Below are positions 1 to 64,000 of a stretch of DNA of 64,000 bases, one piece after another; the stretch's first letter is position 1; each line of letters opens with the position of its first letter. Where the stretch lies: assembly GCF_014647595.1 (NCBI RefSeq), contig NZ_BMPM01000008.1, positions 1 to 64,000 of the forward strand, in the 5' to 3' direction. The translations under genes were made by a program, and so were the position numbers. The notes under the pieces are model-generated. The model searched no databases. It had not been told where the DNA came from and was given only the letters and a program-made list of their open reading frames with translations. Origin of the DNA: Paenarthrobacter histidinolovorans. GTDB lineage: Bacteria > Actinomycetota > Actinomycetes > Actinomycetales > Micrococcaceae.

Positions 1-36
1 CCCGGGAGGGTGTGGGAGAGTAGGACACCGCCGGAC
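1..36 (+). rRNA. rrf: 5S rRNA, 3' end only (partial)
   Basis: The first 36 bases read as the 3' end of an actinobacterial 5S rRNA: a CCCGGGAGGGTGTGGGAGAG segment followed by a short run ending in CCGCCGGAC, which would pair with the 5' end lying outside the window. The rest of the gene, and presumably 23S and 16S, lie upstream of base 1. A strong terminator follows at once. Recognition is from memory of the 5S consensus. Confidence 0.85.
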
Positions 37-47
37 AACCATTAGCC

Positions 48-82
48 AAGAGCCCCAACCCCCCAAAAGGGTCGGGGCTCTT
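48..82 (+). terminator. Terminator of the rRNA operon
   Basis: An inverted repeat pairs 48-61 with 69-82 (14 positions, one A-C mismatch) around a 7-base loop. It lies 12 bases after the 5S end. The right arm ends in TT, but no long T-run follows. It most likely ends the rRNA transcript and also faces the 3' end of the convergent patatin-like gene. Confidence 0.8.
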
Positions 83-104
83 GCCATTTAACAAACCAAC
101 ACCA

Positions 105-1184
105 CTAACACCCAACCCAGAAGCCGGCCAACCTGGAAGCCAGGACCCGGCCCTGTTCAAAGCCGACCCGAGCGGCGGCCGGCCTTAGGGAAAAGTCCAT
201 CGCATTGACGCCGAACATATGCTCGGCTTCGCTGTCCGGGATGACTGTTTCCACCTGGCTGCCGCCGGCACGCAGGGCGTCCACTTGGCCGGCCAGGTGC
301 ATGCCCCACTCAGCAGGAGTCCGTGTCCGCCCACCGAAGGGTGACAACACCAGCACGCTTCCGTATCCGGCTGCCAGGTCCGCGTTCTCGGCGTTGGTGC
401 GGTATCCGCCGTCGATGTATTGCTCGTCGCCGATGCTGTAGGCGAAACCGCTGGCGCAGCTGGCAGCCACTGCATCCACGAGATCCACGCCGCTGTCCCG
501 GTCGAACACCACCGGTTCACCTGTCCGGGCATTGACGGCTGTCAGGAGAATCGCTCTTTCCGGCCACTGGGCCTGCGGCAAGCGGGTTGCCACTGTGGCC
601 CGCCAGCGCGCGCTGGCACCTTCCATGGAAGCGGCGATCTCTACGGCAGCCGCTCCAAGCCGGCGGCGCATATCCGCCATGCTCGAGGAGGCCTTCATGA
701 TGTTGCCGGTTCGCTCCATGTGATCCACCACGGGTCTCGTGGCAGTGCGTCGCGTTTCGATAGTGCGTCCCGTTTCGGTATCGGGTCCAGTCGCGGAACG
801 AACGGGCACGGCGGAAGCTTGGCGGGGCGCGGACTTATCGGTCCCTTTAGCGCCTGCGGGTTTCTGCGGAACAGAACTGAGGATGGCTTCAAAGAGCTCG
901 ATGGGGCTGGCTCCGGCCAGTTGGGCCGCCGCGGTCGACCCCGCTGATGTGCCAATGGTGAGCTCGGGGGTGGCGACATCCAGTCCGGCGTCAAAAAGGC
1001 CGGCTACGACGCCGATGAGCCATGCGTTGCCTGTGGAGCCGCCACCGCCAAGGACCAATGCCCGCTGCCTGGTGGACGGTTGCTGGACGGCGGAGCCGGT
1101 CTCCGCCTGGGACTGGACGGTGCCCGCGCGGCTGGATGCCGCCGTCGAATTGTTGTTAAAGGGTGAAGAAGAGGAAGTGTTCAA
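105..1184 (-). CDS. Patatin-like phospholipase family protein
   Basis: This is a serine acyl hydrolase of the patatin/RssA type, expected to hydrolyse lipid acyl esters; its substrate is unknown. The glycine-rich oxyanion loop (GGGGSTG) is near residues 46-52, the nucleophile elbow GTSAG at 78-82 (Ser80), and the catalytic Asp in DGG at 258-260, so the Ser-Asp dyad is complete. Residues 1-40 are low-complexity and Ser/Thr-rich. Residues about 105-155 form an Ala/Thr/Arg-rich insertion not expected in the core fold. The TTG start is supported by a GAAAGG-like site upstream; a later start would keep the whole catalytic core. It is a single gene, convergent with the rRNA operon. Confidence 0.85.
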   Translation of the reverse strand: MNTSSSSPFNNNSTAASSRAGTVQSQAETGSAVQQPSTRQRALVLGGGGSTGNAWLIGVVAGLFDAGLDVATPELTIGTSAGSTAAAQLAGASPIELFEAILSSVPQKPAGAKGTDKSAPRQASAVPVRSATGPDTETGRTIETRRTATRPVVDHMERTGNIMKASSSMADMRRRLGAAAVEIAASMEGASARWRATVATRLPQAQWPERAILLTAVNARTGEPVVFDRDSGVDLVDAVAASCASGFAYSIGDEQYIDGGYRTNAENADLAAGYGSVLVLSPFGGRTRTPAEWGMHLAGQVDALRAGGSQVETVIPDSEAEHMFGVNAMDFSLRPAAARVGFEQGRVLASRLAGFWVGC

Positions 1185-1385
1185 GGGAGCGCCTTTCGCG
1201 ATGTGCGTGACGGGCGCTCCTGATAGCGACCAGCTTAGTCGCGGGATCGTGGACTGCAGGGAGCGCCCACTATGGATACTGCGTTCATGGGTCTCACCTC
1301 CTGCCGAATGTTCACGATCACCCGAAAGTTATCACTCTGCGGCCACCTGCGCAATTGGCCAAGGAAGCGGCGGTAGAGTCTGGGA

Positions 1386-1820
1386 ATGAATCTCGTGCGG
1401 AGCGTGCCCATCGGCAGGGGCGGCAGTGGTGACCAGTTGCTTCTTCGTCCCCTTGAGCTCTCAGACGCCGCGGATTTGGCTGGTGCGTACCTGCGTAATC
1501 GCGGACATCTGGCGCCCTGGGAGCCCACCCGCGATGACGGATTCTTCACCGAGCATGGCCAGGAAGCCGTCATTCGCGCCAAGATCGACCAGGACCGTAC
1601 AGGCGGGGGCGCCGCGTCAGCTGCGGTAGCCGCCGTCGTCGATATGGCCACACAGGAACTTGACCTCCACAGGATCCAGGCCGCAACCCTGCTCCACAAC
1701 GCCCCGTCCCAGGCTGTCCTGGGGCGTTGCGGTTTTGACAGGATCGGCGTAGCGCCGTCCTACCTTCAGATCGCTGGCGAGTGGCAGGACCACGTTTTGT
1801 TCCAGCGCATCCTGTTCTGA
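1386..1820 (+). CDS. RimJ/RimL-type GNAT acetyltransferase with an apparent internal gap
   Basis: The N-terminal part (LLLRPLELSDAADLAGAY, residues 18-35) and the C-terminal part (AAVAAVVDMATQELDLHRIQ, then CGFDRIGVAPSYLQIAGEWQ) are typical of GNAT enzymes that acetylate ribosomal proteins or small molecules. Family members are usually about 170-190 residues; this one has 144. The central beta-strands and the R/Q-x-x-G-x-G/A acetyl-CoA loop that should lie between residues about 70 and 78 are missing, with DQDRTGGGAA joining the two halves in frame. As read, it should not bind acetyl-CoA normally. It may be a decayed gene or a sequence error. The ATG start lies downstream of a GGGA stretch. 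Confidence 0.7.
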   Translation: MNLVRSVPIGRGGSGDQLLLRPLELSDAADLAGAYLRNRGHLAPWEPTRDDGFFTEHGQEAVIRAKIDQDRTGGGAASAAVAAVVDMATQELDLHRIQAATLLHNAPSQAVLGRCGFDRIGVAPSYLQIAGEWQDHVLFQRILF

Positions 1821-2022
1821 CTGGCACGGCGCAGGAGCAGCGGCAAGGACGCAGGGTACGCCAAGGGCTTAAACGGCTCCAAAAAACCCCGAAATTCCGG
1901 TGATTTTGGTCAAAAAGGCGCGGAAACACGCGGAATTTGCTGGCCAAGGCATCCCAAGCTGGTAAGTTTTCGAACAGTGGCTTGCTCGCATTCCGCTTGA
2001 AAGCTCAAAAACGTATGAGTCC

Positions 2023-2028
2023 AGGAGG
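2023..2028 (+). promoter_or_regulatory. Strong ribosome binding site of the HU gene
   Basis: A perfect AGGAGG lies 6 bases before the ATG at 2035, consistent with a highly expressed DNA-binding protein. The 214-bp gap upstream (1821-2034) has no open frame of its own and should hold the promoter. Confidence 0.8.
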
Positions 2029-2034
2029 ACGTAA

Positions 2035-2322
2035 ATGGCTAAGAACCGTAGTGAACTCGTTGCAGAGGTAGCAGGCAAGGCTGGCACCAGCCAGGCAGCA
2101 GTCAACTCCGTGCTCGATGCACTGTTCGAAGTTTTCGAGACTTCTGTCGCCGCCGGCGAGAAGATCACCATCCCGGGCTGGCTCGCCGTCGAGCGCACCG
2201 ACCGTGCAGCCCGCACCGGCCGCAACCCGCAGACCGGCGAAACCATCCAGATCGCAGCCGGCCACAGCGTCAAGCTGACCGCTGGCTCCAAGCTGAAGGC
2301 AGCAGTCGCCAAGAAGAAGTAA
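2035..2322 (+). CDS. hup: HU family DNA-binding protein
   Basis: This 95-residue histone-like protein bends and compacts DNA as a dimer. It shows the full HU pattern: an N-terminal helical dimer module (NRSELVAEVAGKAGTSQAAV), the GEKITIPGWLAVE strand region, and the DNA-binding arm RTGRNPQTGETIQI with the Pro-containing tip near residues 63-66. The C-terminus ends in a short lysine cluster (AAVAKKK). It lacks the long Lys/Ala-rich tail of mycobacterial HupB, so it is a short HU. It is monocistronic: its own AGGAGG lies upstream and a terminator 20 bases downstream. Confidence 0.97.
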   Translation: MAKNRSELVAEVAGKAGTSQAAVNSVLDALFEVFETSVAAGEKITIPGWLAVERTDRAARTGRNPQTGETIQIAAGHSVKLTAGSKLKAAVAKKK

Positions 2323-2342
2323 CTTCTTCGGCACAGGCCTTG

Positions 2343-2374
2343 AAGGGGCGGCAACCTGATGGTTGCCGTCCCTT
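2343..2374 (+). terminator. Rho-independent terminator after hup
   Basis: The left arm 2343-2356 pairs with the right arm 2361-2374 around the 4-base loop TGAT, with one G-T wobble. A pyrimidine-rich tract (TTCTTCTT) overlaps the right arm's end and continues past it. It lies 20 bases after the HU stop. Confidence 0.88.
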
Positions 2375-2444
2375 CTTCTTTGGGTTAATCCACATAGCGC
2401 CCCTTCGATTCGCAGCCCGGCGACAGGTAGCGGACAATGGATAG

Positions 2445-4667
2445 GTGCCGTCAGCAAGAAGTTCCGCAACTGCCCCGTCGTCCCCTCCCAAGCCGGGAGC
2501 ACGTGGAGGCTCTACAGTCGCGGGAATTTCCCTTCCTTGGCAGTTGGCGGGCCTGGCGGTCCTGTTCATCATTCTTGCCGGGGCGCTGATCTTCTCCGGG
2601 GCCTCGGCGGCCCGCCAGGTTTCAGATCCCGGCGCACTGGTCAGATGGGGTCTTCCGTTTGCCAAGGCCATCCACAACGTGTCGGTGGCGACCGTGGTCG
2701 GCGGCTTGATCTTCGCCGTGGGCATCCTGCCCAAGAATCTGGGCGGATCCCGTTCCCGGGAGAAAGACGCCGACGCTCCGGAGCATCCAGCGTTTTCAAG
2801 GGCCCTCGCGGTCGCTGCTGCCGCAGGCGCTGCATGGACCTTGTCCGCAGTGGCGGTCCTCGTCCTGACGTACGCGGATGTCGCCGGCCAGCCGCTCTCC
2901 GGGGATGCCGAGTTCACCCGTTCGCTGGTCTATTTCATGACGGACATCGAAACCGGCAAGGCCTGGTTGGCCGTCACCATTATTGCCGCCGTGGTCACCA
3001 CAGCCCTGTTCGGGGTCCGGTCGTTGACGGGCTTGGCGTTTACGCTCGTGCTCGCGCTGATTGGCCTGATTCCCACAGCGCTGATCGGCCACTCTTCCAG
3101 CTCGAGCGACCACGAGGGCGCCATCAATTCCCTGGGCCTCCACCTGGTGGGCGTCTCCACTTGGGTGGGCGGCATCATCATGCTGGCGGTCCTATCGGGA
3201 ATCCTCACCGGCTCACGGAAGACAGGAACTCCGGACATCACGGAGCAGACGCTCCGGCGCTTCTCGTCGCTGGCCGGCTTCGCCTTCGTTCTGGTGTTCG
3301 CTTCCGGTGTCATCAATGCGGCCATCCGGGTCACCAACCCCGCCGACCTCTTCGGTTCCTCTTACGGCCAGCTGATCGTGGCCAAGGCCCTCGCCACATT
3401 GGTACTGGGCGGTATCGGCTTCATGCACCGCCAGTGGGTCATCCCGCAACTCGGTAAGAACGGTTCCATGTCCGCGCGCCGGGTGCTGTGGCAACTGGTT
3501 CTGGTTGAGCTGCTGGTGATGGGTGCGACGTCGGGACTCGCCGTTGCGCTCGGACGCTCGGCTCCGCCGCAGCCCACCACCTACGCGCCGGATGCCTCGC
3601 CCTCCTTCATCCTCTCCGGATACGAGCTGCCACCGGAACTTACCCCTGAGCGCTGGCTCACAGAGTGGCGCTTCGATTGGCTGTGGGTAGGCGTGGCGTT
3701 GTTTGGTGCCGTCTCCTACATCATGGGCATCGTCAAGGTCCGTCGTCGTGGAGACCAGTGGTCCGTGTTCCGGACAGTGAACTGGGTGATCGGCCTGGTG
3801 GTCCTCACGTACATCACCTCCGGCCCACCGGCTGTTTATGGCCGTGTGCTGTTCTCTGCGCACATGGTGGACCACATGGCCCTCACCATGGTGGCGCCCA
3901 TCTTCCTGGTGCTTGGGGCTCCCGTAACCCTGGCACTGCGCGCACTCCCGTCCCGGGGTGAAGGTACCCACGGCTCCCGGGGCTTGCGGGAATGGTTGCT
4001 TCTGTTCGTGCACTCCAGGTTCTCGCAGGTTGTCACCCACCCCCTGTTCGCGGCGGCAAACTTCGCTGGGTCCATCGTCTTGTTCTACTACTCGGACCTA
4101 TTCGGTCTGGCCATGCGCGAGCACGTGGGTCACGAGCTCATGAACCTGCACTTCCTGCTGACCGGCTACATCTTTGTCCTGAGCATGATCGGCAGCGATC
4201 CCTTGCCGCGTCGTGCACCATATCCGATGCGGTTGCTGCTCCTGCTGGCAACCATGGGCTTCCACGCATTCTTCGGAGTGTCCATCATGGGCGGCACCGG
4301 CTTGCTCGCTGCCGACTACTTCGGAAACCTTGGCCGGGCCTGGGGCCCCTCGGCTCTGGGTGACCAGCAACTCGGTGGTGCCGTTGCTTGGGGCATCGGC
4401 GAAATTCCTACATTGCTGGTGGCTATCGGGGTGGCAGTCATGTGGTCCCGCTCCGACGAACGGGAGAAGCGCCGCGTGGACCGCGCGGCCGACAGGAATA
4501 ACGACGCCGATCTCAGTGCTTACAACGATATGTTTGCCCGATTGGCTGAGCGCGATGCCAAGCTTGCAAGCCGCACTCCCCGGGCAACCACGACGGCCCA
4601 GGCGGAGCGCCCCACGAACGACAATGCCGGGCAGACTGACCCGAACACCAAGCTGGAAGGACGCTGA
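2445..4667 (+). CDS. CopD-CtaG fusion: copper resistance D domain plus cytochrome c oxidase assembly domain
   Basis: This is a 740-residue polytopic membrane protein. Residues about 30-370 form a CopD-like copper transport domain of roughly eight membrane segments, with conserved His in KAIHNVSVATVVGG, GHSSSS and LGLHLVGVSTWVGG. Residues about 410-690 are a Caa3_CtaG domain with the His-rich segments SAHMVDHMALTM, REHVGHELMNLHF and MGFHAFFGV, used for copper delivery to cytochrome c oxidase. The tail (about 690-740) is hydrophilic and cytoplasmic. Such fusions are usual in Micrococcaceae. The GTG start at 2445 is the best guess and sits after a weak GGATAG. It overlaps the next gene by one base (TGATG), so the two are translationally coupled. 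Confidence 0.92.
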   Translation: MPSARSSATAPSSPPKPGARGGSTVAGISLPWQLAGLAVLFIILAGALIFSGASAARQVSDPGALVRWGLPFAKAIHNVSVATVVGGLIFAVGILPKNLGGSRSREKDADAPEHPAFSRALAVAAAAGAAWTLSAVAVLVLTYADVAGQPLSGDAEFTRSLVYFMTDIETGKAWLAVTIIAAVVTTALFGVRSLTGLAFTLVLALIGLIPTALIGHSSSSSDHEGAINSLGLHLVGVSTWVGGIIMLAVLSGILTGSRKTGTPDITEQTLRRFSSLAGFAFVLVFASGVINAAIRVTNPADLFGSSYGQLIVAKALATLVLGGIGFMHRQWVIPQLGKNGSMSARRVLWQLVLVELLVMGATSGLAVALGRSAPPQPTTYAPDASPSFILSGYELPPELTPERWLTEWRFDWLWVGVALFGAVSYIMGIVKVRRRGDQWSVFRTVNWVIGLVVLTYITSGPPAVYGRVLFSAHMVDHMALTMVAPIFLVLGAPVTLALRALPSRGEGTHGSRGLREWLLLFVHSRFSQVVTHPLFAAANFAGSIVLFYYSDLFGLAMREHVGHELMNLHFLLTGYIFVLSMIGSDPLPRRAPYPMRLLLLLATMGFHAFFGVSIMGGTGLLAADYFGNLGRAWGPSALGDQQLGGAVAWGIGEIPTLLVAIGVAVMWSRSDEREKRRVDRAADRNNDADLSAYNDMFARLAERDAKLASRTPRATTTAQAERPTNDNAGQTDPNTKLEGR

Positions 4668-6640
4668 TGAGCGAAACCGTACGTACCCAACACCGGGTCC
4701 GGGCCTCCGAACTCGAGGGCCGCGGCTGGCTCAACACCGGCGGTAAGTCCCTGGACCTCGAGTCCCTGCGCGGAAAGATCGTGCTTCTCGATTTCTGGAC
4801 CTTCTGCTGCATCAACTGCCTCCACGTGCTGGACGAGTTGCGGCCGTTGGAAGAAAAGTACTCGGACGTGCTGGTAACCGTTGGCGTGCATTCGCCCAAG
4901 TTTGAACACGAGGCAGACCCGGTTGCTTTGGCATCCGCGGTTGAACGCTATGAGATCCACCACCCGGTCCTGGATGACCCGGAACTGGCCACGTGGAAGG
5001 CTTACACCGCCCGTGCCTGGCCCACGTTGGTGGTTGTGGACCCCGAGGGCTACATTGTGGCCCACCTTTCCGGCGAGGGCCACGCAGACGGCCTCTCAGT
5101 CCTGCTCGAAGAGCTCGTTGCTGAGCATGAAGCCAAGGGGACACTTCACCGCGGCGACGGCCCGTACGTTGCCCCGGTGCCAACGTCGGGCACGTTGCGC
5201 TTCCCCGGCAAAGCGACCCAGCTTCCCAACGGGAACTACCTGGTAGTGGACTCCGGCCATCACCGTTTGGTGGAGTTGCGCCCCGACCTGGAAACAGTGG
5301 AACGCATCATTGGTTCCGGCACCAAGGGTTACCTGGACGGGCAATCGGAAATTGCCCAATTCAACGAACCCCAGGGCGTTACCCTTCTTCCCTCGGAGCT
5401 GGCCTGGAAGCTCGGATACGACGCTGTGGTGGCGGACACTGTCAACCACCGCCTTCGCGGCGTGACCCTCAGCTCGGGATACGTCCAGACGATCGCAGGC
5501 AACGGCGTGCAGCGCCTCCTGGACACTGGCCCCGCCCGCGTCACCGATTCCGGCGCCGGTACATGGTCCGAACACCACGACGCCGGTCCGGCTGACTTCG
5601 CGGGAGACGCCCTGGATGTCGGAGCCCTCGGAAAGGGCACGGAGGTTTCCCTCTCCTCGCCGTGGGATGTGGTCTGGAGCGAGAAGCTGCAGAAGGTGGT
5701 CATCGCCATGGCCGGAACCCACCAGATCTTTGCTTTCGACCCCCTGGCCAACCAGGTCTCCATCCTGGCCGGTTCAGGTCTTGAAGGTTTGCTGGACGGC
5801 AAAGCCGAGGAAGCCTGGTTTGCCCAATCCTCCGGTCTGGCAATCGACGGCGAAGACAACATCTGGGTAGCTGACTCCGAAACGTCATCACTGCGCCGCC
5901 TGGTGGTCAGCGATTCCGGCGTGACCGTGGAAACAGCCGTGGGCAAGGGCCTGTTCGATTTCGGTTTCCGCGACGGCGAAGCATCGGAAGCCCGCTTGCA
6001 GCACCCCCTGGGTGTGACGGTGCTGCCGGACAACTCCGTGGCCATCGCCGACACCTACAACGGGGCCGTACGCCGCTATGACCCCGCCACCAAGTCCGTC
6101 TCCACCCTGGCCAGAGGTCTCGCTGAGCCGAGCGACGTCGTCGTGGTCCAAGTGGAAGGCAGCGATCCGCTGCTGGTAGTGGTGGAATCGAACAAGCACC
6201 AGTTGGTCCTGGTTCCGATCCCCAAGGAAGCCCAGCAAGTGGATGAGGGCGCGTCGCAGACGCACCGTCCCAAGAGCCCGGTGACCCCCGGGACCCTTGA
6301 GCTTGCGGTGCGCTTCAAGGCTCCCACCGGGCAAAAACTTGATGACCGGTGGGGCGACCCCACCCAGATGAAGATTTCCTCCACGCCGCCCGAACTCTTG
6401 GTTTCAGGCGGTGGGACCTCGGTGGGTCTGCTGCGTACCCTGGAACTGTCTGCGGATGTCCCCGAGGGAATCCTGCACATCACGGCCCGCGCGGCCGCTT
6501 GTGATGGGCCGGAGACCGAAGACGGCGAAATCCCGGACCACGCAGCATGCCACCTGTATCAGCAGGATTGGGGCATCCCGGTGGTCCTGCAGGCCGACGG
6601 GGAGTCGGAGCTGGTGCTGGACCTCCGCGGCATGGACTAA
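4667..6640 (+). CDS. Thioredoxin-domain / NHL-repeat protein (NHLRC2-like)
   Basis: Residues 1-150 form a thioredoxin-like domain with the motif FWTFCCINC (CCINC at 47-51), the atypical active site of NHLRC2-type proteins. Residues about 165-510 carry NHL beta-propeller repeats (for example LPNGNYLVVDSGHHRLVEL, AIADTYNGAVRRYD). Residues about 520-657 form a C-terminal beta-rich domain. There is no signal peptide, so the protein is probably cytoplasmic. Coupling to the CopD-CtaG gene suggests a redox or copper-related role beside oxidase assembly, but that is inference; the biochemical function of bacterial members is not established. The GC-rich hairpin at 6658-6693 ends the unit. Confidence 0.9.
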   Translation: MSETVRTQHRVRASELEGRGWLNTGGKSLDLESLRGKIVLLDFWTFCCINCLHVLDELRPLEEKYSDVLVTVGVHSPKFEHEADPVALASAVERYEIHHPVLDDPELATWKAYTARAWPTLVVVDPEGYIVAHLSGEGHADGLSVLLEELVAEHEAKGTLHRGDGPYVAPVPTSGTLRFPGKATQLPNGNYLVVDSGHHRLVELRPDLETVERIIGSGTKGYLDGQSEIAQFNEPQGVTLLPSELAWKLGYDAVVADTVNHRLRGVTLSSGYVQTIAGNGVQRLLDTGPARVTDSGAGTWSEHHDAGPADFAGDALDVGALGKGTEVSLSSPWDVVWSEKLQKVVIAMAGTHQIFAFDPLANQVSILAGSGLEGLLDGKAEEAWFAQSSGLAIDGEDNIWVADSETSSLRRLVVSDSGVTVETAVGKGLFDFGFRDGEASEARLQHPLGVTVLPDNSVAIADTYNGAVRRYDPATKSVSTLARGLAEPSDVVVVQVEGSDPLLVVVESNKHQLVLVPIPKEAQQVDEGASQTHRPKSPVTPGTLELAVRFKAPTGQKLDDRWGDPTQMKISSTPPELLVSGGGTSVGLLRTLELSADVPEGILHITARAAACDGPETEDGEIPDHAACHLYQQDWGIPVVLQADGESELVLDLRGMD

Positions 6641-6657
6641 GCCGTACTGCTGGAATG

Positions 6658-6697
6658 GCCCGGGTTTGACTCCTCCGAGGGGTAGGCCCGGGCTTTT
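6658..6697 (+). terminator. Terminator after the CopD-CtaG / NHL operon
   Basis: GCCCGGG (6658-6664) pairs perfectly with CCCGGGC (6687-6693) and is followed by TTTT. The 22-base loop contains a small internal CTCCtccGAGG-like stem. Confidence 0.85.
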
Positions 6698-6714
6698 CTG
6701 TGCCCCCGGACAGT

Positions 6715-6727
6715 CAAAAGTGGGCTA
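6715..6727 (+). repeat. Left member of a 13-bp inverted repeat flanking the DUF559 gene
   Basis: CAAAAGTGGGCTA here is the exact reverse complement of TAGCCCACTTTTG at 7638-7650. The two copies bracket the DUF559 coding region with little else between them. Confidence 0.7.
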
Positions 6728-6800
6728 CTCCGGTCCCGAGTTGTCCACATAGACCACCCCGGCGCTGCCCACCTGTTGGCTGGAACAGCAGGCTGGAGGG

Positions 6801-7640
6801 ATGAAACCAGAGGATGCCCTGCGACGATTGGGTGGCGTTGCCATGACGCGGCAGGTGCGGGCTCAGGGTGCCAGTGAAACGGCGATTCGATCCGCGTTGC
6901 GGGCGGGAAGTGTCCAACGCGTCGAACGTGGAGTGCTGCGCCTTCCGGCTGCCGACCCGGCGTTTGTCGCAGCAGTAAAAGCGAGATCGCTGCTCACCTG
7001 CGCATCAGCTGCAAGCCGTTACGACCTGTGGTTGCTGCACAAACCCGCTGAGCCCCACTACTGGCAAAGCAATGGCCGACGTACTGCAGGGTGCATCAGC
7101 CACAGGCTGTCCCTGTCCCAACCTCGACCGAACGAGCCGTACGTTGCCCTTCCGGATGTTCTTTTGCACGCGCTTCTCTGCCTGCCTCCATTGGAAGCAC
7201 TGGTGATGGTGGAGAGCGCGTACATCCGCGGTGACATCGGGCTCGGGTATCTACGTCGTCATCTACTTGGCAACCGAAGTGGTCAGGCCCGTGATGTTCT
7301 GGCCAAAGTGGACCGGGGTGCAGGGTCCCTCTTGGAAACCCTGGCACGGGTCCTTTTCCGCGACGTAGGGATCCGCACCGAGACACAAGTCTGGATCGAG
7401 GGTATAGGCACCGTCGACTTTCTTCTTGAAGGATTCCTCATAGTTGAACTCGACGGCCTGGCGTTCCATCTGGAGCCGCGTCAGTTCAAGAAAGACCGCA
7501 GGCGGGACAACGAAGCAATCAGGCAAGGAATGCTGGTGCTGAGGTTCTTCTATGACGACGTCGTGCACGCGCCGGAGAAGATGCTCCAACATGTGCGTGA
7601 AGTTCTTCTTCATGGGCCAGCTCGTCTGTGGTCGAACTAG
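6801..7640 (+). CDS. DUF559 (Vsr/PD-(D/E)XK-like fold) protein with an AbiEi-like N-terminal domain
   Basis: This 279-residue protein is of a type common in actinobacteria. Residues 1-90 look like the winged-helix 'type IV toxin-antitoxin AbiEi' N-terminal module (DALRRLGGVAMTRQVRAQGA, ending in a LRLPAADPAFVAAV element). Residues about 170-270 form a DUF559 domain of the Vsr-like nuclease fold: GTVDFLLEGFLIVELDG followed by RDNEAIRQGMLVLRFFYDDV, with candidate Asp and Glu metal ligands in VDF and VELDG. Function is unknown; a nuclease role is only inferred from the fold. No partner toxin gene is adjacent. The stop codon lies inside the right copy of a 13-bp inverted repeat. Confidence 0.8.
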   Translation: MKPEDALRRLGGVAMTRQVRAQGASETAIRSALRAGSVQRVERGVLRLPAADPAFVAAVKARSLLTCASAASRYDLWLLHKPAEPHYWQSNGRRTAGCISHRLSLSQPRPNEPYVALPDVLLHALLCLPPLEALVMVESAYIRGDIGLGYLRRHLLGNRSGQARDVLAKVDRGAGSLLETLARVLFRDVGIRTETQVWIEGIGTVDFLLEGFLIVELDGLAFHLEPRQFKKDRRRDNEAIRQGMLVLRFFYDDVVHAPEKMLQHVREVLLHGPARLWSN

Positions 7641-7650
7641 CCCACTTTTG
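7638..7650 (-). repeat. Right member of a 13-bp inverted repeat flanking the DUF559 gene
   Basis: TAGCCCACTTTTG is the perfect reverse complement of the copy at 6715-6727. Its first three bases are the TAG stop of the DUF559 gene. Confidence 0.7.
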
Positions 7651-7724
7651 GGCGGCTCTCCCACAACCACGGGCACTGATTGAGGGACTCGGGGGTGGAA
7701 ACCGGGCCAGTCCGGCAGCAAGAA

Positions 7725-8723
7725 CTAGAACGTCAGCAGGGGCGTGACCGTCACGGTATCGCCGCTGACATCCAACTGGGTGGTGAAGCTGAAGTCGTGC
7801 TCCACGTTGAGATCGTTTACGAGCCCCGTGAACAGGTTGACCTCCCTGGCGGTCAACGTTGCCTTGCCGTTCAAGGGAGCAACAACCCATTTGCCGCCGA
7901 ACGGTTCAATGGTGATCTTGGGGTACTCCGTGATGGCCCATTTGATGGTCCCGTCCACAACCCGTGCATTGCTGACGTGGTAGAACGGGCAGTCGGGCTG
8001 CAGGCGCTGCTGCTCGGTGGCTTGGGCGGCGCAGGTGTCCAGGAACTCACGGACTTTGCCGGCAACGGCGTCGTTCATGGCCTTGGTTGATCGGGTCTGC
8101 AAGTTCAGGGGCGCCTGTCCGCCTTCGCGCGTCGTGACGAGCGCGGAGCTTGCGGGAGCTTCGAAGTAGGTGCCGTTCAGGCTGGCCTCGTACTTGCCCG
8201 GGAAGAACACGGCGAACGTGTTGCGGCCGTTGGGCATGTTGACGGGGACGCCGTTGAGGGTGGCTTCGCTGGAGTTAACCACGGTCACATCAATGGTGGG
8301 CAGGGTGGTGGGCACGAACGCCCACTTCCCGAAGAACAGCCACTGTGTCCCGGTACGTTCCATGAGGAATTCCGTGTGGAGCCGGCTGCCGTCCAAGGTG
8401 TAGTCCACAGGGACGGCCACCCGGTTTGCGCTGCGGGATTCCGGATTTCCCACGTGGACATCGGACAGTTTGGAGGCGGCAGTTTGAAGGGCCGTTCCAT
8501 CGAGCATGGCCGCGTTGGCGCTGGGCACTTTGGCACGCAGGAGCCCCAAGGCTTCTTCGCCTTTGCCGTCCTGGAGCGCTTGCAGATACTCCTTGACAGG
8601 CTGCTGCGGACTGGCCACCGAAGAGCCCACCAGGTTGATGCAGACGATCGCGCCGACGACAGCAAGCATCAGACCGAGCAGCCATCCGGCTGCGGTCTTG
8701 ACGAACGCTTGACTCAACTGCAC
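7725..8723 (-). CDS. Membrane-anchored extracytoplasmic protein of unknown function
   Basis: A 332-residue protein with one N-terminal membrane segment (WLLGLMLAVVGAIVCINLVG, about residues 13-32) and a long extracytoplasmic part. Residues about 40-145 resemble the small NTF2-like 'lumazine-binding/DUF4878' modules often found outside the membrane (VKEYLQALQDGKGEEALGLL, then LMERTGTQWLFFGKWAF). Residues about 150-200 resemble a TcaA-like beta domain (TVVNSSEATLNGVPVNMPNG, with FFPGKYEASLNGTYFEA). The C-terminal part is beta-rich with two Cys (DTCAAQ, PDCPF) that could form a disulfide. No enzyme motif is seen. The GTG start follows an AAAGGGC site. No operon partner is evident. Confidence 0.75.
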   Translation of the reverse strand: MQLSQAFVKTAAGWLLGLMLAVVGAIVCINLVGSSVASPQQPVKEYLQALQDGKGEEALGLLRAKVPSANAAMLDGTALQTAASKLSDVHVGNPESRSANRVAVPVDYTLDGSRLHTEFLMERTGTQWLFFGKWAFVPTTLPTIDVTVVNSSEATLNGVPVNMPNGRNTFAVFFPGKYEASLNGTYFEAPASSALVTTREGGQAPLNLQTRSTKAMNDAVAGKVREFLDTCAAQATEQQRLQPDCPFYHVSNARVVDGTIKWAITEYPKITIEPFGGKWVVAPLNGKATLTAREVNLFTGLVNDLNVEHDFSFTTQLDVSGDTVTVTPLLTF

Positions 8724-8804
8724 GCCCTTTACGTTACCCGCCGCAACAGCCCCCGCCGTGCAGGAGGTACCCGTTATGACGTTTATCCGTCGTCTGGAGA
8801 AGCC

Positions 8805-8845
8805 CGACGGCGGGTGGCAGCAGGCCTTGCTGCCACCCGGCGTCG
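8805..8845 (-). terminator. Terminator after the HerA-like gene
   Basis: An inverted repeat pairs 8805-8822 with 8828-8845 (18 positions, one mismatch) around a 5-base loop. It lies just downstream of the HerA-like stop on the minus strand. Confidence 0.8.
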
Positions 8846-8868
8846 TGGTTCAGTCGGGCCGGGCGGAA

Positions 8869-10587
8869 CTAGCGCCGGCGACGTGACGAGGTGCCAAAGA
8901 CTCCGCGCATGAGGTCGCGGCCGAGCTGGGTTCCCATGGAACGGACCATGCTCTTGAGGCCGCCACCCAGCGCGCCGCCAAGGGCTCCGGCGATGTCGCC
9001 GAACACGCCGCTTTCCTGCGGTGGTGCTTGCTGCGGGACAGGAAGGGGAGCGGGCGGCGCCGGGAAGGAGTCGGTGGTTGAAGTGGACGGCCGTGAACTG
9101 GGCCGTCCCAGGATCTCTTCCTCGATACGGCGCGCTTCGGCGTCGATGTCCGCTTGGGATGTTCCAGCCGGCGCACCGGAAGAAGGCACGGGCGGCAGGC
9201 CGGGTGCGGCATCGCCTGTCGGTGCGGCTGCCTGGCCATTGAGTTTCTCGTACGCCGAGAGGTTGTCCACGGCTGTCCCGTACTTCGCCAGGAGCGGGGA
9301 CGCGGCGATGGTGCTCTTGATGAGATCGTCGGCGCTGGGGCCCATGACGGACTCGGGGGCACGGAGGCGGGTCAACGCCACCGGCGTGGGAGCACCTTTC
9401 TCGTTCATGACGGTGATGACGGCCTCGCCAATGCCGGCCGAGGTCAAGGTTTTTTCGAGGTCGTAGTCACTCACAGGGAAGGTGGACACGGTGGCCTTCA
9501 AAGCCTTGGCGTCCTCGGGGGTGAACGCACGCAGGGCGTGCTGCACGCGGTTGGCCAACTGGCCCAGCACGTCTGCCGGAACATCCTTGGGCGTCTGGGT
9601 GACGAAGAAAATACCCACGCCCTTGGAACGGATGAGCCGGACGGTGGTGGTGATGGCTTCAAGGAAGGCCTTGGAGGCGTTGTTGAACAGCAGGTGTGCT
9701 TCGTCCAGGAAGAACACGAGCTTGGGTTTGTCGAGGTCACCGGCTTCGGGAAGGTCCTCGAAGAGATCTGCCAAGAGCCACATGAGGAACGTGGAGAACA
9801 GGAGGGGCTTGGTCTGGAGCGTGGGCAGTTCCAGGCAGCTGACCACCCCTCGGCCGTCGGGTGCCGTGCGGAGCAACTCGGCGGTGTCGAACTCGGGTTC
9901 GCCGAAGAACTTCTCCATGCCCTGCGCTTCCAAGCCGACCAGCTCCCGGAGGATCACGCCGGCGGTAGCCTTTGACAGCCCGCCCAGTTCGGCGAGTTCG
10001 GCCTTTCCTTCGTCCGAGGTCAGGAACTGGATTACGGCGCGGAGGTCCTTGAGGTCGATCAGTTCAAGGTTCTTCTGGTCCGCGAAATGGAAGATCAGCT
10101 GGAGGCTGGACTCCTGGGTGTCGTTGAGGTCCATGATCCGGGAGAGCAGGATGGGCCCGAACGAGGTAATGGTGGCACGGACCGGAATGCCGTTGCCGTC
10201 GCCGCCCAGCGAAAGGAACTCCACCGGAAAGTTCTTGGCCTGCCAGTCCTGGCCCAGCGCGGACGTCCGTGCCGTCAGCTTCTCACTGCCGGTGGCCGGC
10301 GTCGCCAATCCTGACAGATCACCCTTGATGTCCGCGAGGAAGACCGGGACGCCCGCCGTCGAGAGTTGTTCGGCGATCATGTGCAGCGTGACCGTCTTGC
10401 CGGTACCGGTGGCGCCAGCCACGAGGCCGTGGCGGTTCATCATGGCGAGGGGCAGGCGGACCTGGGCTTCCTTGTGGACTTCGCCGTCCACGATCGCGGC
10501 ACCCAGCTCGATCGTGGCACCTTCCAGGGTGTACCCCTGCTGGATGGTGGCGAGTTTTTCGGCAGTCGTTTTGTTGGCCATGCGCAT
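8869..10587 (-). CDS. HerA-like ATPase (DUF853, YjgR family)
   Basis: A 572-residue FtsK/HerA-superfamily ATPase. Walker A is GATGTGKT (about residues 58-65) and Walker B is KLVFFLDEAHLLF (near residue 290), followed by a sensor-like FFVTQTPKDVP. After about residue 440 the chain becomes Pro/Ala/Ser-rich and low-complexity, then ends in a Gly-rich segment and an Arg-rich tail (SSRRRR) that could touch nucleic acid. DUF853 proteins are predicted DNA translocases; no NurA-type nuclease partner is nearby. The gene begins 3 bases after the upstream GNAT stop, so it is probably translated by coupling. The second ATG, at 10581, is an equally good start. Confidence 0.9.
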   Translation of the reverse strand: MRMANKTTAEKLATIQQGYTLEGATIELGAAIVDGEVHKEAQVRLPLAMMNRHGLVAGATGTGKTVTLHMIAEQLSTAGVPVFLADIKGDLSGLATPATGSEKLTARTSALGQDWQAKNFPVEFLSLGGDGNGIPVRATITSFGPILLSRIMDLNDTQESSLQLIFHFADQKNLELIDLKDLRAVIQFLTSDEGKAELAELGGLSKATAGVILRELVGLEAQGMEKFFGEPEFDTAELLRTAPDGRGVVSCLELPTLQTKPLLFSTFLMWLLADLFEDLPEAGDLDKPKLVFFLDEAHLLFNNASKAFLEAITTTVRLIRSKGVGIFFVTQTPKDVPADVLGQLANRVQHALRAFTPEDAKALKATVSTFPVSDYDLEKTLTSAGIGEAVITVMNEKGAPTPVALTRLRAPESVMGPSADDLIKSTIAASPLLAKYGTAVDNLSAYEKLNGQAAAPTGDAAPGLPPVPSSGAPAGTSQADIDAEARRIEEEILGRPSSRPSTSTTDSFPAPPAPLPVPQQAPPQESGVFGDIAGALGGALGGGLKSMVRSMGTQLGRDLMRGVFGTSSRRRR

Positions 10588-10590
10588 AGC

Positions 10591-11109
10591 TTAGCTGGGC
10601 AGTGCAAGATCCTTGCTGAAGGCCAAATGCTTGATGTCTTCGGGGTCTGCGGCGAGGTCGAACAGGGCTTTGTAGCCGGTGGCGAGGTACAGATTTTTGG
10701 CCTCCGGCTGTCGCGGCCCGGTGGTGAGGTACAGCTTCCGGTAGCCCCGGCGTCGAGCCTCGTTCTCCAGTTCGGTCAGTACCAGGCGCGCCAGCCCGCG
10801 GCGGCGATGGGCGGAGTGGGTCCAGATCCGCTTGAGCTCGGCCGTGTGCTCGTCGTAGCGCCTGAAGGCGCCTCCCGCCACGGATTCGCCGTTTTCCTGA
10901 ATGATGATGAGTGCGCCGTGCGGCGGAGCGAATTCTTCGGCGGGGTAGCGGTTCAGCTCCTCGGCTGCCCCTTCGCTGCTGAACAAGTCACCGTAACGGG
11001 TGTTGTATTCGACGGCGAGCTCGTCCAGGAGCGGGCGGACGCGCGGATCGCGCATCGGCAGGCTGAGGACGGTAAGGCCCGACGTCGGCAGGGTTGGCGT
11101 TGTTGTCAT
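10591..11109 (-). CDS. GNAT family N-acetyltransferase
   Basis: A 172-residue GNAT enzyme with the acetyl-CoA binding loop HSAHRRRGLARLVLTELENE (pattern R-R-x-G-L-A) around residues 97-116 and a C-terminal YLATGYKAL strand. The small-molecule substrate is not predictable. The product is full length for the family, unlike the shortened GNAT at 1386-1820. The gene is coupled to the HerA-like gene downstream. Its upstream side ends in the 66-bp palindromic repeat at 11133-11198. Confidence 0.88.
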   Translation of the reverse strand: MTTTPTLPTSGLTVLSLPMRDPRVRPLLDELAVEYNTRYGDLFSSEGAAEELNRYPAEEFAPPHGALIIIQENGESVAGGAFRRYDEHTAELKRIWTHSAHRRRGLARLVLTELENEARRRGYRKLYLTTGPRQPEAKNLYLATGYKALFDLAADPEDIKHLAFSKDLALPS

Positions 11110-11132
11110 GTCTGGGCCTTTCGTAGGTGGAA

Positions 11133-11198
11133 CCCATGTAGGTAGCAGATGAGGTCGTTTTGAGGGTTCAAAACGACGTTAACTGCGACTCAGTTGGG
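11133..11198. repeat. 66-bp palindromic repeat, copy A (degenerate)
   Basis: The element runs from CCC to GGG with a palindromic core: GTCGTTTTGA at 11154-11163 pairs exactly with TCAAAACGAC at 11168-11177. Outside the core the arms match imperfectly (GCAGAT against AACTGC). Length and edge sequences match copies B (33003-33068) and C (46421-46486). The TGA stop and about nine C-terminal codons of the FAD/NAD(P) protein lie inside it. Confidence 0.85.
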
Positions 11199-13087
11199 TG
11201 GGTGGCAGCAACGGTGGTCAGGATCCTGCGCGCAAGGGCGTCGTTCTCCCGGAACGGGGCTGCGTTGGTGTTGGGGCGCGCGAAGGCTCCGGCGCCCCAG
11301 CCCGAGGTCCAGGGACCGATGGCAAACAAACCCTGCTGTGGTGTACCAACAGGAGACAGTACCTGGTAATTCCCGGAGATCAGGAGTTTGCCGGTGGAGT
11401 GTGTGCCCTCGGAGGTGAGCAGCCTCTGCTCGGTGCCCCATCCGGCGTCGTGCAGATCAGCCAGGGCCGGGTTTGCGGAACGTTCCACGGACGCGGAAGG
11501 CAGCCGCGCCTCAATGTAAGCGGACGCGTCCACCACCACCGGCGACTGGAAAGACCCCGCCACGAACCGGCCCAGGGACTCGTCGGCCCGGACCCACATG
11601 CCCGGGCCCAGGAACTTGAGGAAACCGGCCCTGTGCAGGGCGAGCATCTCCCGGAGGCGGTGCGACGGTGGCCCGGAGTCGACGAAGCTGAAGAATCCGT
11701 GCCACCAGCCGTGGATGGCCTGCTGGGACCGGGCGTTGAGCCGCTCTTGTGGGACCAGCCGGCCGAGGTCCATGTACACGAACAGCAACGCCGTGAACAG
11801 GGCCAGTGTCTCGGAGTGGTCCGGGCCGGTCCGCAGGTCCACGTCCCGCTGGATGTAGGCGGTGACCGACCGCTGCACGGTGTCGTGGTCCGCGAACGCG
11901 CAGCCACTCAGCGGGTGGTCAAGCTTCTCCAGGTCAAGGCGCAGTCCGGGGTCCGGAACGGAAACGGCCACCAGTTCCTCACGGAGAGGGCTGTACCAGT
12001 CAAGGGCATCGAACCGGGCTTCAAAGCTGGCCCACGAACCCAGGACCCGGTCGGGGTAGCCGGTGAACAGTTCACGGTAGTAGGCGTAGCCTGCGTCCTT
12101 GGCGATCAGCGGCCAGAGCTGCGTGCGGAAATCGAGTTCCTGGTGCTCGGCCAGCAGGGCGTCGATGGCCGATGCGGTGAAGTACCGTGGGCGCTCAACG
12201 GGAGTGCGCAGCGTGGAGGAAATCTTGGAGTGGTACGGCACGCCGCGTCGTGACCCTGCCCAGAGCCGTGGCTCGGCGCCGGATGGCACGTAGTCGAGTC
12301 CGCCGTCGGGCCTTTCCTCGAAGCGGCCCCCGCGGCCTTCGAACAGCAGCACCAGCAGGTCCACAAACGCCAGGCCCATGCCTGAGACGATCACGTCCTG
12401 GCCGGGTTCAATGCCGGAGTAGTCAACGTCCGTGGTGTACGACGGCGGCGCGTGGAACCCGCCGTGTCGGGCAGCGAACTCGCTGAGGCGGGCTGTCTCA
12501 ACATCAGGAACGGAGTCCGTGTGGCCCAGCGCGTACACCACGACGTCGGCCGTCACCAAGGTTCCGGTGGCCAGCCTCACGCTGTGCGTATCGCCGGAAG
12601 AGCGCTCGACGCCGGTGGCTGTGTCGCGGTGCACCGTCACCGTTGTTTCGGGGCCAAGGGCGCTGACGGCCCGGCCGAAGAACCACTCAAGGTACTTGCT
12701 CTGGAGTTGGCGCGTGGGGAAGGACGACGGGGTCAGCGAACGGAGCTGGGCAAGCAGGTGCGGCTCCAACGCAGGCACGTCGCGGATGCTGCCGTCCAGA
12801 ATGCCGGCGGCCCAGGCTGACAGCCCCGGGCCTTGAACGGAGGGTCCGTCGCATGTCACGGATTCATCGGTGAACATGGTGACATCCGCAGCTGTGGAGT
12901 TCAGCAGCATGCCCGGGCTCTGGTCATAGCGCCAGATCCTCCCGGAGCCCGGCTGGTAGGGCTCAATGACGTGGATATCCAGAGGGCCGTGGAACAGGCC
13001 GGGCTGATTGGCGGCAAGCCGTTCAAGGACACCGGCCGTGCGCGGACCGCCGCCAATGAAGGCGATGACGGGTACTCGTGGCGGCAT
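11168..13087 (-). CDS. FAD/NAD(P)-binding protein (NAD_binding_9 type)
   Basis: A 639-residue flavoprotein-like enzyme beginning with a dinucleotide-binding loop (VIAFIGGGPRTAGVLERLAA) and carrying the family signature PYQPGSGRIWRYDQSPGMLL near residue 45. A second Rossmann-like segment (GQDVIVSGMGLAFVDLLVLL) follows near residue 240. It probably binds FAD and NAD(P)H; its substrate is unknown. The start at 13087 was chosen because AGGAG lies 6 bases upstream; the frame stays open about 96 bases further, but that extension is Arg/Pro-rich and unconserved in type. The gene is divergent from the ABC/luciferase operon, so a shared role is likely. The last residues (PTESQLTSF) are encoded by palindromic repeat copy A. 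Confidence 0.87.
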   Translation of the reverse strand: MPPRVPVIAFIGGGPRTAGVLERLAANQPGLFHGPLDIHVIEPYQPGSGRIWRYDQSPGMLLNSTAADVTMFTDESVTCDGPSVQGPGLSAWAAGILDGSIRDVPALEPHLLAQLRSLTPSSFPTRQLQSKYLEWFFGRAVSALGPETTVTVHRDTATGVERSSGDTHSVRLATGTLVTADVVVYALGHTDSVPDVETARLSEFAARHGGFHAPPSYTTDVDYSGIEPGQDVIVSGMGLAFVDLLVLLFEGRGGRFEERPDGGLDYVPSGAEPRLWAGSRRGVPYHSKISSTLRTPVERPRYFTASAIDALLAEHQELDFRTQLWPLIAKDAGYAYYRELFTGYPDRVLGSWASFEARFDALDWYSPLREELVAVSVPDPGLRLDLEKLDHPLSGCAFADHDTVQRSVTAYIQRDVDLRTGPDHSETLALFTALLFVYMDLGRLVPQERLNARSQQAIHGWWHGFFSFVDSGPPSHRLREMLALHRAGFLKFLGPGMWVRADESLGRFVAGSFQSPVVVDASAYIEARLPSASVERSANPALADLHDAGWGTEQRLLTSEGTHSTGKLLISGNYQVLSPVGTPQQGLFAIGPWTSGWGAGAFARPNTNAAPFRENDALARRILTTVAATHPTESQLTSF

Positions 13088-13285
13088 GGGATCTCCTGGA
13101 ATGCGGTGGTTGGTGCACCCCAATCTAGGGAGGAAGCGGGCCGCCGGTCGAGGAGCTGGTAACCGCCGTTCACCACGCGTCACGCACCGTCAACAGGCGC
13201 AAAGAAGCGACGCATATGGCCCCGCATGACGACGATTGTGACGCCGTGAGAACCCCGGCGAAGCTCCGCGAAGTCCAGTGAAGAA

Positions 13286-13319
13286 GTGCAAATTCCCGCC
13301 TTGCTGCGGGGTTTCGCAC
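13286..13319 (+). repeat. Hairpin in the divergent promoter region
   Basis: GTGCAAATTCCCGC pairs, with a bulge, with GCGGGGTTTCGCAC around a short loop. It sits 57 bases before the permease start in the 288-bp divergent region. Its outer edges (GTGCAAATTC and TTTCGCA) match those of the longer inverted repeat at 20661-20766. Its role could be regulatory, or it could be a dispersed repeat. Confidence 0.5.
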
Positions 13320-13375
13320 GCCCATAGATTGGCAGCCATCCGATAGACAACAACCGATCTGAAATGAGGTGGCGC

Positions 13376-14341
13376 ATGAGTGCAATCGCACCGCCTGCCA
13401 CGGCGGACACTGCACCGCCCACCCCGGATTACTCCGAGTACAAGCTGGTTCCTGCCCGTCATCCGTGGCGTTGGGTGGGCACGGTGGTGGTGGCCGCCGG
13501 CGTGGCCGCCATCGCATGGTCCCTTGTGACCAACCCCCGTTGGGAGTGGGGCGTGGTGGCTCAATGGTTCACCGCGCAGTCCGTGGTCAACGGGCTCATC
13601 GAGACGCTTAAGCTCACGGCCATCTCCGGAGTCCTGGGATTCGTCCTCGGGTTCATCCTGGCCCTGATGCGGTTGTCGGCGTCCCCGCTGCTGGTTTCTG
13701 TCTCGTGGACTTTTTCCTGGATCTTCCGGTCGACGCCGCTGCTGGTCCAACTCCTGCTTTGGTACAACCTTGGTTATCTTTACGAGAAGATCAGCCTGGG
13801 CATCCCCTTCACGGACGTCCGCTTCTTCGAAGCGCAGACCACCACGCTGATCAGCCAGTTCGCTGCAGCGGTCCTGGGGCTTACGTTGAACCAGGCGGCC
13901 TACTCAGCGGAAATCATCCGCGGCGGCATCCTTTCCGTGGACCAAGGCCAGCTTGAGGCAGCCTCCGCGCTGGGCATTCCCGCGTGGCAGCGGAGTACCA
14001 GGATCGTCCTGCCGCAGGCAATGCGCGCCATCCTGCCCAATGCCTTCAACGAGATCATTGGCCTGGTCAAGGGCACGTCGATCGTCTATGTCCTGGCCTA
14101 CTCCGAGCTGTTCTACACGGTTCAGGTCATCTACAACCGGACGCAGCAGGTGCTGCCGCTGCTCCTCGTGGCAACGCTTTGGTACGTGGTGATCACCTCG
14201 GTGCTGAGCGTTTTCCAGTACTACATCGAACGCCACTTCTCCAAGGGTGCCGTGCGGAACCTGCCGCTGACGCCCTTGCAGAAAGCACGGAAATTCTTCG
14301 CCACCCACGTTGCTGCCTCTCCCACGAAGGACGCCCGATGA
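13376..14341 (+). CDS. Amino-acid-type ABC transporter permease
   Basis: A 321-residue HisM/GltJ-type inner-membrane permease with about six membrane segments. It has the conserved cytoplasmic loop LNQAAYSAEIIRGGILSVDQ followed by GQLEAASALGIPAWQRSTRI, which docks on the ATPase. The N-terminal 40 residues are a cytoplasmic extension rich in Ala/Pro. The second ATG (13376) was chosen because GAGGTGG precedes it; the first ATG at 13364 overlaps that site. Only one permease is encoded, so it probably works as a homodimer. It overlaps the ATPase gene by four bases (ATGA). Confidence 0.93.
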   Translation: MSAIAPPATADTAPPTPDYSEYKLVPARHPWRWVGTVVVAAGVAAIAWSLVTNPRWEWGVVAQWFTAQSVVNGLIETLKLTAISGVLGFVLGFILALMRLSASPLLVSVSWTFSWIFRSTPLLVQLLLWYNLGYLYEKISLGIPFTDVRFFEAQTTTLISQFAAAVLGLTLNQAAYSAEIIRGGILSVDQGQLEAASALGIPAWQRSTRIVLPQAMRAILPNAFNEIIGLVKGTSIVYVLAYSELFYTVQVIYNRTQQVLPLLLVATLWYVVITSVLSVFQYYIERHFSKGAVRNLPLTPLQKARKFFATHVAASPTKDAR

Positions 14342-15228
14342 GCATCATCGCCGCACGCAAAGAATCCACGACGACGGCAACGCCCGCCGCCGGAACACCA
14401 GCCGAAGCAGCAGCGCACGTTTCGGCCGGTACCGCCCCGGCTGCTGCCACCCGCGGACAGGTGGACATCACCAATGTCCGCAAGTCCTTCGGCGCAACCG
14501 AAGTCCTCAAAGGCGTGACGTTGTCGGTTCCGCCGGGCGGCGTCGCGGTGATCGTGGGCCCCTCCGGCTCCGGCAAGTCCACCCTGCTCCGGACCATCAA
14601 CCACCTGGAAAAGGTCGACGGCGGCTACATCACCATCGACGGCGAACTGGTTGGCTACGAGGTCCGCGGCAACAAGCTCCATGAACTGCGCGAGAAGGAC
14701 ATCCTCAAGCAGCGCACCAACATCGGCATGGTGTTCCAGAGTTTCAATCTGTTCCCGCACCTCACGGCACTGGAGAACGTGATTGAGGCGCCGATCGTGG
14801 CCCAGAAGCGGTCCAAGACCGAAGCCAGGAAGCGCGGTTTGGAACTCCTGGACCGGGTGGGTTTGAAGGACCGCGCCGATGCCTACCCCCGCCAGCTCTC
14901 CGGCGGCCAGCAGCAGAGAGTCGCGATCGCCCGGGCCCTGGCACTCGATCCCAAGATCCTGCTCTTCGACGAGCCCACGTCTGCGTTGGACCCCGAGTTG
15001 GTCAACGAGGTCCTCGACGTGATCCGGGAACTCGCGACGTCCGGAACCACGCTGATCGTGGTGACCCACGAGATGGGTTTTGCCCGGGACGTGGCAGACA
15101 CGGTGGTGTTCATGGATGACGGACTGATCGTCGAGTCCGGCAAGCCCCAGGACATCTTTGCCAACCCCCGCGAGGAACGCACCCGGAGCTTCTTCTCCAA
15201 AGTCATCGAACCAGCTTTCAACATCTAG
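14338..15228 (+). CDS. Amino-acid-type ABC transporter ATP-binding protein
   Basis: A 296-residue GlnQ/HisP-type ATPase with Walker [11 protein letters not shown]-loop [18 protein letters not shown], signature [15 protein letters not shown], Walker [15 protein letters not shown] and the H-loop VVTHEMGFA. The first about 45 residues are a Thr/Ala-rich extension before the domain begins at [15 protein letters not shown]. It energises uptake through the preceding permease for the lipoprotein encoded 8 bases downstream. Confidence 0.95.
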
Positions 15229-15236
15229 GACACCCC

Positions 15237-16256
15237 ATGCTTCGCACTGCCCACGGCTTCGCCGCTAATGAATCAAAACTGCGCCCAATCAAAAGCAGGC
15301 TCCTGGCACTTGCTGTACTTCCCGCCGTCGTGCTCCCTGCGCTGGCGGGGTGCTCCGATCCCGGAGCGTCGGCAGCAAAGCCGGAATCCGAAGCCGCCAA
15401 GAACGGAATCGTCTACAACACCTCCGTGGACCAGAACCGGATCCGGGGCGAAAAGGACACGACGGCGGCCGCCGCGGTTCCGGCGGCCATCGCCAAGGAC
15501 GGCAAACTGACCGTTGCCACCACTGCCGGTTCCATTCCGTTGTCCTTCCATGCCACCGATGACAAGACGCCGATTGGTGTGGAGGTGGACATTGCCCAGC
15601 TCGTCGCCGACAAGCTCGGCCTGGATCTGGACCTTCAGGTGACATCGTGGGAGAACTGGCCACTGAAGACCCAGTCCGGCGATTTCGAGGCCGTCTTCTC
15701 CAACGTGGGCATCAACGCAGCCCGCGTGAAGCTGTTCGACTTCTCCACGTACCGCGCCGCGTTCATGGGCTTCGAAGCGAAGAAGAGCTCCAGCTACGAC
15801 ATCAAGGGCTCGGACGACATCTCCGGCCTGAAGATCTCCGTGGGCTCGGGGACCAACCAGGAGAAGATCCTGCTGGCCTGGAACAAGGAACTCGAGGCCA
15901 AGGGCAAGGCCCCGGCCACGCTCCAGTACTACTCCTCAGACGCCGACACCATCCTGGCGCTCTCCTCCGGCCGCACCGACCTGAACCTCGCTCCGTACCC
16001 CTCGGTGACGTACCGCGAGAACACCCGCGATGACCTGAAGGTGGTTGGCAAGGTCAACGCCGGCTGGCCCTCCGAGACCTTGGTGGCCGCCACAACCCTC
16101 AAGGGCAACGGCCTGGCTCCGGCCATCACCGAAGCCCTGAACTCCACCATCAAGGACGGTTCCTACGGCAAGGTCCTGGAACGCTGGGGACTTTCCGAAG
16201 AAGCAGTGCCGGAATCCAAGACCGTCACGGAAGCTACTTTTGGGACGGGAAAGTGA
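15237..16256 (+). CDS. ABC transporter substrate-binding lipoprotein
   Basis: A 339-residue SBP_bac_3 (polar amino acid) binding protein. The lipobox LPALAGC places the lipidated Cys at about residue 39, behind an unusually long charged N-region. The ligand-domain pattern (DGKLTVATTAGSIPLSFHA, PIGVEVDIAQLVADKLGL, then FSNVGINAARVKLFDFSTY) is clear. It resembles the second binding protein at 28027-29010 along its whole length, so the two are paralogues. It overlaps the next gene by four bases (GTGA). The ligand may be a modified cysteine or other sulfur or amino compound, judged only from the neighbouring flavin monooxygenases. Confidence 0.92.
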   Translation: MLRTAHGFAANESKLRPIKSRLLALAVLPAVVLPALAGCSDPGASAAKPESEAAKNGIVYNTSVDQNRIRGEKDTTAAAAVPAAIAKDGKLTVATTAGSIPLSFHATDDKTPIGVEVDIAQLVADKLGLDLDLQVTSWENWPLKTQSGDFEAVFSNVGINAARVKLFDFSTYRAAFMGFEAKKSSSYDIKGSDDISGLKISVGSGTNQEKILLAWNKELEAKGKAPATLQYYSSDADTILALSSGRTDLNLAPYPSVTYRENTRDDLKVVGKVNAGWPSETLVAATTLKGNGLAPAITEALNSTIKDGSYGKVLERWGLSEEAVPESKTVTEATFGTGK

Positions 16257-17419
16257 AGTTCCAGGTCCTCGACATCATCCCGCACCTGAAAAATCCGGTG
16301 ACGGGGGAGATCGTCTCCACCGCTGACCGGCTCAACCAGGTTGTGGAAACGGCCCGCCGCGCGGAGGATCTCGGCTTCGACAGCTTCTCCGTAGGGGAGC
16401 GCCACGCCGGCGAGTTCGTCTCGTCATCCCCGACGACAGTCCTCGCCGCGATTGCCGCAGTCACCACGCGAATCCGACTCCAGACCGGCGTCACCGTGCT
16501 CTCCGTACTGGATCCGGTGCGGGTGGCCGAGGACTATGCCACGATCGACCAGCTGAGCCGCGGCCGCCTGGAGCTGGTGATCGGCAAAGGCAACGAGGTC
16601 CTGCAGTACCCGCTGTTCGGCCTGTCCCTGGATGACCAGTGGGAGCTGCTCGCGGAAAAGTACTCTTTGCTGCGCACGCTGTGGCGTAAGGAAAGCGTCA
16701 CATGGTCCGGCCGCTTCCGGCCCGCCCTGACCGAGCCGACCACGACGACGCCCCGCCCCTTTGCGGGGTCGCCCCGGATTTGGCACGGCTCGGCTACAAC
16801 CCTGACGTCCGCTGCGCTCGCCGCCAAGTGGGGTGATCCGCTGTTTACGGCCAACGCCATCCAGCCGCGCGGGAACTACAAGGTGCTGATCGACCACTAC
16901 CGCGAAGAGTACGAGCGCCACGGGCACGATCCGCGGCACCAGTACTTGGGCTCGGGCAGCGGCGCAGGGGGTGTGTTCATTGCGGACACCACGCAGGAAG
17001 CCATCCGGCAGTACGGGCCGGTGTATGAGGGTCTGACTGCCGGGCGCAATGTACCCGGCAACAACTCACCATTCAGGGACATCCAGCACGCGGTTGCTGA
17101 GGGGCCTGCGCTGGTGGGCAGCCCGGAGCAGGTTATCGACAAGATCCTCAGCTACCACTCGCTGTACAACCACGATCTCCAGTCGATCTCCCTGCCCACC
17201 ACGCTGCCGTTCGAACAGCAGCTCGAGATCCTGGAACGCTTCGCCCTGGACGTCATTCCCGCAGTCCGGGCTTCTGCGCCCACCACTTTGTGGGAGGCCA
17301 GCGATCCCTTTGGTGGCCGTCCCCAATTCGCCGGCGCCACCGAACCCGACGCAGCAGCAACAGTCACAGCAGACCATGCCTTCAACAGGACGGACAACGC
17401 AAATGTCTTTGCACACTAA
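16253..17419 (+). CDS. Luciferase-like (LLM class) flavin-dependent oxidoreductase
   Basis: A 388-residue TIM-barrel flavoprotein of the bacterial luciferase superfamily (RRAEDLGFDSFSVGERHAGE, TTRIRLQTGVTVLSVLDPVR, QLSRGRLELVIGKGNE). Such enzymes use FMNH2 and O2 to oxidise small molecules, often at carbon-sulfur or carbon-nitrogen centres. The start GTG overlaps the stop of the binding-protein gene. The domain layout recalls YtmO (CmoO) of the Bacillus subtilis ytm sulfur-compound operon, which also pairs such enzymes with an amino-acid ABC importer. The C-terminal 45 residues are an Ala/Thr-rich extension. The substrate is unknown. Confidence 0.9.
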   Translation: MKFQVLDIIPHLKNPVTGEIVSTADRLNQVVETARRAEDLGFDSFSVGERHAGEFVSSSPTTVLAAIAAVTTRIRLQTGVTVLSVLDPVRVAEDYATIDQLSRGRLELVIGKGNEVLQYPLFGLSLDDQWELLAEKYSLLRTLWRKESVTWSGRFRPALTEPTTTTPRPFAGSPRIWHGSATTLTSAALAAKWGDPLFTANAIQPRGNYKVLIDHYREEYERHGHDPRHQYLGSGSGAGGVFIADTTQEAIRQYGPVYEGLTAGRNVPGNNSPFRDIQHAVAEGPALVGSPEQVIDKILSYHSLYNHDLQSISLPTTLPFEQQLEILERFALDVIPAVRASAPTTLWEASDPFGGRPQFAGATEPDAAATVTADHAFNRTDNANVFAH

Positions 17420-18242
17420 AAGCGCTGCGCACGCCGCAGCCGCACTCGAATCCTTCGACGAGGAATGGCAGGAGTGGCACGCCGCCCACGAACGCCACCG
17501 TGCCCACCCGCACGGCTTCCTCGCTGTAACCCACCTGCACTGGCTCAGCAACGAAGCCACCCGGCTGGAAGGTGTCCCGGGCACCTGGAGTGTGGACGCC
17601 GACGTCGTACGTGTTGTCCTGGAACCGGGCGAGAGCCTGCAACGGGACGGCGTGGAACTGACCACCCCAATCGAACTGGGACCCATTGAAGAGCGCGGCG
17701 GCATCAACCTGGTCTCAGGAGACACAGTGATTGAGGTGGCCAAGCGCGGTGGCGAGTACATTGTGCGTCCACGGAATCCGTCGAATGCCCTCTTGAAGGA
17801 GTACCAGGGCACCCCCGCCTACACGCCGAACGCGGCGTTTGCCGTTGCCGGCACGTTTGTTCCGTTCGAGGCTCCGCGACCCACAACGGTGGGTGCCGCC
17901 GTCGAGGGTATCCAGCACGTGTACGAAGCGCCCGGCGAGATCCGCTTTAAGCTTGCCGGCGAGGAACTGGCGTTGACCGCGTTCAACGGCCACGCGCCGG
18001 GTTCGCTGTCCGTGCTGTTCACCGACCAAACCTCGGGCAAGACCACCTACGCGGCCAACCGTTCGCTGTCCGTGGTCCCCGCAGCCGATGGCTCCGTGCA
18101 GCTCGACTTCAACCGGGCCGTGAACCTGCCGTGCGCCTATACAGACCTTGCGACCTGCCCGCTGCCGCCCGCCGAAAACCGGCTCCCAGTGGCCATTGAA
18201 GCCGGCGAGAAGATTCCCTACGAACGTCAGGACCAAAAGTGA
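17403..18242 (+). CDS. DUF1684 protein
   Basis: A 279-residue cytoplasmic protein with the DUF1684 pattern: an N-terminal HPHGFLAVTHLHWLSNEA segment, a central PRNPSNALLKEYQGTPAYTP region, and a C-terminal LDFNRAVNLPCAYTDLATCP with conserved Cys. Structures and gene contexts have not given DUF1684 an established reaction. The start at 17403 overlaps the end of the preceding gene by 17 bases and has a GGACGG site. Its place between luciferase-like genes suggests it acts on the monooxygenase substrate or product, which is inference. Confidence 0.85.
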   Translation: MSLHTKSAAHAAAALESFDEEWQEWHAAHERHRAHPHGFLAVTHLHWLSNEATRLEGVPGTWSVDADVVRVVLEPGESLQRDGVELTTPIELGPIEERGGINLVSGDTVIEVAKRGGEYIVRPRNPSNALLKEYQGTPAYTPNAAFAVAGTFVPFEAPRPTTVGAAVEGIQHVYEAPGEIRFKLAGEELALTAFNGHAPGSLSVLFTDQTSGKTTYAANRSLSVVPAADGSVQLDFNRAVNLPCAYTDLATCPLPPAENRLPVAIEAGEKIPYERQDQK

Positions 18243-19315
18243 GCATCTCCAACAAGAAAGCCAGCGGGTTCCTGGCCATTGAACTCGACGGTGCCGGGTA
18301 CGTAAACCTGGCCCGCGCCGTCCTCGACGCCGAGTCCGCCGGCTTCCACGCGGCAACCTTCAAGGACGCCCCGGAAGCAGGCCGCGCCAACGCCCTGCAG
18401 CGTGCGGCCTTCGCCGGACCCATCACACGGACCATCGCCGTGGTCCCCGAAGTGGACACTGTATATACGGAGCCATTCCACATCTCCACGCAGCTCGCCA
18501 GCCTGGACTACGTATCCGGCGGCCGTGCCGGGTGGATCGTTACCGCGGACGAGTCGCCCGAAGCCGCTGCCGCCGTCGGACGTTCCTTCGTTGAAGGTGA
18601 CGCGCTGGCACAGGAGGCCGCCGCGTCCATTGAGGTGGGCCGCCGGTTGTGGGATTCCTGGGAAGACGACGCCGTGATCCGCGACGTCGCCACGGGGCGC
18701 TACTTGGACGTGGACAAGCTTCACTATGTGGATTTCGAAACCCCGGCTGACTTCAGTGGCACGCCGTATTCCGTGAAGGGTCCGTCCATCATTCCCCGGC
18801 CCTTGCAAGGCCAGCTGCCCGTGCTGGCAGCCGCGAAGCTGGTGGGAGAAGGCCAGGTGCCGGTTGAGGTGGTCGACGCTGTCCTGGTATCGGCGCCCAC
18901 ACCCGAGCTGCTCACCGCCGAAATCCGGGACGTACGTGCACGGTTGGGCGGTTCGGTGGCGATCGTGGCGGAGCTCGACGTCGTGCTGGACGCGCGCGGG
19001 CAAAGCGCGGCCTCCCGCCCGGCGGCCCCGCCCGAAAGCGACCGGGCGCGCTACTCGGGCCCCGCCGGTGGACTCATTGACCTCCTGGAGGTGCTGCTGG
19101 CCGAGGCCGAAGGAGTCCGCCTCCACCCCGCGGCAGTTGAGGTGGAGCTGGAGGAACTGTCACGGCTGGTCCTCCCGGAACTGCGGCGCCTCGGTTCATT
19201 GCGGCCGCCCGTCCAGGACGGGACGTTCCGCGATGTACTCGGGCTGGAACGCCCCCAAAGCCGCTATTCGACATCTGCCGCGGCCATCGCCGCAGGAAAG
19301 CAGGGACCAGCATGA
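18239..19315 (+). CDS. Luciferase-like flavin oxidoreductase, divergent member
   Basis: A 358-residue relative of the NtaA/SnaA/DszA branch of the luciferase superfamily. Recognisable elements are DYVSGGRAGWIVTADESPEA, the RRLWDSWEDDAVIRD segment and HYVDFETPADFSGTPYSVKG, all of which also occur in the next gene. The second half (after about residue 230) is unusual: Ala/Leu/Glu-rich and lacking the SPEQV-type C-terminal barrel motifs. It may therefore be a non-catalytic or regulatory partner of the full-length enzyme encoded next. It is coupled on both sides by four-base overlaps. Confidence 0.82.
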   Translation: MSISNKKASGFLAIELDGAGYVNLARAVLDAESAGFHAATFKDAPEAGRANALQRAAFAGPITRTIAVVPEVDTVYTEPFHISTQLASLDYVSGGRAGWIVTADESPEAAAAVGRSFVEGDALAQEAAASIEVGRRLWDSWEDDAVIRDVATGRYLDVDKLHYVDFETPADFSGTPYSVKGPSIIPRPLQGQLPVLAAAKLVGEGQVPVEVVDAVLVSAPTPELLTAEIRDVRARLGGSVAIVAELDVVLDARGQSAASRPAAPPESDRARYSGPAGGLIDLLEVLLAEAEGVRLHPAAVEVELEELSRLVLPELRRLGSLRPPVQDGTFRDVLGLERPQSRYSTSAAAIAAGKQGPA

Positions 19316-20655
19316 CACGCGATATTTTCCAGCCCAGCGGCCGGATCCAGTTCGGCATCTTCTTCCAGGGCGTCAACTCGGGCACCATCTGGAAAGCAGC
19401 CGAATCCGGTTCGCAGACCGACTTCGAATCGTTCCGCCACATCGTGCAAACCGCCGAGCGCGGCAAGTTCGCCGCGTTCTTCCTGGGGGAAGGGCTGCGG
19501 CTGCGCGAACACCTCGGGCGTCCGCATGCCTTGGATGTCGCCGGGAGGCCCGACGCCCAGACCATGTTGGCTGCCCTGGCTTCGGTGACAAAGAACATCG
19601 GACTGGTTGCAACACAGAACACCACCTACAACGACCCCGCAGACCTGGCACACCGCTTGTCCTCGCTGGACCTCATCTCCGGCGGGAGGGCCGCCTGGAA
19701 CGTGGTGACCACTGACAACGCCTGGACCGGGGCCAATTTCCGGCGTGGCGGCTACCTCGACCACGCGGACCGCTACAAGCACGCAGAGGCTTTCGTGGAA
19801 ACAGCCAAGCGGATCTGGGACTCCTGGGAGACTCCTTCCGGTCCTGCACGCCGGGTGCTGCATGAAGGCCAGCACTACACAGTGGACGTCACCCCGCGTC
19901 TGCCGCGCAGTGCCCAGTACCGCCCCGTTCTCTTCCAGGCAGGCGATTCCCCGGACGGCCGCGACTTCGCCGCCCGCCAGGCAGACGTCATCTTCTCCGC
20001 ACACCCCAAGTTCGATGACGCCGTGGAGTTCCGCCGCGACATCGTTTCACGTTCCGTAGCCGCCGGACGAGGTGCCAACGCGGTGCAGATCATGCCTGCC
20101 AGCGAATTCATCCTTGCTGCCACGGACCAGGAAGCGCAGGAAAAGAAAGCCTGGGTGCGGAGCCTGCAGATCGGGCCCCAACAGGCGATTGCCTACCTGG
20201 AACAGTTCTGGGGACGCGAGCTCTCGTCCTACGATCCCGACGGTCCCCTTCCGGAGATCGACCCTGTGGTCGAGGAGACCTCCGAGACGCGTGGCAGCGG
20301 TTTCCACGGTGCCAAGGCGCGCCAGCTTGCCGATCAGTGGAGGGCCGAGGCGAAGGACAAGGGCCTTTCCATCCGTCAGTTCGTCACCTCGAAGACCGCA
20401 CGCATCGACGCCACGTTCACCGGCTCCTACACGGCCGTGGCCGACCACCTCGCCGAATACGCGAGGGTAGGTGCCGTGGATGGCTTCAACATCTCGCCGT
20501 GGCTCATCCCCACCGGCCTGGATGACATCGTGAACCACCTGGTGCCCGAGCTCCAGGAACGCGGGGTCTACCCCACGGAGTACCGCGGCACAACGCTCCG
20601 CGAAAACCTGGGCTTGGAAACGCCCGTCCGGTCCGAAGAGCCGGCCCGGGCCTGA
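19312..20655 (+). CDS. NtaA/SnaA/DszA-family FMN-dependent monooxygenase
   Basis: A 447-residue full-length member of the NtaA/DszA family, which uses reduced FMN from a separate reductase. Characteristic stretches are QFGIFFQGVNSGTIWKAAES, HRLSSLDLISGGRAAWNVVT, ADRYKHAEAFVETAKRIWDS, and the late region ADHLAEYARVGAVDGFNISP. Family enzymes oxidise nitrilotriacetate, dibenzothiophene sulfone or S-alkyl-cysteine derivatives (CmoJ/YtnJ). No flavin reductase is encoded in this operon. It is the last gene of the operon; a long inverted repeat follows at 20661-20766. Confidence 0.92.
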   Translation: MTRDIFQPSGRIQFGIFFQGVNSGTIWKAAESGSQTDFESFRHIVQTAERGKFAAFFLGEGLRLREHLGRPHALDVAGRPDAQTMLAALASVTKNIGLVATQNTTYNDPADLAHRLSSLDLISGGRAAWNVVTTDNAWTGANFRRGGYLDHADRYKHAEAFVETAKRIWDSWETPSGPARRVLHEGQHYTVDVTPRLPRSAQYRPVLFQAGDSPDGRDFAARQADVIFSAHPKFDDAVEFRRDIVSRSVAAGRGANAVQIMPASEFILAATDQEAQEKKAWVRSLQIGPQQAIAYLEQFWGRELSSYDPDGPLPEIDPVVEETSETRGSGFHGAKARQLADQWRAEAKDKGLSIRQFVTSKTARIDATFTGSYTAVADHLAEYARVGAVDGFNISPWLIPTGLDDIVNHLVPELQERGVYPTEYRGTTLRENLGLETPVRSEEPARA

Positions 20656-20660
20656 TGATG

Positions 20661-20766
20661 AAGCGTGCAAATTCTGCTGGATCATTCCGTTGGGAGTGGA
20701 GAAGAACCCCTGAAACGCGGGGGCCGCTCCGCCTGTTCCTGGCAATGATCCAGCAGAATTTCGCAT
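20661..20766. repeat. Long inverted repeat (18-bp arms, structured 57-base loop)
   Basis: AAATTCTGCTGGATCATT (20669-20686) is the exact reverse complement of 20744-20761. The loop contains a second, inner pairing (GGAGTGG with CCGCTCC, and ACCCC with a GGGGG run). The outer edges GTGCAAATTC and TTTCGCA resemble the hairpin at 13286-13319. It may end the operon, but its length and nested arms are more like a dispersed palindromic or miniature mobile element. Confidence 0.75.
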
Positions 20767-20842
20767 CGGAGGGTTTGGATGATGCCCGTGCCACAGTCAA
20801 ACTCCAGCTGACGGTGTGGGGGCAACCGCTCTAACCCGACGG

Positions 20843-22063
20843 CTAGAGAAGTTCCCGGAACACATCCCAGCCGTTGCCGACCGGCCCGTAGGGACCATAA
20901 AGCCCCGTGGTGGCGGCGCCGGTGGAGTACAGGACAAGATCGCCGGTTTCGTTAATGGCAACCAGGTTGTTGTACTTCTGATGAGCGAAGCTGCCCAGAC
21001 CCGACACGTCCTGGAACGTGTTCCAGCCGCCGCCCATGAAGGCCGGGACTCCCCAACCACCCTGGCCGTCGGTGGGGTACAACTGGAGGCCGCCACTGTG
21101 GTCGCGGCCGAAGATCTCCACTGTGCCGTCGCCGTTCATGTCACCTGTGGTGATGATCTTGTTCATGACCTGCCAGCCCCAGCCCACCTTGCTGGGTGCG
21201 AGCCACCCGCCGTCGCCGTCTCCGGGATAGAGGAACAGGTCACCCGCGGGATTCCGGGCAAGGACATCGTTGGTGCCGTCACCGTTGAAGTCCCCGGGAC
21301 CCACGATCGAGTCGAAGATGTTCCAGCCGGCGCCTACCTGGCGGGCGGGAAGCCACCCGCCGTCGCCGTCACCCGGGTAGAGGAACAACTGGCCCGCGGA
21401 GTTCCTGGCAAGGAGGTCATTGAACCCGTCGCCGTCGAAGTCGCCGGGCGAGAAGACAATGTTGAACATGTTCCAGCCCGCCCCTACCTGCCGGGGTTCG
21501 TCCCAGGTTCCCCAGTACGCCGGGCAGGGCCCTTCGCAGGCACCCTTGTAATACGTGTAGGTCCGCGGGTACAGGATCAGCCTGCCATCGGGAGTTCGTG
21601 CGAGGGGTTCGAAGTTGCCGCGGCCGGTCCAGCCCATTGCCCGGTTGGAGGCTTTGATCGGGGCAGTCTCCGCACTCAGCTGCGTGCCTGTGGGGCATCC
21701 CTGCGCACCGGGAGTCAGTGGGTGGACACGCATTGAAATCCTGGAGCCCTGGTCTTCGGGCAGGATTTTCAGGGTTTCACCCTGGCGCTCCTGCGGAAGG
21801 GGCTCGCCGTCGCGCAGCCACTCCAGGGTGATGGCATCGCCCGAGCCATCAGGATTCCTGCAACCCCAGTAGTCGTAGTTGTACTGCCGGCGCATCTCGG
21901 AGCCGACGTAAGGGACACCATCAATGTATGGAGTGGGCTGGTAGTCGGCGGTGGCTGGTCCGGCACCCACCAGCCCGGATGCCAAGAGGCCCGTTGCCAT
22001 TGCGGTAGTGGTTGCACGTCTTAACAGGCGCCCTCTTAACAGGCGCGCTCCAAAGTTCCCCAT
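20843..22063 (-). CDS. Secreted FG-GAP/VCBS-repeat protein
   Basis: A 406-residue exported protein. The start at 22063 follows a GGGGGG site; the frame is open further upstream but without a plausible signal. Residues 1-38 are a signal peptide (basic MGNFGARLLRGRLLRR, hydrophobic core, cleavage near ATA-DYQ). Residues about 40-150 are an Ig-like or lectin-like N-domain with Cys pairs. The C-terminal 230 residues hold about five repeats of roughly 46 residues, each with a VGAGWN-type start, a Ca-binding DxDGDG or DxNGDG loop and LFLYPGDGDGGW. This is a calcium-binding beta-propeller, likely an extracellular adhesion or binding module. No catalytic domain is visible. Confidence 0.88.
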   Translation of the reverse strand: MGNFGARLLRGRLLRRATTTAMATGLLASGLVGAGPATADYQPTPYIDGVPYVGSEMRRQYNYDYWGCRNPDGSGDAITLEWLRDGEPLPQERQGETLKILPEDQGSRISMRVHPLTPGAQGCPTGTQLSAETAPIKASNRAMGWTGRGNFEPLARTPDGRLILYPRTYTYYKGACEGPCPAYWGTWDEPRQVGAGWNMFNIVFSPGDFDGDGFNDLLARNSAGQLFLYPGDGDGGWLPARQVGAGWNIFDSIVGPGDFNGDGTNDVLARNPAGDLFLYPGDGDGGWLAPSKVGWGWQVMNKIITTGDMNGDGTVEIFGRDHSGGLQLYPTDGQGGWGVPAFMGGGWNTFQDVSGLGSFAHQKYNNLVAINETGDLVLYSTGAATTGLYGPYGPVGNGWDVFRELL

Positions 22064-22136
22064 TTTTCCCCCCGGAAAGTATCGCGTCGTAGCCGCGTGG
22101 TGTGTGCTGAGGTTACCGCATTCCGGGCAGGCGTGG

Positions 22137-22577
22137 TCAGCTGTTGCCCGGGGCCACCATGAAAACGTCCACCGGGTCCTCGGTTTCCAGGACGAAGCCG
22201 TGCCGTTCATAGAGACGGCGGGCCGGGCTACCTTGGAGCACGTCCAGGCGGAAGGGACGCTCGTCCACCGATGCCGCCATCACATGCTGGAGCACGGCGC
22301 CGCCCAGACCCTTGCCCTGGTGTGCCGGGGCGATGAAGAAATGTTCTATCCACCGGGCCTCCGCTTCGGGCCTGACCGCGATCACCCCGGCGTCGACGCC
22401 GTCGGAATGGATGATGAAGGTGTGCTCGGGCTGGAACGAATTCAGGAAGCGCTCGCGGACACGGACAGGATCGAAACGCTGCAACCGTTCGAGATCCGGC
22501 CGCATCACCACCGCGCGAAGCTCGGCGATCCAGGCGGCGTCGGTGGCTGCGGCGGGGCGGAGGACAAAGTCAGGCAT
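22137..22577 (-). CDS. GNAT family N-acetyltransferase
   Basis: A complete 146-residue GNAT enzyme: VLRPAAATDAAWIAELRAVV at the start, the acetyl-CoA loop FIAPAHQGKGLGGAVLQHVM (Q-G-K-G-L-G) near residues 87-106 and the YERHGFVLE element close to the C-terminus. The substrate is unknown. It is divergently placed relative to the dehydratase gene. Confidence 0.9.
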   Translation of the reverse strand: MPDFVLRPAAATDAAWIAELRAVVMRPDLERLQRFDPVRVRERFLNSFQPEHTFIIHSDGVDAGVIAVRPEAEARWIEHFFIAPAHQGKGLGGAVLQHVMAASVDERPFRLDVLQGSPARRLYERHGFVLETEDPVDVFMVAPGNS

Positions 22578-22794
22578 GGATCAAGCCTATGCCGGACGGT
22601 CATATCGTTTAGCCAGGATGCCTTCGCCAAATATTCGGCTGGTGCATCACACCTATGGCCGATGGTTTTCTGTGTTCAGCTGCGGCGCGGGCCACCCGCT
22701 GGGCCTCCATTTTCTGTGGAAGCCGATTTCTCTGGAAGCCGACGGCTTTCCCTGCGCAAACCATAGGATGAAACCTGACGAAAGGTACACCCAC

Positions 22795-23724
22795 ATGGTC
22801 ACACGCGAAGAAGTAGAAGCAGCATACGCCCGGACATCGGGCTGGGTGCGGCACACGCCCCTTGCTGAAAGCGGGAACCAGGAGCCTTATCACCTGTGGT
22901 TCAAGTGCGAATACATGCAGCACACCGGATCCTTCAAAGCCCGGGGTGCCTTCAACAGGTTGCTCACCGCGAAGGAGAACGGCCAGCTGGACCCCGAGGT
23001 GGGGATCGTGGTGGCGTCCGGTGGCAACGCGGGCCTGGCCAACGCGTATGCTGCAGCCAAGCTCGGAGTTCCGGCCACCGTGTTCGTTCCCGAGTCCGCT
23101 CCGGCAAACAAGGTTCACAAGCTTTACGCCATCGGGGCCACCGTAGTCCAAGGCGGCGCTGAGTACGCCGAGGCCTACGCCGCCGCCGTGAAGTTCGCGG
23201 AGGAGAAAGGCGCAGTCTATTGCCACGCCTACGACCAGCCTGAGATCGTGGCCGGCGCCGGTGGCGTGGGGCTTGAGCTGCTGGATGAACTGCCCGACGT
23301 CGACACCATCCTGGTTGCCGTAGGCGGCGGTGGGTTGATGGGCGGCATCGCCGCGGCCGCGGAGGGGCGGGCCCATGTGGTGGGCGTCGAACCTGAAACA
23401 GTTCCAACCCTGCACACCGCGTTGGCCCAGGGGGAACCGGTAGATGTGGCTGTCTCCGGCATTGCCGCAGATTCCCTGGGTGCGCGGCGGATCGGCGAGA
23501 TCGGCTTCGGAGTGGCACGCCGCACGGGGGTCCAGAGCGTGCTGGTCACGGACGAGGACATCGTGGATGCCAGGCGGGCACTCTGGGAGAGGCACCGGAT
23601 CGTGGTGGAGCATGGTGCTGCGGCAGCCTATGCGGCGCTGCTCTCGGGCGCGTACTCCCCGCGCGATGGTGAGACGGTCGCCGTCGTGCTTTGTGGCGCG
23701 AACACGGACCCCGCGCACTTCTAA
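22795..23724 (+). CDS. Threonine/serine dehydratase (PLP-dependent)
   Basis: A 309-residue fold-type II PLP enzyme that deaminates L-threonine or L-serine to the 2-oxo acid and ammonia. The PLP lysine is K48 in TGSFKARGAFNRL, the phosphate-binding Gly loop is VAVGGGGLMGGIAAA, and the substrate loop is ASGGNAGLANAYAA. It has no C-terminal ACT regulatory domain, so it is a catabolic-type enzyme without isoleucine feedback. The start at 22795 has GAAAGG upstream; an upstream extension of the frame is non-coding in character. It meets the DeoR gene tail to tail with a 4-base overlap. Confidence 0.92.
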   Translation: MVTREEVEAAYARTSGWVRHTPLAESGNQEPYHLWFKCEYMQHTGSFKARGAFNRLLTAKENGQLDPEVGIVVASGGNAGLANAYAAAKLGVPATVFVPESAPANKVHKLYAIGATVVQGGAEYAEAYAAAVKFAEEKGAVYCHAYDQPEIVAGAGGVGLELLDELPDVDTILVAVGGGGLMGGIAAAAEGRAHVVGVEPETVPTLHTALAQGEPVDVAVSGIAADSLGARRIGEIGFGVARRTGVQSVLVTDEDIVDARRALWERHRIVVEHGAAAAYAALLSGAYSPRDGETVAVVLCGANTDPAHF

Positions 23725-24509
23725 CCTGCGCGAAGGCCCTGGGAAACCTCGACCAGCTCAACGACCACCCCGGCATCCCGGAACTTCCGCACCTGCTGGG
23801 GGTCGGCGCCACCGTCCGTTACCAAGGTCCATGGGAGTGCGAGCCGGGCCCAGGCATGGAAGGGTCGGAGCCCTAGCTTGGAGGAGTCCGCGAGCACATA
23901 AACGCTGTTGCCGCGGCGGGCCATGAGCTCCTTAAGCCGGGTCTGGGCATGATCGGCTTCGCAAATGCCGTCCTCGGCGGTTACGGCGTCGGCGCCGAGG
24001 AATACGCGGTCGAAGCTCATCCGTTCCAGAGCCACCTCGGCGAGGGGCCCCACAAAGCTTTGGCTGACGTTGCGGAGGCGGCCACCCAGGCAGTCCACCT
24101 GTATGCCCTCGGAATCGCCCAGTTCCTGCATGGTGTTGATGCCCGGCGTGGTCACGGACAGCTTTTCGAACCCGCGTAACTCATGGGCCAGGGCTCCCAC
24201 GGTGGATCCCGCGTCGAGCAGGATGTTCTCTCCAGGCATGATGATGGAGGCGGCCCAGCGGGCGATGGCGTGCTTCTGTTCGAAGGCTTCGCCGGTCCGC
24301 TGCCGCAGCGATGCTTCCGGATGGGCACCCAAAGCCATGGCCCCGCCGTAGGTGCGGGCCAGCCGGCCCTGCCCGTTCAGCAGCGCCAAGTCACGGCGGA
24401 TAGTGGATGCTGTGACCTCGAAGCGTGCGGAGAGTTCCTCCACGGATGCCAGGCCGGTGGTCACGGCCAGGTGGTAGATCTCCTCGCGCCGCGCGTTTGC
24501 GCTCAACAT
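23721..24509 (-). CDS. DeoR/GlpR family transcriptional regulator
   Basis: A 262-residue repressor: N-terminal HTH with ASVEELSARFEVTASTIRRD (recognition helix near residues 33-42), then a DeoRC sugar-phosphate sensor domain (ENILLDAGSTVGALAHEL, FLGADAVTAEDGICEADHAQ). It lies 116 bases downstream of pdxA2 on the same strand, so it is probably part of the acid-sugar locus and senses a phosphorylated intermediate. The perfect inverted repeat at 27885-27920 is the obvious candidate operator. Confidence 0.9.
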   Translation of the reverse strand: MLSANARREEIYHLAVTTGLASVEELSARFEVTASTIRRDLALLNGQGRLARTYGGAMALGAHPEASLRQRTGEAFEQKHAIARWAASIIMPGENILLDAGSTVGALAHELRGFEKLSVTTPGINTMQELGDSEGIQVDCLGGRLRNVSQSFVGPLAEVALERMSFDRVFLGADAVTAEDGICEADHAQTRLKELMARRGNSVYVLADSSKLGLRPFHAWARLALPWTLVTDGGADPQQVRKFRDAGVVVELVEVSQGLRAG

Positions 24510-24569
24510 TCCCGTCCCCTTCCGCTGGCAGTCCTAACCATGCTAGTGGCGGCTCCCGAATTAACGGCA

Positions 24570-24598
24570 ACGGCCGACCAGCCAGGCTGACCGGCCGT
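24570..24598 (-). terminator. Possible hairpin between pdxA2 and deoR
   Basis: ACGGCCG pairs with CGGCCGT, and CAGCC with GGCTG inside, interrupted by mismatches. It is weak and has no T-run. It may attenuate read-through into the regulator gene. Confidence 0.35.
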
Positions 24599-24625
24599 GC
24601 AAAAGGATGACGTCAGTTACGCAAG

Positions 24626-25621
24626 TTACTCGCGGGACGGTGCAAGGTCCACTGCCTGCCGCAGTGCCTCCAGGAGTGACTCGTGATCGGCGATATTCTT
24701 GCCGGCGATGTCGAAGGCGGTGCCGTGGTCCACTGATGTGCGCACCACGGGGAGGCCCACGGTGATGTTGACGCCGTTCTCCAGGCCGAGGACCTTGACC
24801 GGGCCGTGGCCTTGGTCGTGGTACTGGGCAACCACAAGGTCGAAGTCGCCGCGGCCGGCGAGGAAGAACAGGGTGTCCGCAGGGAGGGGGCCGAAGGCAT
24901 CGATACCGTCCGCTTGGGCCTTCTCGATGCCCGGCTGGATCTTCTCCGCCTCTTCGCCATAGCCGAAGAGTCCGTTTTCGCCGGCGTGGGGATTGATGGC
25001 GCAGACGGCGATCCTCGGGTTTTCGATCCCGGAGGCGCGCAGCAGTTCATAGCCGCGCTTGATGGTCCGGTAAACAAGGTCACCGTTGATCTTCGCAATC
25101 GCATCGATGAGGCCGATGTGCGTAGTGACGTGGATGACGCGCATTTTCGGGGCCGTCAGCATCATGGACACCTCCTCAGTGCCGGTCAGCTCGGCGAGGA
25201 GTTCGGTGTGGCCCGGGAATTTATGGCCAGCTGCGTGCAGAGCTGCCTTGTTGAGTGGCCCCGTGCAGATGGCGTCCACCTGGTGGTCCATGGCGAGGGC
25301 AACGGCCTTTTCGATGAAGAGGTATGAACCGTGCCCTGCCGCTGCCGAGAGTTCACCCCATGCGAGGTCTTCGGGGATGCAGTCGATATCGAGCACATCG
25401 ATGGTGCCCTCCTCGAACAGGGCCTCCGAAGGGGCGGAGACCTTGCGGAGGGTCAGCGGGCTGGAAACGATGCCCGCCGCAAGCTGCAGCCGGCGAAGAT
25501 CACCGACGACGAGCATTCGGGCCTTGGACCGCAACTCCCCGTCAGCGAGGGCCTTGACGATGATTTCCGGACCGATGCCGGCTGCATCGCCCATAGTGAT
25601 TGCAACAATTGGGCGTCCCAT
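24626..25621 (-). CDS. pdxA2: PdxA2-type 4-phospho-D-threonate 3-dehydrogenase
   Basis: A 331-residue PdxA-family NAD-dependent dehydrogenase (IVAITMGDAAGIGPEIIVKA at the start, metal-binding His in FPGHTELLAEL, and ICAINPHAGENGLFGYGEE). PdxA2 enzymes oxidise and decarboxylate 4-phospho-D-threonate or erythronate to dihydroxyacetone phosphate and CO2. Vitamin B6 synthesis is the alternative family role, but the overlap (TAATG) with a DUF1537 kinase gene points to acid-sugar catabolism. The ATG start shares its A with the kinase stop. Confidence 0.92.
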   Translation of the reverse strand: MGRPIVAITMGDAAGIGPEIIVKALADGELRSKARMLVVGDLRRLQLAAGIVSSPLTLRKVSAPSEALFEEGTIDVLDIDCIPEDLAWGELSAAAGHGSYLFIEKAVALAMDHQVDAICTGPLNKAALHAAGHKFPGHTELLAELTGTEEVSMMLTAPKMRVIHVTTHIGLIDAIAKINGDLVYRTIKRGYELLRASGIENPRIAVCAINPHAGENGLFGYGEEAEKIQPGIEKAQADGIDAFGPLPADTLFFLAGRGDFDLVVAQYHDQGHGPVKVLGLENGVNITVGLPVVRTSVDHGTAFDIAGKNIADHESLLEALRQAVDLAPSRE

Positions 25622-26823
25622 TATTTGATACTCATTTCAGTAGTTGGTTCAGTGAGAGCTTGTGTGGTCCGGGCCAGCGTTCCAGCGTCCCCGAAGGCAC
25701 CGGCCTTGGTGACCAGGAGCGGGAGAGGTTCGGGCAGGAGGCTCATCACGACGCCGGGCTCAATTTCGCCGAGGACGGTGAAGCTTCCCACGCCGAGGGC
25801 CTTCAGGACGGCAGCGGCCGTCTCGCCGCCGGTCAGGACGAGGGCATCGCACTGTCCGATGCCGGCAGCGGTGGCGCGGGCCAGGGCCTCGGCCACCAAC
25901 AGCGCCTGCGACTTGTCCACGATACTCATCGGGTCTGGCGTCAGCACCACGTTTGCCCGGGCCATGGCCTGGGCAACCTTGCCCGGAACCGCAGCACCAT
26001 CCAGAGTGGCGTGGTCCAGTTGGATGTGCTCAGCCCCGGCCGCAACGAGTTCCCCGGTTTGCTTCGTGGCGAGGCCGGAATAGCTGCCGATGACGGTCAG
26101 GGTCCGGCTGATGTGTCGTGTCTGAGTTTCGCGGGTCTTCAGGGTTTCCCTGTCGGCGATGTGCCCGGCCAGCCCGCCCGAACCGACGAGGAGCGTGCGG
26201 AAATCCAGCAGTTCCGCAGCGGCCGCGATGTCCTTCAAGTCCTGGTCGGAACCGGCGTCCAGTACGACGGCGTCAATCCCGCGTGCGTGGACATCCCGGA
26301 GGTGCCGCGCCAGTTCCTCGGGCTTGCGTCCGGACCGTAAGGGCACCACTTCTGCGGTGAGGTCCCCGGCGGCAAGTGCGCTGGCAACGTCGCCACCGAA
26401 GGCTCCTCCTGTGTTTTGTACGCCGTCGACGTGGACAATGCCGTCGCGTGTGCTCCGCCCTGTGCCCGGAAACGCCGGTGCCACAATGGCCAAGCTTTGG
26501 CCGTCGCTCTGCGCGAACTGCGCAAGTATTGCCGCGACTTCCACGCCCAGATTGCCGCGAAGCAGCGAATCGATCTTCTTGAACACCTTGCGGTGCTGGC
26601 CCAGGGCGTAGCCGGTGGCGGAGGAGACGGCGGAGGCGGCCTCTTCCCCTGCCAGGTACCGGCTCTCGGTATTGATCGAAAGAATCTCAGCCTCGGGCCA
26701 GGCGCACTTCAGGTCGAGGAGTACGCAGCTGCTGTGGGTGGCGCCGTAAGCGGCAGCGGCATCTGCCGCTCCTGTCAGGTCGTCGGCGATGATTGCCCAG
26801 CGCGTGGGTGCGTCGGTTTTCAT
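25621..26823 (-). CDS. dtnK: Four-carbon acid sugar kinase (DUF1537), probable D-threonate kinase
   Basis: A 400-residue kinase with an N-terminal substrate domain ([37 protein letters not shown]) and a C-terminal nucleotide-binding domain ([19 protein letters not shown], and [10 protein letters not shown]). DUF1537 members phosphorylate D-threonate, erythronate or related acids at O4 with ATP. The absence of a separate hydroxyacid dehydrogenase in this operon fits the D-threonate route best. The start was placed at 26823, where ATGA overlaps the permease stop; the open extension to 27303 runs antisense-like through the permease gene. Confidence 0.93.
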
Positions 26824-27809
26824 ACGGCGTGTGCAACCTCGGGCGATGCTGCGGCGTCCTTGGTCTTCAGGCGCTTGGCGTACCAGGCGACCATGAGGGG
26901 GCAGCCGATGGCGGTGACCACCACGGAAGCGGCAACCAGTACTGTGGCTGGTCCAGCTGCGGGAGCGTAGGCGGGGTTCGCAGCGGCTACCAGCATGGGA
27001 ACGGTGGCAGCGTTGCCTGCCGTGGTCGCTGCTGCCAGCCCGGCGATGCCTGATCCTCCGGTCAGCTTGTCCGCGAAGAAGAGGACAGCTCCGCCGCCGA
27101 TCAGCACGAACAGGCCAAGTGCGACGCCCAGAAGCCCGGCGTTGACTACTTGTCCAAGGTTGAGGCCGAAGCCCAGGGCGAGGGCGAAGAAGGGGATGAG
27201 GACAGGCGCGGCGGAAGAGAGGAACTTTCGCATTGCCGGGTCCAGGGCGCCCAGGATGGCTCCGAGGAGCAAAGGAATGATAGCGCCCACCAGTGCCTGC
27301 CATGGGAAGGCCGACAGGCCTGCGACACCCAGGGTGATCATGGTGAGGAAGGGCCCTGATTCGAGCGTCATGACCGAGTATGCGGCCACGTCCTTAGGCT
27401 TGCCGTACTGCCCCATGAGGGCCATGTACATGCCGCCGTTCGTGTCATTCAGGGCAGCGAGGATGGCCAGGACCGACAAGCCAGTGAGCAGTCCACCATT
27501 GATGGGGAGTTCACCCATGAACCTGCCGGCGACGACGCCAATGATGATCGCGAAAAGGATCTTGCTGCCGAAGAGGACGCCGCCCTTTTTCAGGATGTAG
27601 GGCGTGGCCTTGATATCGATGCTGGCTCCCATGCATACATAGAAAACCGCGAGGATGGTGGTGCCTCCGGTAAACAACGCACCGGTGAATGAACCGAAGA
27701 ATTTGGCTGAGTCTGGCGCGAAGGTGCCCAGAAGGGCGCCGATCAGCAGAGGGATAAGCATCATGCCGCCAGGAATCTTTTCCATAGTGGCCTTGATTGG
27801 GACAGACAT
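26820..27809 (-). CDS. kdgT: KdgT-family acid sugar permease
   Basis: A 329-residue membrane protein of the 2-keto-3-deoxygluconate permease family, with about ten hydrophobic segments. Family features include [20 protein letters not shown] at the start and [20 protein letters not shown] near residue 115. Context makes D-threonate or a similar acid the likely cargo rather than 2-keto-3-deoxygluconate. The start at 27809 has a GAGGTTG site; the frame extends upstream without one. It is the first gene of the permease-kinase-dehydrogenase operon. Confidence 0.92.
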
Positions 27810-27884
27810 GCAGCAACCTCGTTGTTGTTGGGGGAGGGGGCCGGGCCGCTCGGCCCGGATCATGATTACGATCATAGGAAAGTT

Positions 27885-27920
27885 GCGCGTTTAGCGCAAG
27901 GGTTATTGCGCTAAACGCGC
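27885..27920. promoter_or_regulatory. Perfect 15-bp inverted repeat, candidate operator of the threonate operon
   Basis: GCGCGTTTAGCGCAA (27885-27899) and its exact reverse complement (27906-27920) are separated by 6 bases. It lies 76 bases upstream of the kdgT start. Size and place fit a DeoR-family operator. It could also form a hairpin at the start of the transcript. Confidence 0.75.
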
Positions 27921-27963
27921 ATATCGGGTTGCTTCATGCTTGGTCTGCTTCATGCAACGCCAA

Positions 27964-27996
27964 GAATCCCCGCCGGCTGGTGTCCGGCGGGGATTC
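27964..27996 (-). terminator. Terminator after the second binding-protein gene
   Basis: GAATCCCCGCCGG (27964-27976) pairs perfectly with CCGGCGGGGATTC (27984-27996) around 7 bases, 30 bases past the stop of the gene at 28027-29010. Confidence 0.85.
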
Positions 27997-28026
27997 GGTA
28001 TTGGAAGCGTGAGTGGCTTTGGCGTT

Positions 28027-29010
28027 CTACTTCTTGGGCAAGCCCGCCGGGTTCAGTTCGGATGCAGGGATTGCCTCCGAGGACAGTCCCCAGCGATCCA
28101 GGATCTTGGCGTAGTTGCCATCCTTGATGAGGGTGTTAAGCGCAGCCTGGGCTGCCACAGCCAAGCCGTTTCCCTTCTGGGTGGTGAAGGCAATTTCGGC
28201 CTTCAGCGGCCACCCTCCGGCGAGGGTCCCCACTTCCTTGGTCTTGCCGTCCTTGGCGGCCTTGTAGGCGGCGGAGGCGTTGGGCCCGAACGTCAGGTCC
28301 GCACGGCCTGACTGGAGGGCAAGCTGGGAGGCGGAGTCGTCGTCGTAATACTGGAACTCGACCGGCTTCAGGCCGTTCTTCTTGTTCTCCTCGTCCCAGC
28401 GCACCAGGATGGCTTCCTGGTTGGTGCCCGAGCCGACGATGATGCGTTTGCCGGCAACGTCCTTGGGCTCCTTCACAGTTGAGATGTCGGAGTCGGCCTT
28501 GGCGTAGAAGCCCAGGAGATCGTTGCGGTAGGTGGCGAAGTCGAACTTTTCCTTGCGGGCCTCGGTGACCGTGACATTGGAGAGGACGGCCTCGTATTTT
28601 CCGGATTCGACGCCCAGCGGCCAGTCGGCCCACGCTACCGGCAGCACCTCGACCTGCAGGCCAAGGCTCTCGCCCACAGCATAGGCAATATCCACTTCGC
28701 TGCCGATCAGGGTCTTGTTGTCAGTGGCGAACGTGCTCAACGGGGGAGTGCCGCCGGTGGTCACCACGGTCAGTTTGCCGTCGGCTTTGATGGCGTCGGG
28801 GACCAGAGCTGCCGCAGCGGAATCCACGGATACCTTGATGCGGTCCTGCTGCGGGGTCAGGTTGAATTGTTTGGTTGCGCTGGATGAAGCGTTCGACGCC
28901 GGCGCTGACGCGGCTGCCGTGGCTCCTGGATCCGAGCATGCCGTCAACCCCAGCAGGGCGGTGGCGGCCAGCGCCGCGGTGATGCCGGATGCGGCGGTAA
29001 AACGTGCCAT
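28027..29010 (-). CDS. ABC transporter substrate-binding lipoprotein, paralogue of the one at 15.2-16.3 kb
   Basis: A 327-residue SBP_bac_3 protein. The signal peptide ends in the lipobox LGLTAC, with Cys25. Shared with the first binding protein are DGKLTV-TT-G--PLS, IGSEVDIA, FDFATYR, VGSGTNQE, the ILDRWGLSSEAIP ending and others, so the two are close paralogues. No permease or ATPase lies beside it; it may share the transporter at 13.4-15.2 kb or one outside the window. The start at 29010 follows GAGGAG. It is divergent from a luciferase-like gene, repeating the binding protein/monooxygenase pairing of the other locus. Confidence 0.92.
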   Translation of the reverse strand: MARFTAASGITAALAATALLGLTACSDPGATAAASAPASNASSSATKQFNLTPQQDRIKVSVDSAAAALVPDAIKADGKLTVVTTGGTPPLSTFATDNKTLIGSEVDIAYAVGESLGLQVEVLPVAWADWPLGVESGKYEAVLSNVTVTEARKEKFDFATYRNDLLGFYAKADSDISTVKEPKDVAGKRIIVGSGTNQEAILVRWDEENKKNGLKPVEFQYYDDDSASQLALQSGRADLTFGPNASAAYKAAKDGKTKEVGTLAGGWPLKAEIAFTTQKGNGLAVAAQAALNTLIKDGNYAKILDRWGLSSEAIPASELNPAGLPKK

Positions 29011-29267
29011 GGGTTCTCCTCGAGGGGCTCTGATGCGTAGTCGTGGCTGCAACTATCCGGCAGGCTCGCGAGGGCGGTCAAAGCGCTCCGAAACCCTGGG
29101 ATACAGGGGTTCACGGCAGTTAATCGGGCGTCGAACTGGGTCATAAAAGCGGTACCCGAACAGCACGCGACGCAACTCACAGAAATAAGCCGGGTGCCGC
29201 CGTCGTTGTTGCTGGAGTGCCCGGAAAGCAGAAGCGGGCGCCGCGAAACGTACCGAAAGGCTTCACC

Positions 29268-30257
29268 GTGACTGTTCCTCTTTCCATCCTCGACCTGGCA
29301 ACCATCGGGAAGGGCCAGACGGTGGCAGAGAGCCTCGCGGGCAGTGTCGCCATGGCGCAGAAAGCCGAAGAGCTGGGCTACCGCCGTGTTTGGTACGCCG
29401 AACACCACAACATGTCTGCCATCGCGTCCTCGGCCACGAGCGTGCTGATCGCCCACATTGCCGCGCACACCAACACCATCCGCCTGGGCGCCGGCGGTGT
29501 GATGCTGCCCAACCACTCGCCGCTGACCATTGCCGAACAGTTCGGCACGCTGGAGACGCTCCACCCGGGACGCATCGACCTCGGTTTGGGACGAGCCCCC
29601 GGCAGCGACCAGAACACCATGCGGGCGCTGCGCCGCGATCACACGTCCTCGGACAGGTTCCCGCAGGACGTCCTGGAGCTGCAGGGCTACCTCACGGGTC
29701 CCACCCGCATCCAGGGCGTCGAAGCCACGCCGGGCAAGGGCACCAACGTGCCGCTCTACATTCTGGGTTCCTCTCTGTTCGGCGCGCAGCTGGCCGCCCA
29801 GCTGGGCTTGCCGTATGCCTTTGCTTCACACTTTGCCCCAGCCGCGCTCCAGGATGCGGTTGCCATTTACCGCCGGGAGTTCAAGCCCTCGGAGCAGTTG
29901 TCCGAGCCGTACGTGATCGCGGGAGTGAACGTCACCGCGGCGGACAACAATGCCGAGGCGCAGGCCATCCACCTGGCAGTGAAGCGTGCTCGCGTTTCCC
30001 TGTTTTTCGGCGGCGGGCGCGAGTTCACGGACGACGAAGCGGACATGGTGCTTGATTCCCCGCAGGGCCAGCACATCGCCCAGATGATGAAGTTCTCGGC
30101 AGTCGGTACCAAGGACGTTGTCCGCGAGTACCTGGATGAGTTCACTGCCTTCGCCGGCGCCGACGAACTGATCGTGGCACACCAGAGCATCGGCACCGAA
30201 GAGCGGTTGCGGTCCGTGGAGCTGCTTGCCGAGGTGGCCGGACTGGTACCGGCCTAA
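29268..30257 (+). CDS. Luciferase-like (LLM class) flavin-dependent oxidoreductase
   Basis: A 329-residue luciferase-superfamily protein of the MsnO8 type: [60 protein letters not shown] and [20 protein letters not shown] are all characteristic. It probably oxidises a small substrate with reduced flavin; the substrate is unknown. The GTG start at 29268 has GAAAGG upstream; an earlier ATG at 29217 lacks a site. The 257-bp divergent region toward the lipoprotein gene contains a short imperfect palindrome (AACCCTGGGATACAGGGGTT, 29092-29111). Confidence 0.88.
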
Positions 30258-30365
30258 GAACCCGCATAAATCCAAGGAAAAGCTTTACTCGTTTGCAATC
30301 TACTGCGTAGTCAAGCGAAACCATCCGGGCGGAGACTGTAGTTATCCGCTTCGGAAGGATCCGCC

Positions 30366-33002
30366 ATGCCCACGCACTTGAATCAAGCAGTCGCCGATTC
30401 CGCGCTGCTGATGAAATCGCTCCCGCTGGGCCTTCTCCGGACCGCCCTGCAATCCGACGCGCACAACGGCATCACCCCGGAGTTGTTCGCGGAGCTGAAG
30501 GTCCTTGCCAGGGTCCCCGGCCTCCTGGTGGCCTGCAATTACGGCGGGACGCTCTGCTCCGCGGAAGGGGTATCAACCGAGACGCTTCCCCTGGACAGTG
30601 CGGCAGTGGCCCTTCGTGCGCTCGCGGCCCTGCCCAACACCCACGCCGCCATCATTTCCGGCAGGTCGCTGCGGGACCTGGCAGCAGTGTCCCGGCTTCC
30701 GGCCGAGGTTCATTTGGTGGGTTCCCACGGGGTGGAGTTCGACATGGGCTACGCCTACACGCTTTCCCTTGCCACGGAACAGTTGCTCCAGCAGGTAGCC
30801 ACGGCGTTGACCGAGGCCGTGGGATTCGAAAAGGGCATCAGCGTTGTCCGAAAGCCCGTAGGCGTTGCTGTCCATACCCGGCCGGCCACACCCGAGGTTG
30901 TGGACAGGGCGGTCTATGCCTCGCAGAAGATCGCGATCGAATTCGGACTCTACTTCATCATCGATGGAACGGTGCTGGACCTCACGGTGGAGGAACCGGC
31001 GAAAGGCCAAGCCCTGGAGCAGCTCCGCGCCCGGCTGGGAGTCAGTGCAGCGCTGTACGCAGGCGATGCCGAGAGCGACGAAAAAGCGCTGGCCACCTTG
31101 AGGGGGCCGGACCTCGGCTTGCACGTGGGGCCAGGAAGTACGACGGCGGCACACACCCTTCCGGACCCCGAAGCCTTTGCGCACGTGCTGGCTCTGCTGT
31201 TCGAACTGCGGCGGGCATGGCTCTTTGGCGAAGACGCGGTTGGCCTGGAACGACACTCGATGATCGGCAATGGAAGCTCCACGGCGTTGCTCACACCGGA
31301 TGCCAAGATCTGCTGGATGAGCCACCCCTTGCCGGACTCAGGTTCATTGTTCGCCCATATCCTCGGTGGAGACCCGGCCGGCCATTTCAGTGTTGAACCG
31401 GTGAAGCCGTCGCAAGTGCTGGCACAGCGCTATGTGGACAACACCATGATCGTGGAGACCCGCTGGGCCGATGTCACCGTAACCGACTACTTGGAGCCTG
31501 CGCCCGACGGGATCACCAGCCTGGTCCGTGTGTTGTCCGGGACAGGTTCGGCCCGAGTGGTTTTCGCTCCCCGGCCCGACTACGCCAACGCGCCGTTCAG
31601 CATGGAAATCCGCGGCGACGAGGTGCATATCCTCGGCACCTCGGACCCCATCATCCTGTCCGCCCCCGGCGTCGACTTCACCATCACCAGCGACGGCCGG
31701 TACGCCACTGCAACTGCGGAGGTCCGCCTGGGCGATGGCCCTGTGGTCCTGAACATGCGCTGTGGTGATACCGAGCCGCCGCCCGCCGACCCAGCTGGCG
31801 AACCCCACCGCCGTGCCGCCGTCGGGATGGTGATGCGCGAGTGGGTCAAGGCACTGCAGCTGCCCACCATGAAACCGTCGCTGGTACGCCGATCCGCGTT
31901 GGTGCTGAAATCGCTGGTTCACGAACCGACGGGCGCCGTCCTGGCCGCCCCCACGACTTCCTTGCCCGAAGGCATTGGCGGGACTCGAAATTGGGACTAC
32001 AGGTACTGCTGGCTTCGTGATGGCTCCATGACCGTGAACTCGCTGGTGTCTTTGGGGTCCACAGCCGAAGCGGACGGGTTCCTGCGGTGGCTGGGACGCA
32101 TCCTGGACAACGCCCCCGGTCCGGAATGGCTGCACCCGCTCTACTCGGTTACAGGCGCGCCGCTGTCCACGGAAGCCATTGTGGAGAGCTTGCCCGGTTA
32201 TGCCGGCTCCCGCCCTGTCCGGATCGGGAACGCCGCGGACCACCAGGTCCAACTGGACGTGTTCGGGCCCATTGCCGAGCTGATCTGTGACCTTGCTGAA
32301 CGTCGGAACTTCCTGCCGGATGAACACTGGTTCCTCATGGAGCAGATGGCGCACGCCGTCATGGCACGCTGGCACGAGCCCGATCACGGTATCTGGGAAG
32401 CCCGCCGCGCACCACGGCACCACGTCTACACCAAGGCCATGTGTTGGGTGACGCTGGACCGGGCCCTGCGGACCGCCTCCCTGCACGGACGGGTGCCCCA
32501 CCCGGATTGGGCTCCGGAAGCGGCAACCATTCGAGACGAGGTCCTGCGCGAAGGATGGGATGAGTCGGCGCGCTCCTACACTGTGGCCTATGACAGCCCC
32601 GACCTTGACGCTGCCGTCCTGCACATCGGGCTCTCCGGGCTTTTGGATGTCCAGGATCAACGGTTCCTGGATACAGTCACCGCTGTGGAGCGGGAGCTGC
32701 GCGTGGGACCCACGGTTTTCCGGTACAGGTACGACGACGGCCTGCCGGGTTTGGAGGGCGGCTTCCACATCTGCACCACCTGGCTGATCGAAGCGTACCT
32801 GGCCGTGGGTCGCCTGGACGATGCGCTGGAGTTGTTCAACCAGTTGGTGGCGTTGTTCGGGCCGACGGGGTTGCTGCCCGAGGAATACGATCCCGGCACC
32901 GAAACGCATCTTGGCAACCACCCCCAGGCCTACTCGCACCTGGGCTTCATCCGCTGCGCGCAGCTCCTGGACCACTATCTGGCCAGCGCCGACGAGGAGT
33001 AA
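30366..33002 (+). CDS. OtsB-like / GH15 fusion protein with a degenerate phosphatase site
   Basis: An 878-residue two-domain protein. Residues about 35-275 are a trehalose-6-phosphate phosphatase (HAD) domain; residues about 285-870 are a GH15 glucoamylase/trehalase domain with RNWDYRYCWLRDGS near residue 540 and the EEYDPGT catalytic region near 838. HAD phosphatases need DxDGT for the nucleophile and acid; here the site reads NYGGT (N58, G60), so both aspartates are gone, although ISGRS and GDAESDEK remain. Actinobacterial GH15 enzymes include trehalases, so this may be a trehalose hydrolase with a regulatory, ligand-binding HAD domain. A GGAAGGA site precedes the ATG. Confidence 0.9.
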   Translation: MPTHLNQAVADSALLMKSLPLGLLRTALQSDAHNGITPELFAELKVLARVPGLLVACNYGGTLCSAEGVSTETLPLDSAAVALRALAALPNTHAAIISGRSLRDLAAVSRLPAEVHLVGSHGVEFDMGYAYTLSLATEQLLQQVATALTEAVGFEKGISVVRKPVGVAVHTRPATPEVVDRAVYASQKIAIEFGLYFIIDGTVLDLTVEEPAKGQALEQLRARLGVSAALYAGDAESDEKALATLRGPDLGLHVGPGSTTAAHTLPDPEAFAHVLALLFELRRAWLFGEDAVGLERHSMIGNGSSTALLTPDAKICWMSHPLPDSGSLFAHILGGDPAGHFSVEPVKPSQVLAQRYVDNTMIVETRWADVTVTDYLEPAPDGITSLVRVLSGTGSARVVFAPRPDYANAPFSMEIRGDEVHILGTSDPIILSAPGVDFTITSDGRYATATAEVRLGDGPVVLNMRCGDTEPPPADPAGEPHRRAAVGMVMREWVKALQLPTMKPSLVRRSALVLKSLVHEPTGAVLAAPTTSLPEGIGGTRNWDYRYCWLRDGSMTVNSLVSLGSTAEADGFLRWLGRILDNAPGPEWLHPLYSVTGAPLSTEAIVESLPGYAGSRPVRIGNAADHQVQLDVFGPIAELICDLAERRNFLPDEHWFLMEQMAHAVMARWHEPDHGIWEARRAPRHHVYTKAMCWVTLDRALRTASLHGRVPHPDWAPEAATIRDEVLREGWDESARSYTVAYDSPDLDAAVLHIGLSGLLDVQDQRFLDTVTAVERELRVGPTVFRYRYDDGLPGLEGGFHICTTWLIEAYLAVGRLDDALELFNQLVALFGPTGLLPEEYDPGTETHLGNHPQAYSHLGFIRCAQLLDHYLASADEE

Positions 33003-33068
33003 CCCGACTGGGTCGCAGATCAGGTCGTTCCCAGCGCTGGGAACGACCTGATCTGCGACCCAGTTGGG
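33003..33068. repeat. 66-bp palindromic repeat, copy B (58-bp perfect palindrome)
   Basis: Bases 33007-33035 are the exact reverse complement of 33036-33064, with no unpaired centre. The element starts directly after the TAA of the OtsB-GH15 gene and ends directly before the reverse-strand TGA of the AEC gene. It very probably terminates both convergent transcripts. Same family as 11133-11198 and 46421-46486. Confidence 0.92.
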
Positions 33069-33995
33069 TCAGGTGAGAAGCAGTGCCACGGCGATCATCG
33101 CCGGGACAGCCACGATGGTGGTGATGAGCACGGTGTCCTTGGCCACGGTGATACCTGCCTGGTAACGGTTGGCCGCCACGAACACGTTCTGCGCTGTGGG
33201 CAGCGCCGCCGTCACCACCACCGCGAATAGGGCATGGCCATCCATCCCGAGGGCAAAGCGGGCGAAAAGGTAGGCGACCAACGGGTGCACGATCAGTTTG
33301 AAGCCGCTGGCCAGCAGGGTGTCGAGCCGGCGGCCCGCGGACTTCTGCAGGGGCTTGGAACCGTTCAGGCTCATGCCAAAAGCCATGAGCATCGCCGGAA
33401 TCGCGGCACCGCCGATCAGATGGATGGGCTCCAGGATCAGTGATGGCACCTCGAACCCGGTTCCCGCCACGAGCAGGCCCAACGCGGAGCCAACGATCAT
33501 GGGGTTCTTGACGATCATCAGCACGAAACGCAGGGGAGTGGTCCGGTGTGAACTGGTGCTGGCATCCAGGGCCATCAGGTACATCGGTGTGAAGAATGCC
33601 AGTTGGAAGATCAGCAGTGGTGCCACGTAACTCGCATCGCCCAGGACGAACACTGCGATGGGGATGCCCAGGTTCGCGGAGTTGGCCAGCGATGCACTCA
33701 TGGATGACATGAGTGCTTCAGGCATGGAACGCTTCAGCCAGAACTTCACGATCAGGAAGAACAGGAGCCCGGTCACAACGGCGCCTACGGCCGTGACCAG
33801 CAGGGGAGCGGCAAAGACGTCGTGCAGTTTGGCTTTGCTCAGGGTTTCGAACAGCAGTGCCGGACTTGCCACGAAGAATGTCAGCGAACTGAGGACAGAT
33901 CGGGCATTCCCGCCCAGGATGTCGCGCCGCCCAACGAACATGCCCACCAGAATGATGGCCCAAACAACGAAGAACCCGGACAAAACGCCGATCAT
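33069..33995 (-). CDS. AEC (auxin efflux carrier) family transporter
   Basis: A 308-residue integral membrane protein with about ten hydrophobic segments in two five-helix halves. It has the family features SSLTFFVASPALLFETLSKA near residue 40, LANSANLGIPIAVFVLGDAS near 108 and a C-terminal TAALPTAQNVFVAANRYQAG. AEC proteins export or exchange small carboxylates or amino-acid-like anions; the cargo here is unknown. The stop codon abuts palindromic repeat copy B. Confidence 0.9.
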   Translation of the reverse strand: MIGVLSGFFVVWAIILVGMFVGRRDILGGNARSVLSSLTFFVASPALLFETLSKAKLHDVFAAPLLVTAVGAVVTGLLFFLIVKFWLKRSMPEALMSSMSASLANSANLGIPIAVFVLGDASYVAPLLIFQLAFFTPMYLMALDASTSSHRTTPLRFVLMIVKNPMIVGSALGLLVAGTGFEVPSLILEPIHLIGGAAIPAMLMAFGMSLNGSKPLQKSAGRRLDTLLASGFKLIVHPLVAYLFARFALGMDGHALFAVVVTAALPTAQNVFVAANRYQAGITVAKDTVLITTIVAVPAMIAVALLLT

Positions 33996-34101
33996 GGGGC
34001 TGTGCGGGCGGAGGTTCGTCGGGTCACGAACACCAGCCTAACGGCTGACTGGCCCGGAGTAAGCGTTTTCCCACCGCCGTTCCGCCATCCGGACCACAAC
34101 G

Positions 34102-34141
34102 CGCCCGACGTCGGCACTCCGGTGAGTGCCGACGTCGGGCG
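34102..34141 (-). terminator. 18-bp perfect stem between panD and the AEC gene
   Basis: The arm 34102-34119 pairs exactly with 34124-34141 around the 4-base loop CGGT. It lies 14 bases past the panD stop on the minus strand. There is no clear T-run. Confidence 0.85.
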
Positions 34142-34154
34142 TTGCTGTGAAAAC

Positions 34155-34586
34155 CTAGCTGAGGTGCGCTGCGTTGCTGAGCGCGTGCGGCGGGCGCATG
34201 AGCCCAGGGGTGTGGCCCTCGGCGGGGTCGTTGCCGAGTTGCAGGATCTTGTTGTCCGTACCCACGTGGACCACTTTGGGTTCATACGCCCGGGCCTCTT
34301 CCGTGGTCATTTCTGCATAGGTGATGAGGATGACGGTGTCGCCCACGTGGACCATGTGCGCGGCAGCGCCGTTGATCCCGATCACTCCCGAACCGCGCTC
34401 GCCGGCAATGGTGTACGTCTCCAGCCGGGCGCCATTAGTGACGTCCACGATGGAGACGAGCTCGCCGGGGAGGATGTCAGCCGCGTCCAGGAGGTCCAGG
34501 TCTACGGTGACCGAACCGACGTAGTGAAGATCGGCATGGGTAACCGTTGCGCGGTGGATCTTGGACTTGAACATTGTGCGGATCAT
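34155..34586 (-). CDS. panD: Aspartate 1-decarboxylase
   Basis: A 143-residue pyruvoyl enzyme that makes beta-alanine from L-aspartate for pantothenate and coenzyme A. The proenzyme cleaves itself between Gly24 and Ser25 in HYVGSVTVD, giving the pyruvoyl group. The expected elements [20 protein letters not shown] and [12 protein letters not shown] follow. It is slightly longer than typical, with a C-terminal tail after NKIL. No panB or panC is adjacent, and the gene appears to stand alone. Confidence 0.97.
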
Positions 34587-34664
34587 AATGCGATCAGTTT
34601 AGCGCGGTACCCTCACCCGGCGCTGTGACGTACCAGACGTTCCGCCGGGTTGGATGGGCTGGCA

Positions 34665-34700
34665 GCATCCCGGGCCGTTCCAGGAAATGGCCCGGGATGC
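34665..34700 (-). terminator. Terminator after the monooxygenase/amidohydrolase operon
   Basis: GCATCCCGGGCC (34665-34676) pairs perfectly with GGCCCGGGATGC (34689-34700) around 12 bases, 12 bases past the OsmC-like stop. It marks the end of the four-gene operon. Confidence 0.85.
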
Positions 34701-34712
34701 AGACCTGAAGAA

Positions 34713-35273
34713 CTAAACGAGGGTAGTGATGACCTGCACCGGGTTTGCGAGGGTATCGCGGATTGGCGAGGTGGTTTCCAAAGCCTTCGCGAGGTCCGCG
34801 AGGACTTCGCGGGGCGCGTCAGGGCTTTCGAGTTCGACATCGACCTGAATGCTCGTGGCCCCTTTGCGGACGGAGTCGTCGATGCCGAGGAATCCGCTCA
34901 GATTGATATCGAAGCTGAGGGTGAGCTGGATCTTTTCAAGCGTGATGTTCCGTGAGGCGGCAAGAGTAGAGAGTGTAACGATGTAGCAACCCGCCAGGGC
35001 TTTGAGAACGTACTCCGCGGGGCTCGGCGCAGTGTCGGTGCCCAGCAAAGGGACCGGCTCGTCGCTGTGCAGTGTGTACTTTCCGTGGCGCGTCTCATCA
35101 GGGACACCTGCCTGCAGCAAGGGACCCGTCTCCGTCCTTGAGGTCAGTCCGCCGGCTGATTCGCTGAAGGCGGTGAACGTGACCTGCCCGAGTTCCCTCC
35201 GGGCGCTGACGGCTTCGACGGTTGCTTTGAGGGCGGCGGGGTCAACAAACGGGCGTGCAATGGTGGTGCTCAT
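34713..35273 (-). CDS. OsmC family protein with only one of the two usual cysteines
   Basis: A 186-residue OsmC/YhfA-like protein. The first conserved Cys is present (C96 in LKALAGCYIVTL). The second, normally in a CPV-D-TL motif, is replaced by Ser169 (TSPIRDTLANPV). Canonical OsmC/Ohr peroxidases need both for hydroperoxide reduction, so this one may act differently or bind a ligand. It is the fourth gene of the operon with the monooxygenase, amidohydrolase and flavin reductase, 66 bases after the reductase. A GAAGGAC site lies before the ATG. Confidence 0.88.
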   Translation of the reverse strand: MSTTIARPFVDPAALKATVEAVSARRELGQVTFTAFSESAGGLTSRTETGPLLQAGVPDETRHGKYTLHSDEPVPLLGTDTAPSPAEYVLKALAGCYIVTLSTLAASRNITLEKIQLTLSFDINLSGFLGIDDSVRKGATSIQVDVELESPDAPREVLADLAKALETTSPIRDTLANPVQVITTLV

Positions 35274-35339
35274 TCTTGTCCTTCGTTCGGCTTATCTGGG
35301 GTGCTCTTCATGGCATGTCTGGTCTCGACTCATGTCGGC

Positions 35340-35861
35340 TCAGAGCCATGTCTCCAAGGAGAACGGATCATGGCTGGGATGCGACGAATAAATCCCATAC
35401 CGTGCGCGGAAATAGAGGAGCGGATTTCCGTCTGTGGTGGACACGTTGTCGATGCGCCCAATGAAGATCGTGTGGTCGCCGGCGTCGATGATCTCGTGAT
35501 GCCGGCACTCAAGCCGCACCAGACAATGGCGCAGGTGCGGCACGGGCCCTTCCGATACAGGGCGATGGGCAAACTTGTCCCGACCTGCACGGGCGAAGCT
35601 CGCAGAGGTTTGATCCTGGTTCTCGCCGAGGATGTGAACGGCGTACGTCTCGGCGGTCCGGAACGACTGCATGCTGTGCGATCTGTTGTCCAAGCACCAC
35701 AGCATGAGCGGCGGGTCGATCGAAACTGCCGTGAAGCTGGTGGCGGTGACACCAATTGGTGAGCCATCGGGTGCTTGTGTTGTAACTACGCAGACACCGC
35801 TCGCCCAGCGTGAGAAAGCTTCCCGGACGTCTGCTGCCGTTGTTTCGGTAACCTCAGGCAT
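35340..35861 (-). CDS. Flavin reductase family protein (probable partner of the monooxygenase)
   Basis: A 173-residue HpaC/StyB-type NAD(P)H:flavin reductase with FSRWASGVCVVTTQAPDGSP, GVTATSFTAVSIDPPLMLWC and the C-terminal LLYFRARY region. It supplies reduced FAD to a two-component monooxygenase, and the StyA-like gene two genes upstream is the evident partner. It lies 15 bases after the amidohydrolase stop. The ATG at 35861 follows a weak site, consistent with coupled translation. Confidence 0.92.
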   Translation of the reverse strand: MPEVTETTAADVREAFSRWASGVCVVTTQAPDGSPIGVTATSFTAVSIDPPLMLWCLDNRSHSMQSFRTAETYAVHILGENQDQTSASFARAGRDKFAHRPVSEGPVPHLRHCLVRLECRHHEIIDAGDHTIFIGRIDNVSTTDGNPLLYFRARYGIYSSHPSHDPFSLETWL

Positions 35862-35876
35862 ATCTTGGCCGCCGTT

Positions 35877-37304
35877 TCACTCGGCGGCCATATTGGCCAG
35901 GCAGTAAGCGTTGAAGGCTGCGTTTTCTTCCCGCCATTGTGGCGACATGGCGAAGGGTGCGCGGGCCCCCGCGGCATACACTCGCTCATGACTTTCTTCG
36001 GCGCGGGAACGCAGGTCTTGCAGATCGACGCCCAGGAGCTCGCCGTGGTTCTTGACCAGCCGCCCGTCCACGGCGACTGCGTTCACGTTCCTGGAACTCG
36101 TATACAGCGGATACGACTCTATGGGCTCGGGCAGTGGCACGAGTGACATTCCTTCCGGCTTGAGCAAGACAACATCGCCCCGTTTGCCAGGTGTGAGGCT
36201 GCCTACTTGCGTGCCAAGGCCCAGGGCTTCGGCTCCTCGAACGGTTGCCATTTCCAGGAAATAGCGCATCGGCACTCCCACCGATCCGATGAGCTCACCG
36301 CGCGCGACGGTATCAGCATGCAGGGCTCCCCGTGTGACAGCGAGGGACAGCCGGATCATCCCGAAAAGGTCGCCGTTGATCAAGGGGGCAAAGTCAGCTC
36401 CGAAGCCTGTTTTCAGGCCTTTCTGAAACGCCCTGTGAAGTACAACGGGCCCTTCGCCCATGCCCAGTTCGGAATCATGCACCACCGCGATCGAGGCACC
36501 GGCGTCGCGGACCATGTCGAGTTGTTCATCGCTCAGCAGTACACCGTGGGAAAGGACGAAGTCCGGACCCAGCAGCCCTTGGTCCACCAGTTCGTTGAGT
36601 CCGGTAGACACAGCCAGCCCTGGCGCACACGCCATATGGAGTGTGATGAGACCGCCAAGCTCACGCCCGACGGCGATCTCCTTTTTGGTTTGTGACCAAG
36701 GCACCATCCCGGTCTCAGACAATGCAACGCCAAATCCCAGCAGCGGGTTGTCTTCAAGCGACTTGGCAATACGGCGGGCATCCCGGTAGCGGTCCTCCGG
36801 TGAGTCGAACCCTGAATGCTCCGCATGGCCGTCGTGAAAGCCATAACCGAAGACGGCACGGATCCCTGCTCTCCGCAGCCCTTCAACTGCGGCATCCGCG
36901 TACTCCGGTCCGATGATGTTGTGCGAGTGATCGAACACCGTTGTAATGCCGGCGTCCAGGGCCTCCAGTGCGCCCAGATGGTTGCCGAGGAAAATGTCCT
37001 CGACGCCGAACAGGTTGACGACGTTCTGCCGGACGAACTCGAGGTACTCCATCAGCGTGTGGTCCACGTTGAGGCCGCGCAAGCATGTCATCCAACAGTG
37101 CCGGTGGGTGTCCACGAAGCCTGGAGTAATGATGCCGCCCTTGGCATCGACCACCACGGTGTCTCCGCGAGGCGTCGGGGCTTCGGGCCCAACGTAGGTA
37201 ATGACCCCGTCTTCGATCAGCACATCTCCGTGGTCGATGACGCCGAGTTGATCGTCCATTGTGACGATCCGCCCGCCTTTGAAAATGAGGTTTCCTTGTG
37301 ACAT
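35877..37304 (-). CDS. Metal-dependent amidohydrolase (ATZ/TRZ-like)
   Basis: A 475-residue amidohydrolase-superfamily enzyme. Metal ligands are visible at H67 and H69 (VDTHRHCW), H223 (ITLHMAC), with H253 (LSHGVLL) and D277 (VVHDSEL). The N-terminal (FKGGRIVTMDD) and C-terminal (LTPGKRGDVVLLK) beta-sandwich parts are typical. ATZ/TRZ and SAH-deaminase relatives carry Glu three residues after the third His (HxxE); here that position is Cys226, so ordinary deaminase chemistry is doubtful. The substrate is unknown, but the operon suggests an oxidised product of the neighbouring monooxygenase. It starts 35 bases after that gene. Confidence 0.88.
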   Translation of the reverse strand: MSQGNLIFKGGRIVTMDDQLGVIDHGDVLIEDGVITYVGPEAPTPRGDTVVVDAKGGIITPGFVDTHRHCWMTCLRGLNVDHTLMEYLEFVRQNVVNLFGVEDIFLGNHLGALEALDAGITTVFDHSHNIIGPEYADAAVEGLRRAGIRAVFGYGFHDGHAEHSGFDSPEDRYRDARRIAKSLEDNPLLGFGVALSETGMVPWSQTKKEIAVGRELGGLITLHMACAPGLAVSTGLNELVDQGLLGPDFVLSHGVLLSDEQLDMVRDAGASIAVVHDSELGMGEGPVVLHRAFQKGLKTGFGADFAPLINGDLFGMIRLSLAVTRGALHADTVARGELIGSVGVPMRYFLEMATVRGAEALGLGTQVGSLTPGKRGDVVLLKPEGMSLVPLPEPIESYPLYTSSRNVNAVAVDGRLVKNHGELLGVDLQDLRSRAEESHERVYAAGARAPFAMSPQWREENAAFNAYCLANMAAE

Positions 37305-37339
37305 GACTGGAATCGCTTTCTTTGAAGGGTGTTGGCGGT

Positions 37340-38707
37340 TTAGGCGCGGGGAAAATATGGGAGGCCCTGCGCGTGCAGTTGCTCGGCTTCCTTGATGCGG
37401 GACAGCGACCGCCCCAGGATTTCGTCCGCAGTCTCACCCGGGCACAACTGCTCTATCCAGGCGTGCACGGCAGCGATGTCTTTGAAGGGAAGTGCCGATT
37501 GGGGGCGGGAAAGCAATTGAAAGAACCCGTCCGCAACGCGCCGATCGCCGTTCGACGCCAGAAATATGGTTTCGTTTACTGAGCCACCGGCGTCTTGATC
37601 CAGCAGGATACTGGTGAGGGCAGTAGACGCCTGACCGGATTTATGGAAAAAGTCCTCGAAGGTGGAACGGATCCACTCCGCGTCGAAGGGGCCGTCGTGG
37701 GATTCGAGTGCGTCAAGGTAATGGCCAACCTGCTTCATTCCCGACTGTGCGCCTTGCGCGCCGATGGGGTCGAAGGTCATCGACGTGTCCCCAAGCGACA
37801 TCACGGCGTGGCCGGATGCCGTAAACCCCACCGCATCCCGAACCGTGGGCTTCACCCGTCCCTTCAGCCAGGAAAAACGGTCATCAGGGATGACTTCAGC
37901 GTTCGCGATGAAGGCCGCGTCCCACGGGAGGAATTCCTTGTGGAGCCCCTTGACGGTCTCCAACATCTCTTGGGCGTTGCTGGGAGAGGAGAGGCGTTCC
38001 TCCCATTCCGTCCCGATCCTTCCAAAGCCGAGAAAGCTCCAGGACGGTCCTGCCGTCTTGTGCAGGTAGGGACACCAGATGGTCTCGCCCATGTCACCTA
38101 CGATCGAGAATGCGTTGTAGGCGCCCCCGTGATCGGATCGGTGGGCGAACGCTGAGCTGTCAGTCGGCAAGCCAGTGACCGTGATCATTGCCAGCGCGCG
38201 CTGCGGCTCGGTGTACTTGCTCCGGGCTGCATTGCCGGCGAACAGGTCTGTTAGCCCGCGCTTGCCGGTGGCGACGAAAGTGAGGTCATGTGCCGCAGCG
38301 ATCGTGTCCAGTGATTCGGGGGAGACATCCTCCACGATGAAGGTGCCGCCCAAGCGAATGAATTCATTGACGCGGTCGAACGAGCGAAGACGTGTGTCCA
38401 CCCCCACCCCTGGCATGTCACCCAGGGACCCTGCCATAGCCATGACTTCCATTCCCGAGGAGGAAGACACCCAGCCGGTCAGGCCTTCAATCAGCGGAGC
38501 CTTATCCCGGTACGTGTGCAGGCCTAGTCGCTCCTCTACAGCCAAGGCCTCTCCGTACATGACCGCTGTACCTGTGGCTGGGACGTCCTCATACAAGCTT
38601 TGTGGAGACCTGTCGCTGTAGAGCGCGACTTCGTGGCCCTTGCTCAGCAAAGCCAGTGCGAACGTCGCACCGGTTTGGCCGGCACCGATGATGGCAAACC
38701 TGGACAT
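37340..38707 (-). CDS. Styrene/indole monooxygenase-like flavoprotein (StyA family)
   Basis: A 455-residue group E flavoprotein monooxygenase. The FAD-binding GAGQTG motif is at residues 8-13 (FAIIGAGQTGATFALALLSK). The StyA-family region SIVGDMGETIWCPYLHKTAG, and VMSLGDTSMTFDPIGAQGAQ near residue 300, with its G-D-x4-D-P motif, support the call. Known members epoxidise styrene or indole using FADH2 from a partner reductase, here probably the product of 35340-35861. Pairing with an amidohydrolase is not part of the known styrene or indole pathways, so the substrate is open. The start at 38707 has AAAGGAG; the extension to 38965 is repeat sequence. First gene of the operon. Confidence 0.9.
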   Translation of the reverse strand: MSRFAIIGAGQTGATFALALLSKGHEVALYSDRSPQSLYEDVPATGTAVMYGEALAVEERLGLHTYRDKAPLIEGLTGWVSSSSGMEVMAMAGSLGDMPGVGVDTRLRSFDRVNEFIRLGGTFIVEDVSPESLDTIAAAHDLTFVATGKRGLTDLFAGNAARSKYTEPQRALAMITVTGLPTDSSAFAHRSDHGGAYNAFSIVGDMGETIWCPYLHKTAGPSWSFLGFGRIGTEWEERLSSPSNAQEMLETVKGLHKEFLPWDAAFIANAEVIPDDRFSWLKGRVKPTVRDAVGFTASGHAVMSLGDTSMTFDPIGAQGAQSGMKQVGHYLDALESHDGPFDAEWIRSTFEDFFHKSGQASTALTSILLDQDAGGSVNETIFLASNGDRRVADGFFQLLSRPQSALPFKDIAAVHAWIEQLCPGETADEILGRSLSRIKEAEQLHAQGLPYFPRA

Positions 38708-38919
38708 ATTCACTCCTTTGTTCTCGTGGTGGTAAGGGGTGCCGCCAAGGCTGCAAGCCAAGGTTGGGCATTCAGGGGTGAGTCCGCGAAGGGTGTCCTT
38801 CCGGACCTTGACGCTTGTGCGTGGGAGACGTTTGATGAGCTGTACATGGCTCGGAACGCGGGAGTGGGCCAGACTATCGCGGCACCCCCCAAGGATCTGC
38901 CGCGCGTCGTCGTTGGCTT

Positions 38920-38967
38920 TTTTCCTGCGCCACCGTTTTCCTGCACCACCGTCTTCCTGCGCCACCG
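38920..38967. repeat. Tandem repeat, three 16-bp units
   Basis: Units TTTTCCTGCGCCACCG, TTTTCCTGCACCACCG and TCTTCCTGCGCCACCG follow each other without gaps. The last half-unit also forms an 8-bp stem (GCCACCGT with ACGGTGGC, 38961-38985). The array is 213 bases upstream of the monooxygenase start. Confidence 0.85.
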
Positions 38968-39414
38968 TAAAGCCACGACGGTGGCTTCATTCCGGACTGG
39001 GGCGGAGCGCCCCGCTGTTCTTCGTTGAAGTCGTCAGTGGAGCGTCCGGGCTGTTGCCCGGTTTGGTGTTCGAGCAGCTACGGGGTCCTGCTCTTGATGT
39101 TCATCGCGGCTCCGTGGCGGCCTCGGCACTGTATCGCTGCCCCGAAAGTCCCGACGCTTGAATATCACCAGCTTCATCGCTGACTCTCCATTATTCACAA
39201 TAAATTTGGGCGTGAGTCCATTAATACTCCTAGCCTTGGTTAGCAGTCAATAACCGGCTGGATATTCTTTTAAGATGAGCACAACCATGGAATATGTACA
39301 TGGATCTAAACTAATTTTCCGATGGAATCGCCCTCGTGTGGAAGCCTCATCGATTCATGACCTCATCGAGTCACGGTTGACGGGTCGCCGGAAACGGACC
39401 CTCCTGTACTGTGT

Positions 39415-39471
39415 GCTGTGGAAAGTACCGGGTGCCCGTGAAAGTACCTGGTGCTGTGGAAGTAACCGTGT
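39415..39471. repeat. Tandem repeat, three 19-bp units, next to the TetR gene
   Basis: The units are GTGCTGTGGAAAGTACCGG, GTGCCCGTGAAAGTACCTG and GTGCTGTGGAAGTAACCGT, adjacent and in phase, ending 26 bases before the TetR start. They could be iterated regulator sites for autoregulation. The period of 19 is not a whole number of helical turns. Confidence 0.75.
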
Positions 39472-39497
39472 GGTTTTGAAAGGGACGGAGATCAGAG

Positions 39498-40193
39498 ATG
39501 CGCACACCCCCTGACGAGACCTCCACAATGGAGCCTTCCGGCCGCCGGGAACGTAAGCGCATCCACACGAGCCGACGCCTCTACGAAGCTGCAATGCAGC
39601 TTTTTGAGGAGCAAGGGTACGACGAAACCACCATGGACGAGATCGCCGATCTCGCTGATACGGCCCGGCAGACCGTGTACAACTATTTCCCGCGCAAGAG
39701 CTCGTTTATCGATGAGTGGGCGGCGCGCAGGCGGAGCCTGGCCGTCGCCGGACTTGAGAAGCCGGAAACCAGCAACCGACCCATCGCCGAACAAATCTCG
39801 CTGTTCATTCGCAACCTGGTCCACATCAACTTGCAGACGAAACAGCTCACGCACGTCCTGATTCCCGCTTGGGTGCGTGCCGGCGGGCCGATAGACGATG
39901 CCCCGGCCCTGTCCGATCTCATAGTGGACTTCGTGAAATTAGGCCAGCAGAGAGGGGAGTTGGATCCGACGCGCGATCCAACCCGTGCGAGCAACCTGAT
40001 CCGGGAAGCCTATCTCGGGGCGCTCTATCAATGGGTCAGCACTGGCTCCGGGGAGAATTTCGACCTCAGCGAGGCGGTGGACGATAGCCTGCAGATCATC
40101 TTCCACGGACTGACGAAACCGCATGCAGACTCAGACGGCGGAGTCACTGGGAAAGTGGCTCAAACCGGGTCACGAAGCAGCGCGGGCTCGTAG
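39498..40193 (+). CDS. TetR family transcriptional regulator
   Basis: A 231-residue regulator. The N-terminal HTH (RLYEAAMQLFEEQGYDETTM, then IADLADTARQTVYNYFPRKS) is typical; the C-terminal ligand domain is unassigned. It is divergent from the monooxygenase operon and is the natural candidate for its regulator. The ATG at 39498 has GGAGAT upstream. Its last 34 bases overlap the rhaB 3' end on the other strand, and its C-terminal tail (about 20 residues, Gly/Ser-rich) lies in that overlap, so the stop may have moved during rearrangement. Confidence 0.9.
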   Translation: MRTPPDETSTMEPSGRRERKRIHTSRRLYEAAMQLFEEQGYDETTMDEIADLADTARQTVYNYFPRKSSFIDEWAARRRSLAVAGLEKPETSNRPIAEQISLFIRNLVHINLQTKQLTHVLIPAWVRAGGPIDDAPALSDLIVDFVKLGQQRGELDPTRDPTRASNLIREAYLGALYQWVSTGSGENFDLSEAVDDSLQIIFHGLTKPHADSDGGVTGKVAQTGSRSSAGS

Positions 40194-41665
40194 CGAACCA
40201 GTTCCGTCCCGGCGCCAGCCAATGCCCGCAGCTCAGCCAGCCCACCGGTCACCACACCCGCGGCCCTTGCCTGGACCAGCACGTTGCCCAGCGCCGTCGC
40301 CTCAACCGGTCCAGCCACTACGCGCTTACCGGCAGCCTCTGCGGTGAGTTGGCACAGGAGCCGGTTCTGCGAACCGCCGCCCACGATGTGCACCACGCCC
40401 GTACTGCGGCCGGTGAGCCGTTCGGCGTCGGCCAGCGTGCGGGCGTAACCGGCCGCGAGGCTGTCCATGATGCAACGCACGACGGCGGCTGGCCGGTCCG
40501 GGAGCACCGCACCGGTGCTGCGCACGGCTGTGCGGATCCGGTCCGGCATGTTGTCCGGCGCCGTGAAAGCAGGGTCATCGGCGTTGATCTGCGGACCGCC
40601 GGCAGGGAGGGCTGCGGCGGACTCAAGCAAGGCGGTGAGTGCTTGTGTGTAGCCCTCGGCGGCCCATGCCCTCTGGCATTCGCTGAGCAACCACAGCCCG
40701 CCGACGTTGCGGAGGTACCGGATGGTTCCGTCCACCCCGCGTTCGTTGGTGAAGTTGGCTATCCGGCTGGCCTCGGTGAGGACGGGGTGGGGGAGTTCCA
40801 CGCCGACCAGCGACCAGGTGCCGGAGGAAATGTACGCGAAGTCTTCCTGCGACGCCGGCACCGCCGCCACGGCTGACGCGGTGTCGTGCGAGCCAACCGC
40901 AACCACTCTGGTGTCCGCGGGGAGGCCCGTTTGCTCGAGGATCGAGGGCAACAGCGTGCCCACGGTTTCACCGGGCTGGATGAGCGGCGGGAAGATATCC
41001 CGGGGCAGCCGGAGTGCATCCAGGAACCCTGCGGCCCACTCGCCCGCAACAGCGTCGAAGAGCCCCGTGGCGGAAGCATTCGTCGCCTCGGTCCGGCGTT
41101 CGCCCGTGAGTAGAAAGGCGATCAGGTCAGGGATGAGAAGTGCCTGCACCCCGTCCACGTTCGGTTCTGCTGCCAGCTGGTACAACGTGTTGAACTGCAA
41201 GTACTGCAAGCCTGTGACGGCGTACAGCTTCTCCGGGGAAATGACAGCATGGACCCGTTCCACCGCGGCCCGGCTGCGCTCGTCCCGGTAGCTGAAGGGA
41301 ACGGAGGTGAGTTCGCCGGCATCGTTCACCAGGCCGTAGTCCACTGCCCAGGTGTCAATGCCGATGCTTACGATGCGCTCGCCGTTCCCACGCGCCACGG
41401 AAGCGGCAGCCGCCAAGCCCTTGAGTACCTCAGCGAACAGGGCGTCGAAGTCCCAGCGGAGGCCGCCGTCGAGCTCCACCACGCCGTTGGGGAAGCGGTG
41501 GATCGTCTCGAGGGATACCCCTGTGGAGGGGGAGACCCGGCCCAGCATGACGCGGCCGGAGGACGCCCCGATATCTATTGCTGCGAACACTGCTTTGGGG
41601 GCTGCGGGAGCGGACACCGCCCCGGCGTGTGCCGGGGCGGTGTTCACGGTGGTTCCGTTGGTCAC
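40160..41665 (-). CDS. rhaB: Rhamnulokinase
   Basis: A 501-residue FGGY-family kinase that phosphorylates L-rhamnulose at O1. The N-terminal phosphate loop (FAAIDIGASSGRVMLGRV), the substrate-loop region SIGIDTWAVDYGLV and C-terminal HIVGGGSQNRLLCQLTAEA (ATP site) all fit RhaB. The first about 25 residues are an Ala-rich extension. The GTG start lies 8 bases after the RhaD stop, with an AGGAC site overlapping the intervening sequence. It is the last gene of the rhamnose operon. Confidence 0.95.
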   Translation of the reverse strand: MTNGTTVNTAPAHAGAVSAPAAPKAVFAAIDIGASSGRVMLGRVSPSTGVSLETIHRFPNGVVELDGGLRWDFDALFAEVLKGLAAAASVARGNGERIVSIGIDTWAVDYGLVNDAGELTSVPFSYRDERSRAAVERVHAVISPEKLYAVTGLQYLQFNTLYQLAAEPNVDGVQALLIPDLIAFLLTGERRTEATNASATGLFDAVAGEWAAGFLDALRLPRDIFPPLIQPGETVGTLLPSILEQTGLPADTRVVAVGSHDTASAVAAVPASQEDFAYISSGTWSLVGVELPHPVLTEASRIANFTNERGVDGTIRYLRNVGGLWLLSECQRAWAAEGYTQALTALLESAAALPAGGPQINADDPAFTAPDNMPDRIRTAVRSTGAVLPDRPAAVVRCIMDSLAAGYARTLADAERLTGRSTGVVHIVGGGSQNRLLCQLTAEAAGKRVVAGPVEATALGNVLVQARAAGVVTGGLAELRALAGAGTELVRYEPALLRDPV

Positions 41666-41673
41666 TGTGGGTC

Positions 41674-43722
41674 CTAGCGGAGGAAGGCTGCTGCCACGCC
41701 GGCGTCCACGGGGATGTGGAGGCCGGTGGTGTGGGAGAGCTCGTTGCTGGTGAGCACGGACGCGGCGTTTGCCACGTGTTCGGGCAGGACTTCGCGCTTG
41801 AGGAGCGTGCGCTGGGCGTAGTACTTGCCCAGTTCCTGCTCGTCAACGCCGTACACCGCGGCACGCTTGGCGCCCCAGCCGCCGGCGAAGATGCCGGAGC
41901 CGCGGACCACGCCGTCGGGGTTGATGCCGTTGACGCGGACACCGTATTCGCCCAGTTCAGCGGCGAGCAAGCGGACCTGGTGGGCCTGGTCTGCTTTGGT
42001 GGCGGAGTAGGCGATGTTGTTGGGCCCGGCGAACACGGAGTTCTTGGAGGAGATGTAGATGATGTCTCCGCCCAGGCCCTGATCGATCATCACCTTGGCC
42101 GCGGCCTTGGACACCAGGAACGAGCCCTTGGCCATGACGTTGTGCTGGAGGTCCCAGTCCTTCTCGGTGGTTTCCAGCAGCGGCTTGGAGATGGACAGGC
42201 CGGCGTTGTTGACCACCAGGTCCAGGCCGCCGAAGGCGAGTACGGCTTCCTGGATGGCGGCTGCGATCTGGGCTTCGTCGGTCACGTCCGCCTGGACGCC
42301 GATGGCGACGTCGGAACCGCCCAGTTCTGCAGCGACGGCCTGCGCGCTCTCAAGGTTCAGGTCGGCAATCACTACGCACGCGCCGTCGGACGCCAACCGG
42401 GTGGCGATCGCCTTGCCGATGCCCGACGCCGCTCCGGTCACCAGTGCGATACGGGTGGCGTGCGACTTGGGCTTGGGCATCCGGGCGAGCTTGGCTTCTT
42501 CCAGCGCCCAGTACTCGATGCGGAACTTCTCGGATTCCTCGATGGGGGCGTAGGTGGAGATGGCCTCGGCGCCGCGCATCACGTTGATGGCGTTGAGGTA
42601 GAACTCGCCGGCCACGCGGGCGGTCTGCTTGTCCTTGCCGAAGGAGAACATGCCGACGCCGGGGATCAGTACGATGGCCGGGTCAGCGCCGCGCAAGGCG
42701 GGTGAGTCAGCGTCAGCGTGGCGGTCGTAGTACGCCTGGTAGTCCTCGCGGTAGGCGGCGTGCAGTTCGTTCAGGCGTTCCACTGCTTGTTCCAGAGGAG
42801 CATCGGCCGGGAGGTCCAGGACCAGCGGCTTGACCTTGGTGCGAAGGAAGTGGTCCGGGCAGGAGGTGCCCAGCGCGCCGAGGCGCGGGTGCTCTGCCGA
42901 CTCAAGGAATTCAAGAACGACGGCGTCATCGCTGAAGTGCCCCAGCTGAGGTTTGTCCGTGGAGGCCAAGCCGCGGATTACCGGGGCGAGGGCAGCAGCC
43001 TTGGCCCTGCGTTCAGCTTCGGGGAGCGCGCCGTATCCGGGGAGCTTGGCACCGAAGGGCTCGGATTTGCCGTTTTCCTTGATGTAGTTTTCGGCCTGGT
43101 CTATGATCCAGAGCGAGTTGGCCTCGGCCTCTTCGCTGGTGGCACCCCACGCCGTGATGCCGTGGCCGCCCAGGATGGTGCCGATGGCCTGCGGGTTGGC
43201 TTCCTTGATCGCCGCGATGTCCAAGCCGAGCTGGAATCCGGGGCGACGCCAGGGAACCCACACAACCTTGCTGCCGAAGACCTTGGAAGTGAGGGCCTCG
43301 CCGTCCACCGCCGTCGCAATCGCGATGCCGGAGTCCGGGTGCAGGTGGTCAACGTGGGCTGCGTCCACCAGGCCGTGCATGGCGGTATCGATCGACGGCG
43401 CAGCGCCGCCCTTTCCGTGCAGGCAGTAATCGAAGGCGGCTACCATTTCGTCTTCACGCTCGACGCCGGGGTAAACGGACTTGAGTGCCTGCAGCCGGTC
43501 CAGCCGGAGTACAGCGAGGTTCTCAGCCTTCAGTGTGCCGAGGTCGCCGCCGGAGCCCTTCACCCAAAGAAGCTCAACGTCCTGGCCGGTGACCGGGTCC
43601 TTCTCAGTGCCCTTGGCGGAGGTGTTGCCGCCGGCGAAGTTGGTGTTCCGCTTGTCCGCGCCGAGGCGGTTGGAACGGGAGATCAGCTCTTCAACAGTTG
43701 TGTTGTTTTTATGCGTGGTCAT
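41674..43722 (-). CDS. rhaD: Bifunctional rhamnulose-1-phosphate aldolase / L-lactaldehyde dehydrogenase
   Basis: A 682-residue fusion (RhaEW/RhaAD type). Residues about 15-350 form a class II aldolase domain with zinc-ligand His in VDHLHPDSG and GGHGITAWG; residues about 420-682 form an SDR domain with VTGAASGIGKAIA, the catalytic Ser in YISSKNSVF and YSATK. The aldolase gives dihydroxyacetone phosphate and L-lactaldehyde, and the SDR oxidises lactaldehyde to L-lactate with NAD. The start at 43722 sits 2 bases after the rhaI stop; the open extension to 44031 runs within rhaI. Confidence 0.95.
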   Translation of the reverse strand: MTTHKNNTTVEELISRSNRLGADKRNTNFAGGNTSAKGTEKDPVTGQDVELLWVKGSGGDLGTLKAENLAVLRLDRLQALKSVYPGVEREDEMVAAFDYCLHGKGGAAPSIDTAMHGLVDAAHVDHLHPDSGIAIATAVDGEALTSKVFGSKVVWVPWRRPGFQLGLDIAAIKEANPQAIGTILGGHGITAWGATSEEAEANSLWIIDQAENYIKENGKSEPFGAKLPGYGALPEAERRAKAAALAPVIRGLASTDKPQLGHFSDDAVVLEFLESAEHPRLGALGTSCPDHFLRTKVKPLVLDLPADAPLEQAVERLNELHAAYREDYQAYYDRHADADSPALRGADPAIVLIPGVGMFSFGKDKQTARVAGEFYLNAINVMRGAEAISTYAPIEESEKFRIEYWALEEAKLARMPKPKSHATRIALVTGAASGIGKAIATRLASDGACVVIADLNLESAQAVAAELGGSDVAIGVQADVTDEAQIAAAIQEAVLAFGGLDLVVNNAGLSISKPLLETTEKDWDLQHNVMAKGSFLVSKAAAKVMIDQGLGGDIIYISSKNSVFAGPNNIAYSATKADQAHQVRLLAAELGEYGVRVNGINPDGVVRGSGIFAGGWGAKRAAVYGVDEQELGKYYAQRTLLKREVLPEHVANAASVLTSNELSHTTGLHIPVDAGVAAAFLR

Positions 43723-43724
43723 GC

Positions 43725-44891
43725 TTACGCGCCCCATCCGGCTTGCTGGCCGCCTGCGCGGTCCTCGTTGATCTTCTTCTGGTACCCGCTGGCCTTGTAG
43801 GCAGCCATCGGGTCGGCGGGCAGGCCGCGGGATTCGCGCCACTCGGCCAGGACCGGGCGGACATCGGTGTAGAAGGCATCGTTGAAGATGCCGTTCGCGG
43901 CCAGGACATCCCCGGCGCGCTGGGCTTCGGACAGCGCCGCAGTGTCTACGAGCAGGGCGCGGGCGGTCATTTCCTGGACGTTCAGCACCGAGCGGATCTG
44001 GCCTGGGATCTTCTCTTCCAGGTTGTGGCACTGATCCAACATCAGCGCGACACCAGAGTCCTTGCCGAAACCGCCGCCACGGATGACCTCGTGCATGATG
44101 CGGAACAGCTGGAACGGATCAGCTGCGCCAACAATGAGGTCGTCATCGGCGTAGAAGCGGGAGTTGAAGTCGAACGATCCAAGCTTGCCCAGGCGCAGGA
44201 GCTGCATCACGATGAACTCGATGTTGGTGCCCGGGGCGTGGTGGCCGGTGTCCAGGCAAACGAACGCCTTCTCGCCCAGTGCCAGGGTCTGCGCGTAGGA
44301 AGTACCCCAGTCCGGAACGTCGGTGTGGTAGAAGGCCGGCTCGAAGAACTTGTACTCCAGGACCAGGCGCTGCTCTTCGCCCAGAGCTGCGTAAATTTCC
44401 TGCAGGCTTTCGGCCAAGCGGTCCTGGCGCCCACGGATATCGTCCTGGCCCGGGTAGTTGGTGCCGTCAGCAAGCCAGATCTTCAGATCACGCGAACCCG
44501 TGGCATGCATGATCCCGATGCACTCCAGGTGGTGATCAATCGCGCGGCGGCGGACCGACTCGTTGGACGAGGTGAGGGAGCCGAGCTTGTACTCGTCGTC
44601 CTGGAAGGTGTTGGAGTTGATGGTGCCCAGCCCAACCCCGAGCCCTTCGGCGTACTGGCGCAGGGCTGCGTAGTCATCCACCTTGTCCCACGGAATGTGC
44701 AGGGCCACAGTAGGTGCCAGCCCCGTGAGTTCGTGGACCTTGGCGGCGTCGGCGATCTTTTCCTGAACGGTGCGCGGGGTGCCGGGGGTGCCGAAGACCT
44801 TGAACCGGGTCCCGGAATTGCCGTAGGCCCAGGATGGCACTTCAATGGCCAGTTCTCCCAGGCGGCCCAGGGCCGATTCTGTGGTGTTCAT
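43725..44891 (-). CDS. rhaI: L-rhamnose isomerase (RhaI type)
   Basis: A 388-residue TIM-barrel isomerase converting L-rhamnose to L-rhamnulose with Mn2+ or another divalent metal. Metal-site elements are LVLEYKFFEPAFYHTD, VCLDTGHHAPGTNIEF and GSFDFNSRFYADDDLI, all typical of the RhaI branch found in Pseudomonas stutzeri and actinobacteria rather than the enterobacterial RhaA. It overlaps rhaM by four bases (ATGA), showing tight coupling. Confidence 0.95.
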   Translation of the reverse strand: MNTTESALGRLGELAIEVPSWAYGNSGTRFKVFGTPGTPRTVQEKIADAAKVHELTGLAPTVALHIPWDKVDDYAALRQYAEGLGVGLGTINSNTFQDDEYKLGSLTSSNESVRRRAIDHHLECIGIMHATGSRDLKIWLADGTNYPGQDDIRGRQDRLAESLQEIYAALGEEQRLVLEYKFFEPAFYHTDVPDWGTSYAQTLALGEKAFVCLDTGHHAPGTNIEFIVMQLLRLGKLGSFDFNSRFYADDDLIVGAADPFQLFRIMHEVIRGGGFGKDSGVALMLDQCHNLEEKIPGQIRSVLNVQEMTARALLVDTAALSEAQRAGDVLAANGIFNDAFYTDVRPVLAEWRESRGLPADPMAAYKASGYQKKINEDRAGGQQAGWGA

Positions 44892-45289
44892 GATTGTTCC
44901 TTCTGGTGTCCGATGGTGGTGTCTGTATGTACTGGCGCGGCGGCGTTTGTGACGTTGCCGGCGGCTGCCAGTTGGTCTTCAAGGTTGAAAACTTCCTCGA
45001 CGAGTTCGAAACCCTGGTCCGGGGGCAGGTCGCTGTTCGCGAACAGGGTTGCCATGTCTGCTTGCCAGCGGGCGTTGACGTCCGTGAGCGCCATGCGGGC
45101 TTGCGCTGCCGCGTAGTCTTCGCATTCCAGATAGCCGATCAGTTGACCGTCGGGTGCCAGGAACAGCGAGTAGTTGTTCCATCCGGCGTCCTTCAACGCA
45201 GCCAACATTTCAGGCCACACGGCGGCGTGGCGGCGCTTGTACTCGTCCATTAATTCCGGCTGGACGGAAGAGCGGAAACATACCCTCAT
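44888..45289 (-). CDS. rhaM: L-rhamnose mutarotase
   Basis: A 133-residue protein; the RhaM core (RVCFRSSVQPELMDEYKRRH, VWPEMLAALKDAGWNNYSLF, LIGYLECEDYAAAQARMALT) occupies residues 1-80 and interconverts the alpha and beta anomers of L-rhamnose. The tail after about residue 105 is longer than in E. coli RhaM and Ala/Thr-rich. It is the first gene of the operon rhaM-rhaI-rhaD-rhaB. No rhamnose transporter or rhamnosidase lies in the window. Confidence 0.93.
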   Translation of the reverse strand: MRVCFRSSVQPELMDEYKRRHAAVWPEMLAALKDAGWNNYSLFLAPDGQLIGYLECEDYAAAQARMALTDVNARWQADMATLFANSDLPPDQGFELVEEVFNLEDQLAAAGNVTNAAAPVHTDTTIGHQKEQS

Positions 45290-45311
45290 GCGGTTCTCCG
45301 GGTTACTCGTC

Positions 45312-45341
45312 TTTGAATCGTTTCATTTGTTACGATTCAAA
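45312..45341. promoter_or_regulatory. Inverted repeat, candidate LacI-family operator in the rha divergent region
   Basis: TTTGAATCGT (45312-45321) and its exact reverse complement ACGATTCAAA (45332-45341) flank a 10-base spacer in the 123-bp gap between rhaM and the LacI gene. The left half also reads as a near-palindromic LacI-type site TGAATCGTTTCA. One regulator could control both directions from here. Confidence 0.75.
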
Positions 45342-45412
45342 CTACCCTCGCCAAGCAGGGGGTGTCAAGGCGTTCCCACGTCCTTGATTTTCAGCCAGCG
45401 AGAACGGAAAGC

Positions 45413-46429
45413 ATGTCCCAAACAGCGAGCATCAAGGACGTCGCCAACCACGCACAAGTTGCCGTGGGAACAGTCTCCAATGTGCTGAATTATCCGGACA
45501 GGGTTTCCCAAAAGACCAAAGACCGCGTCCTCAAATCAATCGCCGAACTCGGCTTCGTGCGCAATGACGCAGCCCGCCAGCTCCGCGCCGGACAAAGCCG
45601 GACCATTGGGCTCATCGTGCTTGACGTCGGGAACCCCTTCTTCTCCTCCGTGGCGCGGGCGGCCGAAGATGCTGCAACCGCCCTGGGCAGTGTGGTGCTG
45701 GTGGGCGACAGCGGCCAGGACGCCTCCCGCGAAGCGCATTACATGGACCTCTTCCAGGAACAGCGCGTCCAGGGCCTGCTCCTGTCACCCGTAGGAGATG
45801 TCGAGGAGCGGATCGATACCCTCAGGGAACGCGGAGTTCCCACAGTCCTGGTAGATCAACTCGCGGACACGGACCGCTGCAGCTCAGTGTCCGTGGATGA
45901 CCAGGAGGGCGGGTACTTGGCCGCCAGGCACCTGCTGGACCTGGGCCGCCGTCGTCTGGCGTTCGTTGGAACCCCCTCCATCCGCCAGGTCTCCAGCAGG
46001 CTTGAGGGCGCGCAGCGTGCCGTGGCTGAAGTCCCGGAGTCGACCATGGAGGTGCTCGACTCCGCGGGGCAAACGGTCCTGGCCGGCCGGCAGGTGGGAA
46101 ACGCGTTGGTGGAGCGCGACCCGGCTGAGCGGCCCGAGGCCGTCTTCTGCTCCAACGACCTCCTGGCCCTCGGTGTTATGCAGTCATTGACCATGCTCCG
46201 CACGGTCCGTATTCCAGAGGACATTGCCCTGATCGGCTACGACGACATCGACTTCGCCATCTCGGCCGTCGTTCCTTTGTCCTCCATCCGACAGCCCACC
46301 GAAGCCCTGGGCCGCACGGCAATCGAACTCCTCGCCGAAGAGCAGGAAAGCGGCGGAACCAAGCACCGCGCCGTCGTCTTCACCCCCGAACTCGTGGTGC
46401 GCCAAAGCACCGCCGGCTCACCCAACTGA
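45413..46429 (+). CDS. LacI family regulator, probable rhamnose operon repressor
   Basis: A 338-residue regulator: N-terminal HTH and hinge (SIKDVANHAQVAVGTVSNVL, recognition helix near residues 17-25), then a periplasmic-binding-protein-like sensor (TIGLIVLDVGNPFFSSVARA, VSVDDQEGGYLAARHLLDLG, IALIGYDDIDFA). It is divergent from rhaM, so it most likely represses rhamnose catabolism. The ATG at 45413 follows a weak ACGGAAA site. The last two residues and the TGA stop lie inside palindromic repeat copy C. Confidence 0.92.
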   Translation: MSQTASIKDVANHAQVAVGTVSNVLNYPDRVSQKTKDRVLKSIAELGFVRNDAARQLRAGQSRTIGLIVLDVGNPFFSSVARAAEDAATALGSVVLVGDSGQDASREAHYMDLFQEQRVQGLLLSPVGDVEERIDTLRERGVPTVLVDQLADTDRCSSVSVDDQEGGYLAARHLLDLGRRRLAFVGTPSIRQVSSRLEGAQRAVAEVPESTMEVLDSAGQTVLAGRQVGNALVERDPAERPEAVFCSNDLLALGVMQSLTMLRTVRIPEDIALIGYDDIDFAISAVVPLSSIRQPTEALGRTAIELLAEEQESGGTKHRAVVFTPELVVRQSTAGSPN

Positions 46430-46486
46430 GTAGCAGATGACGCCGTTTTGAGCGCTCAGAACGGCGTCATCTGCGACTTACTTGGG
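46421..46486. repeat. 66-bp palindromic repeat, copy C
   Basis: GCAGATGACGCCGTTTTGAG plus C (46433-46453) pairs with 46454-46474 with a single G-T position; outer bases continue the pairing with a few mismatches to CCCAA/TTGGG at the edges. It lies between the convergent LacI and LysR genes and supplies the LacI stop codon. Same family as copies A and B. Confidence 0.9.
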
Positions 46487-46489
46487 GGA

Positions 46490-47473
46490 TTACGACGCGC
46501 GGAGCCCGGCAAGGTAGCCCATCGGCGCCAACGCGTCGGGCTGCTTCGTCTGACGGGCAATTCCGGGGTGGGATGCGGCCAGCTTGTCCGCTGCGCGGCC
46601 CAGGCATTGCAGGAAGCTGGTGATCGAGACGCCGGCCTGCGACTTCTGCCTGAGCGCAGAGATATGCCGGCGGGCTGTGCAGCCGGAGATGGTGGTTGCC
46701 ACGATCTGCTCCGTGGGTACATGGTCCATGGCAGGGACCAGTGCAATGCCCAGCCCGGAACGGACCATGCCGCGGATGGCGTCGTAGTTGTTGCTGCGCA
46801 CCGGGATGCGCGGTTTGAATCCGCCGCTGGCGCACAGGTGCCTGAGGCAGGCATCGCCGGACGTGTCCTCTTTCGACGAGACCCAGAGTTCCTGGACGAG
46901 GTCCTGCAGGGTGATGTTTTCCGCGCCGGCCAGGCGGTGGGATTCGGGGAGCAGAAGCAGCAGTTCCTCGGCAAGGAGGGGTGCTGCCACCACGTTTGAC
47001 GGCCATTGTTGGGGTACGAGGTCGTAATGGAAAACCACGGCGACATCGAGGGTGGCGTCACGGACCATGCCCGCGAGCTCCGAGGGGCTCCCTTCTTCCA
47101 GCTCCAGGGTTGAGTTGGGATGCCGGCGCAGGTACGACGCCAAGCCCCCGGGCAGGAGCCGTTGACTTGCCGTGCTGAAGCTGCCCAGGCGCATGAGTCC
47201 GTAATCGCCCTTGCTGAAACCCTTCATGTCGTCTTCCAGGTTGCCAAGGGCATTGATGATGTCATGAGCGCGGGCTACCAGGAACTTTGCGGCCTCCGTG
47301 GGGCGGATGCTTTGGGCGTCGCGCTCCACCAGCGGTGCTTGCACTGCCCGCTCCAAGGCCGCCACTTGCTGGGAAACGGCCGAGCCGGTGTAGCCGATCT
47401 CGCGGGCAGCGTCAGCGAACGAACCTGTTCTGAGCACCACGGACAAGGTGCGCAAATGGACGGGATTCAGCAT
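46490..47473 (-). CDS. LysR family transcriptional regulator
   Basis: A 327-residue regulator with a LysR HTH (LRTLSVVLRTGSFADAAREI, then GYTGSAVSQQVAALERAVQA) and an effector-binding domain. It starts 6 bases after the M20 amidohydrolase stop and is probably co-transcribed with it. A function in sensing the amidohydrolase substrate is inference. The C-terminal residues (about 280-327) are longer than usual. Confidence 0.9.
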   Translation of the reverse strand: MLNPVHLRTLSVVLRTGSFADAAREIGYTGSAVSQQVAALERAVQAPLVERDAQSIRPTEAAKFLVARAHDIINALGNLEDDMKGFSKGDYGLMRLGSFSTASQRLLPGGLASYLRRHPNSTLELEEGSPSELAGMVRDATLDVAVVFHYDLVPQQWPSNVVAAPLLAEELLLLLPESHRLAGAENITLQDLVQELWVSSKEDTSGDACLRHLCASGGFKPRIPVRSNNYDAIRGMVRSGLGIALVPAMDHVPTEQIVATTISGCTARRHISALRQKSQAGVSITSFLQCLGRAADKLAASHPGIARQTKQPDALAPMGYLAGLRAS

Positions 47474-47479
47474 GGCGGT

Positions 47480-48760
47480 CTACTTTCCTGCGGGCGGGGT
47501 GAGCAGCTGCTCAACGTCAACGGCGCCCCCCGCAGCTTCGAAGTCCAGCCGGACCTGTTCCCGGAGCCGGTCGTCGGCCAGATAGTCGGCCATGGTCAGT
47601 GCCAGTCCTACTGCGCCGTCCACGACGGCCGCGTCACCGGCCGGGCTGATGGAATGCTGGCCGAACTCCACCGTGTGCATGACGGCTGTTTCGCGGGAGA
47701 TGCTCACCGTGGGATGGATGGACGGGATCCGCAGGCTCAGGTTCCCCAAGTCCGTGGACCAGCCGCCACCCACCAGCTCGGTCTCCAGGGTGATGGTCCT
47801 GCCGCGAGAGGACATATGCCCGTGGTAGCGCGTGGCCAGGGCGTCATTGCTGCGCACGGGAAGGTAAGCGGGGAAGGGGTCCCAGTTTGTTTCCAGTCGG
47901 GTGCCGGTCAGAAGTGCCGCACCCTCCAGGATGTCCTGCACTTTCTGCGAAATATCCACCAGTCCGGCTGGGTCCAGGGAGCGGATTTCGACGACGGCGC
48001 CCGCCCGGTGGGGGACGACGTTCACCGCTGATCCGCCCTCCGTGATGATGCAGTGGAGGCGATCCGTTGCGGGAATGTGCTGCCTGAGCGCTGCAATGCC
48101 CTGGTACGCGGCCACGACGGCATCGAGTGCATTGCGTCCCATGTGCGGGGCCGAGGAGGCGTGGGCCGCAACGCCGTGGAAGGTGACCTCCACGTCGCGG
48201 ACCGCCAATGAGGCAAAGGAAGCCACCTCGTACTCACCGGTGAAGGGATGCAGCATCACCACTGCGTCGATGTCGTCGAAAGCGCCGGCCCGGGCCAGGA
48301 GTTCCTTGCCGTTTCCGTTTTCTTCGGCGGGCGTACCCAGGAGCACCACTGATCCGCCGAGCTTGTCCACGTGGGCGGCAACCCCGAGGAACGCTCCCAG
48401 CGCTGCAGCGCAGATGACGTTGTGTCCGCAGCCATGGCCAACGCCGGGAAGGGCGTCGTATTCGGCCAGGACCGCCACTTTGGGTGAGCCGGAGCCCGCT
48501 TCAGCCCGGAGTGAGGTGCGGAGGCCGTAGCGGCCAACCTGGACCGGATAGCCCCTGTAGCGAAGGAACTCTGCTGCGAAGGCCACGGACAGCCGCTCTT
48601 CGAAGCCGACCTCTGCGATGCCGTGGATGCCGTGGCTGAGTTCCTGGAGGTCGGGGGCAAGGTCGTCAATGGTGTTGGTGATGCTTCGTGCAATGGACTC
48701 GGAGGCTCCGAGGATGCCGGTAAGAGTCAATTTGGACGGGTGTGATTCCACGGTCTTCAC
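47480..48760 (-). CDS. M20 family amidohydrolase (AbgB/HipO-like)
   Basis: A 426-residue metallo-amidohydrolase of the N-acyl amino acid/aminobenzoyl-glutamate type. Metal ligands are visible in ALPGVGHGCGHNVI, the acid-base Glu in GTPAEENGNGKE, and His in VAAHASSAPHMG. It likely cleaves an N-acyl amino acid or peptide-like amide in the cytoplasm. The GTG start has AAAGGA. It is divergent from the LysR gene at 48892 and coupled to the LysR gene downstream. It may feed amino acids to, or process substrates of, the RidA/racemase/ABC locus 1.2 kb away. Confidence 0.92.
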   Translation of the reverse strand: MKTVESHPSKLTLTGILGASESIARSITNTIDDLAPDLQELSHGIHGIAEVGFEERLSVAFAAEFLRYRGYPVQVGRYGLRTSLRAEAGSGSPKVAVLAEYDALPGVGHGCGHNVICAAALGAFLGVAAHVDKLGGSVVLLGTPAEENGNGKELLARAGAFDDIDAVVMLHPFTGEYEVASFASLAVRDVEVTFHGVAAHASSAPHMGRNALDAVVAAYQGIAALRQHIPATDRLHCIITEGGSAVNVVPHRAGAVVEIRSLDPAGLVDISQKVQDILEGAALLTGTRLETNWDPFPAYLPVRSNDALATRYHGHMSSRGRTITLETELVGGGWSTDLGNLSLRIPSIHPTVSISRETAVMHTVEFGQHSISPAGDAAVVDGAVGLALTMADYLADDRLREQVRLDFEAAGGAVDVEQLLTPPAGK

Positions 48761-48837
48761 GTGGCGTCCTTTCGGAAGGGGTCTAAGGGGAGCCAGTCCA
48801 GGACTTCTTTGTCGACCGTATCTGGCTCGTTGTTTAA

Positions 48838-48858
48838 CTTAAGATACATCCAGTTAAG
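48838..48858. promoter_or_regulatory. Candidate LysR-type binding box
   Basis: CTTAA-N11-TTAAG fits the T-N11-A pattern of LysR regulators. It lies in the AT-rich 131-bp gap between the M20 amidohydrolase gene and the divergent LysR gene, 34 bases from the latter's start. Further TTAA elements flank it. Confidence 0.6.
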
Positions 48859-48891
48859 CCTTAAGAACAGCTAATCGTGCAAGAATGATTC

Positions 48892-49809
48892 ATGACTCAA
48901 AAGCCCCTCCCGGATGTCACCAGGCTGCGCCTCCTGAATGAGGTGGCGCGGCAGGGATCCCTGGCTGGTGCGGCCAGGGTCCTGGGCATTACGTCTTCGG
49001 CCGTTTCGCAGCAGATCAGCATTCTGGAACGGGAAACAGGAGTCCAGCTCCTCGACCGTTCCTCGCGGGGTGTCGGGCTCACCGGCGCCGGCGAAATCCT
49101 GGTCGAGCACGCCCGGGCCGTTGTCCGCCTTCTGGAAGCCACCCGCGCCGAAATGGACCAGCTCAGCGGCGACCTTTCCGGCAGGGTCCGCATCGGTTCC
49201 ATTCCCTCCCTGGCCCGCAACGTACTGCTGCCTGTCGCCGAAAAGCTGGAAGTGAGGGCTCCCGACGTCGAGTTGACCGTCAACGTGGTTGAACCAGTGG
49301 ACAGCATTGAGCAACTGCTGAACGGGGCCTTGGACATTGCCATCGTGGACCTCTACGACAATGTGCCCGTGGCCTTCCCCGACTATCTGGTAACGCAGGA
49401 AGTCATGAACGAACCCCTGGCCCTGATTACTCCGCCGGATTACGTGGTCCCTGCCCGGCTGAAGCTGGCGGACCTCAAGAACGAAGCCTGGGTACTCACT
49501 CCGGATGCCGGCGCCTGTGGCCAAGCAGTCCGCTATGCCTGCAGGAATGAGGGTTTCGAGCCCAACATCCGGTGGGTAGTTGATGATCTCCTGCTGCTGG
49601 TTGAGTCCATCTCCCGGGGGCGTGGCATTTCGTTGCTTCCGCCGTTCTCCGTGGACAGTGCAGTTGCGCCTGTCGGAATCCATGCCTTCGACAAGCCGCA
49701 CATCCACAGGCGCGTGCTCACTGTGACGCGCAGCAGCGACGCCAGGCGACCGATCGTCAAGGCCGTCCTGGACGAAATCCACAGCCTCCTGGGTGCCGCT
49801 GCCGCCTAA
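48892..49809 (+). CDS. LysR family transcriptional regulator
   Basis: A 305-residue LysR protein (RLRLLNEVARQGSLAGAARV, then ITSSAVSQQISILERETGVQ for the HTH) with a standard effector domain (LSGRVRIGSIPSLARNVLLP). It lies between the divergent M20 amidohydrolase and, 149 bases downstream, the RidA/ABC operon, so it could control either. The short palindrome at 49922-49939 is a possible second site. Confidence 0.93.
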   Translation: MTQKPLPDVTRLRLLNEVARQGSLAGAARVLGITSSAVSQQISILERETGVQLLDRSSRGVGLTGAGEILVEHARAVVRLLEATRAEMDQLSGDLSGRVRIGSIPSLARNVLLPVAEKLEVRAPDVELTVNVVEPVDSIEQLLNGALDIAIVDLYDNVPVAFPDYLVTQEVMNEPLALITPPDYVVPARLKLADLKNEAWVLTPDAGACGQAVRYACRNEGFEPNIRWVVDDLLLLVESISRGRGISLLPPFSVDSAVAPVGIHAFDKPHIHRRVLTVTRSSDARRPIVKAVLDEIHSLLGAAAA

Positions 49810-49921
49810 GCGGTGCACCGCCGTCGTGCGTTGGAAGGCAGTCCAAGAATCTCTTGCGGCAGCGCCAGTAAACATCGCTCTGTTGGCCGGTTAAAGCCCT
49901 CATTTTCGTTCCATGCTTGAA

Positions 49922-49939
49922 GTGATCAGTGACGATCAC
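49922..49939. promoter_or_regulatory. Short palindrome before the RidA operon
   Basis: GTGATC-AGTGAC-GATCAC, a 6-bp inverted repeat with a 6-base spacer, lies 20 bases before the RidA start and just before its ribosome binding site. It could be an operator that blocks transcription or early elongation. Confidence 0.5.
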
Positions 49940-49958
49940 CACAAAAGGAGAACGAAAA

Positions 49959-50459
49959 ATGACCACCCTCGAACGACGCTTCGCAGAGGTTCCCGGACAC
50001 TGGCAGGTGCCGGGCCGCTTCCAGATCAACCACAGCCACGGCATCCGCGTGGGGGACATGATCTACGTGGGTGGCCAGGAGGACCTCGACGCGGACGGCA
50101 ACGTCAACAACCCCGGCGACATCGTGGCCCAATGCAAGAACGTCATGGAGTCCCTGAAGAACGTCATCGAAAACCTCGGCGGAACCATGGGCGATGTTGT
50201 CCAGTTCAACACGTTCTACGCCGGCGAACTCAGCTACGACGAATGGCAGCGCACCTACGACATCCGCTTCAGCTACTTCCCCGCCCCGGGCCCCACGGCC
50301 ACCGGCATCCTCATCGGTGAGGAACTGAACCTGCCGGGCGTCCGCGTGGAGGTTAACGCCGTCGCCATCGTCGGCAGCGCCGCCACCCGCGTTGAAGCGT
50401 TCGACGGCGGCAGCCAGGCAACGCTCGACGTTCCCGCTTCGGGTGAGCCCGATGCCTGA
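49959..50459 (+). CDS. RidA family protein (YjgF/YER057c/UK114)
   Basis: A 166-residue RidA-like protein: GIRVGDMIYVGGQEDLDADG, NVMESLKNVIENLGGTMGDV, and the late PGVRVEVNAVAIVG. RidA proteins hydrolyse reactive enamine/imine intermediates released by PLP enzymes. The Arg that binds the carboxylate in archetypal RidA is hard to place here (residues near PAPGPTATGILI), so this may be a non-archetypal (Rid1-7) member. The start at 49959 follows AAAGGAG; the open extension to 49929 runs through the operator-like palindrome. It overlaps the next gene by 8 bases. Confidence 0.9.
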   Translation: MTTLERRFAEVPGHWQVPGRFQINHSHGIRVGDMIYVGGQEDLDADGNVNNPGDIVAQCKNVMESLKNVIENLGGTMGDVVQFNTFYAGELSYDEWQRTYDIRFSYFPAPGPTATGILIGEELNLPGVRVEVNAVAIVGSAATRVEAFDGGSQATLDVPASGEPDA

Positions 50460-51225
50460 AACCAAGCCCCAACTTGGCGTCATCCTCTGCGACCTCGACT
50501 CCTATCCCGTGGACTACATCGAGTGCCTCACCCCGGATGCGCCCGGCATCAGCGATAACCCCGTGGGCTTCTTCGAAAACCCGGCCAGCTGGCAGGGCCT
50601 TCCCGTGGCCTATGCGGTGGCCTGCGGAGCGCGTGTTGAGCCGCTGGTCAACGGTGAGCCTGAAGCCATCGAAGCGTTCTGGGCCGCGAGCGAAAAGCTG
50701 GCCCATTGCCCGCTGGTCATCACCGACTGCGGCTTCTTCTTTTACGCCCGCAAGGACATGCGCCAAACGGCCAATGTGATCACCAGCGGACTGGACCTCC
50801 TTCCCATCGCGTCAGTGCTCAGCAACAAAGACATCGGCGTGCTGACTGTTTCGGAAACACTTGCCGCCAAGCTGCTGGCCGACCACGCGTTGTCCTCCAG
50901 GATTGTCATCGCCGGGATGGAAGGCGAACCCGGGTGGGCCACCATGCTGACCAACGACCACGCCCTGGGCAACGGCTGGGACCAGGCGATGCTTAAGGAC
51001 GGCGTCGCCTCTGTAGTCAAGCGCGAGTTCGGGCCCGGTGGCCGGTTCGAGAACATTGGCGTGCTGGTCCTCGAATGCACGCTGTTGCCTGAATTCCGCC
51101 AGGAAATCCGCAAGTACACCGACGTGCCCATTCTCGACGTCGCCTCCTTCGCGTTGAACGCCCTGGGCAAAGGGTTCGACGGCGGTGCGGCCCCGGCGCC
51201 TGTCGGCGCCGCTGTAAGCCAATGA
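50452..51225 (+). CDS. Aspartate/glutamate racemase superfamily protein
   Basis: A 257-residue protein with two candidate catalytic cysteines, C93 (VITDCGFFF) and C209 ([10 protein letters not shown]), one in each half, as in Asp/Glu/hydantoin racemases and maleate isomerases. The substrate may be an amino acid, a hydantoin or a dicarboxylate; the sequence does not decide. The ATG at 50452 was chosen over an upstream GTG (50443). It overlaps RidA upstream and the ATPase gene downstream (ATGA), so all are one translational unit. Confidence 0.82.
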
Positions 51226-52019
51226 CACAAGTCAGGAACGAGTCAGTCATGCATGAAGACGCCGAACAGGACCGTACCGCGATCTCGCTGGAATCAGTGG
51301 TCAAGCGGTACGGGGATCACACCGTGATCAACGACGTGTCATTGTCCGTCCGGGAAGGCGAGGTCATCGCCATCATCGGGCCCAGTGGAGCCGGCAAGAG
51401 CACGTTGCTCCGGTGCATCAACCTCCTGGAAGTTCCGGACAGCGGCAGGGTCACCGTGGAAGGCAACCACGTGGACGCCGGAATCCAGATCAGCCACAAG
51501 GATTTGGTCCGCCTGCGCCGCAACGTCGGCATGGTGTTCCAGTCATTCAACCTCTTCCCGCACATGACCGTGCTGCGGAACATCTCCCTCCCGCAGGAAC
51601 GCGTGCTGGGCCGGTCCAGGCAGGAAGCGGACGCCCGCTCCATGAAGCTCTTGGAGCGGGTAGGGCTGGCGGACAAAGCCCAGCAGTATCCAAGCCGTTG
51701 CTCCGGCGGCCAGCAGCAACGCATTGCCATTGCCCGCGCGCTGGCTTTGGACCCGCACGTGATGCTGTTCGATGAGCCGACGTCGGCCCTGGACCCTGAG
51801 GTGGGACTCGAAGTCCTGGCGGTCATGCGCGAGTTGGCCGCCGAAGGTATGACCATGGTGGTAGTCACCCATGAGATGCAGTTCGCCAAGGATGTTTCGG
51901 ACCGTGTGGTGGTGATGGCGGAGGGAGCCATCCTCGAAGAGGGCGATCCCGCCGACGTCTTCACCGCCCCCACCATGGACCGGACGCGGCAGTTCCTTCG
52001 CGCAGTTCTGGAGCGCTGA
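51222..52019 (+). CDS. Amino-acid ABC transporter ATP-binding protein
   Basis: A 265-residue GlnQ-type ATPase: Walker [11 protein letters not shown]-loop [17 protein letters not shown], signature [15 protein letters not shown] (Cys in place of Leu as first residue), Walker [15 protein letters not shown], and [12 protein letters not shown]. The ATG at 51222 overlaps the preceding stop; a second Met at residue 10 is an alternative. It is followed after one base by the first permease. Confidence 0.95.
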
Positions 52020-52020
52020 C

Positions 52021-52659
52021 ATGGAACACCTCGCAGTGGTTGCGCAGGGCGTCTCCATGACGTTGCTGCTGACCCTCTCCTCGCTTCTGTTCGGCGCCAT
52101 CGGCGGTGTTCCGTTGGCCCTTGGCCGCCGGTCACGGATTGCCTTGGTGCGGTTTATTGCTCGAGCCCTCATTGAACTGTTGCGCGGGATCCCGCCGCTG
52201 GCCTGGCTTTTCATCATCTACTTCGGTGTGGGCACGGGCGTCATTGAGCTCAGTTCATTCGCGGCTGCAGTCATCGGTTTTGGCTTGGTCTCTTCCGCTT
52301 ACATGGCTGAGATCTACCGTGGCGGATTGACGGCGATCCATGAAGGCCAATGGGAAGCCAGCGATGCCCTGGGCTTGTCCCGCGCGGCCACTTTGATCAC
52401 CGTAATTGGTCCCCAGGTACTCCGTGTCTCGATCCCGGCAGCGGCGACGTTTGCCATCGGATTGCTCAAGGATTCATCCGTGGCGTCCGTCATTGGCGTC
52501 CAGGACACCATCTACTGGGCCAGTCATGAATCCACAGTTTCAGGTGACGCGATCGTCCCCTTCCTGTGGGCTGCCGGACTGTACGTGGCCATGACCATTC
52601 CCTGTGCGTGGGCAACGCGGTTGCTTGATGCCAAGCTTCGAAAGAGGGTCGCGCGATGA
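52021..52659 (+). CDS. Amino-acid ABC transporter permease (first)
   Basis: A 212-residue HisM/GltJ-like permease with about five membrane segments and the ATPase-docking loop SSAYMAEIYRGGLTAIHEGQ followed by WEASDALGLSRAATLITVIG. It forms a heterodimer with the next gene's product, as the two permeases are encoded in tandem with a 4-base overlap. Confidence 0.94.
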   Translation: MEHLAVVAQGVSMTLLLTLSSLLFGAIGGVPLALGRRSRIALVRFIARALIELLRGIPPLAWLFIIYFGVGTGVIELSSFAAAVIGFGLVSSAYMAEIYRGGLTAIHEGQWEASDALGLSRAATLITVIGPQVLRVSIPAAATFAIGLLKDSSVASVIGVQDTIYWASHESTVSGDAIVPFLWAAGLYVAMTIPCAWATRLLDAKLRKRVAR

Positions 52660-53309
52660 CGTTCTTCAACGACTGGGTGGAGTACTTCCCAGACCTGCTG
52701 GGTGGACTCGGCGTCAGCCTCCAACTCACGCTCGTCACGCTGCTGATGGGCCTGCCTGCCGGACTTGTACTGGCCCTTGGTGCTGGTTCGAAGAACCGAA
52801 TCGTCCGCGTCGTTTCCATTGGCGTGATCGAGGTGGGCCGCGGTACCCCGGCACTCGTGGTCCTGCAGTTGTTCTACTTCGGGCTCCCCAGCGCGGGCAT
52901 GACCCTGACGTCCTTCGTGGCCGCCTCGCTTGCGCTCGCCTTCACTACCGCTGCATACACGAGCGAGATCATCCGCGGAGGTCTGCAGGCAGTCCCGAAC
53001 GGTGAAGTGGAAGCGGCCCACGCCTTGGGCATGGGCCGTGGAGACATCCTTCGATTTGTTGTGATTCCGCAAGGGGTCAGAATCGCCATCCCCCCGCTCA
53101 TGGGGTTCGCGATCATGGTGTTCCAGGCAACCTCCCTGGCCTACACCATTGCCATGCCGGAACTGATGAGCCAGGCCTACTCCATCGGCTCCATCACGTT
53201 CCGCTACTTGAGCATCCTTACCCTCGCGGGCCTGATGTACGCACTGATCACCATTCCCGCGAGTTCCCTGAGCAACTTCGTTGAGCATCGTTTGGCACGT
53301 CACCGTTGA
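52656..53309 (+). CDS. Amino-acid ABC transporter permease (second)
   Basis: A 217-residue partner permease with docking loop AAYTSEIIRGGLQAVPNGEV followed by EAAHALGMGRGDILRFVVIP. Together with the first permease and the ATPase it makes a complete importer for a small amino-acid-like substrate, whose binding protein is encoded next. Confidence 0.94.
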   Translation: MTFFNDWVEYFPDLLGGLGVSLQLTLVTLLMGLPAGLVLALGAGSKNRIVRVVSIGVIEVGRGTPALVVLQLFYFGLPSAGMTLTSFVAASLALAFTTAAYTSEIIRGGLQAVPNGEVEAAHALGMGRGDILRFVVIPQGVRIAIPPLMGFAIMVFQATSLAYTIAMPELMSQAYSIGSITFRYLSILTLAGLMYALITIPASSLSNFVEHRLARHR

Positions 53310-53341
53310 CAGTCACGGCACCCCACACAGAGGAACCCATC

Positions 53342-54184
53342 ATGAAATTACGAGTCATCGCATCGGCAGTGGCTGCCTTAACCCTGGCCACAGCCCTGAG
53401 CGGCTGCGGCGGCAGCACGGAAGCTGCCGGGTCCAAGGTTTCCGCCGATTGCAAGCCGGCTTCGGAGTTCGGCACCATTAAGGAAGGCAACCTGACCGTC
53501 GCCGTCTACGAGGCACCTCCCTATGTCACCTTCAAGGGAAACGAACTGGGCGGTGTTGATGGGGACATCCTCATGGGTTTCGCCGAGAAGCAATGTCTTT
53601 CCATCACCGCCGTGTCTGCCGCAGCCGCTGCAGTCATTCCAACGGTTCAAGGCGGCCGGGCAGACGTGGCAACCGGTGGTTGGTGGCGATCCAAGGCCCG
53701 GGCTGACATCCTGGACCTGACCGAACCGATCTACACCGACCAGATGGTGCTGATCTCCAAAGACGGCCTCAATAAAGTCACGGACCTTAAGGGTAAGAAG
53801 GTTGGGACCGTTAACGGCAACGTATGGGTTGACGACGCCAAGAACTACCTCGGGGGCGAACTCCAGCTATACAAGGCCCCCGTGGACCTGTTCCAGGACC
53901 TCAAATCCGGTCGCTTGGACGTAGGTATTGACGGTTTCGGTGAAGCGCATCAAAACAGCAACGGACTCAAGGTTGAAGTCTTGGAACCGGACAATGCCAT
54001 TAAGGCCTCGCTCGAACCCCCGCAGACTTGCTTGCCCGTGACCAAGGGCAACACAGCGTTGGTCACAGCTCTGAACGAGTATGTGGATGGCCTGCGTAAG
54101 GACGGCAGCCTGGAGAAGATCGTGGTCAAGAACGGCTTTCCCGCATCCTCCATCAACACGGGGGACGCGCGCCTGATCGGCTGA
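53342..54184 (+). CDS. ABC transporter substrate-binding lipoprotein
   Basis: A 280-residue SBP_bac_3 protein with a lipoprotein signal (LATALSGC, lipidated Cys about residue 21). Ligand-domain marks include GNLTVAVYEAPPYVTFKGNE, GVDGDILMGFAEKQCLSITA and KVGTVNGNVWVDDAKNYLGG. Compared with the other two binding proteins of the window it is distinct and shorter. The ATG at 53342 has GAGGAA; the earlier open frame starts inside the previous gene. Confidence 0.93.
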   Translation: MKLRVIASAVAALTLATALSGCGGSTEAAGSKVSADCKPASEFGTIKEGNLTVAVYEAPPYVTFKGNELGGVDGDILMGFAEKQCLSITAVSAAAAAVIPTVQGGRADVATGGWWRSKARADILDLTEPIYTDQMVLISKDGLNKVTDLKGKKVGTVNGNVWVDDAKNYLGGELQLYKAPVDLFQDLKSGRLDVGIDGFGEAHQNSNGLKVEVLEPDNAIKASLEPPQTCLPVTKGNTALVTALNEYVDGLRKDGSLEKIVVKNGFPASSINTGDARLIG

Positions 54185-54221
54185 ACCACAGCTCGGGAGC
54201 TGTGCCGTAGGTTCACTGTTT

Positions 54222-54277
54222 CCGCGGCAGCGGTTGAAGGATCCGCACAGGATCCATCAACCACTGCCGCGGTTTTT
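54222..54277 (+). terminator. Strong terminator after the RidA/ABC operon
   Basis: The arms 54222-54244 and 54250-54272 pair over 21 of 23 positions around the loop GCACA and are followed by TTTTT. It also separates the operon from the convergent SDR gene. Confidence 0.93.
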
Positions 54278-54284
54278 GGGTTCA

Positions 54285-55046
54285 CTAGCGCGGTGCCATC
54301 CGGATTGCGCCGTCGAGGCGGATGGTTTCCCCGTTCAGCATGGGATTGTTGATGATGTGAAGGGCGAGCGCGGCATACTCTGCGGGCTTGCCCATACGGT
54401 TGGGATGCGGGACCTGCGCACCCAGCGATGCCTGAAGCTCTGCGGACATCCCTGCCATCATCGGCGTCTCAAAGGTGCCGGGAGCAATGGACATCACCCG
54501 GATGCGGGACTCTGCCAGCTCCCGGGCAGCAGGGAGGGTAAGCCCGGCGATAGCCGCCTTCGACGCCGCATACGCCGTTTGGCCGATCTGTCCGTCAAAC
54601 GCTGCAACGGACGCCGTGTTGATGATGACTCCGCGTTCTTCACCGTCCGCGCCGTTTTGCAGCATTGCCGCGGCAGCGAGGCGCATGACGTTGACTGTCC
54701 CCAGGAGGTTGATCCGGATGACCCGTTCGAAGTCCTGCAGAGGGATGGGGCCTTTGCGTCCCACAAGGCGTTTGCCCATGACCACCCCGGCACAATTGAC
54801 CACCATGCTCAGGCCGCCCGCTGCGTCAGCAAGCTCCACAGCCCTCCGGACATCTTCTTCGCTGGTGACATCGCCAGGAGCAAAGACTGTTCCCCCACCC
54901 AGTGCCGTGGCCACGTCATGCCCGTTTGATGCTTCGAGATCGAGCATGATGACCTTGGCGCCGGCTTCAACGAGCCGGGTGCAGGTGGCAAGGCCGAGTC
55001 CCGATGCGCCGCCCGTGACCAGAGCGATTTTTCCCTGGGGTTCCAT
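54285..55046 (-). CDS. SDR family oxidoreductase (3-hydroxyacyl-CoA dehydrogenase type 2-like)
   Basis: A 253-residue short-chain dehydrogenase: cofactor loop VTGGASGLGLATC, NCAG motif, catalytic Ser in NTASVAAFDGQIG and YAASK (Tyr-Lys). The Asp in IMLDLEAS favours NAD(H). The overall pattern (RGVIINTASVAAFDGQIGQT, then SIAPGTFETPMM) is that of the HSD17B10-like 3-hydroxyacyl-CoA dehydrogenases. Placed 50 bases after an acyl-CoA synthetase gene on the same strand, it may oxidise the acyl-CoA it makes. Confidence 0.9.
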   Translation of the reverse strand: MEPQGKIALVTGGASGLGLATCTRLVEAGAKVIMLDLEASNGHDVATALGGGTVFAPGDVTSEEDVRRAVELADAAGGLSMVVNCAGVVMGKRLVGRKGPIPLQDFERVIRINLLGTVNVMRLAAAAMLQNGADGEERGVIINTASVAAFDGQIGQTAYAASKAAIAGLTLPAARELAESRIRVMSIAPGTFETPMMAGMSAELQASLGAQVPHPNRMGKPAEYAALALHIINNPMLNGETIRLDGAIRMAPR

Positions 55047-55096
55047 TCCTCAAATGCCTCTCGATACGTGCGTTGGCTGCGTGGAGCGGGCCGGGC

Positions 55097-56719
55097 TCAC
55101 CGGGTGATCTGAACGTAGTCAGGGCGTCGGAGCAGGAAACGCTGGACCTTGCCGCTGGGGGTCTTCGGCAGTTCCCCCACGAAGTGGATGCGGCGCGGAT
55201 ATGCGTGGGCGCCGTATTGGTTTCTGACCATTTGCTGGAGTGATACCCGCAGCTCATCTGTTCCTGCGCTCCCATCCGTCAGGACAACAAACGCCTCCAC
55301 CACTTCACCACGGAGTTCGTCGGGACGTCCCACTACGGCCACCTCTGCGACGTCGGCATGCTGGGCGATGATTGATTCGATGTCGAAGGGGCCGATCCTG
55401 TATCCGGCGGCAAGGATCACGTCATCGTCACGTGAAGCGAAGAAGAAATCGCCGTCGTTATGACGGCCTACATCGCCGGTGTCGTACCAGCTGCCGTCCG
55501 GTGTGAAGCGTTCGCGGGTCTTGTCGGGTGCATCCACATACCCCGTGAACCACATCAAGGGGCTCTCCTTGACCGAAAGGGTGATGTGCCTGCCGACTGT
55601 CCCGGCTACGTAGCCTGGCAGCGCCTGGCCCATGGCGCCCGGCTTGGGCTCCGACAGGAGCACAGGATGCCAGGCGTTCACAATGACCATTCCGTGCTCG
55701 GTCTGCCCGAACTGATCACGGACTGTGCATCCGAGCGCCTCCGGTGCCCACGAGGTGACATCGGGGGTGAGAGGTTCGCCGGCCGACGAAGCACGTCGAA
55801 GTGGAGATTTCAGGCTGGTGCCGTTGGCTTTGAGGCTCCGGTACACCGTGGGAGCGGCTGCGAAGTTGGTAACACCCAGCTGTTCGATGACCTTCTCCGT
55901 GAGCTCCGCAGAGAAACCGGCTTGCAGCAGGATATTGGCCCGCCCGATTGCCAGGGGTCCCACGATCCCGAAATAGAGGCCGTAAGCCCAGCCGGGGTCG
56001 GCCGCGTTCCAATGAACATCGCTCTCCAGCACGTCCAAGCCGTAATGCATGTAGGAGATGAAAGACGCGATGGCACGAGCGGGCACTCCCACGGCTTTGG
56101 GTGTCCCGGTGGTGCCGGAGGTGTAGATCTGGATGATGGGCGCTTCTCCACCAACAGCCACGTTCGGTTCGAACAGCGACTCACCCGAGGCCAGGGCGTC
56201 AAAATCCGCGCCGGTCTCCAGAACGTCAATCCCCAGCCCTTCAGCTTTGTGGCGTTGCCCCGGCTCGGTGATGATGAGCACTGCCTTGGCGTCCCGTGCG
56301 CGCATCTCAACAGCTGGGCCGGCAAACGCCGTGAACAGTGGCACATAGACAGCGCCGATACGCCAGATGGCCAGCAGGGAGATGGGCAGTTCCCTGCGCT
56401 TTCCCATAAGGACTGCCACCCTGTCTCCTGCCCGCACTCCCCGGGCGTGCAGGGAAGCGGCAAGGCGTTTGGATTCATCCTGGAGTTGCCCGTAGCTCAA
56501 CCGGGTCACGTTGACGTCACTGTCCACCAGAACAAAAGCGGTGTTTTCGGCGGGGTAGCGATCGCAGAGGACGGAGGCGACGTCCAACAGCGGATCGCTG
56601 TAGATCCGCTTCAGTTCGTCAACATGGGCCACAACCTCCGGAATGCTGAGCCATGGCGCATCGGCTGCCAGGGCTATATCTTCCTCTGTACGTTCCGGCT
56701 GATGAGGTTCTCGTTTCAT
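55097..56719 (-). CDS. AMP-dependent acyl-CoA synthetase
   Basis: A 540-residue ANL-family ligase (medium-chain or acetyl-CoA synthetase-like). Visible motifs: the P-loop IYTSGTTGTPKAVGVP, the substrate-adenylate region WYDTGDVGRHNDGDFFFASR, DDVILAAGYRIGPFDIE (A8) and the catalytic Lys in PKTPSGKVQR near the end. It activates a carboxylic acid with ATP and CoA. The start at 56719 follows GGGAGAG; an in-frame TTG at 56743 is less likely. The operon continues with the SDR gene, pointing to beta-oxidation-like use of an unidentified acid. Confidence 0.93.
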   Translation of the reverse strand: MKREPHQPERTEEDIALAADAPWLSIPEVVAHVDELKRIYSDPLLDVASVLCDRYPAENTAFVLVDSDVNVTRLSYGQLQDESKRLAASLHARGVRAGDRVAVLMGKRRELPISLLAIWRIGAVYVPLFTAFAGPAVEMRARDAKAVLIITEPGQRHKAEGLGIDVLETGADFDALASGESLFEPNVAVGGEAPIIQIYTSGTTGTPKAVGVPARAIASFISYMHYGLDVLESDVHWNAADPGWAYGLYFGIVGPLAIGRANILLQAGFSAELTEKVIEQLGVTNFAAAPTVYRSLKANGTSLKSPLRRASSAGEPLTPDVTSWAPEALGCTVRDQFGQTEHGMVIVNAWHPVLLSEPKPGAMGQALPGYVAGTVGRHITLSVKESPLMWFTGYVDAPDKTRERFTPDGSWYDTGDVGRHNDGDFFFASRDDDVILAAGYRIGPFDIESIIAQHADVAEVAVVGRPDELRGEVVEAFVVLTDGSAGTDELRVSLQQMVRNQYGAHAYPRRIHFVGELPKTPSGKVQRFLLRRPDYVQITR

Positions 56720-56976
56720 TGCTCGCTCTCCCTTGAGTGACAATCGCAGCTATCGGATTGATTGACGTCCGCCGGTGACTCGACGGTGGAATCCGGGGAC
56801 GCCTCTGCAGTGAAGCTTGCCAACCACTTTCTTGCTGTAACACCCTCCAAAGAGGGGGCGGCCCGCGAATCCGGGACTCGTCACAGTTGACGCGAGGATT
56901 TTGCGGCTCCTACCATCAGACAAGCGCTGGCACATAGGCTTAATGCCTTCCGCGCTTCGCTCAAGGAGCCAAGACA

Positions 56977-57840
56977 ATGGTGTCAACAGATACAAATAAT
57001 TCCGACGGCGCGCCCCTGGACCTGAAGACTCCGATGACCCGCGCCTTGAAGCACCTGCTGGCCACTACCGGCGTGTCACTCGCCTTCGGGGGACCTGTGA
57101 CTTCAGATGGTTCGGTCAAGCTCAATTGCTTTGCGGGCCAGACCGTCGGCGCGCTGCCCGGCGTGGAACTTATGCAGGGTGAAGGACTCGGGGGAAAAGC
57201 AGCTGCGGTCCAGAGCGGCATAACTGTCAACGACTATATTGACGCGAGAACAATCACCCACCGTTACGATCCCATCATTCGCGCCGAAGGGCTCAGATCT
57301 TTGGTGGCAGTCCCTGTGATTGTCAACAGGCAGGTTGTGGGGATGATGTACGGGGCTTTCAGAACCTTCGACATCATAGGGGGGCGCATTGAACGCTCGG
57401 TGGGGCACGAGGCCCGCGCCCTCGAGCAGTCCCTCGTGGCCCGGTACTTCGCTGCGCCGAGGACGGCCGGCCACGAACTCGAAGCGGCTCGTTTACGCGA
57501 ACAGCTGCGCGAAACCCACCGCTCCATCCAGGTCCTGGCCGGTCGGGCGGAAGAGCCTGAAGTGCGGAAAGCCTTGGATGTCATGGCCGCACGCTTGATG
57601 TCAGCTACCTCTGAACCGGGGTCCCGGACCGCCGCTGCCATTGATGCCGGCGTCACCGCCAGGGAAAAGGAAGTGCTCCAGCTGGCAGGTGCCGGGCTGT
57701 CCAATCAGGTCATGGCTGATGTCCTGGGCCTGAGCCTGCACACGATCAAGAGCTACATGAAATCAGTGATGTCAAAGCTGAATGCCCGTACTCGGCTTGA
57801 GGCTGTTGTGGCGGCCAGAACCAACGGGCTGATCCCATAA
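56977..57840 (+). CDS. GAF-domain LuxR-type transcriptional regulator
   Basis: A 287-residue regulator: residues about 25-160 form a GAF sensor domain (GLGGKAAAVQSGITVNDYID, RSLVAVPVIVNRQVVGMMYG), then a helical linker, and residues about 225-285 form a LuxR HTH (VTAREKEVLQLAGAGLSNQV, VLGLSLHTIKSYMKSVMSKL). It is divergent from the acyl-CoA synthetase gene and has AAGGAG before its ATG. This architecture is typical of regulators of aromatic or acyl-acid catabolism in actinobacteria, so it probably controls the synthetase/SDR operon. Confidence 0.9.
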   Translation: MVSTDTNNSDGAPLDLKTPMTRALKHLLATTGVSLAFGGPVTSDGSVKLNCFAGQTVGALPGVELMQGEGLGGKAAAVQSGITVNDYIDARTITHRYDPIIRAEGLRSLVAVPVIVNRQVVGMMYGAFRTFDIIGGRIERSVGHEARALEQSLVARYFAAPRTAGHELEAARLREQLRETHRSIQVLAGRAEEPEVRKALDVMAARLMSATSEPGSRTAAAIDAGVTAREKEVLQLAGAGLSNQVMADVLGLSLHTIKSYMKSVMSKLNARTRLEAVVAARTNGLIP

Positions 57841-57878
57841 CCGCCACGTAAACCGGGCGCCGCCTGTGACAGGCTAAC

Positions 57879-59123
57879 GTGATGTGCATGCATGTACAGG
57901 GTCCCCGAACTCCGGGGAATGATTCCGCCAATTCGCTGGTCAGCGGCGACGTTCGCAGGCACAACCTAAGCCTCGTGGCAAGGTATCTGGTGACGCAGCG
58001 GCAAGGCTCGCGGAGCCAAATCGCTGATGGCACGGGGCTGACGCGGGGAGCAGTAACGGCGTTGAGCAAAGTGTTGATGGACGCGGGGATCGTGCGCGAG
58101 GTTCAGCCGGTGGCCGGCGGCGGGATGGGCCGGCCCATCACACTTCTCGAATTGGCAGCGGACGACATGGCGCTCCTGGTGCTGCAACTCGATGCGGACC
58201 GGGCCATAGCTGTAGTTGCTTCATTGGCCGGCGATATTCTGTTCAGGTTTCAGGAACACCATGGCCGGCCGATGGGTGATCCGGAAGCTGTTCTGACCAT
58301 CCTGGCTGGTGTACTGGATCAGGCTTTGACCGCGGCTGCCGGGGCGGGACGGAGGATCGCCGATGCCACAGTGGTGGTCTTCGCGCCGGTGGCCGGGAAG
58401 CCCGCGCAGGTTGTCGCGGACACCGATCTCGGCTGGGGCATGGTGGATGTGCTCGGTCAGCTGCGGAAGCGGGTACCTGCGCTGCCGGAGACTGCCCGGT
58501 TGTGCTCGGATGTGGACGTGGCAGCCGTGGCCGAATACAACCGGCTCCGCGAGGTACGGGACATGCTGTATTTGAAGAGCAACTCGGGGGTGGGCGGCTC
58601 CATTGTGGCGGATGGTCGGCTGCTGGAGGGAACCCATGGATTTGCCGGCGCGTTTGGACATATTCCTGTGGACCATGACGGCCCTGAATGTCCCTGCGGG
58701 CAGCGGGGCTGCCTGAATATGGTGGCGGGCCCGGATGTCATTCTGACGGCGGCCGGGTTGGGCAAGGAGCTCGATGAGGAGGGACTTAGCCGTGCCCTGG
58801 CGGAACTGGTGGCACGGATTGAGCGCGGTGAGGAGCATGCCACGGCCGCCTGGGGCTGGGCCGCGGTGTGGATTGCCAGGACGCTGCATATCCTCACAAT
58901 GTCGCTCGACCCGGAGATCGTAATGCTGGGCGGGTATTGGGCTGCCTTGGTTGCTCCGGTGCGGGAGGCCTTCGAAGCGAATCGGCCCTATATTGCCCGG
59001 CAGCCAGGCTATGGTCCGGAAATTGTAGCGGGCCAGTTGGGCGACGACGCGGCGCTCCTGGGAGCCATCTGGGCCGCTCGGGACACGTTGTTGGGGGATC
59101 CCTTGGCGTTGAACATAGTTTAA
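57879..59123 (+). CDS. ROK family transcriptional regulator
   Basis: A 414-residue regulator with an N-terminal winged HTH (QRQGSRSQIADGTGLTRGAV, then TALSKVLMDAGIVRE) and a ROK sugar-kinase-like domain. The zinc motif ECPCGQRGCLNM, in a GHIPVDHDGPECPC stretch, is intact. No kinase activity is implied. The start is uncertain: GTG at 57879, ATG at 57882 or ATG at 57888. Being directly upstream of the transporter/esterase/GH3 genes, it probably controls their expression in response to a sugar. Confidence 0.9.
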   Translation: MMCMHVQGPRTPGNDSANSLVSGDVRRHNLSLVARYLVTQRQGSRSQIADGTGLTRGAVTALSKVLMDAGIVREVQPVAGGGMGRPITLLELAADDMALLVLQLDADRAIAVVASLAGDILFRFQEHHGRPMGDPEAVLTILAGVLDQALTAAAGAGRRIADATVVVFAPVAGKPAQVVADTDLGWGMVDVLGQLRKRVPALPETARLCSDVDVAAVAEYNRLREVRDMLYLKSNSGVGGSIVADGRLLEGTHGFAGAFGHIPVDHDGPECPCGQRGCLNMVAGPDVILTAAGLGKELDEEGLSRALAELVARIERGEEHATAAWGWAAVWIARTLHILTMSLDPEIVMLGGYWAALVAPVREAFEANRPYIARQPGYGPEIVAGQLGDDAALLGAIWAARDTLLGDPLALNIV

Positions 59124-59126
59124 CCC

Positions 59127-59155
59127 TTGAATTAAGTGTGGAACCGGCGCATACT
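59127..59155 (+). promoter_or_regulatory. Possible promoter of the sugar-use genes
   Basis: TTGAAT (59127-59132) and CATACT (59150-59155) are separated by 17 bases, a fit to the main sigma factor consensus, and lie 70 bases before the transporter start. Assigned by eye only. Confidence 0.45.
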
Positions 59156-59224
59156 CGTTGAAGGCACTCGCCGTCGTTGACGAGCCCCTTCGCCCACGTC
59201 CTTGCTTTCTCAATGAGGAGAGTC

Positions 59225-60502
59225 GTGTCCACACCTGCATCCAAAACCGGTTCCCCGACGCCCTCCGTGGCCTCGGGAACGTCACCCACACCAGCGCGGC
59301 GCGGACTGCTGCCGTCCCTGGCTTTCACCTCCATGGTGCTGTTTGCCACGTATGCCGGGCTGACAGCGGTGTTGCTGCCCAACCAGGTGGCCGGCATTGA
59401 CGAGGCAAACAAGATCGCCAACTTTGCCGCCGTCTCCACCGTCTCTTTCATCTTCACCTTGTTCGCCCAGCCGATAGTCGGCGCTTTCAGTGACCGCACG
59501 CGCAGCAGGCTCGGCCGACGCGCACCGTGGATGCTCATGGGCGCGGCAGGTGGTGCGATCTTCCTGATGGGCCTAGGCAGCCTGGACTCGATCCTCTGGA
59601 TCACGGTCTTCTGGGTGATCATCCAGGTTTCCCTGAATGCTCTCCAAGGACCCCTCACAGCGATCGTTCCGGACCGCTTTCCCCGCGAACGCCGTGGCGT
59701 GGCTTCTGCCATGGTGGGGGTCGGGACCATGGCGGGGTCGACAGCAGGCGTCCTAGTGGCGGGCAACCTGGCCAAAGACGCGGGCACTGGCTATACCGTC
59801 TTCGGAACCGCCATCCTTGTGACCGCGCTGCTCTTCGTCCTTCTCAACCGCGATTTCCCGAGTACCGGCGCGCCGAGAACGCCGTTCAGCTGGAAACAGT
59901 TCTTTGCAGGATTCTGGATCAGCCCCCGCAAGCACCCGGACTTTGCCTGGGCGTTTGCCGCCCGGTTCTTCTTCATCCTCGGCTACTTCCTGGTCTTCAC
60001 CTTCCAGCTCTACATTCTCACCGACTTCATCGGCCTGAGCCTGACGGACGCCAACGGAGCCATTGGCCTGCTCAGCCTCGCCGGACTGGGCTCCACCCTC
60101 CTTGCAGTGACGCTGGGCGGATGGTGGAGTGACAAAATCGGCAGGCGCAAGGTGTTCATCTATGTGGCAGCAGCCTTCATGGTGGTGGGACTCTCCTTCC
60201 CGATTCTCATGCCGAACATGACCGGCATGATCATCATGGGCATCATCAACGGGATCGGCTTTGGCCTCTATATGGCGTGCGACACGGCCCTCATGACCGA
60301 AGTTCTGCCTGGCGGCGGCAAGGCCGCCGGCAAGGACCTGGGCATCCTCAACATCGCAAACAACATCCCCCAGGCCCTGAGTCCCATAGTGGCCGGAGTG
60401 CTCATCACCTCAGTCGGCGGCTATCCCGCGCTCTTCATCTTTGCCATGGTCTCTGTGGCCATCGCCGGCCTTGTACTCATCCCCATCAGAACCGTTCGCT
60501 AG
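59225..60502 (+). CDS. MFS transporter, probable sugar or glycoside permease
   Basis: A 425-residue twelve-helix transporter. The MFS motif between helices 2 and 3 is GAFSDRTRSRLGRRAPWM; a second copy appears as GGWWSDKIGRRKVF after helix 8. The start is GTG at 59225, just after GAGGAG; earlier starts lack a site. It is coupled in layout to the esterase and GH3 genes, so the cargo is likely an oligosaccharide or a glycoside that the GH3 enzyme then cleaves. Confidence 0.9.
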   Translation: MSTPASKTGSPTPSVASGTSPTPARRGLLPSLAFTSMVLFATYAGLTAVLLPNQVAGIDEANKIANFAAVSTVSFIFTLFAQPIVGAFSDRTRSRLGRRAPWMLMGAAGGAIFLMGLGSLDSILWITVFWVIIQVSLNALQGPLTAIVPDRFPRERRGVASAMVGVGTMAGSTAGVLVAGNLAKDAGTGYTVFGTAILVTALLFVLLNRDFPSTGAPRTPFSWKQFFAGFWISPRKHPDFAWAFAARFFFILGYFLVFTFQLYILTDFIGLSLTDANGAIGLLSLAGLGSTLLAVTLGGWWSDKIGRRKVFIYVAAAFMVVGLSFPILMPNMTGMIIMGIINGIGFGLYMACDTALMTEVLPGGGKAAGKDLGILNIANNIPQALSPIVAGVLITSVGGYPALFIFAMVSVAIAGLVLIPIRTVR

Positions 60503-60513
60503 GAATCCGTTCA

Positions 60514-62019
60514 ATGACCCACCCACCGATTTCCCCAGACTTTGTTGACGTTACGACGGCGGCAGGCACCGTCCGCGGCCGCCGTCGGGATGGCTCTGCA
60601 GCCTTCCTCGGCATACCTTTTGCCGAACCGCCCGTGGGCGAATTGCGTTTCGCCGCACCGGTGCCGCACCGGCCGTGGGACGGTGTGCGGGACGCCACGG
60701 AGTTCGGCGCCACGCCGCAGCGGATCGGCCTTGCCGAAGTCACCATCATTCCCGAACCGTCCATTGCCGGAGATTCCACTCTCAACCTGAACGTCTTCAC
60801 ACCTGGTCCTGCCCTGTCAGCGGACCGCGGCCTCCCCGTCCTGGTGTGGATCCACGGCGGGGGTTACCTGGCCGGCTCGCCCGCCAGCCCTTGGTACGAC
60901 GGCGCCGCTTTCAACCGCGACGGCGTCGTGACCGTCAGCATCTCGTACCGCCTGGGCTTTGACGGATTCGGCTGGATCGCCGATGCACCCCATAACCGGG
61001 GCGTACTGGACTGGATCCTTGCTCTTGAATGGGTGCAGGAGAACATTGCCGCCTTCGGGGGAGATCCATCGCGCGTGACCGTTGCCGGCCAGTCCGCTGG
61101 AGGGGGAGCTGCACTGACCTTGCTCACAGTTCCCCGCGCTCAGGACTTGTTTGAACGGATCATCTCCCTCTCCGGCGTTCCCACCGAAATGACGTTGGAG
61201 CAGGCGGTGGAGGCTGGCCGCCGCCTGGCTTGGCTCGGCGGTGTCGAGTCCACCAGGAAGTCCCTCACCGCACTGTCCGAACAGCGGGTGCTGGAACTTC
61301 AGACGCAGCTCTCTCCGTTGGGAGGACCACCGGAAGAGGACCCCGTTCGGGGCATAGCAAGCTTGCTGAAGGAGGGCCTGGCATTCGGGCCCTATGTTGA
61401 CGGGCGCCTGATCCCGCGGGCAACCGTGGACGCTATCCGCGCGGGCCAAGGTTCGGCCAAAGCGCTGATGCTCGGCGCCACTGACCACGAGTTCACCATG
61501 ATGCTCGCTGGTTCCCGTCACCGCTTGCCGGACGTGCCGGATCCGGCCTTGCTGACCCGGGTAGGGGCTTCCATGGAAGCAGCCGGGAGGTACACCGCGG
61601 ACCATCCTGGCCTGGACAGTGCGCAGTTGCTGGGCCAGTTCGTGACGGATTCCATGTTCAGGGCACCTGCGCTCCGTGTGGCCGAAGCAAGGGCCGGTTC
61701 CACCGCCCCCACCTGGCTCTACCGCTTCGCATGGCGGTCTCCCGTTACGGGGGAGGCGGGCCACTGCCTTGATGTGCCGTTCTTCTTTGACATGACCGAC
61801 GCCGAACGGGTCACCGCTGTTGCGGGAGCGGAGCCTCCGGCAACTTTGGCCGGCGACGTGCACGGGGCCGCCGTTGCCTTCGTCAGGACCGGCCAGCCCG
61901 GCTGGACGCCCTGGGACGCCGGAGATCACCAGATCCGTGTGTTTGACCTGCCGAGCGTCGATATTCGGGACGGCTACGAAGACGTCCGGTCCCTTCAGAC
62001 CGTCCCGGCAGCCCGGTAG
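60514..62019 (+). CDS. Carboxylesterase family (type B) alpha/beta hydrolase
   Basis: A 501-residue type-B carboxylesterase. The nucleophile elbow is GQSAGG near residue 194, the oxyanion region VLVWIHGGGYLAGSP near 110, and the catalytic His lies in TGEAGHCLDVPFFF. The catalytic acid is likely the Glu in GATDHEFT. It has no signal peptide, so it works on imported substrate, perhaps acyl or acetyl esters of sugars given the neighbours. An AGGAA site precedes the ATG, 12 bases after the transporter stop. Confidence 0.92.
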   Translation: MTHPPISPDFVDVTTAAGTVRGRRRDGSAAFLGIPFAEPPVGELRFAAPVPHRPWDGVRDATEFGATPQRIGLAEVTIIPEPSIAGDSTLNLNVFTPGPALSADRGLPVLVWIHGGGYLAGSPASPWYDGAAFNRDGVVTVSISYRLGFDGFGWIADAPHNRGVLDWILALEWVQENIAAFGGDPSRVTVAGQSAGGGAALTLLTVPRAQDLFERIISLSGVPTEMTLEQAVEAGRRLAWLGGVESTRKSLTALSEQRVLELQTQLSPLGGPPEEDPVRGIASLLKEGLAFGPYVDGRLIPRATVDAIRAGQGSAKALMLGATDHEFTMMLAGSRHRLPDVPDPALLTRVGASMEAAGRYTADHPGLDSAQLLGQFVTDSMFRAPALRVAEARAGSTAPTWLYRFAWRSPVTGEAGHCLDVPFFFDMTDAERVTAVAGAEPPATLAGDVHGAAVAFVRTGQPGWTPWDAGDHQIRVFDLPSVDIRDGYEDVRSLQTVPAAR

Positions 62020-62095
62020 ACCGCCGTCGACCCTTTCCAGGCAGCCGGGTTCAACCCGCCGCCTGCTGCACGCATCACCCAAGGAGAGAAACCTC

Positions 62096-63883
62096 ATGAC
62101 CGATACCACCGATACCAAAGCATCGGCCGGGCCCGCCCGTTTTCAAGATTCTTCCCTGCCGCTTGACGAGCGTGTTGAGTTGCTCCTGGCACAGATGACG
62201 CTCGAAGAGAAAGCCGGACTCTTCTTCCAGACCATGGTCGTCATCGATGAGAACGGACACCTGACGGAGCCGAACTTCGGGGCGCCGTCAACGCAGGAGT
62301 TCATTGTGGGTAAGCACATGACCCACTTCAACGTTTTCGGAACTCCCGCTACAGCGCGGCACATGGCCGAATGGCACAACAAGCTTCAGAGCCTGGCGGC
62401 GTCAACGCGTCTGGGCATTCCTGTGACGCTCTCCACCGATCCCAGGCATTCCTTCACCGAAAACCCCGGAACAGCAATGATGGCCGGCGTCTTTTCGGAG
62501 TGGCCTGAACCTCTGGGGCTCGCTGCCATCGGTGATGAAAACCTCGTGGAGCAATTCGGTGACATCGCCCGCCAGGAGTACACCGCCGTCGGACTCCGCG
62601 TGGCACTGCACCCGCAGATCGACCTGACAACCGAACCGCGCTGGTCGCGCCAAATCGGCACCTTCGGTGAAGACGCCGAACTTACCGGCCGGCTCGCGGC
62701 TGCCTACATCCGCGGCTTCCAAGGGCCGCAACTGGGCCCGGGATCCGTGGCAACCATGACCAAGCACTTTCCCGGCGGCGGGCCGCAGCGGGACGGCGAA
62801 GACCCGCACTTCGCGTACGGCCGGGAGCAGGAATACCCGGGTGGCCGGTTCGACTATCACCTCAAGCCGTTCGAGGCAGCTTTCGACGCCGGGACCAGCC
62901 AAATCATGCCGTACTACGGCATGCCGGTGGGCACTGAATACGAAGAAGTGGGTTTCGGTTTCAACAAGAGCGTCATCACCGGACTGCTACGGGAGCGCTA
63001 CGGTTTTGACGGCATCGTGTGCACTGACTGGGGCCTGTTGAGTGACTCGGACATCATGGGCGACCAGTTTCCCGCCAGGGCTTGGGGCGTGGAGCACCTT
63101 ACCGTCCGTGAGCGCATGGTCAAGGTCCTTGAAGCCGGTGTGGATCAATTCGGCGGGGAGTACATCCCCGAACTCCTGGTGGATGTGGTCCGCAGCGGTG
63201 AAGTAACCGAAGAGCGGATCGATGAGTCCGCGTGGCGGCTGCTACGGGAAAAGTTTGTGCTGGGCCTCTTTGACGACCCCTGCGTTGACCCCGGCAAAGC
63301 CGAAGCTGTGGTGGGTAGCAGCGCCTTCCGGGCCGCCGGCCAGGCTGCCCAGCGCGCAGCCATCACGGTTCTGACGAACACCGGCAATGTTCCCACTCTC
63401 CCGCTGACCAAGGGGATCAAAGTCTACGTGGAGGGAATCGACAGGATTGAAGCGTCCAGGTACGGCAACGTTGTAGACACTCCGGAACACGCGGATGTAG
63501 CCATCCTCAGGCTGCAGGCGCCGTTCGAAAACCGCGGCACGGCCTTCGAAAATTACTTCCATGCGGGCTCTCTGGAGTTCCCCGCCGGGCAGGTACAGCG
63601 AGTGCTCGAGATTGCTGCCGTGGTGCCCACCGTTGTGGACGTCTTCCTCGAACGGCCTGCCATTCTGACGCCTTTCATCAACGAAGTAGCCGCCGCCGTC
63701 GTGAACTTCGGGGCCGGCGACGACGCGCTCCTGGACGTGCTGTTCGGCGAGGCCCAACCGCTCGGATCGCTCCCTATGGACTTGCCGTCCAGTACGGCGG
63801 CCGTCGAGGCGAGCCGCCCGGATGTCCCCTTTGACACCGTCGATCCGCTGTTCAGGTTTGGACACGGACTGCGCTACTCCTAG
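62096..63883 (+). CDS. Glycoside hydrolase family 3 (beta-glucosidase-like)
   Basis: A 595-residue GH3 enzyme without a signal peptide. The substrate-binding KHFPGGGP is near residue 222 and the nucleophile Asp is in FDGIVCTDWGLL near residue 310. The C-terminal domain (VDVFLERPAILTPF, VVNFGAGDDALLDVLFGEAQ, ending in LFRFGHGLRYS) is complete. It likely removes beta-linked glucosyl or xylosyl units from an imported glycoside. The start at 62096 has AAGGAGAG. It is the last gene of the transporter/esterase/glycosidase unit, with nothing recognisable in the final 117 bases. Confidence 0.93.
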   Translation: MTDTTDTKASAGPARFQDSSLPLDERVELLLAQMTLEEKAGLFFQTMVVIDENGHLTEPNFGAPSTQEFIVGKHMTHFNVFGTPATARHMAEWHNKLQSLAASTRLGIPVTLSTDPRHSFTENPGTAMMAGVFSEWPEPLGLAAIGDENLVEQFGDIARQEYTAVGLRVALHPQIDLTTEPRWSRQIGTFGEDAELTGRLAAAYIRGFQGPQLGPGSVATMTKHFPGGGPQRDGEDPHFAYGREQEYPGGRFDYHLKPFEAAFDAGTSQIMPYYGMPVGTEYEEVGFGFNKSVITGLLRERYGFDGIVCTDWGLLSDSDIMGDQFPARAWGVEHLTVRERMVKVLEAGVDQFGGEYIPELLVDVVRSGEVTEERIDESAWRLLREKFVLGLFDDPCVDPGKAEAVVGSSAFRAAGQAAQRAAITVLTNTGNVPTLPLTKGIKVYVEGIDRIEASRYGNVVDTPEHADVAILRLQAPFENRGTAFENYFHAGSLEFPAGQVQRVLEIAAVVPTVVDVFLERPAILTPFINEVAAAVVNFGAGDDALLDVLFGEAQPLGSLPMDLPSSTAAVEASRPDVPFDTVDPLFRFGHGLRYS

Positions 63884-64000
63884 AAGAGCCTGCGTTACAC
63901 CTGGAAGACGGGAGGGACGGAGCCGGGTAGTTCCGGCCACTCGCTCCAGTTTTGGCCCAGAGTGCTGAGGGGACAGTACAGCTATCCACGTCCCGGTACC

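Follow-up and report, generated by a model that had tools for sequence, protein, structure and literature searches.

Organization of the locus

The DNA analyzed here, in the following called the window, comprises positions 1 to 64,000 of the forward strand of contig NZ_BMPM01000008.1 of Paenarthrobacter histidinolovorans (GCF_014647595.1). It harbors a row of four genes on the minus strand (34713-38707) encoding a StyA-like monooxygenase, an amidohydrolase (AHL), a flavin reductase and an OsmC-like protein (Table 1). The initial annotation of this DNA had described gaps of 35, 15 and 66 bases between these genes, a TetR gene facing them and a hairpin behind the last one. The gaps were found to be exact, the TetR gene lies back to back with the four genes at a distance of 790 bp, and the stem of the hairpin is perfect over 12 bp. 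All four protein families and that of the regulator were likewise borne out by Pfam scores above the cut-offs: Smoa_sbd (44.8 bits, cut-off 25), Amidohydro_1 (85.2, cut-off 25), Flavin_Reduct (129.2, cut-off 27), OsmC (67.2, cut-off 27.5) and TetR_N (52.1, cut-off 24). The TetR gene and rhaB overlap with their 3' ends at 40160-40193.

Table 1. Features of the predicted operon and its surroundings, with positions in the window.
Feature	Position	Strand	Basis
StyA-like monooxygenase, group E flavoprotein, oxygenase component, 455 aa	37340..38707	-	Pfam Smoa_sbd; nearest folds
AHL, 475 aa, TRZ/ATZ-like metal-dependent amidohydrolase of the NF006056/PRK08204 subfamily	35877..37304	-	NF006056 score
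Flavin reductase, 173 aa, presumably working with the monooxygenase	35340..35861	-	Pfam Flavin_Reduct
OsmC-like protein, single cysteine C96, 186 aa	34713..35273	-	Pfam OsmC
TetR-family regulator, 231 aa	39498..40193	+	Pfam TetR_N; TetR of 55% identity in the Gordonia asplenii unit
Hairpin, 12-bp stem, 3' of the last gene, probable transcription end	34665..34700	-	Fold energy
Divergent intergenic region, 790 bp; promoters and operator expected there	38708..39497		
Extra segment, missing from the panD-rhaB site in seven relatives	34643..40181 (about)		Homology break points

The surroundings of the hairpin (73 nt) fold with -34.7 kcal/mol (z = -3.2), and none of 200 shuffled sequences was as stable. 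A clear T-run is absent, and the hairpin was not listed by a consensus terminator scan, which takes loops of 3-8 only. In the intergenic region short tandem repeats were located at 38920-38967 and 39406-39481, to which neither plasmids nor the rest of the genome gave a match, and a promoter scan gave one site against 1.4 expected.

The distance between rhaB and panD is 184-1292 bp in seven relatives versus 5579 bp in the window strain. Homology to the short sites stops at 34638-34645 and resumes at 40164-40187, and what lies between is essentially the operon and the TetR gene. Judged by the sequence, the unit is accessory and probably acquired, and it forms one separate extra segment at this junction.

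Conservation and distribution

The same five genes in the same order were found in Gordonia asplenii, a distantly related organism of another family. The identities are 59% (monooxygenase), 69% (AHL), 51% (reductase), 48% (OsmC) and 55% (TetR). In all five genes the differences between the two genomes are concentrated at third codon positions, and the five reading frames are therefore supported as real. Together with the extra segment at a single site, this bears out the earlier view that the genes behave as one unit. In G. asplenii genes for a hydrolase of the FAH family and for an acyl-CoA ligase precede the operon in the same gene row; close copies of these two were not detected in the window strain, where the best matches have 40% and 34% identity. 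No palindrome common to the two intergenic regions was present among the best listed, and the two 10-mers that they share may be due to chance.

The initial annotation had proposed that co-occurrence of the families be looked for in other genomes. For this purpose the best 80 of 148 confirmed monooxygenase relatives were taken, leaving out 68 weaker ones, with a pattern step that can miss relatives. The whole set was found in one of these 80 loci, so that two genomes with the complete unit are known so far: the conservation is real, but among the places searched it is rare. At E ≤ 1e-60 the monooxygenase was detected in five of 394 genomes of the class. One of them is the window's own, and the remaining four copies are 38-45% identical. 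At the same threshold it occurred in 30 of 59 genomes of the genus on the Gordonia side, presumably that of G. asplenii, where only one copy, in what we take to be the G. asplenii genome, exceeded 39%. AHL was restricted to the window's own genome among 206 congeners (E ≤ 1e-90), and was present in four of 401 genomes of one family (E ≤ 1e-80), once at 69% identity, presumably in G. asplenii, and three times at 37-39%. A viral contig scan revealed no relative, and neither did 37 genomes of one further genus at E ≤ 1e-35, a search run without a positive control. Across class, congeners, family, genus and viral contigs, the searches gave no sign that the complete operon is widespread.

The monooxygenase

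The monooxygenase contains the FAD site motif GAGQTG (Rossmann GxGxxG). Its predicted structure matched indole monooxygenases (IMO) best, with Z 45.6-46.4 over 405-408 residues, followed by styrene monooxygenases (SMO; Z 41.1-41.6) and PHBH (Z 28); all eight IMO and SMO structures among the matches listed have Z 41-46. A separate flavin reductase, as expected for group E, is encoded two positions downstream. With FAD site, SMO substrate domain and SMO/IMO fold in place, the enzyme is, by sequence and predicted fold, a group E flavoprotein monooxygenase, and the flavin reductase presumably serves it.

Within group E, the initial annotation had called the enzyme styrene/indole-type. In the strict sense this does not hold, although the fold is closest to indole monooxygenases. 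The residues at positions 46/48/50/73/76/96 are G, A, M, I, L and G. None of the SMO fingerprint (N46 V48 H50 Y73 H76 S96) is kept, and two of six positions (M50, I73) agree with that of IMOs (S46 Q48 M50 V/I73 I76 A96). The StyA equivalog NF045732 gave 103.7 bits against a cut-off of 550. In the tree the enzyme belongs to neither of the two group E reference groups, of which the seven-member IMO/E2 group is supported with 100/99. The enzymes of the window and G. asplenii pair (99/98), apart from a 13-member group in which the Nocardia enzymes are found (100/99), and under midpoint rooting the window enzyme and that of Acinetobacter SH20PTE14 fall on the same side (96/89). Only this pair among 31 proteins carries a G-to-A change at StyA position 305 (DPxxGQGA to DPIGAQGA). 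One relative (L057), whose translation held a stop, was left out of fingerprint table and tree; the tree also omits L149, which is the G. asplenii protein with another start.

Styrene catabolism was ruled out by fingerprint and neighbours, and a canonical indole operon by fingerprint, tree and neighbours. Indole-3-carboxylate monooxygenase was dismissed as a relative, being a group A enzyme according to the accessible text of PMC6692525.

Amidohydrolase, flavin reductase and OsmC-like protein

AHL scored 404.8 bits with NF006056 (curated cut-off 391), an NCBIfam model named 'hypothetical protein', and its best-scoring solved relative is AtzA. Residues H67, H69, H223, H253 and D304, which we take to be the metal ligands, are kept. 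In TRZ/ATZ deaminases and chlorohydrolases the Glu that follows the beta-5 His is catalytic. At this position AtzA reads HMAE and AHL HMAC, and Glu was present in none of seven NF006056 family members aligned. An amide or imine reaction is therefore not to be assumed. The predicted structure of AHL, with a mean pLDDT of 44, was too poor for use.

An FAH-family gene lies within the stretch covered at six of eight loci of AHL relatives (G. asplenii included). Among the 79 monooxygenase-relative loci that lack the operon (from the best 80 of 148), one has such a gene. No StyA-like neighbour was noted at the seven other AHL loci, five of which have FAH near, and AHL was absent nearby at 79 of the 80 monooxygenase loci.

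The flavin reductase matched StyB-, HpaC- and FerA-type models, all below the equivalog cut-offs. Thiol peroxidases of the OsmC/Ohr family use two redox cysteines. The sole cysteine of the OsmC-like protein is C96, and position 169, presumably the site of the second, is serine in all five sequences aligned. An OsmC gene near StyA-like genes on pRHL1 of R. jostii was considered as a parallel. By eye it adjoins a thioredoxin-reductase-like gene, and a regulator-like gene stands between it and the StyA-like gene; for both reasons it was dropped.

Proposed pathway and alternative explanations

Gene content, gene order, the extra segment at the rhaB-panD junction and the conservation in G. asplenii can be read from the sequence itself. 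On this basis we tentatively propose, with a probability of about 45%, that the unit is an acquired, inducible, TetR-controlled catabolic operon which oxygenates an indole-like or other N-heteroaromatic ring and then hydrolyses the product. On binding a small aromatic ligand, TetR would leave the 790-bp intergenic region, and all four genes would be transcribed together. The flavin reductase would use NADH to supply FADH2 to the StyA-like oxygenase, which, via a C4a-hydroperoxyflavin, would epoxidise or hydroxylate the ring. AHL would hydrolyse the oxidised ring at a lactam, an imine or a ring C-N/C-X bond to an open-ring acid or amine, and the single-cysteine OsmC might guard against peroxide or reactive intermediates, or act on a thiol adduct. 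In G. asplenii the FAH-family hydrolase and the acyl-CoA ligase would carry the product into central metabolism; in the window strain, which has no close copy of either, other genes may do so or the pathway may end at detoxification.

The conserved gene set, the coincidence of extra segment and unit, the IMO-like fold, the score and ligands of AHL, its FAH context and a cluster of Agrobacterium vitis (see below) argue for this proposal. Against it count the restriction to two genomes, the sulfur context in Nocardia, the missing Glu of AHL and the poor model of this protein, the lack of a common operator motif and of close FAH and ligase copies, and the separate occurrence of AHL and oxygenase at other loci. 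Oxidation followed by amide or imine hydrolysis, as suggested initially, is plausible; against it stand an AHL without the Glu of AtzA and possible organosulfur substrates. More specifically, and rather doubtfully, this could be a new route, in which a further line of group E oxidises an N-heteroaromatic ring, a Glu-less NF006056 AHL opens it, and in Gordonia CoA ligase and FAH act next. If true, this would be the first role of the unnamed NF006056 family in an oxidative ring-opening pathway.

Alternatively, the oxygenase could make a sulfoxide or activate a thio-heterocycle, with AHL and the single-cysteine OsmC processing the product for carbon or sulfur. We consider this unlikely, yet a serious rival, since Nocardia relatives of the monooxygenase often lie near SfnB and SfnG. 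Among the best 80 of 148 homologue loci, SfnG (dimethylsulfone monooxygenase) occurs on the same strand at 57 (at 51 no more than 1 kb downstream), and an SfnB-like gene at 68 (at 12 no more than 1 kb upstream). The largest group seen there (Nocardia and kin) is near sulfur-scavenging, not N-heterocycle, genes. The N. farcinica SfnG scored 633.8 bits (cut-off 383), whereas its SfnB-like protein stayed below the equivalog cut-off (265.9 versus 430.9). Moreover, the accessible part of PMC6017014 reports that the group E enzyme VpStyA1 converts benzyl methyl sulfide faster than styrene (3.11 versus 0.46 U/mg; '25 to 26-times' elsewhere in the text). However, 12 of the 80 loci have neither gene, nor has the G. 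asplenii locus, the SfnB and SfnG families are not represented among the five genes in the window, and the two operon monooxygenases pair apart from the group that holds the Nocardia enzymes.

Improbable as well is an operon for skatole or another 3-substituted indole, in which the oxygenase would be a divergent SkaMO and AHL would open an oxindole. According to the accessible text of PMC13101512, SkaMOs form a third branch of group E without the SMO and IMO fingerprints, as is true of the window enzyme, and SkaA homologues with 40% identity or more are reported from genera that include Arthrobacter, Pseudarthrobacter and Gordonia. The enzyme also shares its side of the tree with that of Acinetobacter SH20PTE14, whose gene order fits the gene numbers of the skatole-oxidising p38 gene1687 region in the part of PMC11434297 available. 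The likeness to SkaA is one of traits reported for the SkaMOs. Conversely, the operon lacks a counterpart of the ring-hydroxylating dioxygenases in the ska cluster, and since sulfur and nucleoside contexts share this side of the tree, the position does not fix the substrate.

Least probable is resistance or cometabolic cargo without a single pathway, in which oxygenase with reductase and AHL would act on different xenobiotics and were joined by gene transfer: their separate occurrence elsewhere points to separate histories, but the same order at 48-69% identity in two families, the third-position-rich divergence of all five genes and the homologous TetR at both loci speak against it.

If the proposed N-heteroaromatic pathway is right, one testable pathway would join a monooxygenase line without a settled substrate to an amidohydrolase subfamily of 'hypothetical proteins', and the extra segment offers a natural plus/minus comparison among relatives. 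The results also caution against 'styrene/indole monooxygenase' as a name for every group E enzyme, because relatives that share the window enzyme's side of the tree sit in sulfur, nucleoside and amidohydrolase contexts.

Comparison with known systems

In agreement with the initial annotation, amidohydrolase and OsmC seem to lie outside the known styrene and indole pathways: neither was present at five styrene- or indole-type loci (within flanks of 1.5-5 kb), and searches of the open-licence PMC literature pointed to no paper on the gene set or on a styrene-type monooxygenase with an amidohydrolase or OsmC gene next to it. In the accessible parts of PMC6801914, PMC4572682 and PMC7232204, mentions of amidohydrolase or OsmC are unconnected with any such gene set.

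The styrene monooxygenase StyA/StyB of Pseudomonas VLB120 (NF045732/NF045733) resembles the window pair in fold (Z 41.5 to 3ihm) and two-component architecture, with 23-24% identity in structural alignments; unlike the styrene locus, the operon has no styrene oxide isomerase gene. The closest solved structures are indole monooxygenases (VpIndA1, Acinetobacter baumannii IMO; E2 StyA1/StyA2B), with Z about 46, but the AraC regulator and SDR that neighbour three indole-type loci are both absent at the operon. SkaA, as described in the accessible text of PMC13101512, is like the window enzyme a group E enzyme outside SMO and IMO that lacks both fingerprints. In contrast to the ska cluster described there, the operon includes genes for an amidohydrolase and OsmC but lacks a ring-hydroxylating dioxygenase.

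AHL belongs by score and metal ligands with NF006056/PRK08204, whose function is unnamed, and more distantly with AtzA and the TRZ/ATZ deaminases, from which the missing Glu sets it apart; its neighbour in the window strain is a flavin monooxygenase and not FAH. Finally, in a nucleoside-type cluster of A. vitis (L004) a related monooxygenase with a TGTA motif precedes a flavin reductase and, as in the window, an amidohydrolase-superfamily hydrolase. There the hydrolase is dihydropyrimidinase-like (a cyclic amidohydrolase), and nucleoside hydrolases, a ribokinase and an ABC transporter are present in addition. Ring oxidation followed by ring hydrolysis may therefore have been assembled more than once.

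Organization of the four-gene unit

The initial annotation had described four same-strand genes separated by 35, 15 and 66 bases, ending in a hairpin and facing a TetR gene. As genes, spacings, hairpin and a TetR gene of opposite orientation were all found in the window sequence, this description was confirmed (see the table). The hairpin was not among the six sites returned by a consensus terminator scan covering loops of 3-8 only. Two sets of tandem repeats lie in the divergent region between the unit and the TetR gene, and neither was matched elsewhere in the genome or in the plasmids searched.

Features of the four-gene unit and its surroundings
Feature	Position	Length	Strand	Remark
Four-gene unit	34713-38707		minus	transcription order: oxygenase, amidohydrolase, flavin reductase, OsmC-like
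StyA-like oxygenase		455 aa	minus	first gene
Amidohydrolase (AHL)		475 aa	minus	second gene
Flavin reductase		173 aa	minus	third gene
OsmC-like protein		186 aa	minus	last gene
TetR gene	39498-40193		opposite to unit	
Hairpin	34665-34700			12-bp stem, without T-run; 3' of OsmC-like gene
Tandem repeat	38920-38967			16-bp, 3 copies
Tandem repeat	39406-39481			19-bp-spaced, 3 copies

An accessory segment between rhaB and panD

The unit and its TetR gene are flanked by rhaB and panD, which are 5579 bp apart in the window. Among 61 genomes compared, matches above threshold were obtained for rhaB in 48 and for panD in all 61. In the seven genomes whose rhaB matches (83-89%) rank directly behind that of the window the junction is short, and it varies in length: 184-217 bp in four (G039 217, G060 184, G023 195, G033 215 bp) and 773-1292 bp in three (G034 773, G048 1292, G008 1188 bp), and may be an insertion-prone site. 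In the remaining 40 rhaB-bearing genomes the best rhaB and panD matches, judged by eye from the tables, are on separate contigs or are separated by several hundred kb. Homology at the DNA level to the short junctions ends at 34638-34645 and restarts at 40164-40187, breakpoints which enclose the operon and nearly all of the TetR gene and place the extra segment at about 34643-40181. The operon and TetR are thus an accessory unit. The GC content of the segment is 60.0%, compared to 63.7% in the rest of the window, and family assignment revealed no transposase or integrase among its five genes. The segment was probably gained in the window strain and not lost from its relatives, as the amidohydrolase had no close match (E ≤ 1e-90) in the other 205 congeners searched.

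To find relatives of the oxygenase, genome contigs were scanned with a pattern from a four-sequence alignment; 206 pattern matches yielded 148 confirmed relatives, the best 80 of which were kept. One of these 80, Gordonia asplenii TBRC 11910, carries the same four genes in the same order together with a homologous divergent TetR gene (amino acid identities: oxygenase 58.9, AHL 68.6, reductase 50.9, OsmC-like 48.4, TetR 54.6%). In all five genes the share of differing sites is highest at the third codon position (52-60%) and lowest at the second (19-36%), the pattern expected of proteins under selection. Within the searches made, the operon thus appears to be conserved as a unit once elsewhere. 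In G. asplenii, genes for an FAH-family hydrolase and an acyl-CoA ligase are located between TetR and oxygenase on the oxygenase strand; no close copy of either was found in the window genome (best 40% and 34%).

The oxygenase and its relatives

The predicted model of the oxygenase (mean pLDDT 89.4) best matched the fold of indole monooxygenases (9lrq, Z 46.4, rmsd 1.8 over 405 residues; 7z4x, Z 46.1), followed by styrene monooxygenases (3ihm, Z 41.5) and p-hydroxybenzoate hydroxylase (Z 28). In StyA numbering it carries G46, A48, M50, I73, L76 and G96; according to a skatole monooxygenase paper (PMC13101512), these positions read N, V, H, Y, H, S in styrene and S, Q, M, V/I, I, A in indole enzymes. 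In a 31-row tree the window and G. asplenii oxygenases paired at 99/98 within a 15-row set (100/99) that also holds homologues from Nocardia, Antrihabitans, Jongsikchunia, Mycolicibacterium, Williamsia, Tsukamurella and the genus of genome G961. The indole-type (IMO/E2) and the styrene-type reference rows each formed one group outside this set. Another contig of the window strain (C11:76577-78965) encodes an E2-type pair, a StyA1-like protein and a StyA2B-like fusion, which fits the indole fingerprint at 5/6 and 6/6 positions and is 32% identical to the window oxygenase.

The neighbourhoods of the relatives point in several directions. SfnG (dimethylsulfone monooxygenase) is encoded on the same strand in 57 of the best 80 loci (51 within 1 kb downstream) and an SfnB-like protein in 68, at a median distance of 1.56 kb and in 12 cases no more than 1 kb upstream; 12 loci lack both. 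These observations on StyA-like genes of Nocardia and relatives derive from locus L001 and the 80 loci L031-L110. In the N. farcinica copy SfnG scored 633.8 against a cut-off of 383, whereas the SfnB-like protein scored 265.9 against 430.9. Since SfnG and SfnB-like genes lie nearby, a sulfur-scavenging role is suggested for this group, whose Nocardia members are treated in PMC13101512 as homologues of SkaA. On an Agrobacterium vitis plasmid (L004 160-12150) a related monooxygenase and flavin reductase lie among nucleoside hydrolases, a dihydropyrimidinase, a ribokinase and an ABC transporter, a cluster that looks like oxidative nucleobase catabolism; among 52 plasmid records the second-best match was <40% identical. 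The Acinetobacter SH20PTE14 relative is accompanied by ring-hydroxylating dioxygenase genes, and its gene order fits the gene numbers of the skatole-oxidising gene1687 region in PMC11434297. Because the relatives occur in sulfur, nucleoside and ring-hydroxylating dioxygenase contexts, the tree position of the oxygenase does not fix its substrate.

The amidohydrolase and the OsmC-like protein

With a score of 404.8, AHL exceeds the NF006056 cut-off (391), and it retains H67, H69, H223, H253 and D304, which we take to be the metal ligands of the amidohydrolase superfamily. In contrast to AtzA, the Glu following the beta-5 His is absent in AHL and six aligned relatives. An FAH gene was present within the fetched stretch at five of seven loci of AHL relatives (36-39%), or six of eight including G. 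asplenii, and at one of 79 monooxygenase loci without the operon; these controls differ in species and gene content, and the comparison is a contrast, not a significance test. Five loci (L113, L114, L120, L121 and L122) combine an NF006056-like amidohydrolase with an FAH-family gene within the fetched stretch; at some of them a putative cyclase, MBL hydrolase or AMP ligase is encoded as well. This combination is a recurrent module, and no StyA-like gene was noted at these five loci.

Classical OsmC peroxidases contain two cysteines. The OsmC-like protein has a single cysteine, C96, and a serine at 169, both common to all five aligned homologues, and is therefore not a classical two-cysteine peroxidase. 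A relative on R. jostii pRHL1 (66-68% identical) is encoded next to a gene that by eye resembles thioredoxin reductase. At a distance of 2.7 kb from this OsmC-like gene are two StyA-like genes (L145 5941-9595), which carry the styrene-type fingerprint and have one gene between them. A related single-cysteine OsmC-like gene (54.6%; L146 6001-6558) accounted for 22 of the best 25 plasmid matches, nearly all enterobacterial; the one copy inspected lies among transposase genes.

Proposed function and comparison with known systems

The best supported mechanism is a putatively co-transcribed operon whose expression TetR would control, in which StyA-like oxygenase and flavin reductase would carry out two-component oxygenation of a ring, probably followed by hydrolysis. 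As substrate, an N-heteroaromatic compound is favoured over a sulfur compound. The unit is real, accessory, rarely shared and operon-like. It had been put forward as a candidate new system. No description of its enzyme combination was found in the open-licence literature searched: the papers in which the relevant terms occur together deal with other matters than this gene set, and the terms amidohydrolase and OsmC do not occur in the main text of PMC13101512. The unit is a variant within known enzyme families.
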